NCBI GenBank assembly: GCA_017547165.1
Contig: JAFYQK010000008.1
Coordinates: 1-49,387, forward strand
From: Bacteroidaceae bacterium
Lineage (GTDB): Bacteria > Bacteroidota > Bacteroidia > Bacteroidales > Bacteroidaceae
DNA length: 49,387 nucleotides
Direction of reading: 5' to 3'
The notes under the pieces are model-generated. The model was not told the origin of the DNA. It saw only the letters and a program-made list of their open reading frames with translations, and ran no database searches. Below are positions 1-49,387 of this stretch, piece after piece (the stretch's first letter is position 1; every line of letters begins with the position of its first letter). The position numbers were made by a program, and so were the translations under genes.

Positions 1-190
1 ATTTACCACTTTGCATGTACTCGATGCAAATACTGCGCTTCAAGGAGCGGCTGAATTTTTGTTTTCCCATAATTCTTAAATGAATTTGATAATTTAACAT
101 TTAAGCCTATCTGGGAGTCAACCTATTTCAGTACAAGACACCACTCATGTCGTCAGTCGTCAGTTAGATTTTAAGCCTCATCCTTGGTAT

Positions 191-370
191 TTCGCTCGCT
201 TAATCGTATCATTGCGATATCAATCGCGAAGATACTCAGGCTCGGAAAAAACAAAATTCTGTTGTTTCTTCGCTCGCTTAATCGTATCATTGCAATAGAA
301 ATCGCGAAGATACTCACGCTCGGGATACTTAAAACAAGTTTTAGTCTCCACTCGCTTATTCGTATCATTG
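191..370. repeat. 78-bp tandem repeat, about 2.4 copies
   Basis: The string CTCGCTTA starts at 195, 273 and 351, exactly 78 bp apart. The first two copies (191-245 and 269-323) share about 55 bp with a few substitutions, including TCGTATCATTG and ATCGCGAAGATACTCA; the third is cut short near 370. The reading frames through it only mirror the repeat as a 26-residue period and look non-coding. The rest of the first 450 bp holds a short inverted repeat (TTTGCAT 10-16, ATGCAAA 24-30) and no gene that I can support. Confidence 0.8.
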
Positions 371-457
371 AGGCTGACGGTCTAAAAAAATGATGCGTTT
401 TTCATTCAATATGACATAAATTTACACAAAATAGATGGCATTTTCGTAAAATAACAC

Positions 458-465
458 TATATTTG
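458..465 (+). promoter_or_regulatory. Bacteroidetes-type -7 box of the toxin-antitoxin pair
   Basis: TATATTTG fits the Bacteroidetes -7 consensus TAnnTTTG and lies 49 bp before the antitoxin start. No convincing -33 TTTG is visible at 19-20 bp, so this is a moderate call. Antitoxins of this type usually repress their own promoter, so an operator would be expected close by. Confidence 0.5.
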
Positions 466-514
466 CGGTAAAGTTTTTCACAAAAGATAGATATTTAGAC
501 AGAATAAGTTGATT

Positions 515-808
515 ATGGGACAGGTTTCTATGACTGTTAGAATGGATTCGCAATTGAAAGCAACCTTTGATGCATTGTGCGCACAGTTTGGCATGAGTGC
601 AAACACCGCAATGAATGTATTTGCCAAGGCCGTAGTGCAACGTGGCAAGATACCGTTTGAGATAAGGGGAGACATGCCTGCAGACGCCTCGGCATCAGGT
701 TATGCCGCTTTTACCGCAATGCGGAAAATGGCAGAAGCAGGAGAGTTGCCTTTGCTGAACGAAGATGAAATCAACTACGAGATTCGTCAATCACGCTTGG
801 AGAAATGA
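515..808 (+). CDS. RelB/DinJ-family antitoxin
   Basis: This 97-residue protein is probably the antitoxin of a type II toxin-antitoxin pair. It begins MGQVSMTVRMD and continues with a ribbon-helix-helix-like stretch (residues about 4-48), in which a short beta strand precedes two helices ending in VQRGKIPFEI; that ending is typical of the RelB/DinJ family. In the family this domain binds the operator as a dimer while the C-terminal tail wraps the toxin. An upstream TTG at 509 is possible, but the ATG at 515 fits the family start. The stop overlaps the next gene's start as ATGA (805-808), so the two are translationally coupled. Pairing a RelB-type antitoxin with a PIN toxin is a mixed combination, since RelB/DinJ partners are usually RelE/YafQ nucleases. 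The family call is firm, the pairing is inferred. Confidence 0.85.
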   Translation: MGQVSMTVRMDSQLKATFDALCAQFGMSANTAMNVFAKAVVQRGKIPFEIRGDMPADASASGYAAFTAMRKMAEAGELPLLNEDEINYEIRQSRLEK

Positions 809-1212
809 AGGTATTTGCCGTTATAGACACCAATGTCATTGTCTCTGCTCTACTTGCGCGTAACCCAGGAGCAGCAACGGTAAAGGTTCTTGAAGCCTTT
901 TTCCAAGGCAGAATAATGCCTTTGGTCAACGACGAGATTATCAACGAGTATAGGGATGTGCTGCATCGTCCTAAATTCCGTTTTCCAAAGGAGTTGGTAA
1001 ATTCAGTCATTGCAGCCATTGAACATACCGCCATTCGTCCAGGGCGCACATTCTGCGAAGAAGAATTTCCCGACCCAAAGGATGCTGTCTTCTATGAAGT
1101 TGCTCTTTCCAAGGACGACGCCTACCTGATTACCGGCAATACCAAGCATTTCCCTCGCACTCCCATTGTTGTAACACCTGCTGAAATGCTTGAAATATTG
1201 AAAAGAAGTTAG
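805..1212 (+). CDS. PIN-domain toxin (putative RNase)
   Basis: The 135-residue product is a PIN-domain protein of the group annotated as putative toxin component, PIN family. The first strand reads VIDTNVIVSALL with the family's first metal-binding Asp at residue 8. An acidic residue follows in NDEIINEYRDVL (near residue 50), and the distal acidic cluster is in DPKDAVFYEVALSKDDAYLI (about residues 90-109), followed by TGNTKHF, a common PIN ending. In the family these residues hold Mg2+ or Mn2+ for single-strand RNA cleavage. The start overlaps the antitoxin stop by 4 bp. The natural target cannot be told from sequence. The intact acidic set suggests an active enzyme kept in check by the upstream protein. 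Confidence 0.85.
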   Translation: MKVFAVIDTNVIVSALLARNPGAATVKVLEAFFQGRIMPLVNDEIINEYRDVLHRPKFRFPKELVNSVIAAIEHTAIRPGRTFCEEEFPDPKDAVFYEVALSKDDAYLITGNTKHFPRTPIVVTPAEMLEILKRS

Positions 1213-1248
1213 CATGTTCCCGACACCCTCTTAAACACCCTTGCCAAA

Positions 1249-2379
1249 ATGAACAGCAATCTACAAAAGAATGAAGACAAAAAGTCTGGCACACGTCTGC
1301 TCTCCTTGGACACCTTGCGAGGATTCGATATGCTTTTCATCATGGGCGCAGATGCCTTCTTCATGTGCTTGGGAGGCATGCTTCCCGGCACTCTGCTTGC
1401 CTTGTGGGGCGGACAGATGGAGCACGTGGCATGGAACGGCTTTGCCTTCTACGACCTCATCTTCCCCATGTTCCTCTTCATTGCCGGCATATCCTTTCCC
1501 TTCTCCCTAAGCAAGAGTATGGGCATGGGGGCAGACAGGAAAAGCATTTCCATGAAGATAGTGCGCAGAGGCCTTACGCTCGTCCTTCTGGGCATACTAT
1601 ATAATGGATTGCTGGATCTTGACTTCGAGAACCTCCGTTATGCCAGTGTACTGGGGCGAATAGGCATGGCATGGATGCTGGCGGCATTGCTATATGTGTG
1701 GACATCACGCAGGGTGTGCGTGGCCGTTGGTTCGGGCATACTGATACTCTATTGGGCAATGCTTGCCCTACTTTCTGCACCTGACTATCCCGATGCCTCC
1801 TCCTTCTCTATGGAAGGGAGCATAGCAGGTTATATCGACCGCCTGTTCCTGCCTGGCAAGCTACATCTGGGCATACACGCCCCCGAGGGTCTGCTCTCCA
1901 CCCTTCCTGCCGTGGCTACCGCCTTGATGGGCATACTGACGGGCGAGTTCATCCGCTCTGCCAAGGCTGGTGGGCATAGCAAAAGCGCAATCCTGTTCCT
2001 CCTGGGCCTTGCCTTCTTCGGGTTGGGATGGCTTTGGGACATTGTTCTGCCGGTGAACAAGAACCTATGGACAAGTTCCTTTGTCCTCGTGGCGGGAGGC
2101 TTGTCCATGATGCTCTTCTCGACCTTCTACTGGGTTGTGGATGTAATGCAATGGCGCAAGTGGACCCTCTTCTTCCGAGTTGTGGGCATGAACTCCATCA
2201 CCATCTATCTGGCACAGCACTTCCTGGATGCACAGAAGCCCCTAAAGACCATCTTCGGAGGTGTTCTCGGCCTTGTGCCCGAAAACCTCTATGCCTTGGC
2301 ATACTGGACATCATACGTACTGGTGTGGTGGCTGTTCCTCTACTTTCTCTATCGCCACAAGATATTCCTGAAGGTGTAA
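1249..2379 (+). CDS. DUF5009/HGSNAT-like membrane acyltransferase
   Basis: The 376-residue protein is hydrophobic, with about ten predicted membrane segments. Its N-terminal part carries RLLSLDTLRGFDMLFIMG and then HVAWNGFAFYDLIFPMFLF near residues 62-80, the hallmark of the heparan-alpha-glucosaminide N-acetyltransferase-like and YeiB-like families. In the human relative a His at the start of this second motif takes part in moving the acetyl group across the membrane, and a His is present here. Bacterial members (DUF5009) are thought to acylate cell-surface or periplasmic sugars, but the substrate is not known. The gene lies 36 bp after the toxin gene without an obvious promoter. There are 119 bp and a new promoter before the next gene. 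Confidence 0.8.
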   Translation: MNSNLQKNEDKKSGTRLLSLDTLRGFDMLFIMGADAFFMCLGGMLPGTLLALWGGQMEHVAWNGFAFYDLIFPMFLFIAGISFPFSLSKSMGMGADRKSISMKIVRRGLTLVLLGILYNGLLDLDFENLRYASVLGRIGMAWMLAALLYVWTSRRVCVAVGSGILILYWAMLALLSAPDYPDASSFSMEGSIAGYIDRLFLPGKLHLGIHAPEGLLSTLPAVATALMGILTGEFIRSAKAGGHSKSAILFLLGLAFFGLGWLWDIVLPVNKNLWTSSFVLVAGGLSMMLFSTFYWVVDVMQWRKWTLFFRVVGMNSITIYLAQHFLDAQKPLKTIFGGVLGLVPENLYALAYWTSYVLVWWLFLYFLYRHKIFLKV

Positions 2380-2464
2380 GGAGGAGACAAAAGCAAAATG
2401 CAGAATTTATCCTGATTATGTCATAATAAATGTAATTATGCAATGTTAATCAAAAACTTTTCGT

Positions 2465-2472
2465 TATCTTTG
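2465..2472 (+). promoter_or_regulatory. Bacteroidetes -7 box (TATCTTTG)
   Basis: TATCTTTG matches TAnnTTTG exactly and precedes the lipoprotein start at 2499 by 26 bp. A TTA-containing -33 candidate lies about 18 bp upstream. It shows that the lipoprotein gene has its own promoter. Confidence 0.65.
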
Positions 2473-2498
2473 ACTCAAAACACTAATAAATTACGCTT

Positions 2499-3542
2499 AT
2501 GAAACTAAAATGGATTTTCTCCTTGGCCTTGGTAATGGCTATGGTGGGATGTAGCGAAGAACACGAAACTCCGGAAGGAAAGTATACACCTGTTACTGAC
2601 GAGAATTATGCCTTGGCAGAGACACAGATTATATTTGCCGATTACAGAGACAGAATTATAGCGCAGAGCGGAGGTAGCGGTACTGGTACTCTGCTTCATA
2701 ACAGGCAGAGTTCCGACCCGGCAGACAAGACCGTGATGCGCATCAACTTCGACACACGATACTCCATGTGCCTGCTCGACCTCAATTGCGATGCCACGCT
2801 TACAATGCCGGAAACCAACGGCCGATACCAAAGTGCATGGTTTGTTACGGAGGAGCATTACAACCCTATGGCCATCAACAAGCCTGGCACTTACACCATC
2901 ACTCAGGAGGACATGGGATCAAGGTTTGTGTTTGTAATGATTCGCACGCAGGTGAACATGCGTGACGAAGCCGATATGGCAATTGTTACGGAATTGCAGG
3001 ACCAGATACAGCTGACCCAGGAGGACAAGGGTTCCTATCAGCCTACGGAAGTGTGGAATATGGATGAGGTATTGGCTATGCGCCAGAAGTATCTCGACAT
3101 AACAAATGAAAAGCACTACACCTCCGACCAGTTGTTTGGCAAGAAAGGTTCTCTTACACAAGAGCAGCACAATTGTGGTGTGGCATACGGATGGGGCGGT
3201 TTCACCTCTGACCAGGCTGTGTATTTGAGCCGCATTCCCGAAAACGACAAACCTTGCACACTCACACTGAAGGATGTGCCTGTTGCCGACAATGCTTTCT
3301 GGTCAATCACCATTTACGATGCCCAGGGATACCCACAGGGCGACCCATACAATGTGAACAGCGCCTTTGCCGAAGCCAACCCCGACGGTTCGTATACCAT
3401 ACACTTCGGTGGTGAGGACAAAGAAGCTTCCAATTATTTGGAGATATTCCCCGGGTGGACATACCTCCTGCGCCTATACTTGCCTCAGGAGCCCTATTTC
3501 AATGGCACATGGGTGCACCCCGAACTTGAATACGTAGATTGA
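2499..3542 (+). CDS. DUF1254/DUF1214-type lipoprotein
   Basis: This 347-residue protein begins with a lipoprotein signal (lipobox MVGC, Cys 18) and is therefore probably anchored to a cell-envelope membrane. The last third resembles DUF1214: NAFWSITIYDAQGYPQGDPY is followed by a glycine-rich GSYTIHFGG strand and then a GWTYLLRLYLPQEPYFNGTW-type ending. The middle has the DUF1254-like part. Such two-domain proteins are common in Proteobacteria and their biochemical role is unknown. The gene stands alone between its own promoter and a strong hairpin terminator. Family assignment is good for the C-terminal part and weaker for the N-terminal half. Confidence 0.75.
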   Translation: MKLKWIFSLALVMAMVGCSEEHETPEGKYTPVTDENYALAETQIIFADYRDRIIAQSGGSGTGTLLHNRQSSDPADKTVMRINFDTRYSMCLLDLNCDATLTMPETNGRYQSAWFVTEEHYNPMAINKPGTYTITQEDMGSRFVFVMIRTQVNMRDEADMAIVTELQDQIQLTQEDKGSYQPTEVWNMDEVLAMRQKYLDITNEKHYTSDQLFGKKGSLTQEQHNCGVAYGWGGFTSDQAVYLSRIPENDKPCTLTLKDVPVADNAFWSITIYDAQGYPQGDPYNVNSAFAEANPDGSYTIHFGGEDKEASNYLEIFPGWTYLLRLYLPQEPYFNGTWVHPELEYVD

Positions 3543-3571
3543 ATGAAGATCGGGATTTTCGCAAAACTAAC

Positions 3572-3615
3572 AACGGAGAACGGAAGGCAAACCTTCTGTT
3601 CTCCGTTAGCTTTTA
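3572..3615 (+). terminator. Rho-independent terminator
   Basis: AACGGAGAACGGAAGG (3572-3587) pairs over 16 positions, one of them a G-U wobble, with the complementary arm at 3592-3607, leaving a 4-base loop. The 3' side continues AGCTTTTATTTGG. It starts 30 bp after the lipoprotein stop. Confidence 0.85.
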
Positions 3616-3813
3616 TTTGGGTTTAACTTGGTTTATCGCCAACCTTTGGTTCGTCAAATCTGCTCACGCTTGGCAATGTATGGCAAATGAGGGTCTTGGA
3701 ATTATCAGACGCTGCACGCAACATCCCTACTATTGGACCTTGAAAGGGATAACTAAATCACTCACCATTCAACTCTCCGTTTTCCGATTTCCGTTTTATT
3801 ATTCACCTTTGGT

Positions 3814-3856
3814 TCATCAAGCTAAAGCATTCGTATTCGCTCATCAAGCTAAAGCA
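3814..3856. repeat. Short direct repeat in the 3543-3869 gap
   Basis: TCATCAAGCTAAAGCA occurs at 3814-3829 and 3841-3856, a 27-bp period, just before the convergent thioesterase stop. A related string, CCTTTGGTTCGTCAA, stands at about 3642. Apart from the terminator and these degenerate repeats I see nothing in 3616-3869; the open frame across it has no family features. Confidence 0.55.
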
Positions 3857-3869
3857 GTCACTCTTCTGT

Positions 3870-4307
3870 TCATCCAAACTCCCTGCCCTCGAACTCTGCT
3901 ATCTTCTGGCGGACATCGTCGGGCATGAGGATGGTGCAACCCTGCTCGCGGTCGTAGCACACCATTATGGTGCGGCACTCGCACTTTACCTCACGAGTGC
4001 GGGCATTGATGGCACGCTGAAGAAGGGTGAAACTCTTGCGACCTATCCTTTCCATCGTTGTTTGTATGACTATCTCGTCGGGATAGTATATCGGTGCTAT
4101 GAAGTTGGCATTGATGTTTGCCACCACAATGGTGATACGCTGAAAGATGTCCTCGCCAGCCACGTCAATGAAGTAGCGGGTCTTGCACATATCGTAGAGC
4201 GAGAAGTAGACATTGTTGTTCACATGTCCGAACTGATCAACATCCGACCATCGCAACTGAGCCGGCAACTCGTGGTGAAATAGGGTTTCTTCTGACTTTT
4301 CCTGCAT
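3870..4307 (-). CDS. Acyl-CoA thioesterase, hotdog fold (4HBT/YbgC type)
   Basis: The 145-residue product has the length and layout of a single hotdog domain. The N-terminal motif RWSDVDQFGHVNNNVY (residues 19-34) is the 4-hydroxybenzoyl-CoA thioesterase signature. Its Asp residues are the catalytic candidates, and GHVNN starts the long central helix that packs against the CoA. A later strand reads RIGRKSFTLLQRAI. The family hydrolyses acyl-CoA or acyl-ACP thioesters; chain length cannot be inferred. The gene follows the rhodanese gene by 46 bp on the same strand and probably shares its transcript. It is convergent with the DUF1254-type lipoprotein gene. Confidence 0.88.
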   Translation of the reverse strand: MQEKSEETLFHHELPAQLRWSDVDQFGHVNNNVYFSLYDMCKTRYFIDVAGEDIFQRITIVVANINANFIAPIYYPDEIVIQTTMERIGRKSFTLLQRAINARTREVKCECRTIMVCYDREQGCTILMPDDVRQKIAEFEGREFG

Positions 4308-4353
4308 ATTGTTCTATACTATGTCTCGTCTATTTATCAGAGAGATAGACCTA

Positions 4354-4743
4354 TTACTCTTGTGGTTTATTACTCTCTTTCCAGGCATTGTACCCACCTT
4401 GCAGGTCGATAACCTTCAAACCCTTTTGTGCCATCTGCAATGCAGCATTTTGACTACGGCGACCACTACGGCAATAGATATAGTAAGTATATTCCGAAGA
4501 CAGAGAATCTATACCACATGCAAATTTCTCCTCATCCATCACATTCATCAGTATTGCACCTTCAATATGTCCCTCGGCATATTCTTCAGGAGTGCGTACA
4601 TCGATAAGGAATGCCGTGGAGTCCTCTCCCAATGCCTTGGCATACTCCTCGGGTGACAGGAAGGTGATAGTAGATTTTACCGTCTTACCTACGCAAGAAA
4701 AAAGAATGAAGCACAATGCAATGTAAAAAAGTCTTTTAACCAT
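4354..4743 (-). CDS. Rhodanese-domain lipoprotein
   Basis: This 129-residue protein has a lipoprotein signal peptide (LFSC, Cys 17) and one rhodanese domain. AFLIDVRTPEEYAEGHIEGA (residues 44-63) is the conserved CH2A-type region, and CRSGRR with Cys 91 is the active-site loop, so the catalytic cysteine is present. The six-residue loop fits single-domain sulfurtransferases such as PspE/GlpE. The lipid anchor places it outside the cytoplasm, where it could carry sulfane sulfur; the acceptor is unknown. It lies between the EamA transporter gene (79 bp upstream) and the thioesterase gene, all on the minus strand. Confidence 0.9.
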   Translation of the reverse strand: MVKRLFYIALCFILFSCVGKTVKSTITFLSPEEYAKALGEDSTAFLIDVRTPEEYAEGHIEGAILMNVMDEEKFACGIDSLSSEYTYYIYCRSGRRSQNAALQMAQKGLKVIDLQGGYNAWKESNKPQE

Positions 4744-4822
4744 AATTATTTCTGTTTATTTGTTCTTTATCGTTTTGGTGTTTCTATACTTTTGTGCATC
4801 AATATGCACATCTTTACGAAAA

Positions 4823-5785
4823 TCACTTATACCTATTAATTATATATATCCCAGCCGTGGCAAGCAAGGCAGCCAAGACATATTTCCAATAAAATTCCTC
4901 ACCCAGACAAAGGCAAGATGTCAGTGCTCCCACCACAGGAATGAGAGAATTGTAGATGGCCACCTTGCCCACGGGATTGCAACTTATCAGTTTGTTGTAT
5001 AGGGCAAAACCCAGTGCTGAAATGCCGATGAGCAGGAACAGGATGACTATGCCCTGCCAATTGACCTGTGGCAATGTGGCACCAAACAGGAGAGAGGGTA
5101 CAAGCAAGAGTAATCCGCCCAGGGCAAGACTATAACCCGTACCTACGAAGACATCAACACGCTTTACCAGACTTCGTGTGAGCAGACTTGCTATGGCAGA
5201 GCAGAGGGCATTCACTATTATCATACCGTCGCCCAGGAGGGTGAACCTTCCGCTCTCCTCTCCCCCAAGGTTCAGCGCCAGTATACCGGCAAAACCGACA
5301 ACACATCCCAACAGCTTGCTGGGTGTGAGACGGTCACTCTTGAAGAACATGCATGCCATGATGACCAGCGAGAAGACACTGAGCGAGTTAAGTATGGCCG
5401 CCCTTGCCCCGGCGCTATGCGACAAACCTATGTAGAAGGTGGCATAGTGCAATGTAGTATTCATCAAGGCAAATACCAGCATGAACCACCAGTCACCACC
5501 CTTCCTCATGGCGAATGGTCGTCCTATGACTTTTGCCATGGCCAGAATTATCAAGCCCGACATGGTGAAGCGCAATCCTGCAAAGAAAATCTTGTTACCC
5601 GTCATTTCGGGCGTGATAGCAAGGTACTCGAAACCCAGTTTTATCAACGGATAAGCCCATCCCCACACCACGGCAGCCGTCATGGCAAAGCAAGCCACCC
5701 ACACGGGGCGTTGAAAAAGGGGTAAAGAGGCGGTTGGTTTTCCGCTCTCCGTCACTCCATCATTATTGGATATTCTATTCGGCAT
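4823..5785 (-). CDS. EamA/DMT-family transporter
   Basis: The product of about 320 residues shows ten hydrophobic segments arranged as two five-helix repeats, the EamA (drug/metabolite transporter) layout. The first repeat starts near WVACFAMTAAVVWGWAYPLI, and the second ends with LGEEFYWKYVLAALLATAGI, the usual EamA ending, which has an acidic residue before the last helix. The frame is open back to 5815, but a perfect -7 box lies at 5813-5820, so that upstream start would not be transcribed. I therefore chose the ATG at 5785 (MPNRISNNDG). Substrate unknown; relatives export amino acids, purines or other metabolites. Confidence 0.87.
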   Translation of the reverse strand: MPNRISNNDGVTESGKPTASLPLFQRPVWVACFAMTAAVVWGWAYPLIKLGFEYLAITPEMTGNKIFFAGLRFTMSGLIILAMAKVIGRPFAMRKGGDWWFMLVFALMNTTLHYATFYIGLSHSAGARAAILNSLSVFSLVIMACMFFKSDRLTPSKLLGCVVGFAGILALNLGGEESGRFTLLGDGMIIVNALCSAIASLLTRSLVKRVDVFVGTGYSLALGGLLLLVPSLLFGATLPQVNWQGIVILFLLIGISALGFALYNKLISCNPVGKVAIYNSLIPVVGALTSCLCLGEEFYWKYVLAALLATAGIYIINRYK

Positions 5786-5812
5786 TCTCCCTATTTCGTT
5801 CAAATATACGCA

Positions 5813-5843
5813 CAAAGGTAATCAAATTTCATTAAACTATAAA
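5813..5843 (-). promoter_or_regulatory. Promoter of the EamA transporter gene
   Basis: On the minus strand TTTA (5840-5843), a 19-bp spacer and TACCTTTG (5813-5820) fit the Bacteroidetes -33/-7 pattern TTTG-N19-TAnnTTTG. It decides the start of the transporter gene. Confidence 0.65.
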
Positions 5844-6093
5844 CCTATAGGCTACTGAATCTCTGTCCAAACATCCTTTTTGCTCATCTCGGAGTCAACG
5901 CAATACTTTCGTGGGGAAACTTCAGTCCTTCCATAAGAGGACTATAATTATCCTATGAGAAAACATACTTGTTGTTGAGATGGTCTTTTCCAGTTCACGT
6001 TCTTCTTCCCTGTACAATACGGCTTTTCAACCTTTCTATCACGAGAAATTCAATTTCATGCACCAAGAAGGAGGATATATTAGAGTAAAATCG

Positions 6094-6101
6094 TATTTTT
6101 G
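6094..6101 (+). promoter_or_regulatory. -7 box before the small anchored protein; content of the 5844-6144 gap
   Basis: TATTTTTG fits TAnnTTTG and lies 43 bp before the start at 6145. The rest of this intergenic stretch has only a weak hairpin (AGTCCT 5924-5929 with AGGACT 5938-5943). I see no gene, tRNA or long repeat in it. Confidence 0.45.
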
Positions 6102-6144
6102 TAGACAGGAAGAAAGTACATTTATCAACTGACACAAACCGCAC

Positions 6145-6624
6145 ATGAAAAAGACATCCATTATTGCCGCCTTTCTTTTAGTGATTATACTCTTCTGTAT
6201 GGCGTGGGCAGTGCTCAAGTCTGCGCATATGTATAAACTGGAAGACACGGAAAGAAAGCCAGATACAATATTTGTACACGCTCCTGTTATTCCATATGCA
6301 GAACCGCTCCAGAAAGACACCATTCAAGGCAAAACATTACAGGACATGGTTAATGGTTTAGGTAGGAACATCAATAGAGTCGGTGTTTGGGAAATGATTC
6401 CAGACCTTGCATACACCGTGATATTCAAAGAGAATGGCAAATACTTCATGCAGGACATTTATATGGACAGATGCAAGTTCGGTGACAAGGAAGAATTAAA
6501 GAAAACAGGGACATACACATACCGATTTATGGAAGACAACGGAGAGTCTTTCGTTATCAAAGGCGAAATGCTATTCGGATACTCTAACGGAGCATTGGCT
6601 TGCAAATGGCCTCAAGTGCTATGA
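6145..6624 (+). CDS. Hypothetical protein with N-terminal membrane anchor
   Basis: I do not recognise this 159-residue protein. Residues 5-25 are a hydrophobic helix after MKKTS, so it is either an anchored or a secreted protein with most of its mass outside the cytoplasm; there is no lipobox Cys in the expected context. The rest looks like a small mixed beta domain: AYTVIFKENGKYFMQDIYMD and GTYTYRFMEDNGESFVIKGE suggest paired strands, as in lipocalin-like or META-like small domains, but no family signature can be named. It has its own -7 box. The next gene starts 43 bp downstream on the same strand. Confidence 0.7.
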   Translation: MKKTSIIAAFLLVIILFCMAWAVLKSAHMYKLEDTERKPDTIFVHAPVIPYAEPLQKDTIQGKTLQDMVNGLGRNINRVGVWEMIPDLAYTVIFKENGKYFMQDIYMDRCKFGDKEELKKTGTYTYRFMEDNGESFVIKGEMLFGYSNGALACKWPQVL

Positions 6625-6667
6625 ACGTCCCTGTCTCACAACATTAAAGAATATAAACACAATACTT

Positions 6668-6973
6668 ATGATTAAGCACATTATCCTTTGGACCTTGAAC
6701 CCCGAATTGTCGGAGGAGGAGAAGCAGAATGTAAAAGTTGCCATCAAGCAAGACCTTGAGGCACTGGTGGGTGTGGTGCCCGGGCTTACCGAAGTGACGG
6801 TACACATAGATGGACGCCTTGCCACCTCCAATGCCGACCTGATGCTGGACAGCACCCTGGAAAGCGAAGAGGCGCTGAAAGCCTATGCCGTGCACCCTGC
6901 CCACGTGAAGGTGGCAGAGGAAAGGGTAAAGCCCTATAGCGTGCAAAGAGTATGCCTGGACTTTGAGATTTAA
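6668..6973 (+). CDS. Dabb-domain (stress-responsive alpha/beta barrel) protein
   Basis: The 101-residue protein consists of one Dabb (PF07876-type) ferredoxin-like domain. It begins MIKHIILWTLNPELSEEEKQ, the typical first strand with an invariant-type His, and later has an HPAHVKVAEERVKPY segment, which is the conserved C-terminal helix of the family. These proteins form dimeric alpha/beta barrels. Some bind small polyketides or act in aromatic turnover, but most bacterial stand-alone members have no assigned role. It is followed by an 18-bp tandem repeat and then the NUDIX gene, all on the plus strand. Confidence 0.9.
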   Translation: MIKHIILWTLNPELSEEEKQNVKVAIKQDLEALVGVVPGLTEVTVHIDGRLATSNADLMLDSTLESEEALKAYAVHPAHVKVAEERVKPYSVQRVCLDFEI

Positions 6974-6974
6974 T

Positions 6975-7035
6975 ATCGGAGTACTCGGAATAATCGGAGT
7001 ACTCAGAATACTCGGAGTACTCGGAATACTCAGAG
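6975..7035. repeat. 18-bp tandem repeat with GAGTACTC palindrome
   Basis: Three full units (6975-6992, 6993-7010, 7011-7028) and a partial fourth follow directly after the Dabb stop. The unit is ATCGGAGTACTCGGAATA with one or two changes per copy. Each unit contains the self-complementary GAGTACTC. It could bind a protein or fold in RNA, or simply be a slipped-strand expansion. Confidence 0.85.
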
Positions 7036-7090
7036 AAATCCGCTAACCGTCCTCCTAACCTTTCCGTTTTCACCTTTCCATTTACCTCCC

Positions 7091-7534
7091 ATGCCATACA
7101 CATACGAATACCCACGACCTGCCGTAACGGCGGATTGCATAGTCATCACCAGAGAGGAACGCCCTCGTGTGCTCCTTATCCAGCGCGGTGGCGAGCCATT
7201 CCGTGGCCATTGGGCTTTGCCCGGTGGATTCATGGACATGGACGAGACGGCACAGGAATGTGCCATGCGCGAACTCACGGAGGAGACAGGGCTGACGGTG
7301 ACGGAAACCCTTCAGGTGGGTGCCTATAGCCGTGTTGACCGCGATCCGCGAGGACGCACCGTGGGCATAGCATATCTGGCCATAATAGAAAGTCCCATGC
7401 CCGTGCAGGGATCGGACGATGCCGCAAAGGCTGAATGGTGGTATGTGGACAACTTGCCACCACTGGCCTTTGACCATGCCGATATGATGAGGGACGCGAT
7501 GCGTCTGTACAATTCCATAGTTTCACAAAACTGA
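7091..7534 (+). CDS. NUDIX hydrolase
   Basis: The 147-residue protein carries a complete Nudix box: GFMDMDE, seven residues, then REL and TEETGL (about residues 45-67), matching Gx5Ex7REUxEExGU with all catalytic glutamates. The N-terminal strands TADCIVIT and VLLIQRGGEPFRGHWALPGG are typical of ADP-ribose pyrophosphatase/MutT-like members that cleave nucleoside diphosphates linked to another group. The exact substrate cannot be read from the sequence. It is the first gene of a tight plus-strand run: the helicase gene starts 19 bp after it and Tex follows that. Confidence 0.92.
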   Translation: MPYTYEYPRPAVTADCIVITREERPRVLLIQRGGEPFRGHWALPGGFMDMDETAQECAMRELTEETGLTVTETLQVGAYSRVDRDPRGRTVGIAYLAIIESPMPVQGSDDAAKAEWWYVDNLPPLAFDHADMMRDAMRLYNSIVSQN

Positions 7535-7553
7535 ACAGACACGAAGCACACTG

Positions 7554-9707
7554 ATGAGCAGCAACCCCGAACTTGACCTTGCACGTCGCATCGTAGAGAA
7601 CACCGGCACACACCTTTTCCTTACGGGCAAGGCGGGTACTGGCAAGACAACCTTTTTGAAGGACCTCAAGAAGCGTTCGCCAAAGCGTATGGTGGTGACT
7701 GCCCCCACGGGTATTGCCGCCATCAATGCCGGTGGCATGACCCTGCATTCGTTCTTCCAGTTGCCTCTTGCTCCCTATGTGCCCGACTCTACCTTCCGTG
7801 CTGAGAAGGATGTGCACAGATACAAGTTCAGCAAGGAGAAGAAGAGGCTGATTCGTAGCCTCGACCTGCTTGTCATTGATGAGATAAGTATGGTGCGTGC
7901 CGACATACTGGATGCCGTGGATGCCGTACTGAGGCGCTTCCGTCAGCCCCATCTGCCATTCGGCGGAGTGCAGTTGCTGATGATAGGCGACCTGCAACAA
8001 TTGGCACCGGTGGTGAAACCCGAGGAGTGGGACATGCTCTCGCAATACTACGACACGCCGTTCTTCTTCAGCAGCAGGGCATTGAGCGAGACGCACTATG
8101 CCACCGTGGAACTGAAACAGACATACCGACAGACGGACGAGCACTTCCTTGCCTTGCTCAACAACATTCGTACCAACAGGGCAGATGCCTCCACGCTTGA
8201 GCAACTGAACAAGCGCTACATACCGGATTTCACACCTCCTGCCTCGCCTCGTTACATCCGCCTCACCACACACAATATGTTGGCACAGAGCATCAACGAC
8301 GGGGAACTGGACAAACTGGATACGCCCACCTTTACTTATCGGGCAAAGATAACGGGCAACTTTCCCGAGTACAACTACCCCACAGAGGAGACGCTGACCC
8401 TGAAAGAGGGTGCGCAGGTGATGTTCATCAAGAACGACCACTCGGGCGAGAGGCGCTACTTCAATGGTATGATTGGCGAGATTGTCAGGATTGACCAGGA
8501 GGGATTCGTGGTGCATAGTCAGGACTTCAATGGCGAAATCAGGGTGGAGCGCGAACATTGGGACAATACCCGATACACGCTCAACGAGCAGACGATGGAG
8601 ATAAACGAGGAGGTGGAGGGAAGTTTTGAGCAGTTTCCCGTGCACCTAGCATGGGCAATAACGATTCACAAGAGCCAGGGACTCACCTTCAGTCATGCCA
8701 TCATAGATGCCCGCGACTCCTTTGCCCACGGACAGGTGTATGTGGCACTGAGCCGTTGCCGCACCTTGGAGGGTATGGTGCTGAGCTCACCACTGAGTGC
8801 TGGGGCCATCATCTGCGACACCACCGTAAACAATTTCAATGCCGCTATGGCAAGTCGTACTCCCGGCACAACGGCCATAGATGGTTGGGAGAAGAGATAC
8901 TACCACCAGTTGTTGCAGGAACTCTTCAGTTTTGACACACTGAATGAGCATTTCAATGACCTGCATCGCCTTGTGGCAGAGCATTTCGGCATTCTCTATC
9001 CGCAATTGCTCGAGCAATTCAATCTTCATGCCCAAACCATACAAACCAAGTTGTGCGACATTGCCACACGCTTTGGCTCTCAATACACTCGCATCATCTC
9101 CGAACAGACCGACTATGCCTCGTCTTCGCTATTGAAAGAGCGCATACACAATGCGTCCAGATATTTCCTCGACGAGTTTTCTCCCATCTGCCAATGGGCC
9201 GAACAACTCTCCATACCCACCGACAACAAGGAACTGAAGAAGCGAATAGCCGACTACACCGAGAAACTCGGACAGAGTTGCACGCAGAAGACCAAACTTC
9301 TGGAATTCGTGCACGAGGAGGGATTCGACATCAGTTCGTATCTGCACAAGAAGGCCGTTATCAGCCTGGAAGCAGAGGGCGGTGAAGACACCACGGCGCC
9401 TTCAAAAAGTCGTCGTAAGAAATCGGACGAGACAATACTTCAAGTTCCCTCGGACATCGTATTGCCTGACCTCTATCAACGTATTGTCTCATGGAGGCAG
9501 AAGAAGGCTCAGGAACTGGGCATACCGGGCTATTGCGTGCTTCAGCAAAAGGCACTCCTGGGAATAGTGCATTTCCTGCCCGACAATCCCAAGTTGCTTC
9601 TCAAAATCCCCTACATGGGCAAAACTACGGTGGAGAAGTATGGCAAGGACCTGCTTGAAATCGTCACCGCATACATGAAAGAGAATAACCTTACCACCAA
9701 GATATAA
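7554..9707 (+). CDS. PIF1-like superfamily 1 helicase with C-terminal HRDC domain
   Basis: The 717-residue protein has the PIF1/RecD-type helicase core: Walker A GKAGTGKTT (residues 25-33), VVTAPTGIAAINAGG, TLHSFFQLP, Walker B LLVIDEISMV (about 105-114), GDLQQLAPV (about 145-153), and the RecD-like ITIHKSQG (near 370) with VYVALSRCRTLEGM (about 395-408). The middle (residues 430-600) is helical and unrecognised. The last 80 residues (LYQRIVSWRQKKAQELGIPG followed by LLKIPYMGKTTVEKYG) look like an HRDC domain, a nucleic-acid-binding module known from RecQ. Expected role: 5'-3' unwinding of DNA or of R-loops and quadruplexes. The stop is 2 bp before the Tex start, so the genes are co-transcribed. 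Confidence 0.9.
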   Translation: MSSNPELDLARRIVENTGTHLFLTGKAGTGKTTFLKDLKKRSPKRMVVTAPTGIAAINAGGMTLHSFFQLPLAPYVPDSTFRAEKDVHRYKFSKEKKRLIRSLDLLVIDEISMVRADILDAVDAVLRRFRQPHLPFGGVQLLMIGDLQQLAPVVKPEEWDMLSQYYDTPFFFSSRALSETHYATVELKQTYRQTDEHFLALLNNIRTNRADASTLEQLNKRYIPDFTPPASPRYIRLTTHNMLAQSINDGELDKLDTPTFTYRAKITGNFPEYNYPTEETLTLKEGAQVMFIKNDHSGERRYFNGMIGEIVRIDQEGFVVHSQDFNGEIRVEREHWDNTRYTLNEQTMEINEEVEGSFEQFPVHLAWAITIHKSQGLTFSHAIIDARDSFAHGQVYVALSRCRTLEGMVLSSPLSAGAIICDTTVNNFNAAMASRTPGTTAIDGWEKRYYHQLLQELFSFDTLNEHFNDLHRLVAEHFGILYPQLLEQFNLHAQTIQTKLCDIATRFGSQYTRIISEQTDYASSSLLKERIHNASRYFLDEFSPICQWAEQLSIPTDNKELKKRIADYTEKLGQSCTQKTKLLEFVHEEGFDISSYLHKKAVISLEAEGGEDTTAPSKSRRKKSDETILQVPSDIVLPDLYQRIVSWRQKKAQELGIPGYCVLQQKALLGIVHFLPDNPKLLLKIPYMGKTTVEKYGKDLLEIVTAYMKENNLTTKI

Positions 9708-9709
9708 GT

Positions 9710-11836
9710 ATGAAACAGATAATAGACATCATAGCCAAGACTCTTGGCATAGGTGCACGACAGATAGAACAGACACTCGGCCTGCTGGATGGCGGTGCCA
9801 CCATACCCTTCATAGCACGCTACCGTAAGGAAGCCACGGGTGGCTTGGACGAAGTGCAGATAGCCGAGGTGGCAAAGCAGAACGAGAAGTTCAAGGAACT
9901 AACCCACCGCAAGGAGTACATTCTGCAAACCATCGAGGAGCAGGGCAAACTGACCGATGAACTGAAGGAAAGAATCAGTGCCTGTTGGGATGCCACCGAA
10001 CTGGAGGACATCTACCTGCCCTACAAACCCAAACGCAAGACTCGTGCCGAGGTGGCACGCAAGCGTGGTCTTGAACCCTTGGCGGATAGCATTCTGCACC
10101 GACCTAATGGCGATCCCGAGCAATATGCCAGGTCCTTCATCACGGAGGAGGTGCCAACCATAGAGGATGCGCTACAGGGTGCAAGGGACATTTTGGCGGA
10201 AAAGATGAACGAGGACGAGCGTGTGAGAAATACTCTGCGCCGTAGTTTCGAACTCACCGCCGTAATCTCCTCAAAGGTAGTTAAAAGCAAAATAGAGGAG
10301 GCACAGAACTACCGTACATATTTCGACTTCTCCGAACCCCTGAAGCGTTGCACCAGCCATCGTCTGCTTGCCATACGGCGTGGCGAGAGCGAGGGATTCC
10401 TGCGTGTGGACATCAGTCCTCGGGACGAGGAGGATTGCATCGGGCGTCTGCTTCGTGGTTTCCCCACTCGAGGCAAGTGTGGCGAACAAATCATCATGGC
10501 CATGAACGATGCATACAAGCGTCTGCTCAAGCCTTCCATAGAAACGGAGTTCGCAACAAGTTCGAAAAAACTGGCCGACGAGGAGGCCATCCGTGTCTTT
10601 GCCACCAATCTGGGACAACTTCTGCTTGCAGCTCCTCTCGGACAGAAGCGCATTATGGGTATCGACCCCGGATTCCGCACGGGTTGCAAGGTGGTATGTC
10701 TGGACAGACAAGGCAATCTTCTGCACAACGAGACCATCTTCCCCCACCCTCCTCGCAACGAGCGTATGGAGGCATTGGACACCTTGGAACGACTCATAGA
10801 CAAGTACAACATAGAAGCGGTGGCCATAGGCAACGGTACGGCAGGTCGTGAAACAGAAGACATTGTCAGGATGTTGCGTCGCCCCGGTCTCTCCGTCTTT
10901 CTGATAAGCGAGGATGGTGCCTCGGTATATTCCGCCTCAAAGATAGCACGCGAGGAGTTTCCCGACCACGATGTCACCGTGCGCGGTGCCGTGAGCATAG
11001 GTCGTCGCCTTGCCGATCCCTTGGCTGAACTTGTGAAGATTGATGCCAAGTCCATCGGTGTGGGACAATATCAGCACGATGTTGACCAAACGGAACTGAA
11101 GCATGCCCTTGACCTCACCGTGGAGAGGTGTGTGAATACCGTTGGCGTGAACCTCAATACGGCCAGCAAGCACCTGCTTACCTATGTCTCAGGTCTCGGT
11201 CCTGCCCTGGCACAGAACATAGTGACTTATCGTGCAGAGAATGGTCCCTTTGCCTCACGTCAGGAGTTGCAACGCGTGCCTCGCCTCGGTGCCAAGGCCT
11301 TTGAACAATGTGCCGGCTTCCTGCGCATAGCAGATGGCAAGAATCCATTGGACAATACCGCCGTGCACCCCGAGCGATACGAACTTGTGCGCCAGATGGC
11401 AAAGGATAGCGGATGCACGGTGGAGGAACTTATCTCATCGCCCGAGAAACGCAAGAGCATCGACCTGCAACGCTATTGTTCCGACACCGTGGGCATGCCT
11501 ACCCTGAACGACATCATGCAAGAACTCAGCAAACCTGGTCGCGACCCTCGTGGCGAGAACGAGGAGTTCTCCTTCGACTCCACTCTGCACACAATAGACG
11601 ACCTGCAGGATGGTATGGTGCTCAATGGCATCGTCTCCAACATCACCAACTTCGGTTGCTTCGTCGACATCGGCATCAAGGTGAAGGGACTTGTCCACAT
11701 CTCCCAACTTGCCGACAAGTTCGTCAGCGATCCCATGACCGTGGTGCATCTTCAACAAAAGGTTAAGGTTAAGGTAATAGAAATAGACTATGAACGTAAC
11801 CGCATAGCCTTGAGCATGAAGGGTATACCTCAATAA
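9710..11836 (+). CDS. tex: Tex-family RNA-binding transcription accessory protein
   Basis: At 708 residues this is a Tex protein of usual length. The N-terminal helical region contains IPFIARYRKEATGGLDE (about residues 34-50), a Tex signature. A YqgF-like RNase H fold starts at MGIDPGFRTGCK (about 316). Helix-hairpin-helix motifs follow in LLTYVSGLGPALAQNIVTYR (about 486-505) and RVPRLGAKAFEQCAGFLRI. An S1 domain spans about residues 630-705 (GIVSNITNFGCFVDIG and GLVHISQL). Tex binds nucleic acid and affects transcription or RNA turnover; its precise task differs among species. It is translated from the same run as the NUDIX and helicase genes. Confidence 0.96.
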   Translation: MKQIIDIIAKTLGIGARQIEQTLGLLDGGATIPFIARYRKEATGGLDEVQIAEVAKQNEKFKELTHRKEYILQTIEEQGKLTDELKERISACWDATELEDIYLPYKPKRKTRAEVARKRGLEPLADSILHRPNGDPEQYARSFITEEVPTIEDALQGARDILAEKMNEDERVRNTLRRSFELTAVISSKVVKSKIEEAQNYRTYFDFSEPLKRCTSHRLLAIRRGESEGFLRVDISPRDEEDCIGRLLRGFPTRGKCGEQIIMAMNDAYKRLLKPSIETEFATSSKKLADEEAIRVFATNLGQLLLAAPLGQKRIMGIDPGFRTGCKVVCLDRQGNLLHNETIFPHPPRNERMEALDTLERLIDKYNIEAVAIGNGTAGRETEDIVRMLRRPGLSVFLISEDGASVYSASKIAREEFPDHDVTVRGAVSIGRRLADPLAELVKIDAKSIGVGQYQHDVDQTELKHALDLTVERCVNTVGVNLNTASKHLLTYVSGLGPALAQNIVTYRAENGPFASRQELQRVPRLGAKAFEQCAGFLRIADGKNPLDNTAVHPERYELVRQMAKDSGCTVEELISSPEKRKSIDLQRYCSDTVGMPTLNDIMQELSKPGRDPRGENEEFSFDSTLHTIDDLQDGMVLNGIVSNITNFGCFVDIGIKVKGLVHISQLADKFVSDPMTVVHLQQKVKVKVIEIDYERNRIALSMKGIPQ

Positions 11837-11940
11837 ACCTCAGACCCAATAATTCTGAAGTTTAGGATCTATGATGAAGTAAAAAGTTCTCAAAAAACAA
11901 TACTAAAAATAACAATTCTTGCATTTTTATATTTTTTTTG

Positions 11941-11948
11941 TATCTTTG
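11941..11948 (+). promoter_or_regulatory. Promoter of the acyl-CoA ligase gene
   Basis: TATCTTTG is a perfect -7 box, with TTG about 18 bp upstream in a T-rich tract. It gives a leader of roughly 35 nt to the ATG at 11986 and rules out the in-frame TTG at 11938 as a start. Confidence 0.75.
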
Positions 11949-11985
11949 CACAGAAACAAACGGAATATTTTTACTTGAGCACAAT

Positions 11986-13665
11986 ATGACACATTTTGTT
12001 AGTTTATTAAACGAATCCATTAAGGAGAATTGGGCTTCTCCTGCTATAACAAATTTTGGTGGAAACACCTACACTTACGGTCAAATAGCCGAGCAAATCG
12101 CTAAATATCACATTCTTTTTGCCGAGACAGGAATAAAGAAAGGTGATAAGGTGGCTTTGTATGCTCGTAATTCGGCCGAATGGATTGTGGCATATTTTGC
12201 GACTCTAACATACGACGCCGTGTCGGTGCCCTTTTTGCCCGACTTCATACCCGGTGCCGTTGCCGAGTTGGGAGCATTTTCAGAATGCAAACTGCTCATT
12301 GCCGATGATATCGCCTTCAAGAGTTTGAGTGAAAAGGAAAATTACATCACACAACTGGAGGCTACACCTGGGTTTGTTGGTTTCATAAATGTGAAGAACA
12401 TCAGCATATTCAAGGCCACCGTACCCGCTTTAGAGGAGGCTCACGCCACTATGGATGAGCATTTTGCAAAACTATACCCCAACGGTATTAGCGCAGACAA
12501 GGTGAACTATTATCCAGAGGAACGTGATATGGAGGCTGTTGTGGAAATAAGTTTCACCTCGGGCACCACCAGCGCAACATCCAAGGGTGTTGTGCTACCC
12601 GCACGCTCACTTTCGGTGAACCTTGCCTTTGCACGCCGCGAAATACCAGCTACACAGGGTGGACACATCTTTGCCATACTGCCCATGGCACATATGTTTG
12701 GACAAACCTTTGATGTGTTGTTCCCCTTGGCTGGCGGTTGCCATGTCTTCGTAATGCCAGGCAAGCCCACCCCCGCACGCCTTTTGGAAGGTCTTGCAAC
12801 AGTAAAACCCTTTATGTTCCTTACCGTGCCTTTGGTAATAGAAAAGATATTCAAATCGAAGGTATTCCCAGCTACCCGCACCTTCCCCGCAAATTTGCTC
12901 CTCAAGGTACCCGGGCTTGATAGAATAGTACTGGGTAAGATAAAGAAGTCGCTGCTGGCTGCCTTTGGTAATGGTTTCACCACGGGCCTCATCCTTGGCG
13001 GTGCAGCCCTTAACCATGAAGTGGAAGATCTACTTAAGCGCATGAATTTCCCTTATGTTGTGGGTTATGGCATGACAGAGTGCGGTCCGCTCATCTCGTA
13101 CTGTGACAAGAGTCAGTTTGTGAAACATTCATGTGGTAAGAAGGCTGATCCGCTTGAGCTACGCATTGATTCGAGCGATCCACTCCGTGTGCTGGGTGAG
13201 ATTCAAGTAAAAGGCGATGCTGTGATGCTTGGATACTATAAAAATGATGATGCTACACAAGCAAGTTTCACCGAGGACGGGTGGCTCAAGACTGGTGACA
13301 TGGGCATCGTTGACAAAAACGGTAATGTCTTCATCAAGGGACGTTGCAAGAATATGATTCTCACAGGTAACGGACAGAACATATACCCCGAAGAGATAGA
13401 GGATAAGATAAACAATCTGCCCTACATAACAGAGTCGCTGGTGGTAGGTCGAAAGAATGCCATTGTAGCATTGGTTGTTGCCGACTACGAAGCAGGCAAA
13501 AAGGCAGGATTAAACGATGAGGAACTTGAGAAACTAATCAACAGCAATGTATTAGCTTTGAATTCCGAACTGCCCGTATATAGCAAAATAGCTTGCACCG
13601 AGATACGAAGTGAGGCGTTTGAAAAAACACCCAAGCAGAGTATAAAACGATATTTGTATTCGTAA
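11986..13665 (+). CDS. AMP-binding acyl-CoA ligase (long-chain fatty acid type)
   Basis: This 559-residue enzyme belongs to the adenylate-forming superfamily. The P-loop-like motif is SFTSGTTSATSKGV (about residues 187-200). The acyl/adenylate-binding motif is GYGMTECGPLIS (near 360), the hinge region reads TGDMG with KGRCKNMI about 20 residues later, and the C-terminal TPKQSIKRYLYS holds the catalytic-lysine context (PKxxxKR). It would activate a fatty acid with ATP and transfer it to CoA. The length is a little below the 600 residues typical of FadD15-type ligases. The gene has its own promoter and a terminator, so it is probably a single-gene unit. Confidence 0.9.
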   Translation: MTHFVSLLNESIKENWASPAITNFGGNTYTYGQIAEQIAKYHILFAETGIKKGDKVALYARNSAEWIVAYFATLTYDAVSVPFLPDFIPGAVAELGAFSECKLLIADDIAFKSLSEKENYITQLEATPGFVGFINVKNISIFKATVPALEEAHATMDEHFAKLYPNGISADKVNYYPEERDMEAVVEISFTSGTTSATSKGVVLPARSLSVNLAFARREIPATQGGHIFAILPMAHMFGQTFDVLFPLAGGCHVFVMPGKPTPARLLEGLATVKPFMFLTVPLVIEKIFKSKVFPATRTFPANLLLKVPGLDRIVLGKIKKSLLAAFGNGFTTGLILGGAALNHEVEDLLKRMNFPYVVGYGMTECGPLISYCDKSQFVKHSCGKKADPLELRIDSSDPLRVLGEIQVKGDAVMLGYYKNDDATQASFTEDGWLKTGDMGIVDKNGNVFIKGRCKNMILTGNGQNIYPEEIEDKINNLPYITESLVVGRKNAIVALVVADYEAGKKAGLNDEELEKLINSNVLALNSELPVYSKIACTEIRSEAFEKTPKQSIKRYLYS

Positions 13666-13715
13666 ACCCATAGGAGTCCCTGAGATATCATTACTCAGGA
13701 GTCCCAAACAAAATA

Positions 13716-13769
13716 ATCGCAGGCACACGACCTTAAATAGAATTAAGCGAGGAGTGCCTGCGATTTTTA
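13716..13769 (+). terminator. Rho-independent terminator
   Basis: ATCGCAGGCAC (13716-13726) pairs perfectly with GTGCCTGCGAT (13754-13764), followed by TTTTAT. The loop is 27 nt. Just upstream a shorter inverted repeat (CCTGAG 13679-13684, CTCAGG 13694-13699) is framed by two copies of GGAGTCCC. It separates the ligase from the convergent purT. Confidence 0.8.
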
Positions 13770-13809
13770 TCTCTTATAAGATGGTGGTAGTGGTGGGTCA
13801 ACTATAATT

Positions 13810-14979
13810 CTACTTCATAGTAACCTCTACCTTAGCCGCCAAAGCCTTGCACTTGTCGCGCAGAGCCTGCTGGTCATTTTCGAGGCTATCCCAACATACG
13901 ACAACACCCATACGACGACCTACATGTGCCTCGGGTTTGCCAAAGATACGGAGATAGGATTGAGGGGCAGCACAGACATCCTCCATACCTATATAGTCAG
14001 GGTTAGTTGTCTCTATACCTGAAAGGATAACGGCACTTGCGCCCTGACGCTCCTGAGTGATTTCCGGGATGGGCAAACCGAGCACAGCACGGCAATGAAG
14101 TTCAAACTCACTAAGGTTTTGTGTACCAGCCAAAGTCACCATACCTGTATCGTGTGGACGGGGAGACAACTCGCTGAAGATGACTCCGTCCTTCTCGCTA
14201 ACGAAGAACTCTACACCCCAAATGCCAGCACCAGTGAGGGCTTCTGTTACCTTTGCGGCCATTTCCTGTGCCTGGGCAAGGTGTTCGGGTTTCATCTGAC
14301 GAGGTTGGAAACTCTCCTGATAGTCGCCTCCCTTCTGCACATGCCCGATGGGAGCGCAGAACAGAGTAGGACCATTCTTCTGAGTAACAGTAAGCAACGT
14401 TATTTCGTAATCAAATGGAATGAACTGCTCTACAATAACCTCCATGATGTCGCCACGAGAACCCTCGCATGCACATTCCCACGCAGAAAGAAGTTCATCA
14501 GCACTATCCACCTTGCTTTGGCCGTGTCCACTTGAAGACATGAGGGGTTTGATGATGCAAGGGAAACCTATTACGCTTGCGGCATCGGTCAGTTCCTCAA
14601 AGGTGGTGGCATATCGGTAGTTGGCTGTCTTAAGTCCCAAATCGGTATGTGCCAGTTCGCGAATGGCCTTACGGTTCATTGTAAAGTTTACGGCACGAGC
14701 GCTGGGTACAACCTGAATGCCACGCTCCTCGCACTCATAAAGCTTTTCGGTGCGAATGGCCTCTATCTCGGGAACAATGATGTCTGGACGAACCTCATCA
14801 ACAACCTTCATAAGTGCATCACCATCCAGCATGCTGAATACACGACGCTCATCGGCAACCTGCATGGCAGGAGCATTGTCGTACTTGTCGCATGCAATGA
14901 CATACTGTCCTTTTCTCTGGCAGGCAATCACAAACTCCTTGCCGAGTTCACCTGAACCTAAAAGCAAAATCTTTTTCAT
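13810..14979 (-). CDS. purT: Formate-dependent phosphoribosylglycinamide formyltransferase (PurT)
   Basis: The 389-residue protein matches PurT in length and layout. The N-terminal nucleotide fold begins [20 protein letters not shown]. The central ATP-grasp domain includes [18 protein letters not shown] (lysine and glycine-rich loop) and [20 protein letters not shown], with [17 protein letters not shown] providing metal-binding residues. PurT makes formyl-GAR from GAR, formate and ATP in the third step of purine synthesis, without a folate cofactor. A TTG nine bases upstream (14988) is possible, but the ATG at 14979 gives the family start. It lies 189 bp downstream of fhs on the same strand; both enzymes use formate. 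Confidence 0.95.
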
Positions 14980-15168
14980 AACAATCAAGGTAGTTTCTAT
15001 AAATTAGTTAATCTTTTTATCAAGTAGAGTTCCAACTGCTTTGATTCTTTAACGTCTCTTACTTGCATCCTCTCATTTTCACTTACTCGCATAGCTATGT
15101 TTGTTCAATTATAAATCTGCTACGCAATAGACACCAAAACAACCCAAAGCAAATTTATAGAACCTACC

Positions 15169-16836
15169 TCAACTCAATCCTTCTATTTCACCGTTTATAA
15201 TGTCTATCTTCTCTGCCTGAGGCACCTTGGGGAGGCCAGGCATACGCAGAATTTCACCTGCTATAAGAACTATGAATTCGCTACCTTGGTTGATTACCAC
15301 ATCACGGATGGCAATACTGAATCCCTCGGGCACACCATATGCCTTCTGGTCGGCAGAGAAAGAGAACTGTGTCTTTGCAATACAGATTGGATAGTGCGAC
15401 AATCCAAGTTCCTCTATCTTCTGAAGCATCTTCTTTGCCGCGGGGGTGAATGTAACACCCTTACCGCCATATACCTTCTGCACCACGGCCAGAGCCTTCT
15501 GCTCAATGCTCTGCTCGTCAGTATATGCATACTGAAGGGGAGCACTTGGCTTGTTCTCAATGGTATCCACAACCAAGTGTGCAAGTTCCTCTGCACCTGC
15601 ACCACCTTCGTTGAAGGCATTGTTCACGGCAAAGCCTATGCCCATCTCTGCACAATGCTCACGGCAGAAGGCAATCTCCTCGTCGGTATCAGCAGCAAAG
15701 CGATTGAAGCAAACCACAACAGTCTGACCGAAACCCTGAAGGTTGCGGATATGACGATCAAGATTCTTCATACCTTCCTTCAAACCCTCCATATTGGGTT
15801 CCTTGATATCCTCCACGGGCACACCGCCGTGCATCTTTAAGCCCTGAGTAGTGGCAACAAGAATAGTCAGTGCGGGTTGCAAACCTGACTTGCGGCACTT
15901 GATATCATAGAACTTCTCTGCACCAAGGTCGGCACCGAAACCAGCCTCGGTGATAACATAAGGAGCGAGGCTCATTGCCATACGGGTGGCCAACACAGAG
16001 TTACATCCATGGGCAATATTTGCAAAAGGACCGCCATGTACCACGGCAGGGGTATTCTCGGTTGTCTGTACAAGGTTGGGTTTGATAGCATCGCGCAAAA
16101 GTACGCAGATGGCACCGGCAACACCAAGGTCCTTCACGGTGAAGGGCTTGCCGTCAATGGTAGTGCCGAGAAGGATATTCTCTATGCGACGACGCAAATC
16201 ATCCTCGTCCTGAGCAAGGCAAAGGATAGCCATAATCTCTGATGCAGGGGTGATGTCGAAACCGCTCTCGCCAGTAACACCGTTTGTCTTGGCACCAAGA
16301 CCTGTTACGATATAGCGCAGATTGCGGTCGTTCACATCCAACACACGCTTCCAGAGCACTTCGCGCATGGCAAAGCCTTCTGCCTGGTGCTGATAGATGT
16401 AATTGTCCAGCAAGGCAGCAATCATATTGTGAGCCGAGGTGATGGCGTGGAAGTCACCGGTGAAGTGCAGGTTGATCTTGTCCATCGGCAGAACCTGAGC
16501 ATAGCCGCCACCGGCAGCACCTCCCTTCATACCGAAGCAGGGACCGAGGGATGGTTCGCGCAAAGCAACCATTGTCTGCTTGCCAATGCGGTTCATACCG
16601 AGTGCAAGACCCACACTGACGGTGGTCTTACCGATACCGGCCTTGGTAGGAGTGATGGCGGTAACAAGGATGAGTTTGCTCTTCGCAATTTTCTCCTCAT
16701 TTATCAGTTCAAGAGGCAACTTGGCAATGTATCTGCCATAGGGTTCGATTGACTCTTCTGCGATCCCGAGTCCCAAGGCAATATCCTTGATGGGTTTCAA
16801 CGGGGTTTCGCGTGCAATTTCAATGTCGCTTTTCAT
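15169..16836 (-). CDS. fhs: Formate-tetrahydrofolate ligase
   Basis: The 555-residue product is a full-length 10-formyltetrahydrofolate synthetase. It opens with the family's [11 protein letters not shown] and [10 protein letters not shown] motifs. The ATP-binding loop is [19 protein letters not shown] (about residues 64-82), and the signature [20 protein letters not shown] follows at about 97-116. The enzyme joins formate to tetrahydrofolate with ATP, feeding purine and formyl-methionine synthesis. It is 22 bp downstream of rarA and upstream of purT, all on the minus strand. Together with PurT it indicates active use of formate as a one-carbon source. Confidence 0.97.
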
Positions 16837-16858
16837 ATATAATCCTTCTTTTATTTAT

Positions 16859-18097
16859 TTACTTTTGTCTTTTCTGCACTTTATCTGTCTCTGCCGGGAA
16901 GAAGAAGGTTTCATTCTTCGAGGCATCGGGCAAATATTGTTGTGCTATGTAGTGTCCTGGATAGTCGTGCGGATACTTGTAACCATCGCTATAACCAAGT
17001 TCGGACATAAGTTGAGTGGGAGCATTCCTCAGATGCAAGGGCACTGGCTGATTGCCTGTCTGCCGCACATACTGAAGTGCCTTGTTTATGGCATTGTAGG
17101 CACTATTGCTCTTGGGCGAAGTGGCAAGGTATACCGTGGCTTCTGCCAGGGGGATACGGCCCTCGGGCCAACCTATCTTCTGCACCGCATCGAAGGCGGC
17201 ATTGGCCAACAGCAAGGCATTGGGGTTGGCCAAACCTATATCCTCGGATGCCGAAATGACCAGTCTTCTGGCAATGAAGGCAGGGTCTTCCCCACCCTCT
17301 ATCATGCGTGCCAACCAATATATGGCGGCATCGGGGTCGCTGCCTCGTATGCTTTTGATGAAGGCCGAGATGATATCATAGTGCATCTCACCGTCCTTGT
17401 CGTATGCCAAGGGATTCTGCTGAAGGCGCTCGGCCACAAGAGTGTCGGTTATCTCAAGCACCTCATTGCCCTGTACGCTTTCGGACAGGAGTTCGAGGAT
17501 ATTGAGCAACTTGCGTGCATCGCCTCCGCTATACCTCAGCAAGGCATCGGTTTCCTTCAGTTCTATGTTTTGCTTCTTGAGCACCACATCCTTTTCAAGC
17601 ACTCTTTTGCATAGGGCAAGCAGATCTTCCTTGCCGAGCGAATTGAGCGTATACACCTGGCAACGACTCAAAAGCGGGCGTATCACCTCGAAGGAAGGAT
17701 TCTCCGTGGTAGCACCTATCAGAGTGAACACACCTTGCTCCACCGCACCGAGCAACGAATCCTGCTGACTCTTGCTGAAACGATGTATTTCGTCAATAAA
17801 AAGAATGGGACGTGATGTATTGAAAAAGTTTGTGCCTCGTGCCTTATCTATAACGTCACGCACGTCCTTCACTCCGCTCGTCACGGCAGATAGTGTAAAA
17901 AAAGGCACATCCAACGTACTGGCAATAATGGTGGCCAGTGTTGTCTTGCCAACCCCCGGAGGTCCCCACAGAATAAAACTGGAGATTCTTCCGCCCGTTA
18001 TCATTCGGCGCAAAACACCATTGGGGCCAACAAGATGCTGCTGACCGATGTAATCCTCTAACGTGCGAGGCCGCATTCTTTCTGCCAATGGTTGCAT
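16859..18097 (-). CDS. rarA: Replication-associated recombination protein A (RarA/MgsA)
   Basis: From the ATG at 18097 the protein has 412 residues and begins MQPLAERMRP followed by EDYIGQQHLVG, as RarA proteins do. Walker A is GPPGVGKTTLA (near residue 46), Walker B is ILFIDEIHRFSKSQQDSLL, and sensor/arginine-finger regions follow in GATTENPSFEVIRPLLSRC. The C-terminal half (LARMIEGGEDPAFIARRLVI, SELGYSDGYKYPHD) is the MgsA tetramerisation part. RarA is an ATPase acting at stalled replication forks. The frame extends far upstream, but a perfect -7 box at 18106-18113 and the family alignment fix the start. fhs follows after 22 bp. Confidence 0.95.
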   Translation of the reverse strand: MQPLAERMRPRTLEDYIGQQHLVGPNGVLRRMITGGRISSFILWGPPGVGKTTLATIIASTLDVPFFTLSAVTSGVKDVRDVIDKARGTNFFNTSRPILFIDEIHRFSKSQQDSLLGAVEQGVFTLIGATTENPSFEVIRPLLSRCQVYTLNSLGKEDLLALCKRVLEKDVVLKKQNIELKETDALLRYSGGDARKLLNILELLSESVQGNEVLEITDTLVAERLQQNPLAYDKDGEMHYDIISAFIKSIRGSDPDAAIYWLARMIEGGEDPAFIARRLVISASEDIGLANPNALLLANAAFDAVQKIGWPEGRIPLAEATVYLATSPKSNSAYNAINKALQYVRQTGNQPVPLHLRNAPTQLMSELGYSDGYKYPHDYPGHYIAQQYLPDASKNETFFFPAETDKVQKRQK

Positions 18098-18105
18098 AGT
18101 GGATA

Positions 18106-18113
18106 CAAAGATA
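18106..18113 (-). promoter_or_regulatory. Promoter of rarA, close to the start codon
   Basis: On the minus strand TATCTTTG ends only 8 bp before the rarA ATG. Because transcription starts a few bases beyond the -7 box, the mRNA would have almost no leader. Confidence 0.65.
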
Positions 18114-18287
18114 GCAAAATTAGGACATATTACGGGCACATGGCAAAAGAATTTGACCACACCCAAGGAAAAAGCAACAGTTGCAACACCCTTTGGCGTA
18201 TGTTTTGCATGATTTTTACTAAATTTGTATTTGGATAATTCTATTCTACCCCCAATAAAACACACTATCCATAGCAGAAACCAGCCA

Positions 18288-19160
18288 ATGACCTTGTCTA
18301 TACTGATACCATCATACAACTGGGATTGCACATCACTTGTGTACGATCTCCTTGAACAGATTCCCCAGGATGCGGAAATCATCGTGGGCAATGACAAAAG
18401 CACCTCGGAGGAAGCAATTAAGGCCTTCCAGAAGATAGCAAGCATGAAGCAATGCCGTGTCTACGAACCCAGCGAAAACCTTGGGCGCTCGCGCATACGC
18501 AACAGGCTCTTCGAACTCTCTAAGGGAGAATGGGTGCTTTTCATTGATTGCGACACAAAAATAGACAGTCCTGACTTTATACGCAATTACCTGAAGGCCA
18601 TAGAGGAACATCCTGCCGACATTTACTACGGAGGAATGAAGAACACCACGGAATGCCCCAAGGGGTGTGAACTCAGATGGACGTACGAAAAAGAAGCATC
18701 AAAACGACTTACATCCGAATACCGCCAAGCCCACCCCTTTGATTCCATGACTACGGTGAACTTCATGATCAGGCGCGATGCCTTCGTACATACAGGCTTT
18801 GACGAGAGCATAAGGAGATACGGTCACGAAGACACTCTGCTCTTTGCCAACCTTGAACGTCTGGGCAAAAGCGTCTTCCACCTAGAAAACCACATCATTC
18901 ACCTGGACATAGACACCAACCGGAAATTCCTTGCCAAGACACGCGAGTCGCTTCGTACCCTGCATTCTCTGCCTGATGACATACGTCCCAAGACCCGCAT
19001 GACGGAGATACACCGACTGCTCTGCAAATACCACCTGCACCGTGCCTTTGCTCTCCTGCACATATTCCTGCTACCCATCACCCGCAGAATCCTGTGTTCA
19101 CGTTTCGTCTCACTCCGCCTCTTCCAATTCTACAAACTGGGCTACTATTGCGGACTTTGA
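18288..19160 (+). CDS. Family 2 glycosyltransferase
   Basis: The chosen ATG gives a 290-residue protein beginning MTLSILIPSYNWD, a standard GT2 first strand. EIIVGNDKSTSEE is the second strand with its nucleotide-contacting Asp, LGRSRIRNRL follows, and WVLFIDCDTKI contains the DxD-like metal site (about residues 97-107). The acceptor-side region contains GHEDTLLFANLERLG with the ED pair expected for the catalytic base. A basic, hydrophobic C-terminus (residues 245-290) may attach it to the membrane. It would transfer a sugar from a nucleotide-sugar during glycan synthesis; donor and acceptor are unknown. It is divergent from rarA. Confidence 0.88.
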   Translation: MTLSILIPSYNWDCTSLVYDLLEQIPQDAEIIVGNDKSTSEEAIKAFQKIASMKQCRVYEPSENLGRSRIRNRLFELSKGEWVLFIDCDTKIDSPDFIRNYLKAIEEHPADIYYGGMKNTTECPKGCELRWTYEKEASKRLTSEYRQAHPFDSMTTVNFMIRRDAFVHTGFDESIRRYGHEDTLLFANLERLGKSVFHLENHIIHLDIDTNRKFLAKTRESLRTLHSLPDDIRPKTRMTEIHRLLCKYHLHRAFALLHIFLLPITRRILCSRFVSLRLFQFYKLGYYCGL

Positions 19161-19197
19161 GGGTAACGCTGAATGTTTAGAAGGCAAGAAAAAGAAG

Positions 19198-19242
19198 AAA
19201 CGGTGAGCAGATTAGTTTTCGTTCATCGTTCACCGTTTTCCA
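19198..19242 (+). terminator. Probable terminator after the glycosyltransferase
   Basis: AAACGGTGA (19198-19206) pairs with TCACCGTTT (19230-19238), followed by TCC. The loop is long (23 nt) and the T-tract short, so it is a weaker candidate than others in the window. Confidence 0.5.
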
Positions 19243-19326
19243 AAATCCATTGGGTTATTTCCCAGCACACAGTTCCGTCCTTCGGACAAGGTAAATGAGA
19301 GGGAGTCACTACCCCACTCTGTACCA

Positions 19327-20616
19327 TCATTTTTTCTCCAATGCCTCTCTAATCTGAGGCACGGCACATTTGATGAGCGTGTCCTCGTTGTGCACATCAT
19401 ATTCCATCACGGCATTCTGTAGCGCAGGCATGGCCACATTGAGCAGTTCCTGTATGCTGGCACCCTTGTGTCTGTATTGGTTTGCCAGATTGGTGACGAA
19501 GCGGGCATTTGACCACAACAACAGGTTCATTGCCTCTTCATCGCCCTGTTGTGCCTTTTCCACCAAAGCCTGCTCCTCATCGCATGAGAGCAGCTCTGCC
19601 CTGCCAATCATCAGCAGGTATTCATCAATATCGAATGGTTCTTTCTTCAGGTATTCAATAACGTTAAATGCATTCATGTCTTCTGTATTATGGTGCATAA
19701 GTTCTTTGTTATCCTGTTCACGTCGCCGTGTGACACTTTTAGTTATTACAAGTTTCCTTATTCTGCTGGTTGGCCTTTCCAGTTCACCTGCCCTATACTT
19801 CAAGAGCAGAGTTTTGTGAATCTCTTCCATTCGCTCAAGTTCGTCTTTGGGTCTATTTTCAAGCAGGGAGTCATTAACGATTTCTTCCTCTGAGGACATC
19901 GCCTCTTCCTGTTCAGCAGAGATAACTTCCCTGATGAACTTGGCCACACACTCGGGAGCATCGGGCGAGAAGGAGTTCTCGGCTGGCATGATGTGTGCAG
20001 GGCCGAAGTTGTTGACATAGTCAGCATAGGTGGACGAATCAACATCTGCACTGAAGAACAGGGTCTCAGCATTCCGTATGCCCTGGCGGTAGATCTCGTC
20101 CTCCATCTGCCGGTATTCCGTCTGCATCTGGCGTGTGAGGGTGAGATATTCTGGCTTACCAAGACTGGGCAGTTCTATGCGCGTCTTGAACTGTTTAGGG
20201 GGCAACATGTTGGCAATCATGGTGCTGGTGCTGAAATAGGGGGTTATGAGCACCTTCTTTATCTTGCCTATATCTCTGGCATGCATGGCATCTGAAAGAG
20301 CTCTGACATCTATGGGAGTGTCGATGCCATAGTTATGTTTAGCGCTTTTGAAGCAGGCTATGGTGGCTGCCGTGCTGCATGCCACTATCAGGTCGGGCCT
20401 GAGAGTATCAATCATGCACAGATGTGCAACATGGTCCACTGCGTTGCGTGGTCCTTTGGGAAGGGGATAGTACATGCAATGGTATTCTTCACCCAGAATT
20501 TTCACAAGGGATGTGAGAAGCAGGTCCTCGGTGCCCGTAAACAGATCGTCCAGAAAGAGGATGTGCTTGCGCTCGTCTCTCGTATTGGATACGTAATCGG
20601 AAAGAGGTAATCTCAT
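19327..20616 (-). CDS. Degenerate YqiA-like hydrolase domain fused to a sigma-70 region 2-like domain
   Basis: I do not know a named family for this 429-residue protein. Residues 17-230 align by eye with the neighbouring YqiA-like hydrolase: KHILFLDDLFTGTED, DLIVACSTAATIAC, KKVLITPYFST, ETLFFSADVDSS and IMPAENSFSPDA match its strands in order. The nucleophile elbow GxSxG has become A79-C-S81-T-A83, and the catalytic His is Asn 214. Residues 343-429 (LLSCDEEQALVEKAQQGDEE, ARFVTNLANQYRHKG, IQELLNVAMPALQNAVMEYD) resemble sigma-70 regions 1.2 to 2.4, but there is no region 3 or 4. A charged linker (about 238-340) joins the halves. It lies 88 bp downstream of the hydrolase gene. Function unknown; a regulatory protein is the likeliest reading. 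Confidence 0.75.
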   Translation of the reverse strand: MRLPLSDYVSNTRDERKHILFLDDLFTGTEDLLLTSLVKILGEEYHCMYYPLPKGPRNAVDHVAHLCMIDTLRPDLIVACSTAATIACFKSAKHNYGIDTPIDVRALSDAMHARDIGKIKKVLITPYFSTSTMIANMLPPKQFKTRIELPSLGKPEYLTLTRQMQTEYRQMEDEIYRQGIRNAETLFFSADVDSSTYADYVNNFGPAHIMPAENSFSPDAPECVAKFIREVISAEQEEAMSSEEEIVNDSLLENRPKDELERMEEIHKTLLLKYRAGELERPTSRIRKLVITKSVTRRREQDNKELMHHNTEDMNAFNVIEYLKKEPFDIDEYLLMIGRAELLSCDEEQALVEKAQQGDEEAMNLLLWSNARFVTNLANQYRHKGASIQELLNVAMPALQNAVMEYDVHNEDTLIKCAVPQIREALEKK

Positions 20617-20704
20617 AAGTTGTCTAAAACGAATTGGCGGGAATCGCCGTTAAAGAACGTATATAGGTGGGTTCTGAAAATTTGTTTATGTCAGGTTCTA
20701 TAAG

Positions 20705-21265
20705 CTACAAGTGATTCTGTGAATTAATGAACTGAGGGTTCTTGTCTATCCAGCCGACAATCTCCCTTGCCCCCTCCTCCGAGAGGGGATGGCCGGAGGG
20801 GATGCGGTGGCACTGCTCCTGAGGATAGTGTCGAAGGAAATGGGCTATGTACTTCTCGCCAAAGAGTTCGTCGCGGTCGCCAAAGAAGGCATGCACCATG
20901 GGGCGGTCCTCCTCTGTGATGTGCTCCTGTACCCAATGGTCGTAGGGGGCATAGGTGCGTACAATCTCGTGGGGCACGTCTATCAGTGGGAGTTCCTCGC
21001 CGGGATACCAGCAGGGGTTAACGACTATGCGGGGTATTCCGCTGAGCGTGAGCGTGATGAACGCTCCCAGCGAACTGCCCACGACAAGGTCTATGCCGTG
21101 CTCACGGATGTAGCCGAGTATCTCTTGACGAGCCTTGGCAAAGTCCGCCTGCGTGTAAGTGAACGACTCAACCATGCAGCCCTCGGGCACCAGACGCCTG
21201 AGCATGGTGCAGGTGCTCCCCTGGGCACTTCCGCCATAGCCATATATGTATAGGATCTTCTTCAT
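20705..21265 (-). CDS. YqiA/YcfP-like alpha/beta hydrolase
   Basis: The 186-residue protein is a small esterase-type hydrolase of the YqiA/UPF0227 group. It starts MKKILYIYGYGGSAQG, where GYGG forms the oxyanion region. The nucleophile elbow is VVGSSLGAF with Ser 65. FFGDRDELFG supplies the acid Asp 132 and IPSGHPLSEEG the His 159, so the triad is complete. The NPCWYPGEELP segment is also typical. A GTG at 21277 is an alternative start; the ATG at 21265 fits better. The family hydrolyses ester bonds in vitro, with natural substrates unknown. It is 17 bp downstream of a membrane protein gene and upstream of the fusion protein that carries a dead copy of this fold. Confidence 0.88.
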   Translation of the reverse strand: MKKILYIYGYGGSAQGSTCTMLRRLVPEGCMVESFTYTQADFAKARQEILGYIREHGIDLVVGSSLGAFITLTLSGIPRIVVNPCWYPGEELPLIDVPHEIVRTYAPYDHWVQEHITEEDRPMVHAFFGDRDELFGEKYIAHFLRHYPQEQCHRIPSGHPLSEEGAREIVGWIDKNPQFINSQNHL

Positions 21266-21282
21266 ATACTTTACCACAAAAA

Positions 21283-21861
21283 CTACATGGTCAATGAACT
21301 CACATAATCAAAGAATGTAACCACCGGCAGGATTATTATCGTGGCCATGCTCCAGCACTTGGCATAGATGTAGAGCACCTCCACGGCACGCCATTCTACG
21401 GACAAGGAGGAATGCTCCTCGGTGTCGATGGAGAGGAGACTCTTTCCCGTCCCCGACAGGTCGTAGCACCCGGTGGGTATGAGGGGTATGAAGAACAGGG
21501 ACAGGAACGAGTAACTGACGCTTGGCCACGAGGGGCACATGTGAAAGCGTCCGAATAGCACATTGCCGCATCCCAGTGCCGAGGAGAATGTGCGATGGCA
21601 GTAGAAGGTCTCCTGATGAGGGCGCACAAGGGATGCCGTGCGCCACAACTGGGGGTACACCACCCACTTGCACAGGAGGTAAATCGCGGCGGCCACACAG
21701 AACGCCGTAAAGCGTGTGGTGCCAACGTATCCCCATTGCACGGCCAGGTACACTACCGCCGCTATAAACAACAAGGCACACAGGGAAAGGAACAGCATCC
21801 CCCCCCCTTTCAACCTCTCCTCCCTCTCTATCTGCTCATTATAACTTGCTACATCCAGCAT
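21283..21861 (-). CDS. Hypothetical membrane protein
   Basis: I do not recognise this 192-residue protein. After a charged N-terminus (EQIEREERLKGG) there are two adjacent hydrophobic segments (about residues 21-43 and 49-66). Another follows at about 117-132 and one near the C-terminus (about 168-186), so it is an integral membrane protein, with a cysteine- and aromatic-rich part between (YCHRTFSSALGCGNVLFGRF). It sits 17 bp upstream of the YqiA-like hydrolase gene on the same strand and could share its transcript. No catalytic motif is visible. Confidence 0.65.
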   Translation of the reverse strand: MLDVASYNEQIEREERLKGGGMLFLSLCALLFIAAVVYLAVQWGYVGTTRFTAFCVAAAIYLLCKWVVYPQLWRTASLVRPHQETFYCHRTFSSALGCGNVLFGRFHMCPSWPSVSYSFLSLFFIPLIPTGCYDLSGTGKSLLSIDTEEHSSLSVEWRAVEVLYIYAKCWSMATIIILPVVTFFDYVSSLTM

Positions 21862-21920
21862 ATTGCATTGTCTCCTTTCTTGTTGTATTCTTTGTTAATG
21901 TGTTTTTTGTTTGCCGCCCC

Positions 21921-22358
21921 TTATTCAAACGGCCAGGGCACCATGTCCTCCACATCCTCGTCCACCTCTATGTCGATGCCGGGGAAGCACTGAAGCAGGG
22001 CATCGCGCAAATCCTGTTCGTCTTTCATCTCCACACGCATGACCACACATTCGGGGTCCTCGGTGTTAAGGCCTTTACGGGGTCGTTGGCATTTCCTTCT
22101 GTACTGCAGATTTTGTTCTCGACGACTATCGGCAAGTACCACTGCTGTTCTTGGTCGTTATCGTCCATAACGGTGAGGGCAAGCAACATCCAGATGCCGA
22201 AACGATTATTGGCATCCCTTTTGAATGCACCCTTGCCGTCCACCTCGACAATGTTTATGAAATCGTCTGTAGCCCCCTTAGTACGCATTCAGTTTCTGAT
22301 AAGCAGTGGTCTTGTATAGGTTCAAGACTTGTTCTTCGATTATATTTGCTACATTCAT
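21921..22358 (-). pseudogene. Broken relative of the neighbouring PD-(D/E)XK nuclease gene
   Basis: Three frames on the minus strand together look like the ruin of one or two genes. MNVANIIEEQVLNLYKTTAY starts at 22358 and stops at 22278. A second frame (22288-22025) reads TKGATDDFINIVEV and later LPIVVENKI, the ENK motif seen in both intact neighbours. A third frame (22142-21921) ends ALLQCFPGIDIEVDEDVED, which resembles the end LEQGFPGIEVETEKE of the Sel1-like protein at 24457-25515. The N-terminal nuclease section before the ENK strand is mostly missing. I infer an internal deletion plus at least two frameshifts, possibly with a fusion of two neighbouring gene types. Confidence 0.65.
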
Positions 22359-22365
22359 AATATAT

Positions 22366-23766
22366 TTATACATTATATGCACCAAACTCATTGACCAACA
22401 TCCTGCACAAATAGTTGTTCAGCTTATTCAAATAGATACTTTTCAGAAGTTCCTTCAACTCCGCCTCCTTCATCTGTGCAATGGGGTTGGGTGTCTCTAT
22501 CCTGTAACGTAGGACTGTCCTCGTGCCATCCTTGCCCAAGTCTGCCGACTGGGGCAGCATGACAGATTTACTTCTCAGATGCTCGCGCCACTTGTTGGCC
22601 AAGGCCACGTTGCGCTCTACATGAAGTTCTAGGGTGTATTCCGTGTCCGTAAACATCTTTGCAGTACTCACAGGTATCCATTCCCAATGAGCAGATTCCC
22701 ATTCGTTGCCCAGCCGTACCTGCAGGAAACCATTGTCTCCGCCAACTCCACGGTGCGTTACTGTCCACCGTACACCGCCGTGCTTCTTCAGTTCCCCTTT
22801 CCAGTGTTCGTTCAGCAGGGTTGCGGTGCTTTCTTCAAATACGCCGAAAGCCAATTGCTCCAACTTCTGAATCACCTTCCTGACAATGGCATACAGATTG
22901 TCCACAACGTGCATGTCTTCTGCGCTTCCATTGGCTATATCTTCGCGCATTTGGTTTCTCACCTCTGCCACGGCTTTGCGGAAGGCATACAGGGTGTTGC
23001 ACTGCTCCATGGTCACCTTCTTCAGATTGTGATGACCTATCACGGAGTTGCACAACTTGTCCATTCGCTGATTGTCGGAGTTGTCCTCTGCGAACAAGTC
23101 CTTTTCCAGGGACTCCACATAAGAGCGAACCACACTGGTCAACGCTTCGGGATAGATTCGTGCCTCGAGGATATCGCTCTTCAGCCAGTTTATGATGTCA
23201 CTGTTGTAGGCAAGCGGCACAAAGCGGCGGCCAATGTCTGTGCCAGCATCGCAACCATAACTCTGCTCCTCAACCTCCTTGCTGCCGTCGCCCGTCATGT
23301 AGAACACCCACACGTTGTTCACATCCACACCTTCGTCCTTTGTCATGTGCTCGATGTAGCGGGAAATCTGATTTGGCTGGTCAGGTGCATCGTAGATCTT
23401 GTTTTCCACGATGACTGCTATGCGCCTATTATTGGCGGTAAAGGTGATGAGACCGTCTATGAAACTATTTGCCGTGTCGTTCTTGTAGCGTGGATTGAAC
23501 AGGATGTTCACATCCGAGATGTTCTGGTAATGAATCATCTTGTCGCGTCCTTTGGCAAAGCGGTTCAGGAAACTATTGAGCAAAGCATATCTTCCGGAAG
23601 CATCCCAGTACCGCATCAGTGCCAGGAACATCTTGGTATGTTCGTTCTCGCTCATCTTCCATGCTGTAAAGAGGTTGTAAGGGTTCTGGACCTTGCTTGC
23701 ACGGTGGCTGGAACCTTCAATGAGTTCAGCCACTTCCTTAATCTTCTGTACTGTCCAGTTTGTCAT
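22366..23766 (-). CDS. PD-(D/E)XK nuclease-superfamily protein
   Basis: The 466-residue protein shows the core of the PD-(D/E)XK_4-type family. SENEHTKMFLALM (about residues 39-51) is the N-terminal helix with its Glu, FIDGLI contains Asp 104, and AVIVENKIYDAPDQPNQ gives Glu 121 and Lys 123 of the ENK motif with a Gln shortly after. These residues bind the metal in family nucleases. The remaining 300 residues are mixed helical and strand sequence without a known domain; the region near NGFLQVRLGNEWESAHWEW looks like a beta sheet. Biological role unknown; relatives are often found in defence or mobile regions. It begins 59 bp from the next gene, and its stop lies 8 bp from the remains of a relative. 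Confidence 0.82.
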   Translation of the reverse strand: MTNWTVQKIKEVAELIEGSSHRASKVQNPYNLFTAWKMSENEHTKMFLALMRYWDASGRYALLNSFLNRFAKGRDKMIHYQNISDVNILFNPRYKNDTANSFIDGLITFTANNRRIAVIVENKIYDAPDQPNQISRYIEHMTKDEGVDVNNVWVFYMTGDGSKEVEEQSYGCDAGTDIGRRFVPLAYNSDIINWLKSDILEARIYPEALTSVVRSYVESLEKDLFAEDNSDNQRMDKLCNSVIGHHNLKKVTMEQCNTLYAFRKAVAEVRNQMREDIANGSAEDMHVVDNLYAIVRKVIQKLEQLAFGVFEESTATLLNEHWKGELKKHGGVRWTVTHRGVGGDNGFLQVRLGNEWESAHWEWIPVSTAKMFTDTEYTLELHVERNVALANKWREHLRSKSVMLPQSADLGKDGTRTVLRYRIETPNPIAQMKEAELKELLKSIYLNKLNNYLCRMLVNEFGAYNV

Positions 23767-23825
23767 AATATGCTTTTATTATTTGGGGGTAGGTAATGTT
23801 TGATGACAGTTTCTAAATGCCTCAG

Positions 23826-24374
23826 TTAGTTTGACTTTTCCTTTATCAGATGATGTACTGACTGGGGAAGCAATTGTTTGAAATGCTCCTCTGTTCCTGG
23901 TGCCACATATATGCCACGCATCCGGTTAACGAATTTTTCGCTCTCCATCTTTTCGATTAGGGCAGGACTCACAGTGATGAGAGTGGAGGGCAGATGCAGT
24001 TCGCGCAAAGTAAGTGTGTCTATCTTGTCGAGTCGCAGTTCGGTTACGCCCTCAGGAACTTCCAATGCCTTACAATGGAATAATTGCCCCCACTCTATCA
24101 CTCTTTCTACACTCTTGGTGATGGTGCGGTAATTTACGCAGCCACGGCGGACTATCGTTGAATTTCTTTTTGCAATGTAGAAATACGTATAGTCGTCTTC
24201 CTGCGCCTCTTTGTATACATCAGTGAAATCAAGGCTAAAGTAAGGGCATGAACCCTCCTCGTTGTGGACTACAGCTTCCGTGTTCAGACAGAAGTTGATA
24301 AAAGACTCGTCCGAGTCAAAATAGATAGCCTTTTTAAGAGGTCGTGTAGCACTTGAATATACCATTTTCGCCAT
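23826..24374 (-). CDS. Hypothetical protein with LRR_5/BspA-like tail
   Basis: This 182-residue protein is not recognised as a whole. Its C-terminal third (GVTELRLDKIDTLTLRELHL, PSTLITVSPALIEKM, GIYVAPGTEEHFKQLLP) has the rhythm of BspA-type leucine-rich repeats, including the characteristic final IYV-x-PGTxExFKxLLP segment. The N-terminal part (residues 1-85) has no clear family; YFYIAKRNSTIVRRGCVN may be a beta hairpin. No signal peptide is seen, so unlike surface BspA proteins it is probably cytoplasmic. It lies between the nuclease-like gene and the Sel1-like gene on the same strand. The LRR reading is an inference from a short region. Confidence 0.6.
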   Translation of the reverse strand: MAKMVYSSATRPLKKAIYFDSDESFINFCLNTEAVVHNEEGSCPYFSLDFTDVYKEAQEDDYTYFYIAKRNSTIVRRGCVNYRTITKSVERVIEWGQLFHCKALEVPEGVTELRLDKIDTLTLRELHLPSTLITVSPALIEKMESEKFVNRMRGIYVAPGTEEHFKQLLPQSVHHLIKEKSN

Positions 24375-24456
24375 ATTTCCATCTGTGATCCCCTTTACAT
24401 CACGAGGTTTTATAATATTATTAGACTTGTTGTTTTCTTCTGTTAATTTTCTTCTC

Positions 24457-25515
24457 TTACTCCTTCTCTGTCTCCACCTCTATACCAGGGAAACCCTGTT
24501 CGAGGACATGGGGCCATACATACGTCTGTTCCACCTCCATGGTGAGGGAAAGGGTGCCGTCGGGCTGGTCTTCCATGAACAGGAGGTTGCCCCAGTAATT
24601 CGGTGCCTTGGACTTTATTCCCAAGAGTACCTGTAGCAGTATGGGGGTGGGCACATAGCGACCGAACTCGTTGCCGGGCATGCCGTACTTTTCAGTCAGC
24701 TTGTCTATGGTAGCCCTTACCTTGTCCAGCACCTGGGCAGGTCCAGACAGACTATAATGGCAGGTTAGTGAACATCTCTCATAGTCTTCCCAATCCTTCT
24801 CGTCAAAATCCTCCATAGGGTTGCCCCATAGCATGAAGGTCTCGTCGCCCGTGGCGTGCTTTATCTCCTGTGCCTTGGCATAGTACTCCCTGGCCTTGGC
24901 TATGTCTATATAGTAGCCGCAATGCTCCTCGCCATAGTAGTACGCATCGCCCAACACCTCGCATATCCAGCCGTAGAGGGGTGAAAGTCCGAGTTCGTAG
25001 GCAGGGACTTGCTCCTCCATCTGCCTTTTCTTCTTCTCCACGATGGCCATCTCGTTGAACGGGGTTGCGTCCACCCAGTCAACCACCATGCGCACATCGG
25101 CATCTGGCAGGTCGGCGGCGCAGATCTTGCCGTACAATGCCCGGGCCTCGTTCTTGTCCCTCTCAAACCATGAGGTACCTTCAACCAACTCCGTACGCTC
25201 TATGACCACCTCTTCGCCCGTGTCTTCGTCCGTGAACAGTTCGTCATAGTAACGGTATTTCTCCCTGTACATGCCTGCCAGAACTATGCAGTCGGCCTTT
25301 AGGTTGTCCAGGGCAAGGAGCCATTGCTTGTCCTCCGCCTCCAGCATGTCGAGGAACTTGCCTTGAAGGTCACCGTCCTCCAGCAGGGCATTCAGCACCT
25401 GGGAGGCCAAATCCTTGTTTCCCTGGCGCACCTGGCCAAGCATGGCAGCAAACTCGTCAACTCGCATCTGCTGTGCGTCCCTGTGCTGAGTCTCTTGAAT
25501 ATTGTTCTCTTCCAT
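24457..25515 (-). CDS. Hypothetical protein with Sel1-like repeat
   Basis: The 352-residue protein begins MEENNIQETQ. An upstream in-frame start is open to 25557, but the ATG at 25515 is preferred because it precedes the first sensible acidic sequence. The middle section, LYGWICEVLGDAYYYGEE then DIAKAREYYAKAQEIKHATG (about residues 185-230), resembles one Sel1-like (TPR-type) helical hairpin, normally a protein-protein contact module. The C-terminal part (residues 245-352) contains KAPNYWGNLLFMEDQPDGTL and ends LEQGFPGIEVETEKE, a tail also found in the pseudogene at 21921-22358. It is very acidic. Function unknown; it may be an accessory or immunity-type partner of the nuclease-like proteins. 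Confidence 0.6.
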   Translation of the reverse strand: MEENNIQETQHRDAQQMRVDEFAAMLGQVRQGNKDLASQVLNALLEDGDLQGKFLDMLEAEDKQWLLALDNLKADCIVLAGMYREKYRYYDELFTDEDTGEEVVIERTELVEGTSWFERDKNEARALYGKICAADLPDADVRMVVDWVDATPFNEMAIVEKKKRQMEEQVPAYELGLSPLYGWICEVLGDAYYYGEEHCGYYIDIAKAREYYAKAQEIKHATGDETFMLWGNPMEDFDEKDWEDYERCSLTCHYSLSGPAQVLDKVRATIDKLTEKYGMPGNEFGRYVPTPILLQVLLGIKSKAPNYWGNLLFMEDQPDGTLSLTMEVEQTYVWPHVLEQGFPGIEVETEKE

Positions 25516-25578
25516 ATCTTGATGTTTTTTTGGTAACGAAGTTGTTCGTGCTCTCACGCATATATATAATATAGCAAC

Positions 25579-25598
25579 TTTTTGAAAAATTTCAAAAA
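25579..25598. promoter_or_regulatory. 20-bp palindrome between two accessory genes
   Basis: TTTTTGAAA and TTTCAAAAA form an inverted repeat with a 2-bp centre, flanked on both sides by CAACTT (at about 25575 and 25605). It lies 63 bp before the Sel1-like gene and 60 bp after the stop of the second nuclease-like gene. It may be an operator or a weak terminator. Confidence 0.4.
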
Positions 25599-25658
25599 TC
25601 GGGGCAACTTTTTTTTCGAATGGGGAAGAAATACATGATAAAGTCCCATAGATTCAAC

Positions 25659-26984
25659 CTATGGAGCAATACATGCCTTAATGATCGGCAAGCCAAGAAC
25701 CATTTTCAAAATTTCCTCTGGAGTTGTGGAAGTACCACTATTCAGCAGTGCAGAGACACCTTGGTCAATTTTGTCAACTTTTTGTTGTATTGCTCCTATA
25801 ATCTTCTGATAAAATGCTTTTCTTGCGGCGGCATCATTAATATCACCACATTTTATATTCTCAAGGTCTGAGTTATCCAACAATGTTATACCTATATTCA
25901 TGTCATGATTGCCAAATAAATGTGCATATTCAAGATAATTTTCTTTTGTTTTAGGTGCAAGATGAGCAACACCTAATTTCAAAGTGTTAAGGCAGCCTTT
26001 ATTCAAGAACGCTTGTGTATTGCCGGCAAAAATAAAGAGAGAGGGAATAGAATACTTGCGAGAATCGAGATTCGCCCATGACTTCTTATATAAATTGATG
26101 TATGTTGGTGTGAAATGAAGCACCCACTCACCTCCTACATCACCAGAGAAAATAGCCTCTGCACGAGCCTCTAATTGCTTGCGCAATGATTTCTGGACGT
26201 TCTCTGGCACAGCCTTCTCGTTTTTATCTATAACACCTAACAAAGTGTTATATTTCTCCACATCTTTTCCTTGCAACCCTAACACAAATGTGTCCACAAC
26301 TTCTGAAGTCTCTTCTGCCAAGAACTGCTTCAAGAAAGCAATATATTGTTGCACACCAGCAATCATCAAGCCGTCTGTACCATATGTGAGATTGGGCAAC
26401 ACATCCTCTTCTAACCATGGCAAGACTAAATCTTTATAGTTGACGGCATAATAATTGATTTTGTCTTTGAGGGCAGATGGCAGGCTATCATCAGAAGGTT
26501 CCTTTGTGCCATCTGCAGTGAGATAAACCACGTAGATGTTGTTTTTGACATTGACATTACGATTATTGTACCAATTATCGTACCAATCCTCAAACTTATC
26601 TTTATCTACTTCATCTACTGTAGCGATGTAGCGTGCCAACTGTTTTTCAGTATCGCCTGCGCCATAAATCTTATTTTCAATGATAACATGAACATCATCG
26701 TACTGAATGTACAAATCTATGAAACCGGTTCCCTTGGGGCCTATAGCCTTCTTTTGATCGGTGATGCAGACAGGCCTCTGGGTGGGCATAGGCAAACCGA
26801 TCCTTTCCAAAAATGAATTCAAGAAGTGAGAATTGCTGTTCTGCAACAGGCATTTCAAGACTTTTGTGTTTGCATTCTCATTGGCATTTGCCAAGTCAAA
26901 AAGCAAAAACTTGCCATTCTTAGCCTCATACTCTTTGTAAAACTCGCTGACAAGATTCCCTTGGTCAATTGTTACGTTTTTCAT
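25659..26984 (-). CDS. PD-(D/E)XK nuclease-superfamily protein (second copy)
   Basis: The 441-residue protein shares the layout of the gene at 22366-23766. NENANTKVLKCLLQ (about residues 35-48) is the N-terminal helix, FIDLYIQ holds Asp 90, and VHVIIENKIYGAGDTEKQ supplies Glu 103 and Lys 105 with a Gln at 115. The rest is diverged: the two proteins are paralogues only in the first 150 or so residues by eye, with another shared stretch NNIYVVYLTADGTKE versus NNVWVFYMTGDGSKE (about 155-170). The gene looks richer in A and T than the flanking housekeeping genes, consistent with separate acquisition. It has its own promoter at 27028-27058. Function unknown. Confidence 0.82.
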   Translation of the reverse strand: MKNVTIDQGNLVSEFYKEYEAKNGKFLLFDLANANENANTKVLKCLLQNSNSHFLNSFLERIGLPMPTQRPVCITDQKKAIGPKGTGFIDLYIQYDDVHVIIENKIYGAGDTEKQLARYIATVDEVDKDKFEDWYDNWYNNRNVNVKNNIYVVYLTADGTKEPSDDSLPSALKDKINYYAVNYKDLVLPWLEEDVLPNLTYGTDGLMIAGVQQYIAFLKQFLAEETSEVVDTFVLGLQGKDVEKYNTLLGVIDKNEKAVPENVQKSLRKQLEARAEAIFSGDVGGEWVLHFTPTYINLYKKSWANLDSRKYSIPSLFIFAGNTQAFLNKGCLNTLKLGVAHLAPKTKENYLEYAHLFGNHDMNIGITLLDNSDLENIKCGDINDAAARKAFYQKIIGAIQQKVDKIDQGVSALLNSGTSTTPEEILKMVLGLPIIKACIAP

Positions 26985-27027
26985 TTCACCTCAAGTATTT
27001 TAGTGTAAATTACATAGTTTTTCAGCA

Positions 27028-27058
27028 TAAAGTTAGCAAATAAACCGCAGATTGCCAA
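27028..27058 (-). promoter_or_regulatory. Promoter of the second nuclease-like gene
   Basis: On the minus strand TTGG (27055-27058), a 19-bp spacer and TAACTTTA (27028-27035) approximate the Bacteroidetes -33/-7 pattern with one mismatch in each box. The leader would be about 40 nt. Confidence 0.5.
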
Positions 27059-27407
27059 GACATCCTTTGGTTCTTTTTGGTCCATTTTAGTTCATTATAG
27101 TTGCAAACCGGCCGCGCCCCCCACTATCTTGTGTATTTACAATACCTTACAACCATGCCACAATTCTTGTCACGCTATCCATCATTGTATACCACCAGTA
27201 CAAAGTCAGCAAACAGATGAAACCTTTTCATGGAAATACCAAAGATTGGAGCAATTATTTTCTCATATCACCCTGGGGACCACAGTTAACCCGTAATACG
27301 CCAATGTCCGTTTTTCAGGAGAGGGAAATCCTATACTTATTGTATTACCCAAATCGGAATTCTCACGCCAATGCACTAAAAGACCAGAAACTGCTGTCTG
27401 TATTTAG

Positions 27408-27671
27408 CAGTTTTTACATAAAAGTGCTGTTTTTTTGAGGCAGTTTTACTATTTCGGACATGCCTATGTGGTCAAAGACGACATAGAGTATGGCCATCTG
27501 AACGAGGTACCGCTATGGGCCTTCGGATTGATGTATTAAACCCTCCATGCTACGCTAAGTGCCGATACGTTAACGCCAGCATCATTGTATCAGTATGTCA
27601 AAGAACGCTTTCTCTCACTCTACCACCGCACATCCACAATGCAAAGATACGACATTCGACGGACGATGTGA
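27408..27671 (+). pseudogene. Coding remnant with in-frame stop, unrecognised
   Basis: One frame reads QFYYFGHAYVVKDD, then EYGHLNEVPLWAFGLMY, a TAA at 27537, and continues in the same frame with TLHATLSADTLTPASLYQYV and KERFLSLYHRTSTMQRYDI before a final TGA at 27669-27671. The composition is protein-like on both sides of the stop, which suggests the end of a gene inactivated by a nonsense mutation and 5' loss. I cannot name the family. Confidence 0.5.
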
Positions 27672-27950
27672 GAATTATGGTGAATTAGCAACAGGAAAAT
27701 ACTGATAATTAGCAAAAAAATGGGACAAGTTCTGCAAGTCCATTCCTCGCTATCATTTTTACCGAAAAATACCCCGCCCCCCTACAAAACACCCGCCCCC
27801 GTGTCACCCTTTACCGCCAAAGTCAACGAACCAAGACCATAAAGTCAACCCTTTCAGTATGGAAAAACCCTTTAAATGGGGGACGTTTTCACAGAAGTGT
27901 TTAGCACTCAATCGAATTAAACATCTTATAATCAACCATTTGCCATAGCA

Positions 27951-28047
27951 TTAACAGTTTAACAGTTAGAAAATATGCCACTGTATGTGTGTTGTCTTCC
28001 CAAGGGGGGCTGACAGCATAGGATATTTATAACTGTTAAACTGTTAA
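27951..28047. repeat. 18-bp perfect inverted repeat, 61-bp spacer
   Basis: TTAACAGTTTAACAGTTA (27951-27968) is the exact reverse complement of the sequence at 28030-28047. Each arm is itself two direct copies of TAACAGTT (or its complement), and a further CTGTTAAC follows at about 28049. It resembles a recombination or multi-site protein-binding element. Confidence 0.8.
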
Positions 28048-28571
28048 TCTGTTAACGAAGAAAACATTGATGTAAAGGTATATTACCACCTCACGAGCAA
28101 CCAAAACACAGGCGACAAAATGCACAGACAATGGATTTGCAGAAAATGAAGGCAAAACCGTTGGCCAACTGCAGTGACAGCAAACATCGTTTTAATCACT
28201 GATATTCAACGCGTTAATACCTCATTATAAGTAAGAAGGGATGCGCAATCGCTCTGCCGTTCTGGTTTGTCACATCGCCCGCGAGATGTTGTCACGATGT
28301 CTTGCGCCTCGCAACACGAACACAACGTCGTCGCCTCACGAGGAACAGAAACGAGCAACACGAAGACCCGGCCCTCAACACCCCCAGTAAATCAGTGTAA
28401 TGATTTATTACCATACAGCGCATACCTGCCCCATCCTTTTTCTTACACGCCATGCCAGTCAGGCAAACATTTCTCTTGGTTGCAAGTTGCAAAATAATCC
28501 GTGAAAATCTGTTGCATCTGTGTCATCAGTGGGCATTTCTAAGTTACTCACGTTCGGATTTACTCAAATAA

Positions 28572-28603
28572 TTTGGTAAATCCCTCACTTAATCGTAACT
28601 TTA
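28572..28603 (+). promoter_or_regulatory. Promoter of glnS
   Basis: TTTG (28572-28575), a 20-bp spacer and TAACTTTA (28596-28603) match the Bacteroidetes -33/-7 pattern with one mismatch, about 30 bp before the glnS ATG. Confidence 0.7.
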
Positions 28604-28633
28604 CCGCCCGAAATAAGAATATACTATAATATA

Positions 28634-30385
28634 ATGGCTACTATCGAAACACAGGAGGCTCCAGCGAAGAGCCTTAATTTCATCGAGAAACAAATAGTGG
28701 AGGACCTGGCAGAGGGCAAGAATGGAGGACGCTTGCAGACACGTTTCCCACCCGAACCCAACGGATACCTGCACATCGGTCATGCTAAGGCTATTGCAAT
28801 GGATTTTGGGGTGGCAGAGAAATTCGGCGGTGTGTGCAACCTGCGCATGGATGACACCAACCCCCAGAAGGAGGATATGGAATACGTGCGTGCCATAGAG
28901 CGCGATATCCAATGGCTTGGGTACAAGTGGGGCAAGGTTTGCTATGCCAGCGACTATTTCCAGGACCTTTGGGACTTTGCCGAGTGGTGCATCCAGACAG
29001 GCAAGGCATATATTGATGAGCAGACCTCAGAAGAGATTGCTGCCCAGAAGGGGACTCCCACCGAGCCAGGTCAGAATAGCCCTTACCGCGACCGCCCCGC
29101 AGAGGAAAGTCTAGCACTTTTCCGCGAGATGAATAGCGGCAATGTAGAGCCCGGCAAGATGATTCTGCGTGCCAAGATAGATATGGCAAGTCCCAACATG
29201 CATTTCCGCGATCCTATAATGTACCGCGTACTCAACATGCCTCACTGGCGCACAGGCAACAAGTGGAACGCCTACCCCATGTACGACTTCACACACGGAC
29301 AGAGCGACTATCTTGAGGGTGTGACACACTCTATCTGCACCCTTGAGTTCGTACCCCACCGCGACCTATACGACTTGTTCGTTACATGGATAAAGGAATG
29401 GAGAGGTGACGAGGGCGACATTGAGGACAACCGTCCACGTCAGTTCGAGTTCAACAAACTGAACCTGAACTACACACTCATGTCCAAGCGCAACCTGCTC
29501 ATACTGACCCAGGAGCAGGTGGTAAACGGCTGGGACGACCCCCGCATGCCCACCATCTGCGGCATACGCCGTCGCGGATACAGCCCCCAGGCAATACTGA
29601 AGTTCATAGACAAAATTGGCTACACCACCTTCGACGCCCTCAACGACATCAAACTGATGGAGGCCGCCTGCCGCGAGGACCTCAACACCCGTGCCTTGCG
29701 CGTGAGTGCCGTGGTTGACCCCGTGCGCCTCGTCATCGACAACTATCCCGAAGGACAGGTGGAGGAGATGGTGGCAACAAACAATCCTGAGGATGAAAAC
29801 TCAGAAACTCACATCATACGCTTCTCTCGCGAACTATATATCGAACGCGAAGACTTTATGGAAGATGGCGGCAAGAAGTTCATGCGCCTTGGCCCAGGCA
29901 AGGAGGTGCGACTGAAGAATGCCTACATCATCAAGTGCGACGAGGATGCAAGCAAGTGCATAGAGAAGGATGCAGAGGGCAATATCACCTGCATACATGC
30001 CACTTACGATCCAGATAGCCGTAGCGGTATGCCTGGTGCAGACCGTAAGATTAAGGGTAAGACCCTGCATTGGGTAAGTTGCAACCATAGCATTCCTTGC
30101 GAGGTGCGCGACTACAACTGCCTCTGGACATGCGAGAATCCTCGCGATGCCATCAAGCAGTACGAGAAGGAGAATGGCGTGCGCGGTATCGATGCCATGC
30201 GTCCATTCCTCAATCCAGAGTCTCTGCGCGTGAACAAGAACGCATTCATCGAAGAGTGGGCTGCCACCCTACCCCACTATTCTTATCTGCAATTCCAACG
30301 CATTGGCTACTATAATGTAGATATTGACTCTACTCCCAAGAAACCAGTCTTCAACAAGACCGTTGGTTTGAGAGATACTAAGTAA
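28634..30385 (+). CDS. glnS: Glutamine-tRNA ligase
   Basis: The 583-residue enzyme charges tRNA-Gln with glutamine in the cytoplasm. It is a class I synthetase. RFPPEPNGYLHIGHAKAI (about residues 36-53) contains the HIGH motif and LMSKRNL (near 285) the KMSKR-type loop. The catalytic fold also has LRMDDTNPQKED and the glutamine-specific MYDFTHGQSDYLEG. The C-terminal anticodon-binding beta barrels follow, and the end (YNVDIDSTPKKPVFNKTVGL) matches bacterial and eukaryotic GlnRS. Length is within the normal 550-580 range. It has a clear promoter, and a TPR protein gene starts 34 bp after its stop, probably co-transcribed. Confidence 0.97.
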   Translation: MATIETQEAPAKSLNFIEKQIVEDLAEGKNGGRLQTRFPPEPNGYLHIGHAKAIAMDFGVAEKFGGVCNLRMDDTNPQKEDMEYVRAIERDIQWLGYKWGKVCYASDYFQDLWDFAEWCIQTGKAYIDEQTSEEIAAQKGTPTEPGQNSPYRDRPAEESLALFREMNSGNVEPGKMILRAKIDMASPNMHFRDPIMYRVLNMPHWRTGNKWNAYPMYDFTHGQSDYLEGVTHSICTLEFVPHRDLYDLFVTWIKEWRGDEGDIEDNRPRQFEFNKLNLNYTLMSKRNLLILTQEQVVNGWDDPRMPTICGIRRRGYSPQAILKFIDKIGYTTFDALNDIKLMEAACREDLNTRALRVSAVVDPVRLVIDNYPEGQVEEMVATNNPEDENSETHIIRFSRELYIEREDFMEDGGKKFMRLGPGKEVRLKNAYIIKCDEDASKCIEKDAEGNITCIHATYDPDSRSGMPGADRKIKGKTLHWVSCNHSIPCEVRDYNCLWTCENPRDAIKQYEKENGVRGIDAMRPFLNPESLRVNKNAFIEEWAATLPHYSYLQFQRIGYYNVDIDSTPKKPVFNKTVGLRDTK

Positions 30386-30419
30386 ATTGTATACTGGAGA
30401 CACCAAAACAAATCGGCAT

Positions 30420-31565
30420 ATGCAAGAGGACGACGAAGACTATTTCAATTCGGACGACTTTCTGGACATACTGCATCGTTACGAGCATGAAGTGACTATT
30501 GGCCAACAGCCATACATGGATTGTGACGAATTGATAGATGTTGCCGATTACTATATGAGTAAGGGCAGGCACGAAGATGCCAAACAGGCAACAATTCTCG
30601 CTATGGATTTATATCCCGAAGCTGAGGATCCAGTAACGATGATGGCCGACATCTTCTTTGAAACACAACATTGGTCTGAGGCTGTTGTATGGTTGAATAA
30701 GGTATTGGACAATACACCCTTTGACATCCAGGCGTGGCTTAATATTACAGATGCCCAGATACAATGTGATCAGTTTGCCGAAGCCTTAGAGAGCACAGAA
30801 TACGCCTTGGCCATCCAGCCATCAAATAATCATGCTCTGCTCCAGAAGGCATATGCGCTTTCCAGAATGGAGCGTTTCAAAGAGGCAGACGAGTGGTTCC
30901 ATAAATATCTTTCCAAATGTCCAGAAGACGAATTGGCTCTCTATCACTCAGCATTTAATCTGTGCTTTCTTGAACAATATGAAGAAGCTAACGAGATGCT
31001 CATCAAGGCAGAGCAATTGAGCCAAGGATTAAGTCCAGAACATCTAAACATTTGCTTACAACGTTCATATACAGAAGCCCGTATAGGACACCAGCAGGAG
31101 GCATTAGATGCATTGGAGAGGGCAAAGGGTTTCAACGACCCTTACACACAAGTAGACTATAACATACTTACCGGTCATATCCACTTACTCTTCAGTCAAA
31201 AGGAAAAAGCCATAGAGTATTTCTCACAAGCCCTGCACGACTCTAAAAACCTGCTCATGACAATGCGCAATATCGCACAGATATTTATGGATTGTCAGGA
31301 CTTTGTTTCGGCCACAAAGATTGTCCAAGAAATAGAAGAGGCGGTGGAAAAACCAGAATATCAAGATATGAAGGAAGAGGTAACAAAGGCCATCTACCCT
31401 GTTCAGGCCTATTGCTATTATCAAACTGGACATAAAGCCGAGTTTGTACATTACTTACAAAAGGCAATAGAACTGAACCCCAAGGACACCCAATTCTTCT
31501 TCAAGGATATATTCCCTTTAGGTGCAAAACCAGAGGAATACATGTTCTATATTGATAGTATATAG
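30420..31565 (+). CDS. Tetratricopeptide-repeat protein
   Basis: The 381-residue protein begins MQEDDEDYFNSDDF (the TTG at 30387 is less likely because it would lie 2 bp from the glnS stop). It is built almost wholly of TPR helical hairpins: examples are YYMSKGRHEDAKQATILAMD, EAVVWLNKVLDNTPFDIQAW, FAEALESTEYALAIQPSNNH, RFKEADEWFHKYLSKCPEDE and KAIEYFSQALHDSKNLLMTM. No signal peptide or membrane segment is seen. Such proteins scaffold protein complexes; the partner is unknown. It follows glnS and is closed by a strong terminator. Confidence 0.9.
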   Translation: MQEDDEDYFNSDDFLDILHRYEHEVTIGQQPYMDCDELIDVADYYMSKGRHEDAKQATILAMDLYPEAEDPVTMMADIFFETQHWSEAVVWLNKVLDNTPFDIQAWLNITDAQIQCDQFAEALESTEYALAIQPSNNHALLQKAYALSRMERFKEADEWFHKYLSKCPEDELALYHSAFNLCFLEQYEEANEMLIKAEQLSQGLSPEHLNICLQRSYTEARIGHQQEALDALERAKGFNDPYTQVDYNILTGHIHLLFSQKEKAIEYFSQALHDSKNLLMTMRNIAQIFMDCQDFVSATKIVQEIEEAVEKPEYQDMKEEVTKAIYPVQAYCYYQTGHKAEFVHYLQKAIELNPKDTQFFFKDIFPLGAKPEEYMFYIDSI

Positions 31566-31587
31566 TTGTCTTTTCTATAATAATCTA

Positions 31588-31625
31588 TTAGGGCTGAATA
31601 CCATTGAGGTAGTATTCAGCCCTAA
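31588..31625. terminator. Bidirectional hairpin terminator
   Basis: TTAGGGCTGAATAC (31588-31601) pairs perfectly over 14 bp with GTATTCAGCCCTAA (31612-31625); the loop is 10 nt. It lies between the convergent TPR gene and fkp and can serve both. Confidence 0.85.
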
Positions 31626-31662
31626 TTATTAATATCTACAATATTTTAGAGATTTACAGATA

Positions 31663-34500
31663 TCAACTTCGTGAAATCTGAAGACCAGTGCGTGACATTG
31701 CCATCTCGACAAAGCGTGCTCTATCGTTGGGACGATCTTTGGAAAGTATCTCGCGAATTCGTAGCGCAGCTGATGGATCTTTTGCTACCATATAGAGGAA
31801 ACCACCGCCGCCTGCTCCTGGTAATTTCAGGCCAAGACACAAGTCATCTATTTTGTTTATGATAGTCTGTACTTGCTCTGGATTAGTGCCACTATCAAGC
31901 AACTGGTTCTGGTGCCAGGTCTTACCCACCAAGGCACCGAGTGTACTGAAATTGCCACGCATAATAGCTTGGGCTACATCCTGAGCATGACACTTCATCT
32001 CGTCCAAAAGAGTGAGATTCTCTGTCTCATAGAGGAACATTCCTCGAACTATTTCTGCTAGAATCTTTTTAGCCGTACGAGTTATGCCAGTATAGTAAAG
32101 CAGATGACAAGCTTTATACTGAGGATCTGTGAACATATTATCGTTTAGCCAACTAATCTCAGGTGTCTGTTCAAACCCACCTTGAGTAGTGAGCAACTTA
32201 ACTCCGTGCAGGACACCACCATACTGGTCTTGCCATCCGCCACCAGTGGTAAGCAATTGTTCGAGTACCAAAGTACGGTTGCATATTTCGTTCTTGCTCC
32301 ATCCCAAACCACAGAAATCACTGACAGCCCCTAAAACGGTTGCAGCAAGGATAGAACTGGTACCTAAACCACTTCCGGCAGGGATAGCACTGAGCAGAGT
32401 TACCTCTATACCAGACCCAAAGTCTTTCAACTGCTCCTCAAGTGACTTGTATTTCTTCTCACAAAACTGTGGCAAGAAACCAGCAAGAGCGAGGGCCGCC
32501 TTAGGTATGGAGAAAGGAGAACCAACCTTGGCAAAATCGGCTAGTTCCTCCCATGTTGTGAGAGTCTCTATCGCACCAAGATCAATGCTTCGAAGCACTA
32601 TATTAAATTCTTTCGAAGGTTTGACATAAGTCTGCAAGGGAGGTTGGCCATTTAACTCAATAGCCATATTCACAACACTTCCACCCGATGTGAGACAATA
32701 TGGAGGAGTGTCGGTCCAACCACCAGCAAGATCTATACGCACAGGACTACGACCCCATACTATCTGATCGCTATATACATCCAAATGAGGCATCTGGCGG
32801 TGCATCAACACATCTTCAGTAAGACCATCAGCAAGTAGCGAAAATGCGCGTGCACTTTCTACCGATCCGTCTTGTCCATTGAGTTCCTTCAACTGAGCAC
32901 GGAACATGTGGTCGTTGATTTTCTTAAGCAAGGGTTCGGTTTCGGGCAAAGCCTCGGGCACTGGCACCTGAAGATTATGGAACTCTTGAGCCAGATCCTT
33001 CAGGTTGGTTTGATAAAATATACTACATCTATGATTGTTGGCCAGGGCTGTCAAATTCTCTTTTCGCAGAGAAAGACGTTGCTGCTGCAAGCGACGCAGA
33101 TTTGCCATATCACTTATTTCGTTTGCAGAAAGACGCTTTGCAGTTCGCCATTCGTCAGTCAAATCCAAAGGTTCCTCTGCAATCATCCATTGTAGCAGTT
33201 TACCCATCTGCTCAACGTTATCACATACAGGGAAGATACGACTGTTTTGCAAGTCAGTGTTACCATCGATCTCATCTGGCAAGATATTTCGCTTGTCAAG
33301 CCAGTCAGCAACAGAAGTACCAAGATATTCGGTTGCTTGATCTCGAAGTTCACCTCGCATAGCATCATTAAAGCCATAAGGTCGCAACACCCATTGAGTG
33401 TCCCCAATAGGTACAATATCAACACAAATACCAGGTTGTAGAGAAATATGCCAATTGTTAAACGGTACACCTGTGATGATGTTATCGTGTGTAAGTGTCC
33501 ACGACGAAGGCACCCAAGAATTCTCTATCCAAGTATTCTTATTGCTGGGCGTAAATTTGATCTCGTGGTGGCAATTTTGGGTAAAAATGCTTGGGTGAGC
33601 CTTTACGCCAAGATGCATGATAGCACGCTGATCGTACACAAGGTTCTGTATGGCCATAGTGGAACTTATCATCTCACGTGATGTGCCATAGTGGTAGAAC
33701 TCACCGTCCTGAAGTGGCAGCACGGCTACCTTAAGTTTAGAGAGTTCCTTGTCAACAATAGTTGGGTTGTCTCCAAGCGCCTGACCAAAATCACTATAAA
33801 GGTCGTAATTGAGTATCTCGCCATCAGCAGATGTACTCTTACTCATGAGCAAATTCACTGCCTTGTCTGAGAGCAACCATATACCGATGTCCATTAGAAA
33901 CAGATGCGTATGCATCAACTCACCCAACTTCTCTACACTAGGTTTCTGCAACACAAAATCCAATGCCTCTGGAGTTTCTCTTTTAGAGAGGAATACACCA
34001 TGGTTCTTAGCCAAAGAAGGATCAACCCACAGACCATAGCATACTACATCTGCATCTGGAATCTGTTGCAACTTGCCGGCACGAATATAAACATCTCCGG
34101 AAGCAATCAAAGTACGAAGTCCTTCTGGAGCAGCATTCATTATACGCTGATATAATGGCAATTGCAACTGAAGCAGATTTTGACCTATACGCTGACCACG
34201 AGCCCATCGGAACACTGGTATGGGAGTGAGAACCTTGCCACTTGGAGCATAACCTGGCAAACGACGGCTCTGTCCACCGGCATGAAGCAGAATACGTTTC
34301 TCTTGCGAAAGCCACGCTGCAAAACTCTTCTCGGGAGCCTCCTCCTGATGGCAAGCCTCCATCAGCCAGTTTGTACCTCCACCACTGCCTAATCTTGCCC
34401 CTACAGGGTCTGAGGTACAGAAATATTCTTCACGACTTACTCCAGCCACATCATGAAAACATTCAACCAAATTGGGAGGGAGGGACAATAACTTCTTCAT
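31663..34500 (-). CDS. fkp: Bifunctional L-fucokinase/GDP-L-fucose pyrophosphorylase
   Basis: At 945 residues this matches the Bacteroides Fkp protein in size and layout. The N-terminal half begins MKKLLSLPPNLVECF and has GARLGSGGGTNWLMEA, HAGGQSRRLPGYAPSGK and a GT-A pyrophosphorylase fold. The C-terminal half is a GHMP kinase: VRIDLAGGWTDTPPYCLTSG (about residues 581-600), the ATP loop IPAGSGLGTSSILAATVLGA (about 702-721) and PGAGGGGFLYMV near the end. It phosphorylates L-fucose and then forms GDP-fucose with GTP, which is used to fucosylate surface glycans and proteins. It is the last gene of the minus-strand GDP-fucose cluster, 78 bp after fcl. Confidence 0.96.
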   Translation of the reverse strand: MKKLLSLPPNLVECFHDVAGVSREEYFCTSDPVGARLGSGGGTNWLMEACHQEEAPEKSFAAWLSQEKRILLHAGGQSRRLPGYAPSGKVLTPIPVFRWARGQRIGQNLLQLQLPLYQRIMNAAPEGLRTLIASGDVYIRAGKLQQIPDADVVCYGLWVDPSLAKNHGVFLSKRETPEALDFVLQKPSVEKLGELMHTHLFLMDIGIWLLSDKAVNLLMSKSTSADGEILNYDLYSDFGQALGDNPTIVDKELSKLKVAVLPLQDGEFYHYGTSREMISSTMAIQNLVYDQRAIMHLGVKAHPSIFTQNCHHEIKFTPSNKNTWIENSWVPSSWTLTHDNIITGVPFNNWHISLQPGICVDIVPIGDTQWVLRPYGFNDAMRGELRDQATEYLGTSVADWLDKRNILPDEIDGNTDLQNSRIFPVCDNVEQMGKLLQWMIAEEPLDLTDEWRTAKRLSANEISDMANLRRLQQQRLSLRKENLTALANNHRCSIFYQTNLKDLAQEFHNLQVPVPEALPETEPLLKKINDHMFRAQLKELNGQDGSVESARAFSLLADGLTEDVLMHRQMPHLDVYSDQIVWGRSPVRIDLAGGWTDTPPYCLTSGGSVVNMAIELNGQPPLQTYVKPSKEFNIVLRSIDLGAIETLTTWEELADFAKVGSPFSIPKAALALAGFLPQFCEKKYKSLEEQLKDFGSGIEVTLLSAIPAGSGLGTSSILAATVLGAVSDFCGLGWSKNEICNRTLVLEQLLTTGGGWQDQYGGVLHGVKLLTTQGGFEQTPEISWLNDNMFTDPQYKACHLLYYTGITRTAKKILAEIVRGMFLYETENLTLLDEMKCHAQDVAQAIMRGNFSTLGALVGKTWHQNQLLDSGTNPEQVQTIINKIDDLCLGLKLPGAGGGGFLYMVAKDPSAALRIREILSKDRPNDRARFVEMAMSRTGLQISRS

Positions 34501-34578
34501 TGTGATATATATATTATGGTATATGTATTAAATTTTCTATTTATAAAACCTTCTCAATAAGTCATTCTCTCTACTACC

Positions 34579-35520
34579 CTATCGCTCTGCACGCATAGGA
34601 TTGTTTAAAAAGTCGTGATAACTCATACGGATACCATCTTCAAGTTCAATACGATAAGTCCACCCCATAGCCTTTGCCTTGCTGACATCCAATAATTTGC
34701 GCGGAGTGCCATTTGGTTTGGTTGTATCCCAAAGGATGTTTCCTTCATACCCAATAACCTTAGCAACCAACTCAGTGAGTTCCTTGATGGACAATTCCTT
34801 GCCTGTACCAGCATTAACCGTCTCATTGCCACTATAATTATTCATCAAAAAGACACACAGATTGGCCAAGTCGTCCACATAGAGGAATTCACGCAAAGGC
34901 GAACCATCTCCCCAACAGGTAACTTCACTCAATCCAAGTTCCTTTGCTTCGTGAAAACGCCGTATTAGTGCAGGAAGAACATGAGAATGTGTTGGGTGAT
35001 AATTGTCGTTGGGTCCATATAGATTAGTTGGCATCAGAGAAATAAAATCGGTACCATATTGACGATTGAGATATTCGCAATACTTCAGTCCGCTAATTTT
35101 TGCCAAGGCATAAGCCTCGTTGGTCTGTTCCAATTCTCCAGTCAGCAGACATGACTCTGGCATTGGTTGAGGTGCCATGCGAGGATAGATGCACGACGAA
35201 CCAAGAAACTCCAATTTCTTACATCCATTTCTCCATGCTGCATTGATGACATTCATCTCTAGCATCATATTCTCGTACATAAAGTCAGCCAAAGCTGTGT
35301 GATTGGCAATTATTCCCCCCACTTTTGCCGCAGCAAGAAAAACATACTCGGGCTTCTCTTGCTCAAAGAAGGCATTAACAGCATTTTGGTTCGTGAGATC
35401 AAGTTCGGAATGTGTTCGGGTGATGATGTTATTATATCCTTGCCTTTTCAACTCTCGGACAATTGCGCTTCCCACCATCCCACGATGACCTGCAACATAT
35501 ATTTTAGAACTCAGTTCCAT
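34579..35520 (-). CDS. fcl: GDP-L-fucose synthase
   Basis: The 313-residue enzyme is a short-chain dehydrogenase-type epimerase/reductase. It begins with the Rossmann loop [17 protein letters not shown] (residues 9-25). [17 protein letters not shown] is the Fcl-specific segment with catalytic Ser and Cys residues, [15 protein letters not shown] carries the YxxxK pair, and [16 protein letters not shown] completes the family pattern. It converts GDP-4-keto-6-deoxymannose, the Gmd product, to GDP-L-fucose with NADPH. It lies between gmd (59 bp upstream) and fkp on the minus strand. Confidence 0.97.
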
Positions 35521-35579
35521 AAATATTTTTTCTCTATCCTACCATATTAATAAATAAAGAGAAGGTATTTTTGTCCAAA

Positions 35580-36692
35580 CTACTTTACCAAACCCTTTTC
35601 GAGATATTCTGCAAGGTTTGTGCGCATAACACTTGCTACATGCTCTGCGGCAACTTTCTCCATATCGTGCTTCACCATAATGGATACAAGTTGCTCAAAG
35701 GTAGTTTTAGAAGGATTCCATCCAAGTTTTGTTTTCGCCTTGGTAGGATCGCCCCAAAGATTCACCACATCGGTGGGGCGGTAGAAGTCAGGACTTACCT
35801 CTACAAGCACCTTTCCTACGAGTTCGGCAGGACCCTTCACGCAAATGCCTTTCTCTTCCATATCCTCACCCTCAAACCTTAGTTCAATACCGGCTGCTTT
35901 AAAAGCGGCATAGGTAAATTCACGCACCGAATGTTGCTCACCTGTAGCGATAACAAAGTCCTCGGGTTCGGGTTGTTGAAGTATGAGCCACATACACTCA
36001 ACATAGTCCTTCGCATAACCCCAATCGCGCAAAGACGAGAGATTACCCAAGAGTAATTTCTCCTGTTTACCCTGTGCTATGCGAGCAGCTGCAAGGGTAA
36101 TCTTGCGGGTGACGAAAGTCTCGCCACGGCGTTCGCTCTCATGATTGAACAATATTCCGGAACAACAGAACATATTGTAAGCCTCACGATATTCCTTTAT
36201 TATCCAGAAGCCATACAGTTTAGCAACCGCATAGGGACTATAGGGATGAAAGGGAGTATTCTCGTTTTGCGGCACCTCTTCTACCTTACCATACAATTCG
36301 GATGTAGAAGCCTGATAGATGCGACATTCATGCTCAAGATGATTGGCACGTACTGCTTCAAGCACACGCAACACACCTGTAGCATCGACATCTGCCGTAA
36401 ACTCAGGAGCATCGAAACTAACCTGGACATGACTTTGTGCCGCAAGATTATAGATTTCGGTTGGACGCACCGTTGCCACGACTTTCACCAACGACATCGA
36501 GTCTCCCATATCTCCATAGTGCAGATGAAACTGAGGATGTCCTTCAAGATGTGCTATTCGTTCGCGATAGTCAACACTACTGCGACGAATAATTCCATGA
36601 ACCTGATATCCCTTCTCTATCAAAAATTCGCTCAAATAACTTCCATCCTGACCAGTAACGCCAGTTATTAGGGCTACTTTCCTGTTATCCAT
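35580..36692 (-). CDS. gmd: GDP-mannose 4,6-dehydratase
   Basis: The 370-residue enzyme starts with [20 protein letters not shown], the Gmd Rossmann motif, followed by [40 protein letters not shown] holds the catalytic Ser/Thr-Glu context, and [12 protein letters not shown] the YxxxK pair. [17 protein letters not shown] is a family signature for substrate and NADP binding. It removes water from GDP-mannose to give GDP-4-keto-6-deoxymannose. It is 21 bp downstream of manC, so the two are probably on one transcript, with fcl next. Confidence 0.97.
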
Positions 36693-36713
36693 TATTATGC
36701 TGTATTTATTACC

Positions 36714-37784
36714 TTATTCTGAAAAATGTTTGATTCTCTGTTCCTCTGATAATTTGCATATCAGCAGGGTATCGTCCTTCTCTGCTACAATGCAGTTCTC
36801 AAGTCCCTGTATTACCACACGACGTTCCTCCAAACAATGCACCACACAACCATGTGTTTCGTATAGTTTAACATTGTCACCAATGATAGCATTACCATTA
36901 TTATCACGCTTTACATTCTCGCGAAGTGAACCCCATGTACCAAGGTCGCTCCAACCAAAACTTGCAGGCATACAATATATTTCTTCGGACTTCTCCAGAA
37001 TGGCATAGTCCACAGAGATGCTTTCGCACTTAGGAAACTCTTCGTTAATGAGTATCTGTTCCTTCTCTGTGCCATAGTATGGCAAAAGGTTCTCAAAGAT
37101 TTCATTAATCTCTGGAGCATACACGCGTAAGGCATTAACTACAGTTTTTACACTCCAAATAAATATGCCCGCGTTCCAAAGCATATTGGGCATTTTTATA
37201 TACTTTTCTGCTGTTGCCAAATCAGGTTTCTCACGAAAAGCATCAACTCGGAATATCTCCTTGTTTCTCTCAGAAGAACAGCTCATATCCGTTTGGATAT
37301 AACCATAACCTGTATCAGGACGGGTGGGTTTCATACCAAGTGTCACTATTGCATCCGACTCGGAAGCAAAATCAACCGAACTGCGTATTACCCTTTGGAA
37401 TTCGGAAACATCAAGCACTAAGTGATCGGAAGGACTGACAACAATGGTTGCTTTTGGATCTAAACTCTTGATACGCCATGCAGCATACGCTATGCATGGG
37501 GCAGTATTTCTTCTGCAAGGTTCAAGAAGAATGTTAGCAACGGGAATTTCCGGCAACTGTTCCTTAACAACATCTTTGTAAGACTGGCTTGTAACCACCC
37601 AGATATTCTCAGGGGGAACAATGCCATTAAAACGATCTACCGTCATTTGAATAAAAGTGCGACCGGTACCCAAGACATCAACAAATTGCTTAGGACGCTC
37701 TGGGGTGCTCATTGGCCAAAAGCGACTTCCAATGCCACCAGCCATCACAACAAGATGAGTATGCTTAAAAAACTTTTCTTCCAT
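36714..37784 (-). CDS. manC: Mannose-1-phosphate guanylyltransferase
   Basis: The 356-residue protein has the signature MAGGIGSRFWPMSTPERPKQ near the N-terminus (residues 14-33), where the GGxGxR loop and the RPKQ lysine bind GTP and phosphate. Other family blocks are LLEPCRRNTAPCIAYAAWRI, VSPSDHLVLD and RVDAFREKPD with WNAGIFIWSV. It lacks the C-terminal isomerase domain of the long type II enzymes, so it is the monofunctional form. It makes GDP-mannose, the substrate of Gmd. It heads the manC-gmd-fcl-fkp set, downstream of a hairpin that separates it from the GH13 gene. Confidence 0.95.
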   Translation of the reverse strand: MEEKFFKHTHLVVMAGGIGSRFWPMSTPERPKQFVDVLGTGRTFIQMTVDRFNGIVPPENIWVVTSQSYKDVVKEQLPEIPVANILLEPCRRNTAPCIAYAAWRIKSLDPKATIVVSPSDHLVLDVSEFQRVIRSSVDFASESDAIVTLGMKPTRPDTGYGYIQTDMSCSSERNKEIFRVDAFREKPDLATAEKYIKMPNMLWNAGIFIWSVKTVVNALRVYAPEINEIFENLLPYYGTEKEQILINEEFPKCESISVDYAILEKSEEIYCMPASFGWSDLGTWGSLRENVKRDNNGNAIIGDNVKLYETHGCVVHCLEERRVVIQGLENCIVAEKDDTLLICKLSEEQRIKHFSE

Positions 37785-37835
37785 ATCTTTTTTTATTTTT
37801 GCCCTGATTTATACATTACTATGTTCAAGGCGAAA

Positions 37836-37889
37836 GAACACTTTGTTTACACCTAGACACTACTATGTCTGGAGCGAAACAAAGTGTTC
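37836..37889 (-). terminator. Hairpin between the GH13 gene and manC
   Basis: GAACACTTTGTTT (37836-37848) and AAACAAAGTGTTC (37877-37889) form a 13-bp perfect stem with a 28-nt loop; on the minus strand the 3' arm is followed by TTTCGCC. It probably ends or attenuates the transcript coming from fabD and the GH13 gene before manC. Confidence 0.65.
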
Positions 37890-37898
37890 CTTTATTAG

Positions 37899-39491
37899 TT
37901 ATAATTTTATCTTTTTCACTATACCATCCCAAGGTTTTACCTTGACTGAAACAACAACATCGTGAGCAAGATTATTTTTAACCTTATCCGACTCCGGAGT
38001 CAATGCTCTCACAGCATCTGCTGGAATACGAATTTCTGTTGTCACCATTTCATTAGAGAAATTAGCCACCACAAGGAAAGTCTTCTTCTTGTCGCTTCGC
38101 AAGAAAGCGTATTGGCGATCAAGATGTCCGTTCACATACATCAAATCCCAGAACAATCCCTCCTTGAAAGCAGGTTCTTCTTCGGCTTGACATAGAACCT
38201 GAGTGTAATACTCCTTAAGCTTCTTTTCTGCATCTGTCAGCAAAGCACCATCAAATTTCCCGCCGTTGCGCCATCTACGTATGGTATCTACGGTCCAATA
38301 ATCAAAGATTGTTGTTCTGCCATCCTCTCCTGAAAAACCTTCGCTATCCATTCCCCTTTCACCAAGTTCCTGACCAAAGTAAATCATCATCGGGTTGGTA
38401 TTCATCAGGGCACTTACCAAAAGCATTGGGCGTCCTTTTAGAGCATCACCAGCGAAAAACTCGCTTGCTATGCGCTGCTCGTCGTGATTCTCTAGGAAAT
38501 TGAGCATATGTCCCTGAATATCCTCCACACTCTGCCAGCAAGAAGTAATCTCCTTGGTTGAACACCATCCTGCAGTCACGGCCTTCAGTTTATCATACAA
38601 ACCTACCTTGTCGTAAAGATAGTCAAAATGTCCACGGAAAATATAGTCGCGATACAATTGGGGATTGTAAACCTCTGCTATGAAAATGATATCGGGAAAT
38701 TTCTCCTTTACTTGCGGAATCACCCATTCCCAAAATTCAACAGGCACCATCTCTGCCATATCGCATCGAAAACCATCAACACCCTTCTTTGCCCAATAAA
38801 GCAAAATCTGTAACATCTTGCGATAAGTGTTCGGGCCATAGTTAAGTTTTACGGTCTCATACCAATCATTTCTTCCAGGCCATGCCGAGAAAACGTCATT
38901 ACCTGTAGCCTTGGCTGGTATTTCCTCATAAAGTTTGCCATTACCACGTTCCTCTTCCCTTAAGATATTATCCAAATGCAAAGGTTCGCCTAGATAATAG
39001 AAATTGTTTTCGGGAGAACAGTTGAGCGATGTATCGTCACCCTCTCCCAAGTCCAGACAACCTTCAGGACAAGCATCAGAATGATATTGGCGTGCAACAT
39101 GATTGGGTACAAAATCTTGAATCACCTTCATACCCGCCTTATGGGTACGCTCAATAAGTGCTTCCCACTCCTTTATTCTCTCTGGCACCTTAGTTGCCAA
39201 GTCTGGGTCCACATCGTAATAATCCTTAATGGCATAAGGACTGCCGGCCCTGCCTTTTACAACCTCGGGGCAGTCCTTCTGTATGCCATAACGTGTATAG
39301 TCGGTTTGGGTGGCATGCTCAATTATGCCAGTATACCATATGTGCGTAATACCCAAAGACTTGATCTCTGCCAAGGCCTTTGCCGTAAACGAGGACATGG
39401 TTCCACAACCGTTTTGACTTTTACTGCCATTGCGCACAGGATGCTCTGCATTGGCGCCAAATAGTCGTGTAAAAACCTGATATATATTCAT
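37899..39491 (-). CDS. GH13 alpha-amylase-family glycoside hydrolase
   Basis: The 530-residue protein starts MNIYQVFTRLFG at 39491. The frame is open further upstream (39587), but that part would overlap the end of fabD and lacks family sequence. The TIM-barrel motifs are present: DFVPNHVARQ (region I), GVDGFRCDMAE with the nucleophile Asp (region II), IFIAEVYNP with the acid/base Glu (region III), and FLENHDEQR with the third Asp (region IV). No signal peptide is visible, so it probably acts on cytoplasmic alpha-glucans or maltooligosaccharides. It lies 23 bp downstream of fabD. Exact specificity is unknown. Confidence 0.92.
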   Translation of the reverse strand: MNIYQVFTRLFGANAEHPVRNGSKSQNGCGTMSSFTAKALAEIKSLGITHIWYTGIIEHATQTDYTRYGIQKDCPEVVKGRAGSPYAIKDYYDVDPDLATKVPERIKEWEALIERTHKAGMKVIQDFVPNHVARQYHSDACPEGCLDLGEGDDTSLNCSPENNFYYLGEPLHLDNILREEERGNGKLYEEIPAKATGNDVFSAWPGRNDWYETVKLNYGPNTYRKMLQILLYWAKKGVDGFRCDMAEMVPVEFWEWVIPQVKEKFPDIIFIAEVYNPQLYRDYIFRGHFDYLYDKVGLYDKLKAVTAGWCSTKEITSCWQSVEDIQGHMLNFLENHDEQRIASEFFAGDALKGRPMLLVSALMNTNPMMIYFGQELGERGMDSEGFSGEDGRTTIFDYWTVDTIRRWRNGGKFDGALLTDAEKKLKEYYTQVLCQAEEEPAFKEGLFWDLMYVNGHLDRQYAFLRSDKKKTFLVVANFSNEMVTTEIRIPADAVRALTPESDKVKNNLAHDVVVSVKVKPWDGIVKKIKL

Positions 39492-39514
39492 CTCTAAAAC
39501 GTTTTTATTTCTCG

Positions 39515-40405
39515 TTAGGCATGTTCCACGATTGCATCCTTGGCAATCTTGGTAATCATACCTGTAAGAGCCTGACCAGGACCACACTCAACAAATTCTG
39601 TCGCGCCAGCCTCAACCATAGCCTCAACCTCTTGAGTCCAACGAACGCTTGCGGTAAGCTGGGCAATCAAGTTCTGCTTTATCTCTTCAGGATTGGTATG
39701 AGCCTTTCCGTCTACATTCTGATAAATGGGACAAGCAGGAGTATGGAAGGTGGTAGCTTCAATAGCAGCCTCAAGTTCTTCCTTGGCAGGTTGCATCAAA
39801 GGACTATGGAAGGCACCGCCAACAGGCAATACCAACGCACGACGAGCACCAGCCTCAAGCAATTTCTCACATGCAACTTCTACAGCCTCCTTGTTGCCAC
39901 TGATAACCAACTGACCGGGACAGTTATAGTTTGCGGCAACCACAACACCCTTATCGCCCATAGCTGTAACATCTGCACAAATCTGCTCGATAGTCTCATC
40001 TGACAAACGGAGCACAGCTGCCATTCCACCAGGAGCAGCCTCACATGCCTTCTGCATAGCCAATGCACGAGCATACACTAATTTCAATCCATCCTCAAAA
40101 TCCAAAGCACCAGCAGCAACCAAAGCACTGAATTCGCCAAGAGAATGACCGCCAACCATGTCAGGCAGAAAGGCTTCGCCCATACACTTGGCCATTACCA
40201 CACTATGCAAAAATACAGCAGGCTGTGTGACCTTGGTCTGCTTCAATGCTTCTGCATCGCCTTCAAACATAATATCTGTCAAACGGAAGCCAAGAATCTC
40301 ATTAGCCTTTTCCATCATTTCCTTTGCAACCTCATTACTCTCGTACAGGTCCTTACCCATACCTGTAAACTGTGCTCCCTGACCGGGAAAAACAAATGCT
40401 TTCAT
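39515..40405 (-). CDS. fabD: Malonyl-CoA:ACP transacylase
   Basis: The 296-residue enzyme loads malonate from CoA onto acyl carrier protein for fatty acid synthesis. It begins MKAFVFPGQGAQFTGMGKDL, the FabD N-terminus with the Gln of the oxyanion hole. The nucleophile motif is GGHSLGEFSALVAAG (Ser near residue 91), and VGGAFHSPLMQPA provides the catalytic His near 200. The C-terminal block TEFVECGPGQALTGM is also typical. The length is normal. It has its own -7 box about 80 bp upstream and is divergent from the RSH gene. Genes for other fatty-acid enzymes are not adjacent. Confidence 0.97.
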   Translation of the reverse strand: MKAFVFPGQGAQFTGMGKDLYESNEVAKEMMEKANEILGFRLTDIMFEGDAEALKQTKVTQPAVFLHSVVMAKCMGEAFLPDMVGGHSLGEFSALVAAGALDFEDGLKLVYARALAMQKACEAAPGGMAAVLRLSDETIEQICADVTAMGDKGVVVAANYNCPGQLVISGNKEAVEVACEKLLEAGARRALVLPVGGAFHSPLMQPAKEELEAAIEATTFHTPACPIYQNVDGKAHTNPEEIKQNLIAQLTASVRWTQEVEAMVEAGATEFVECGPGQALTGMITKIAKDAIVEHA

Positions 40406-40485
40406 TGTCTTTATATTTATTATTTATACTTTCTAAAACTATTATTTTTGCCCAACGATATAAACATTATATATATGTAAGCACA

Positions 40486-40493
40486 CAAAGATA
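40486..40493 (-). promoter_or_regulatory. Promoter of fabD
   Basis: TATCTTTG on the minus strand is a perfect -7 box, giving a leader of about 75 nt. A TTTG about 21 bp upstream is a possible -33 element. Confidence 0.6.
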
Positions 40494-40534
40494 AGTAAAA
40501 AAAGATATTTGAAGCAAAAATATGCTAATATTAT

Positions 40535-40565
40535 TTTACTGATTTATTAAAAAACCTTAACTTTG
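40535..40565 (+). promoter_or_regulatory. Promoter of the RSH gene
   Basis: TTTA (40535-40538), a 19-bp spacer and TAACTTTG (40558-40565) fit the Bacteroidetes promoter. It supports the ATG at 40614 rather than the in-frame start at 40563, which lies inside the -7 box. Confidence 0.75.
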
Positions 40566-40613
40566 TCAATAATTTATAATATTTTATGTAACCATAAAAC
40601 CTTCAATAATATT

Positions 40614-42581
40614 ATGGATTACGAATACATTGCCAACAATCTTGCCCAACAGGTTTTTGATGCCATCAGTCCTCGCGTCAGCGAAGAAGATTTGGAACGC
40701 GTTAAGAAGGCTTATTTGTTAGCAAAGGAAGCTCATGCTCTACAAAAACGTAAGTCAGGAGAGCCATACATACTTCATCCCATTTCCGTTGCTCTCATTG
40801 TTGCCAAGGAATTGCAGCTTGATGCCAATACGGTAATAACAGCTTTCCTGCATGATGTTGTTGAGGACACTCCCTACACCGTAGAAGATATTCAGGAAAT
40901 GTTTGGCTATGATGTGGCAGGGTTGGTAAATGTGGTTACCAAACAGAAAAAGGAGACATACCAAACCACCAAACAGGTTGACAACTATCAGCAGATTCTT
41001 GCCTCACTTCACTACGATATCCGTGCTGTGATGGTAAAGATAAGCGACCGTTTGCACAATATGCGAACATTGCAATCCATGCGTCCCGACAAGCAGATGA
41101 AAATTGCCGGTGAGACTGATTGCTTCTATGCCCCACTCGCTAACAGATTAGGACTTTTTGAGGTGAAATCCGATCTCGAGAACCTTTCATTCAAATATCG
41201 CTGTGGCAACGAATATGGCGATATTGAAGACAAGTTGACAATTGATGAAGAGAGGAGCAAAAAGCGCTTGGCACGCTTCTGCAAAGATGTGAAAGGCACG
41301 CTCAGAGATCATGGAATCCAATGCAACGTCGAAGTCTATTGGCGCCGTCCCTACTCCATTTGGCGCCGCATGCGTCAACAGCAAACCGATTATTGGCATC
41401 TTCCCAACCGCTATTATATACGTATCACTTTTTGGGAAGATACCATGGACGACCCACTGACCGACAAAGAGACATGCCTAAAAATATACAATCTCCTTAC
41501 AAGAGATTTTAGAGAGCGACCTGGCAGTTTCATAAATCAAATAGAGCAACCCAAGGAAAACTCCTATCAATGTCTGAAACTTATGTTGCTCTCAGACGAA
41601 GGCGTATGGGAGGATGTGCAAATCTGCTCAGAAACTATGGTGCATGCAAGTCAAGTTGGATGTATCAACGAGATTGGTAGCAATATAGGCAATTGGGTGA
41701 AGCGTTTTCGAAAAGTTTTGGAAGACATCTCATTCCAAGGCAACGAGAACCACTTCCTTGAACACATCTCTTCGAGTCTATACTACGATGACATCACTGT
41801 ATTTGCACCCAATGGTGATAGTTTTATCTTACCCAAAGACAGCACTGTTATTGACTTTGCCTTCAAGCAAGGAGACGAGATTGGGGCACATGCACATTAT
41901 GCTTATGTCAACGGTATTTTATGTAGCGTCAAGACCATACTCCACGGAGGCGACTGCGTAAAACTCATCACCTCGCCCGAAGCCCATCCACGCAAGGATT
42001 GGATTGATCATTGCCAAACATATATAGCCAAACGCTACCTGCGCCTCTTTCTTATCGAACGGCGCCTGATACGTGGCGGAGTTTGCCGTTGCCCAATATG
42101 CAAACCACTACCTGGCGGAGAGGTAATAGGTATCCGTATGCACGGCATACATCCTCATACTTCAGAATATGAAAACATCATGCTTCACAAACGTTCTTGC
42201 CCCGAGGCCGTCCGCTTGGCAAGCAAGTACGGAGATAATGTTGTTAGTGTAGACTATGCAACCGATGCAGACACTTCTCCCATTGTGGTAAATAGTCCGA
42301 CATCAATAACAATAAACCGTGTCGGTTTCACCTATCCCATAACACTTCACATAACAGGCGTAGACAGACATCGCATGCTAATGGACTTGACCTCAGAGAT
42401 AGCCGACCGTCTGCACCTCAATATGGACTCTCTTTGTATCAGCACAAAAGACTGCATATTCAATTGTGAAGTAATCATAATGGTCCATAGCGTAGACGAA
42501 ATGATTAGCGCCATTAAGCACATCAGCAAAATTCCAGGCGTAGAATCAGTAAGACAGATATTACCAAAACACAAAAAATAA
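40614..42581 (+). CDS. RelA/SpoT homologue with intact hydrolase and degenerate synthetase domain
   Basis: The 655-residue protein has the long RSH layout: HD hydrolase (residues 25-180), synthetase-like domain (about 235-345), TGS (about 391-453), a Cys-rich segment (CRCPICKP) and a C-terminal ACT domain (about 570-650). Hydrolase residues are all present: RKSGEPYILHP (His 55), HDVVEDT (His 80, Asp 81, Glu 84, Asp 85) and KISDRLHNMRTL (Asp 145, Asn 149). In the synthetase part key positions are changed: YDLL-type Asp is Asn 265, GRFKDYIA reads GSFINQIE, the YQSLHT His is Lys 322, and EVQIRT reads DVQICS. It is therefore expected to degrade (p)ppGpp but not make it. Another RSH elsewhere should supply synthesis. 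Confidence 0.9.
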   Translation: MDYEYIANNLAQQVFDAISPRVSEEDLERVKKAYLLAKEAHALQKRKSGEPYILHPISVALIVAKELQLDANTVITAFLHDVVEDTPYTVEDIQEMFGYDVAGLVNVVTKQKKETYQTTKQVDNYQQILASLHYDIRAVMVKISDRLHNMRTLQSMRPDKQMKIAGETDCFYAPLANRLGLFEVKSDLENLSFKYRCGNEYGDIEDKLTIDEERSKKRLARFCKDVKGTLRDHGIQCNVEVYWRRPYSIWRRMRQQQTDYWHLPNRYYIRITFWEDTMDDPLTDKETCLKIYNLLTRDFRERPGSFINQIEQPKENSYQCLKLMLLSDEGVWEDVQICSETMVHASQVGCINEIGSNIGNWVKRFRKVLEDISFQGNENHFLEHISSSLYYDDITVFAPNGDSFILPKDSTVIDFAFKQGDEIGAHAHYAYVNGILCSVKTILHGGDCVKLITSPEAHPRKDWIDHCQTYIAKRYLRLFLIERRLIRGGVCRCPICKPLPGGEVIGIRMHGIHPHTSEYENIMLHKRSCPEAVRLASKYGDNVVSVDYATDADTSPIVVNSPTSITINRVGFTYPITLHITGVDRHRMLMDLTSEIADRLHLNMDSLCISTKDCIFNCEVIIMVHSVDEMISAIKHISKIPGVESVRQILPKHKK

Positions 42582-42607
42582 TCAACTATTAATTAATCAC
42601 TTTCATT

Positions 42608-45600
42608 ATGTTAAAAACAATGAGGTATTTTTGGGTAGTGACTCTACTTTTTGTCACTACCATCGTGTCCGCACAGGTGACAACCTCCGGAATGAGTGGT
42701 AAATTGACGGACGATAAAAAGGAGGCCATCATTGGCGCCTACATCCAAGCCGTCCACCAACCATCAGGCAGCCGTTACAATACTGTGACAAACACCGATG
42801 GTCATTTCTACATTCAGGGTATGCGTCCAGGCGGACCATACGAGGTTAACATCCGTTACATGGGTTTTAAACCCAAGAGTGTCAAAAACATCACTCTTGA
42901 ATTGGGCGAAACCTACAATCTCAACATCATTATTAACGAAGATGCCAAAGATATGGATGAGCTGATTGTAGTTGGCAGCAAATCTAAATTCTCCGCAGAG
43001 AAAACAGGTGCTTCAACAAACATCAGCAACGAGCAACTCAAGGCAATGCCTACCGTCAACCGTTCTATTACCGACATTACCCGTCTCTCCCCCTATGGTG
43101 GCAACGGAATGAACTTTGCCGGTGTAGACGGACGTACCGCAAACTTCACCGTGGACGGTGCGAACTTCAACAACAACTTCGGTTTGAGCGAAAACCTCCC
43201 TGGCGGCGGTTCTCCCATCTCAATTGATGCGATAGAGGAGTTGCAGGTTGTAATTTCTCCTTTCGATGTCCGTCAGACAAACTTCATCGGTGGTGGCGTA
43301 AACGCTATTACAAAGTCTGGTACAAATACATTCAAAGGTACTGCCTATGTTCACCATCGTAACGAAAACATGAGAGGTGACGCTGTTTATGGCCAGACCA
43401 TTGCCGGTGCTCGCGACAGAGACCGTTCAACAACCTATGGTGCAACATTTGGAGGCCCAATCATCAAGGATAAGCTGTTCTTCTTTGGTAATGCAGAATA
43501 CACCGCAGCCCCCTCTGTTGCTGTCCGTTGGAGACCTTCTGTTGATGGTGTTGCAAGTGAAGAGAAATACCTATCATACACTACCGTTGCCGATATGGAG
43601 CGAGTAAAGGAGCACACTCTGACAAAGTATGGTTATGACCCAGGTTCTTACACTGATTTCCCTGCAGACGAGAGCAACCTTAAGATTCTTGCTCGTTTGG
43701 ACTGGAATATTACTGACAAGCACAAGTTAGCTCTGCGTTACAACTATACAAAGAATACAGCATGGAATGGTCCCAATGCTTCATCTATGGATGGTGGTGA
43801 ACGTTCTGCATATTCTCGAACTTCACTTTATTCCATGGTATTCTCCAATTCTATGTATTCTCTCAACAATCTTGTTCACTCAGCATCTGTTGACCTCAAC
43901 AGTCGCTTGACCAACAAGTTGTCAAATCAGTTCTTAGCCACCTTCTCAAAGCTTGACGATGTTCGCGGTTCTAATTCTTCAGAATTCCCCTTCATTGATA
44001 TTCATGACGGAACCAATACAACGACACAATACATGGCTTTGGGTTATGAGTTGTTCACATGGAACAATGCCGTACACAACACAGTATTTAATATTAAAGA
44101 CGACATCACATACTATACTGGTAAGCACAAGATTATTGCAGGCATGAGCTACGAGTATCAGATGGCAGACAACCAGTATATGCGAAATGGTACTGGCTAC
44201 TATCGTTACAGAAGTGTTGATGATTTCATAAATGGAGCTGCACCTGAGGTTGTATGTCTCACCTATGGCTACGACGGTGAAACGTCTCCTGCTGCACGAG
44301 TACGTTTCAGCAAACTTGGCATATATGGCCAAGAGGAGTGGACTGCATCTGACAAGTTCAAACTGACAGCAGGTTTGCGTCTTGATGCGTTGTTCTTCAA
44401 CAACAACGATCTTATGACTAACAATGCCATCAAGGAACTTGATTATAACGGAAGACATATTGACACAGGCAAGTGGCCTTCCACACAATTGATGGTTTCT
44501 CCCCGTATAGGCTTCGTTTATGATATCTTTGGCGACAAATCTTTGAAGATGCGCGGCGGTACTGGCCTTTTCTCTGGTCGTCTTCCTTTGGTGTTCTTCA
44601 CAAATATGCCCACTAATGGTGGTATGGTACAATATCAAGCACAACTCAGCAGCAAAAATACTGATATGAACCAATTCGCAGGTGGTCTTGTGAAGGAAGA
44701 AGGCAAATCATACACTGAATCTTTGCGCGACAAACTCATTGGTATGGGTTATCCATCTACAGTAACTCCTGACGATGGAACAAAACCAAGTTCAATCTCT
44801 GCTGTTGATCCTAACTTCAAGATGCCACAGGTTTGGAAAACTTCTTTAGCATTTGACTACACTGTACCAACATCCTTCCCATTCACTCTTTCTGTTGAAG
44901 GCATTTATAATAAGACCATCAATGCGGCAACCATCTCTGACTGGAGCATTATGCCTGTGGAAGGTTTTGCACGTTTCAATGGCGTAGACTGTCGTCCCAT
45001 TTTCCCCAGTACCTTCCGCAGTGGTACTAAGGCATTTGTATTGGAAAACACGAGTCAGGGTTATGGCTGGTCAGCAAACTTCACTATGAATATGCGTCCT
45101 ATCAAGGAAATCAGCCTTATGGCATCTTACACCCACACTGCAGCTAAGGAAATCACTGGTCTTCCTGGTTCAAATGCAGAGTCTGCATTCACCTATGTTC
45201 CCACCGTTAATGGTCCTAACAACATTGCATTACACAACTCTCAATATGTTACTCCAAACCGTGTAATTGCAATGGCTACCTTCCATAAGAAGAACAGCCA
45301 CTTCAGTTTGGTATACGAAGGTTGGAATGGCGGTTACAACTACTCATTCATGACTGCTAACGACATGAATGGCGACGGCTATAACTACGATGCTCTTTAT
45401 ATTCCAACAGACGAGCAAGTTAAGAATGGAGAGTTCCGTTTCGTAAGCGAAAACGACCGCGACCGCTTCATGGCATATGTTCACAATAACAGTTATTTGA
45501 GCAGCAACCAGGGTAAATATGCCGAAGCATATAGTGTCTACAACCCATGGGTACATCGTGTTGATTTGAGCTACAAGCACGACTTCAAATTCAAAGTTGG

Positions 45601-45862
45601 CAAGTCCCTCAATACAATTCAGTTAAGTTTAGACATGAAGAATGTTCTTAACCTCTTCAGTTCAGAACTTGGCGTAAGCAAGCAAATGAGCACAGAACTC
45701 AACTCTGGCCGTATCTTGAAGTTTGAAGGCACTGACGCACAAGGTTACGCTGTATTCTCTACCCCAGAGAAGATTGATGGCAATACACAGACATGGGTAC
45801 CCAACCACTCAGTAGGTCAATGCTGGAATATTTCTGTTGGTGTAAAATATTTGTTTAACTAA
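42608..45862 (+). CDS. TonB-dependent outer-membrane receptor
   Basis: The 1084-residue protein has a signal peptide (cleavage likely after VSA, near residue 22) and a carboxypeptidase-regulatory-like domain (residues 28-112; TNTDGHFYIQGMRPGGPYEV). A plug domain (about 118-240) contains GVDGRTANFTVDGANFNNNF, followed by a large beta barrel ending in GVKYLFN. The layout resembles the Oar-like/SusC-related receptors of Bacteroidetes, but no SusD partner follows. Instead a BACON-domain lipoprotein gene starts 9 bp downstream, so the two are co-transcribed. The ligand is unknown. No promoter is visible in the 26 bp after the RSH stop, so it may be read through from that gene. Confidence 0.92.
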   Translation: MLKTMRYFWVVTLLFVTTIVSAQVTTSGMSGKLTDDKKEAIIGAYIQAVHQPSGSRYNTVTNTDGHFYIQGMRPGGPYEVNIRYMGFKPKSVKNITLELGETYNLNIIINEDAKDMDELIVVGSKSKFSAEKTGASTNISNEQLKAMPTVNRSITDITRLSPYGGNGMNFAGVDGRTANFTVDGANFNNNFGLSENLPGGGSPISIDAIEELQVVISPFDVRQTNFIGGGVNAITKSGTNTFKGTAYVHHRNENMRGDAVYGQTIAGARDRDRSTTYGATFGGPIIKDKLFFFGNAEYTAAPSVAVRWRPSVDGVASEEKYLSYTTVADMERVKEHTLTKYGYDPGSYTDFPADESNLKILARLDWNITDKHKLALRYNYTKNTAWNGPNASSMDGGERSAYSRTSLYSMVFSNSMYSLNNLVHSASVDLNSRLTNKLSNQFLATFSKLDDVRGSNSSEFPFIDIHDGTNTTTQYMALGYELFTWNNAVHNTVFNIKDDITYYTGKHKIIAGMSYEYQMADNQYMRNGTGYYRYRSVDDFINGAAPEVVCLTYGYDGETSPAARVRFSKLGIYGQEEWTASDKFKLTAGLRLDALFFNNNDLMTNNAIKELDYNGRHIDTGKWPSTQLMVSPRIGFVYDIFGDKSLKMRGGTGLFSGRLPLVFFTNMPTNGGMVQYQAQLSSKNTDMNQFAGGLVKEEGKSYTESLRDKLIGMGYPSTVTPDDGTKPSSISAVDPNFKMPQVWKTSLAFDYTVPTSFPFTLSVEGIYNKTINAATISDWSIMPVEGFARFNGVDCRPIFPSTFRSGTKAFVLENTSQGYGWSANFTMNMRPIKEISLMASYTHTAAKEITGLPGSNAESAFTYVPTVNGPNNIALHNSQYVTPNRVIAMATFHKKNSHFSLVYEGWNGGYNYSFMTANDMNGDGYNYDALYIPTDEQVKNGEFRFVSENDRDRFMAYVHNNSYLSSNQGKYAEAYSVYNPWVHRVDLSYKHDFKFKVGKSLNTIQLSLDMKNVLNLFSSELGVSKQMSTELNSGRILKFEGTDAQGYAVFSTPEKIDGNTQTWVPNHSVGQCWNISVGVKYLFN

Positions 45863-45871
45863 AACAATAAG

Positions 45872-47434
45872 ATGAATACGAATATGAAAATCAAATCTAT
45901 AATCACAGTACTTCTGTCTGCCATATTCTTCATCGGTTGTTCAGAAGAGCAAGTTGCAGGTACATATCCTGACTTTAATATATCTACTTCATACATAAGT
46001 ATCTCTGACGAGGGTGGAAGCACAGAAGTAAAGCTAACAGCCAATGAGGCATGGAAGTTTAGCGAAGAAAAGAATAGCAAAGATGCTTACCTTTACCCTA
46101 TTCCTGCATGGCTGACAATTTCACAAACTGAAGGCGAAGCAGGTATCACTACCCTAACTTTCTCTGCAGAGGCATCTAATGCTGGTCGTGAAGTTGAATT
46201 AAAAATTATTTCTGGAAGCAAAAGCATTTTCATCAAGGTTCGCCAAGGTGAGATGACAGCTTCAGAAGCGACTTGTAAGGAAGTAAACGAGGCACCTGAT
46301 GGCAAGAATTTTGTTGTTTCGGGCACCATCACAAGAATCATGAACACCACCTATGGTAACTGGTACATGACCGATGGTACTGCAGAACTATACATCTATG
46401 GTACACTCGATGCAGCTGGTCAAACCAAGAATTTCACCAGCCTAGGTCTTGAAGTTGGTGATAAGGTAACCATTGAAGGTCCAAAGAGTACTTACAATGG
46501 CTCTGCACAAATGGTAGACGTTACCGTTAAAAAGATCGAGAAGGCCTTGCTTAAAATCGTTACCGATCCCATCGAAATTTCAAAGGAAGGTGGAGAATTT
46601 GAAGTAAAATTAGCAACAAAAGGCAAAGGTGCATACTTCAACATCAGCGAAGAATGTCAGGAATGGGTTTCTTATGAGAATGTTGAATACAAAGAAGGTA
46701 TTGCCACTAAACTCACTCCCAATCCCGCAGATACAATTATCTATACATTCAATGCACTTCCTAACGATGCAAGTGCACGTACAGGTGCAATCAACTTCTT
46801 CGCAAACGAAGGTGAACCAATCGCCTATACCTTTACACAAGCTGGTGGCATTACAGATGTAACCATTGCTGAATTCCTTGCAGCCGAAGTTAACGATGCT
46901 GCTCAGTACCGCATCGTGGGCCATGTGACAGGTTTCAACAAATACAACAACAACTTCTATGTCAAGGACTGGAGTGGCGAGGTATATGCCTACTATGTTG
47001 AGACCCAGGGTATCAAGAACATTGCCATCGGCGACTTCGTGACCCTCGTCGGCAAGCGTGCCGAGTACAACGGCACACCTCAGATGCCAAAGGGTACTTT
47101 GCTCGAAAAGTACACCGCCAGCCCCGAAGTAAGCGTGGCAGAGTTCCTCACCAAGGAGGATAGCAAGGAGGTTTACTACAAGCTCACTGGTACTATCACC
47201 AGCATAGACAACCCAACCTATGGCAACATATACATCACCGATGCCAATGGCGACGAAGTATATGTATATGGTCTTCTTCCCGGTTATGGTGCATCTGGCG
47301 ATGCCAAGAAGGGACTTGTTGATGACAAGGGACTGAAGGAGGGCGACACCATCACCATCGTGGGCAACAAGGCATCTCACAAGGGCTCACCCCAGGTAGG
47401 AAATGCCGTTTATCTGTCACACGAATCTAAATAA
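45872..47434 (+). CDS. Lipoprotein with BACON and OB-fold-like domains
   Basis: The 520-residue protein has a lipoprotein signal (lipobox FFIGC, Cys 23). A second ATG at 45884 is an equal start candidate. The order appears to be BACON-like (about residues 35-127; EGGSTEVKLTANEAW, PAWLTISQTEGEAG), an OB-fold-like strand set (about 130-225; TYGNWYMTDGTAELYIYGTL), a second BACON-like domain (about 230-325), and two more OB-like repeats (about 330-420 and 425-515; VTIAEFLAAEVNDAAQYRIV, SVAEFLTKEDSKEVYYKLTG). It is probably a surface-exposed partner of the TonB receptor upstream, taking the place of a SusD protein. BACON domains are often linked to carbohydrate or mucin binding. Ligand not known. 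Confidence 0.85.
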   Translation: MNTNMKIKSIITVLLSAIFFIGCSEEQVAGTYPDFNISTSYISISDEGGSTEVKLTANEAWKFSEEKNSKDAYLYPIPAWLTISQTEGEAGITTLTFSAEASNAGREVELKIISGSKSIFIKVRQGEMTASEATCKEVNEAPDGKNFVVSGTITRIMNTTYGNWYMTDGTAELYIYGTLDAAGQTKNFTSLGLEVGDKVTIEGPKSTYNGSAQMVDVTVKKIEKALLKIVTDPIEISKEGGEFEVKLATKGKGAYFNISEECQEWVSYENVEYKEGIATKLTPNPADTIIYTFNALPNDASARTGAINFFANEGEPIAYTFTQAGGITDVTIAEFLAAEVNDAAQYRIVGHVTGFNKYNNNFYVKDWSGEVYAYYVETQGIKNIAIGDFVTLVGKRAEYNGTPQMPKGTLLEKYTASPEVSVAEFLTKEDSKEVYYKLTGTITSIDNPTYGNIYITDANGDEVYVYGLLPGYGASGDAKKGLVDDKGLKEGDTITIVGNKASHKGSPQVGNAVYLSHESK

Positions 47435-47473
47435 TTTTTGTGTATGCTAACCCTTTTATAAGGTGCTAAATTT

Positions 47474-47510
47474 AAGGTCGGTTTCCTCGTTTGGAATCCG
47501 ACCTTTTTCT
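47474..47510 (+). terminator. Rho-independent terminator
   Basis: AAGGTCGG (47474-47481) pairs with CCGACCTT (47498-47505), extended inward by TTCC/GGAA, and is followed by a T-run (TTTCTTC). It ends the receptor-lipoprotein transcript. Confidence 0.85.
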
Positions 47511-47613
47511 TCACCTTTATTTTTTGTACAAAATTTTAAACCCAAATTTGCCATAAGCTAATGACTGATTTGGGTTAAACAATAACGGACAAAAGAACTT
47601 TCCGTTTATACCA

Positions 47614-48024
47614 TCACCTATCCCTTTTCCCATACAACATGTGCAAATTTGCCAACTCCTGCCACATGTTCACAATGACAACAATGCCTACACTCATCAG
47701 CATGGCAAGACCTGTAAGTGATATCATGCGACTGTTCTGTTCCAAGAACAGGAAAGGCATGGAGTGTATGCCAAAGGAGAAGGTCGGTTGACCAATGGGA
47801 TTGTCCATAATGTAGACAAGCAGGCCTCCGCTTACTATCACGCCCATTAGGAAGGCTGCTATTATGGCATAACGATAGCGCCTATGTTGCCTGTCCTGCA
47901 TCTGCTTGATGTACTCCACGGCTTGCAGTTTCTTTTCCAGACGATGCATGAAGAGGTCTTCTTGTCCAAGATCGGGTGTATAGCCGTTGAACAGTTCCTG
48001 TAATATATCTTTCTGCTCCATCAT
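47614..48024 (-). CDS. Small membrane protein coupled to the ECF sigma factor
   Basis: The 136-residue protein has a charged N-terminal cytoplasmic part (MMEQKDILQELFNGYTPDLG and LEKKLQAVEYIKQMQDRQHR) and two hydrophobic segments (about residues 51-72 and 98-119). Its start overlaps the sigma factor stop by 4 bp (48021-48024), so the two are translationally coupled. That placement and topology suit an anti-sigma factor, but no zinc-binding His-Cys motif of the classic type is present. I infer, without proof, that it holds the sigma factor at the membrane. Confidence 0.65.
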   Translation of the reverse strand: MMEQKDILQELFNGYTPDLGQEDLFMHRLEKKLQAVEYIKQMQDRQHRRYRYAIIAAFLMGVIVSGGLLVYIMDNPIGQPTFSFGIHSMPFLFLEQNSRMISLTGLAMLMSVGIVVIVNMWQELANLHMLYGKRDR

Positions 48025-48500
48025 TTCTTCAATTTATCTTTCAGGTGTTCGCGTCCTCTGGACAATTGTTTCTTTATCGCATCCTCGCTGCATTCCATTA
48101 TCTTGCTTATCTCACGTACGGAGTATCCCTTTATGTAGAAGAGCAGAATGGAGGTGCGCTCCTTGGGTTGCAGTTCGTTCAAGGTCATGTATAGTTCCTG
48201 GTAACGGAACGTATTGTCTGCCAAGGTTGAAGCATCCGTCAGCGAAGACGCCATCTCCAGCGGCTGGTTGCATCTGCCTGCCTTCTTGTGGTCCAGGAAC
48301 GTACGGTATGCAATCTTGTATAGCCAGGAGGTGAAGTTGCCCTCATCCCGATACCCACTGGAGGAAAGATAGGCCTTGACAAGACTTTCCTGCGCTATGT
48401 CGTCAGCCTCATCGCGGTTACCCAGGCATAGGGCAAGCAGGAATCGCCTCAGGTGCCCCTGCTCGCCACGTATGTGTGCAATGAACTCCTCTCTGTTCAT
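48021..48500 (-). CDS. ECF-type RNA polymerase sigma factor
   Basis: The 159-residue protein has the two domains of an ECF sigma factor. Region 2 spans about residues 10-72, with EADDIAQESLVKAYLSSSGY and NFTSWLYKIAYRTFLDHKK for core binding and -10 recognition. Region 4 (about 105-158) contains LQPKERTSILLFYIKGYSVR and EISKIMECSEDAIKKQLSRG, a helix-turn-helix for the -35-side element. It lies 23 bp downstream of a DUF6249-like membrane protein gene and overlaps a small membrane protein gene at its 3' end. The target genes cannot be inferred. A Bacteroidetes ECF factor with such partners typically answers an envelope signal. Confidence 0.93.
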   Translation of the reverse strand: MNREEFIAHIRGEQGHLRRFLLALCLGNRDEADDIAQESLVKAYLSSSGYRDEGNFTSWLYKIAYRTFLDHKKAGRCNQPLEMASSLTDASTLADNTFRYQELYMTLNELQPKERTSILLFYIKGYSVREISKIMECSEDAIKKQLSRGREHLKDKLKK

Positions 48501-48523
48501 GTTTTTTGCTTTGCAACAGACGG

Positions 48524-48979
48524 TTATTTCTTGTTGGCCTCAACCTCCAGTTCCTTTGCCAGCATCCTCTTGCTAATGAAGAAGACAAGCAGTATGGCCA
48601 GACCTATGAGCATGGTAATGCCACCGCAGAAAAAAGACCTTCCCAAATCTTCTACAGGCATGCCACCTATGAAGTTCATATATAGGGCATATCCCAGAAA
48701 ACCAATACCGATAGCAGATATAACACAGCCCCACATAAGTTTCTTCAGCAATTTCTCCTTCAGAGTCGCACTCTTTGGCGTAATCTTCTGCATCAACTCC
48801 TCCAGGTCAATGTTGGGATTCTTCTCCAAGGCCGCCAGCACTATCCCCGTTCTGTTGTCCGACTCATGTTTCTTGTTCCTCATGTGGAGCCACACCATAG
48901 TGATGGGCATTATTACACAGATGCTGAGAGGGATAAGGATGTCTTCCAACATGCCGCCAATTTCTTCCAATACTTCCAT
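48524..48979 (-). CDS. DUF6249-like membrane protein
   Basis: The 151-residue protein begins MEVLEEIGGMLEDILIPLSI, with a first membrane helix at about residues 14-32. A charged cytoplasmic loop follows (MRNKKHESDNRTGIVLAALE, NPNIDLEELMQKITPKSATL) and two further helices (about 83-104 and 117-137). This arrangement, with the VLAALEKN and helical KEKLLKKLMWG stretches, is what is seen in small Bacteroidetes proteins annotated DUF6249 that sit beside ECF sigma genes. It is the first gene of the three-gene minus-strand locus. Function unknown. Confidence 0.75.
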   Translation of the reverse strand: MEVLEEIGGMLEDILIPLSICVIMPITMVWLHMRNKKHESDNRTGIVLAALEKNPNIDLEELMQKITPKSATLKEKLLKKLMWGCVISAIGIGFLGYALYMNFIGGMPVEDLGRSFFCGGITMLIGLAILLVFFISKRMLAKELEVEANKK

Positions 48980-49178
48980 AATCTTGTTTTGTTGTTATAG
49001 GTTAATGAATCGTTTTTAGAGCCTGCTCATAAATATAACGATACGAATAGGCAAAAGGTGACAGCAGAACACAATAATATTTGTTAATAGACTGCTCTTT
49101 GGCTTCGCGCAACCAACAATAAGAGATGCATCCATCCCGACACGGATGCACAATTCCCATTACCCATAAACTCAAATC

Positions 49179-49207
49179 GGTCATTAGAGTGTTATGCGCT
49201 AATGACC
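49179..49207. other. Hairpin in the gap before the rRNA genes
   Basis: GGTCATTAG (49179-49187) and CTAATGACC (49199-49207) form a perfect 9-bp stem. The right arm belongs to a 24-bp string that recurs in variant form at 47557-47580. The remaining 48980-49178 region has a possible TATATTTA -7 element near 49035 for the DUF6249-like gene and nothing else I can name. Confidence 0.5.
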
Positions 49208-49225
49208 TATCTGGGATAAACACAA

Positions 49226-49262
49226 AAGAGACCTTGTCAGCTTGTTGCTTGCAAGGTCTCTT
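49226..49262 (-). terminator. rRNA operon terminator
   Basis: The arms AAGAGACCTTG (49226-49236) and CAAGGTCTCTT (49252-49262) form an 11-bp stem; on the minus strand the 3' side runs into TTTTGTG. It lies just beyond the 3' end of the 5S gene. Confidence 0.85.
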
Positions 49263-49271
49263 CTTCTTAAA

Positions 49272-49381
<110 letters not shown>

Positions 49382-49387
49382 ATATGG

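What the first reader, a model, noticed from the sequence alone, without database searches (positions are those of the whole stretch)
19327..21265. A dead copy of a YqiA-like hydrolase fused to a sigma-like domain, next to the live hydrolase
The protein at 19327-20616 can be aligned by eye with the adjacent 186-residue hydrolase along its whole length: elbow A-C-S81-T-A against G-S-S65-L-G, FFSADVD against FFGDRDE, and Asn 214 at the place of His 159. The nucleophile Ser survives but the elbow glycines and the His do not, so it is likely a pseudoenzyme. Duplication of an enzyme followed by fusion to a transcription-factor-like tail suggests a sensor that binds the same ligand as the enzyme and reports it to RNA polymerase. 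I know of no named family with this domain pair.
Basis: partly seen in the sequence, partly recalled or inferred. Interest (0 to 1): 0.75.

Follow-up and report, generated by a model that had tools for sequence, protein, structure and literature searches.

The report
Dead hydrolase fused to sigma-factor fragment
A bacterium, probably of the gut family Bacteroidaceae, encodes a protein that joins a hydrolase that looks inactive to the front part of the main transcription sigma factor, with the residues that open promoters changed; the same fragment joined to another enzyme elsewhere suggests a reusable regulatory or decoy part of unknown role.

Summary
The gene is real: minus strand, 19327-20616, 429 aa. 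Residues 1-235 are a catalytically degenerate YqiA-type hydrolase domain. Residues 314-429 are regions 1.2 to about 2.3 of the housekeeping sigma factor RpoD, with the promoter-melting Trp pair replaced (AVWWIRQ to AVPQIRE) and a core-contact Glu lost. Both parts show purifying selection. The sigma fragment, found in 11 genomes, forms one clade apart from RpoD. It occurs alone, with an extra domain, fused to an NT5C nucleotidase (2 genomes), or with the pseudo-hydrolase; live YqiA is itself fused to NT5C elsewhere. In 4 of 13 module-bearing genomes a PDDEXK_4 gene, some labelled candidate phage defence, lies within 10 kb. Best reading: a sigma-2 mimic (works like PhyR, not a member) that binds a protein partner of RpoD, not promoters; this step is inferred. 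No family model searched covers the fusion, and no paper seen describes it. Both structure predictions were uninformative.

The parts
19327..20616 (-). fusion protein, 429 aa: pseudo-YqiA domain, linker, RpoD-derived sigma fragment
19912..20616 (-). residues 1-235: catalytically degenerate YqiA/UPF0227-like hydrolase domain with the lid segment of the long YqiA type
20374..20376 (-). Ser81, elbow ACSTA; Gly in the G240, G392 and G456 copies
19975..19977 (-). Asn214 at the catalytic His position
19678..19911 (-). residues 236-313: linker; dN/dS 0.32-0.65 over 6 pairs, mostly higher than in the domains
19723..19761 (-). residues 286-298, IRKLVITKSVTRR, resembling the RpoD N-terminus MRQLKITKSITSR
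   Evidence: 17.6 bits; 1 of 20,000 shuffles as high
19330..19677 (-). residues 314-429: RpoD regions 1.2 to about 2.3 (mini-sigma); a separate ORF whose likely start is the same Met in G240, G392 and G456
19348..19365 (-). AVPQIR (residues 418-423) in place of the RpoD melting motif AVWWIR
20705..21265 (-). short YqiA-like hydrolase, 186 aa, with Ser65, Asp and His159; neighbour, not a required partner
21283..21861 (-). 192-aa protein, membrane protein by eye; a relative lies next to the pseudo-YqiA gene in G465
22366..23766 (-). PDDEXK_4 protein, PADLOC PDC-S26
25659..26984 (-). second PDDEXK_4 protein, PADLOC PDC-S26

Best explanation
The protein is a sigma-domain-2 mimic with a ligand- or protein-binding head. 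Shown by sequence: the head belongs to the YqiA-type hydrolase superfamily by profile homology and has lost most of the catalytic set; the tail is RpoD regions 1.2 to about 2.3 without regions 3 and 4, with the melting Trp pair and a core-contact Glu replaced while much of the helical skeleton is kept. Inferred: the tail does not direct transcription. It binds, through the kept sigma-2 surface, a protein that normally binds RpoD, and so frees or spares RpoD, as PhyR does for its own sigma factor. The head senses a ligand or docks to a partner and controls this. Fusion is not essential, since in three relatives the two parts are neighbouring ORFs.
For: Head: 24.0 bits; best of 20,000 shuffles 8.7; 97.7%, E 1.7e-12; oxyanion HG, S-x-G Gly and His lost in 6 of 6 pseudo-enzyme rows; HG, Ser, S-x-G Gly, Asp and His kept in 33 of 33 long enzymes; the 3 short ones keep Ser, S-x-G Gly, Asp and His. 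Tail: (11 rows against 72 RpoD rows: Trp108 and Trp109 kept in 1 of 11, Glu82 in 0 of 11, but Leu79, Leu87, Ala90, Gly73, Tyr69 and Arg111 in 11 of 11). The 11 form one side of one branch, 100/100, against 20 sampled RpoD rows and one other sigma factor (its bootstrap had not settled). Selection: dN/dS 0.16-0.33 over 6 head pairs, 0.10-0.39 over 10 tail pairs. The modules stay together in G000, G208, G240, G392 and G456; in G208 the contig begins 38 residues before the end of the head. Precedent: PhyR (PMC4598750, passages).
Against: No partner protein is identified. No useful structure: pLDDT 34.9 for the fusion. [quoted passage not shown] this has only sigma-2. dS between genera is near saturation, so those ratios are rough. 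Distribution is narrow: the head is found in 4 of 139 genomes of the genus, and the G241 copy is a remnant. The head also occurs without the tail nearby (G513, G465) and the tail without the head nearby (G312, G320, G323, G326, G328, G021), so neither depends on the other everywhere.
Confidence: 0.42

Rival explanations
1. RNA-polymerase tether or competitor: the tail still docks weakly on the beta-prime coiled coil and lowers RpoD occupancy or brings the head to RNA polymerase.
For: Region 2.1-2.2 skeleton positions kept in 11 of 11 and Asp78 changed only to Glu in 10 of 11; the RpoD-like N-terminus remnant in the linker.
Against: Glu82 kept in 0 of 11 and Asn84 in 3 of 11; that these are core contacts is recalled from sigma-70 numbering.
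Confidence: 0.25
2. Anti-phage guard or decoy: the sigma fragment is bait for phage factors that seize RpoD, and the attached or neighbouring protein (pseudo-YqiA, NT5C nucleotidase, PDDEXK_4) gives the response.
For: Pfam finds 12 PDDEXK_4 genes in 7 of 13 module-bearing genomes; in 4 of these 7 one lies within 10 kb of a module (0.084 expected, P 5e-7; without the window 3 of 6, P 2e-5). PADLOC labels the window pair PDC-S26, and likewise relatives in G208, G323 and G230. The MZA defence system has a sigma factor, MzaA (PMC9523054, one passage). Inactive domains as decoys for phage inhibitors are proposed for BREX-related systems (PMC12839542, passages).
Against: The 10-kb limit and the gene family were chosen after seeing the window; one of the four genomes (G513) has the head only; 6 of 13 genomes have no PDDEXK_4 by Pfam; six of ten neighbours scanned had no PADLOC hit. 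Islands collect many genes. Pattern scans of viral contigs found no relatives, and no PADLOC model hits the whole fusion at E 0.01.
Confidence: 0.13
3. Chance gene fusion on the way to decay, without function.
For: Fused in only two close genomes; the two parts are separate in three different ways in G240, G392 and G456; remnant in G241; narrow spread.
Against: dN/dS under 1 in both domains, also between the two close split copies (0.33 and 0.39); pair kept in three genera; AVPxxR signature in 10 of 11 fragments.
Confidence: 0.12
4. One reading: recent duplicate of the adjacent hydrolase that senses the same ligand and reports it to RNA polymerase.
For: Adjacent in G000 and G240; same superfamily.
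Against: Separate clades, both 100/100; the lid segment is absent from the neighbour; the modules occur in G392 and G456 without it in the fetched stretches, and relatives of it occur in G230 and G238 without the pseudo-hydrolase.
Confidence: 0.05

Closest known systems
PhyR (alphaproteobacterial sigma-factor mimic; PMC4598750, passages)
   Same: Sigma-like domain joined to a sensory domain; reported not to act as a sigma factor
   Different: [quoted passage not shown] here RpoD-derived sigma-2 only, a hydrolase-like head, partner unknown
RpoD / SigA group-1 sigma factor
   Same: Regions 1.2 to about 2.3; 35% identity to the own RpoD over residues 324-425
   Different: No regions 3 and 4; AVWWIRQ changed to AVPQIRE; Glu82 lost
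YqiA / UPF0227 (PF05728) esterases
   Same: Homology by profile over the domain, including the lid segment of the long type
   Different: Oxyanion HG, S-x-G Gly and His lost
RsbQ-RsbP of the Bacillus sigma-B pathway (PMC4598750, passages)
   Same: A hydrolase protein in a sigma regulatory pathway
   Different: RsbQ is a separate protein acting with the phosphatase RsbP; no sigma fragment
MzaA of the MZA defence system (PMC9523054, one passage; PADLOC PDLC02203)
   Same: Sigma factor in a defence system; the tail of L132 (NT5C fusion) hits the model at E 1.5e-19
   Different: The model matches complete RpoD (403-666 of 683); the window tail gives only E 0.0022

Membership tests
YqiA/UPF0227 hydrolase | homology over the whole domain | tested here: met
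   PF05728 itself does not hit the window protein
YqiA/UPF0227 hydrolase | catalytic set: oxyanion HG, nucleophile elbow, Asp, His | tested here: not met
   only Ser and Asp remain in this copy; Ser is Gly in 3 of the 6 pseudo-enzyme rows
sigma-70 group 1 | regions 1.2 and 2 | tested here: met
   Pfam Sigma70_r1_2 E 0.00096, under its cut-off, and no Sigma70_r2 hit for the window protein
sigma-70 group 1 | regions 3 and 4 | tested here: not met
   the ORF ends at about RpoD position 117
sigma-70 group 1 | melting Trp pair and region 2.2 core contacts | tested here: not met
   roles of the single residues recalled
PhyR | receiver domain and sigma-4-like part | tested here: not met
   no such hits
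PhyR | binds an anti-sigma factor | not testable with these tools
   needs a binding assay
MZA defence | complete sigma-like MzaA | tested here: not met
MZA defence | MzaBCDE partners | not tested
   no search was made for them
RsbQ | active hydrolase triad (recalled) | tested here: not met
RsbQ | RsbP-type phosphatase partner | not tested
   no search was made for it

The most novel reading that the evidence does not exclude
A single RpoD-derived sigma-2 fragment has become a portable bait or adaptor domain that is shuffled among a small set of proteins (NT5C nucleotidase, pseudo-YqiA, an unnamed C-terminal domain) in candidate defence islands of Bacteroidaceae, so that attack on the housekeeping sigma factor is sensed through a mimic of its surface. 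The fusions YqiA+NT5C, NT5C+sigma and pseudo-YqiA+sigma form a closed triangle that points to one pathway.
Probability: 0.12. Interest if true: 0.9.

Novelty: new variant of a known kind. Interest (0 to 1): 0.6.

Why it matters
Sigma-factor mimicry has been described for PhyR-type proteins built from ECF sigma factors. A mimic cut from the essential housekeeping sigma factor, joined to a pseudo-enzyme or a nucleotidase, would be a new way of linking metabolism or infection sensing to transcription, and its partner would be a new RpoD-binding protein in Bacteroidota. The triangle of fusions also gives a testable functional link for the YqiA-NT5C fusion proteins seen here in five genomes of two genera.

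Tried and rejected
Direct homology of the two neighbours by BLASTP: none. Single-sequence AlphaFold2 of the fusion and of the live hydrolase: pLDDT 34.9 and 41.0; no fold search was made, because weak models give meaningless matches. Viral contigs: pattern scans found no relatives of the fusion, of the pseudo-YqiA profile A6, of the mini-sigma profile A4 or of long YqiA A7.

Rows dropped before counts; 17 of 101 genomes matched at E 1, of which 4 (G000, G240, G208, G241) are real head matches; the other 13 have E 0.03 or worse. G280 (L051, E 3.6e-5) was judged unrelated by eye from its ORF; of 10 genomes, G069, G388, G514 and G535 have complete YqiA motifs and were not counted as pseudo-enzymes; 99 of 139 and 51 of 399 genomes matched the mini-sigma profiles, mostly through RpoD itself; as fragments I kept 8 (G000, G208, G240, G312, G320, G323, G326, G328) and 6 (G000, G326, G392, G456, G328, G021); a short frame in G244 is a contig-cut RpoD. 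Fragments scoring below RpoD would have been missed.

Programmed frameshift or readthrough at the split junctions was considered (G456 has an in-frame TAA, G392 a change of frame); nothing supported it and it was not pursued. PADLOC hits of the mini-sigma to MzaA reflect general RpoD similarity. Rfam: nothing at gathering score in 18000-24000. Promoter-like sites in 19000-22400: 2, shuffles 3.7 on average; terminator-like sites: 7, shuffles 2.7; neither was used.

Full report
What is there. The ORF lies on the minus strand, 20616 down to 19327 (429 aa). Its first residues, MRLPL..........RDERKHILFL, are nearly shared by G240, G392 and G456, so the start is likely right. Upstream on the same strand are a 186-aa YqiA-like hydrolase (20705-21265), a protein that looks like a membrane protein (21283-21861), and, further on, two PDDEXK_4 proteins.

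The head. Pfam finds nothing for residues 1-280 and NCBIfam nothing before residue 237 at E 1; BLASTP against the live neighbour finds nothing. A profile of 29 long-type YqiA proteins, taken from loci fetched, scores the head at 24.0 bits; the best of 20,000 shuffles of the same residues scores 8.7. Profile-profile comparison gives 97.7% probability and E 1.7e-12. The match includes a lid segment of about 28 profile positions that the live neighbour lacks. In the motif table of 42 rows, 33 of 33 long enzymes keep oxyanion HG, Ser, the Gly of S-x-G, Asp and His (the residue two before the Ser is Ala, not Gly, in two of them, the own-genome enzyme among them); the 3 short ones keep Ser, the Gly of S-x-G, Asp and His, with YG for HG. 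The 6 head rows (window, G240, G392, G456, G513, G465) lost HG, the Gly of S-x-G and the His in 6 of 6; the Ser column is Ser in 3 and Gly in 3; the Asp column is Asp in 4 of 6. The IQ-TREE tree puts the 6 in one clade (100/100) and the 3 short enzymes in another (100/100). The head is therefore not a recent copy of the neighbour.

The tail. NCBIfam gives sigma-factor models from E 3.7e-9, all far under their whole-protein cut-offs; PDB SigA gives E 1.1e-7. Eleven such fragments were aligned with 72 RpoD rows. Of the positions at least 97% conserved in RpoD, they keep I25, E36, L39, D47, L54, F61, Q68, Y69, G73, L79, L87, A90, A106, V107 and R111 in 11 of 11; W108 and W109 in 1 of 11; E82 in 0; D78 in 0 (Glu in 10); N84 in 3. 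That these are the promoter-melting and core-contact residues is recalled from sigma-70 work; that sigma-2 contacts the beta-prime coiled coil through region 2.2 and the -10 element through 2.3-2.4 was read in PMC4598750 (passages). The window fragment ends at about RpoD position 117, so regions 3 and 4 are absent. The 11 fragments form one side of one branch, 100/100, against 20 sampled RpoD rows and one other sigma factor (the bootstrap had not fully settled).

Relatives and gene order. The head profile finds 4 of 139 genomes of the genus (G000, G240, a remnant in G241, a contig-cut copy in G208). A wider profile finds 10 of 399 family genomes: G000, G241, G392, G456, two more distant pseudo-enzymes (G513, G465) and four complete YqiA enzymes. 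Head and mini-sigma are together in G000, G208, G240, G392 and G456. They are fused in G000 and G208 (90% identical over the shared part), and adjacent ORFs in G240, G392 (different frame) and G456 (same frame with a stop between). The likely start Met of the separate ORFs corresponds to Met314. No mini-sigma was found for G241 (its only match at E 1e-17 is RpoD), nor for G513 and G465 at E 1e-31 (G513 shows RpoD only, and G465 is not among the genomes with a match) or in their fetched stretches. The linker carries IRKLVITKSVTRR, like the RpoD start MRQLKITKSITSR (17.6 bits; 1 of 20,000 shuffles as high for the window, 0 to 2 for three relatives). This suggests that a longer RpoD piece was once joined to the head, in which case the splits are later. 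The opposite order, a late fusion in the line of G000 and G208, needs fewer events and is not excluded.

Selection. Nei-Gojobori dN/dS: head 0.16-0.33 over 6 pairs, mini-sigma 0.10-0.39 over 10 pairs, linker 0.32-0.65 over 6 pairs. Between genera pS is 0.55-0.70 for head and tail (leaving out the close pair G392-G456), near saturation, so those values are rough. The close pairs (G392-G456: 0.33 head, 0.39 tail; window-G208 tail: 0.18) are not saturated.

The sigma fragment elsewhere. It stands alone in G312 and G320, carries an extra C-terminal stretch in G326 and G323 (209 aa), and is fused behind an NT5C nucleotidase in G328 and G021 (NT5C, Sigma70_r1_2 and Sigma70_r2 all above Pfam cut-offs). 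The G021 copy keeps AVWWIRQ and branches nearest to RpoD. An NT5C gene also stands behind the mini-sigma in G240 and, after one small ORF, in G392. Live YqiA fused to NT5C: of 8 long ORFs scanned, 5 pass both Pfam cut-offs (G001, G031, G054 of one genus; G023, G049 of another), 1 has a weak NT5C hit and 2 none (genera). The three proteins therefore occur in all three pairwise fusions, though the YqiA partner of the sigma fragment is the degenerate one.

Surroundings. Pfam finds 12 PDDEXK_4 genes in 7 of 13 module-bearing genomes (G241 was left out). In 4 of these 7 (G000, G323, G328, G513; G513 has the head only) one lies within 10 kb of the module. From gene counts and rounded genome sizes the expectation is 0.084 genomes, P 5e-7; without the window 3 of 6, P 2e-5. 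Limit and family were chosen after looking at the window. PADLOC labels the two window proteins PDC-S26; of ten further neighbours scanned, three hit PDC-S26, one hit IetA-type ATPases and six nothing at E 1e-5. G312 has an AAA ATPase (PADLOC REase_II) and a likely McrC partner (recalled; no PADLOC hit) beside its mini-sigma. A protein next to the pair in G456 groups with the window's PDDEXK_4 proteins by BLASTP, though Pfam and PADLOC do not detect it.

How it most likely works. The kept sigma-2 skeleton with changed promoter and core contacts points to a mimic that binds an RpoD-binding protein, controlled by the degenerate hydrolase head. The closest working model is PhyR (PMC4598750, passages). 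RsbQ shows that a hydrolase protein can feed a sigma pathway (same paper, passages). Partner, ligand and output are unknown. The defence reading rests on neighbourhood and on MzaA being called a sigma factor (PMC9523054, one passage).

Novelty. No hit in Pfam, NCBIfam, PADLOC or PHROGs spans both parts. None of the papers listed by nine searches of open full text describes the fusion. Each listing shows 4 to 15 papers; one search matched 24,759 papers, mostly on taxon names, and tells little; two searches asked about YqiA and PADLOC labels only. Subscription papers are mostly missing and preprints are not held. Esterase activity of a YqiA/YcfP relative was seen only in a search listing (PMC13230378).

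Limits. Structure predictions gave no usable model.

Noticed in passing
L054, L055, L056, L061, L064 (1.1-kb ORFs): Live YqiA hydrolase fused to an NT5C nucleotidase (362 aa) in five genomes of two genera; function unknown.
   Followed up: partly
L206:3537-4319: NT5C nucleotidase fused to a bacterial PH domain (bPH_3) in G230, in the same stretch as a short YqiA-like hydrolase.
   Followed up: no
L199:71-628: A 185-aa protein of the G513 island starts MRQLKIIKLKK, like the RpoD N-terminus; a relative follows the mini-sigma in G456.
   Followed up: no
L122:4632-5357, L208:8169-8462, L156:2353-3141, L200:6283-7125, L199:5050-5895: An unnamed protein family lies next to the mini-sigma (G326, G323) or to the pseudo-YqiA gene (G392, G465, G513); no Pfam hit at E 0.1 for the three members scanned.
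   Followed up: partly
window 21283-21861: Protein that looks like a membrane protein, with a relative directly beside the pseudo-YqiA gene in G465.
   Followed up: partly
window 23826-24374 and 24457-25557: Proteins without Pfam hits at E 0.1 whose relatives occur in mini-sigma loci of G326, and of G312, G320 and G323, respectively.
   Followed up: no
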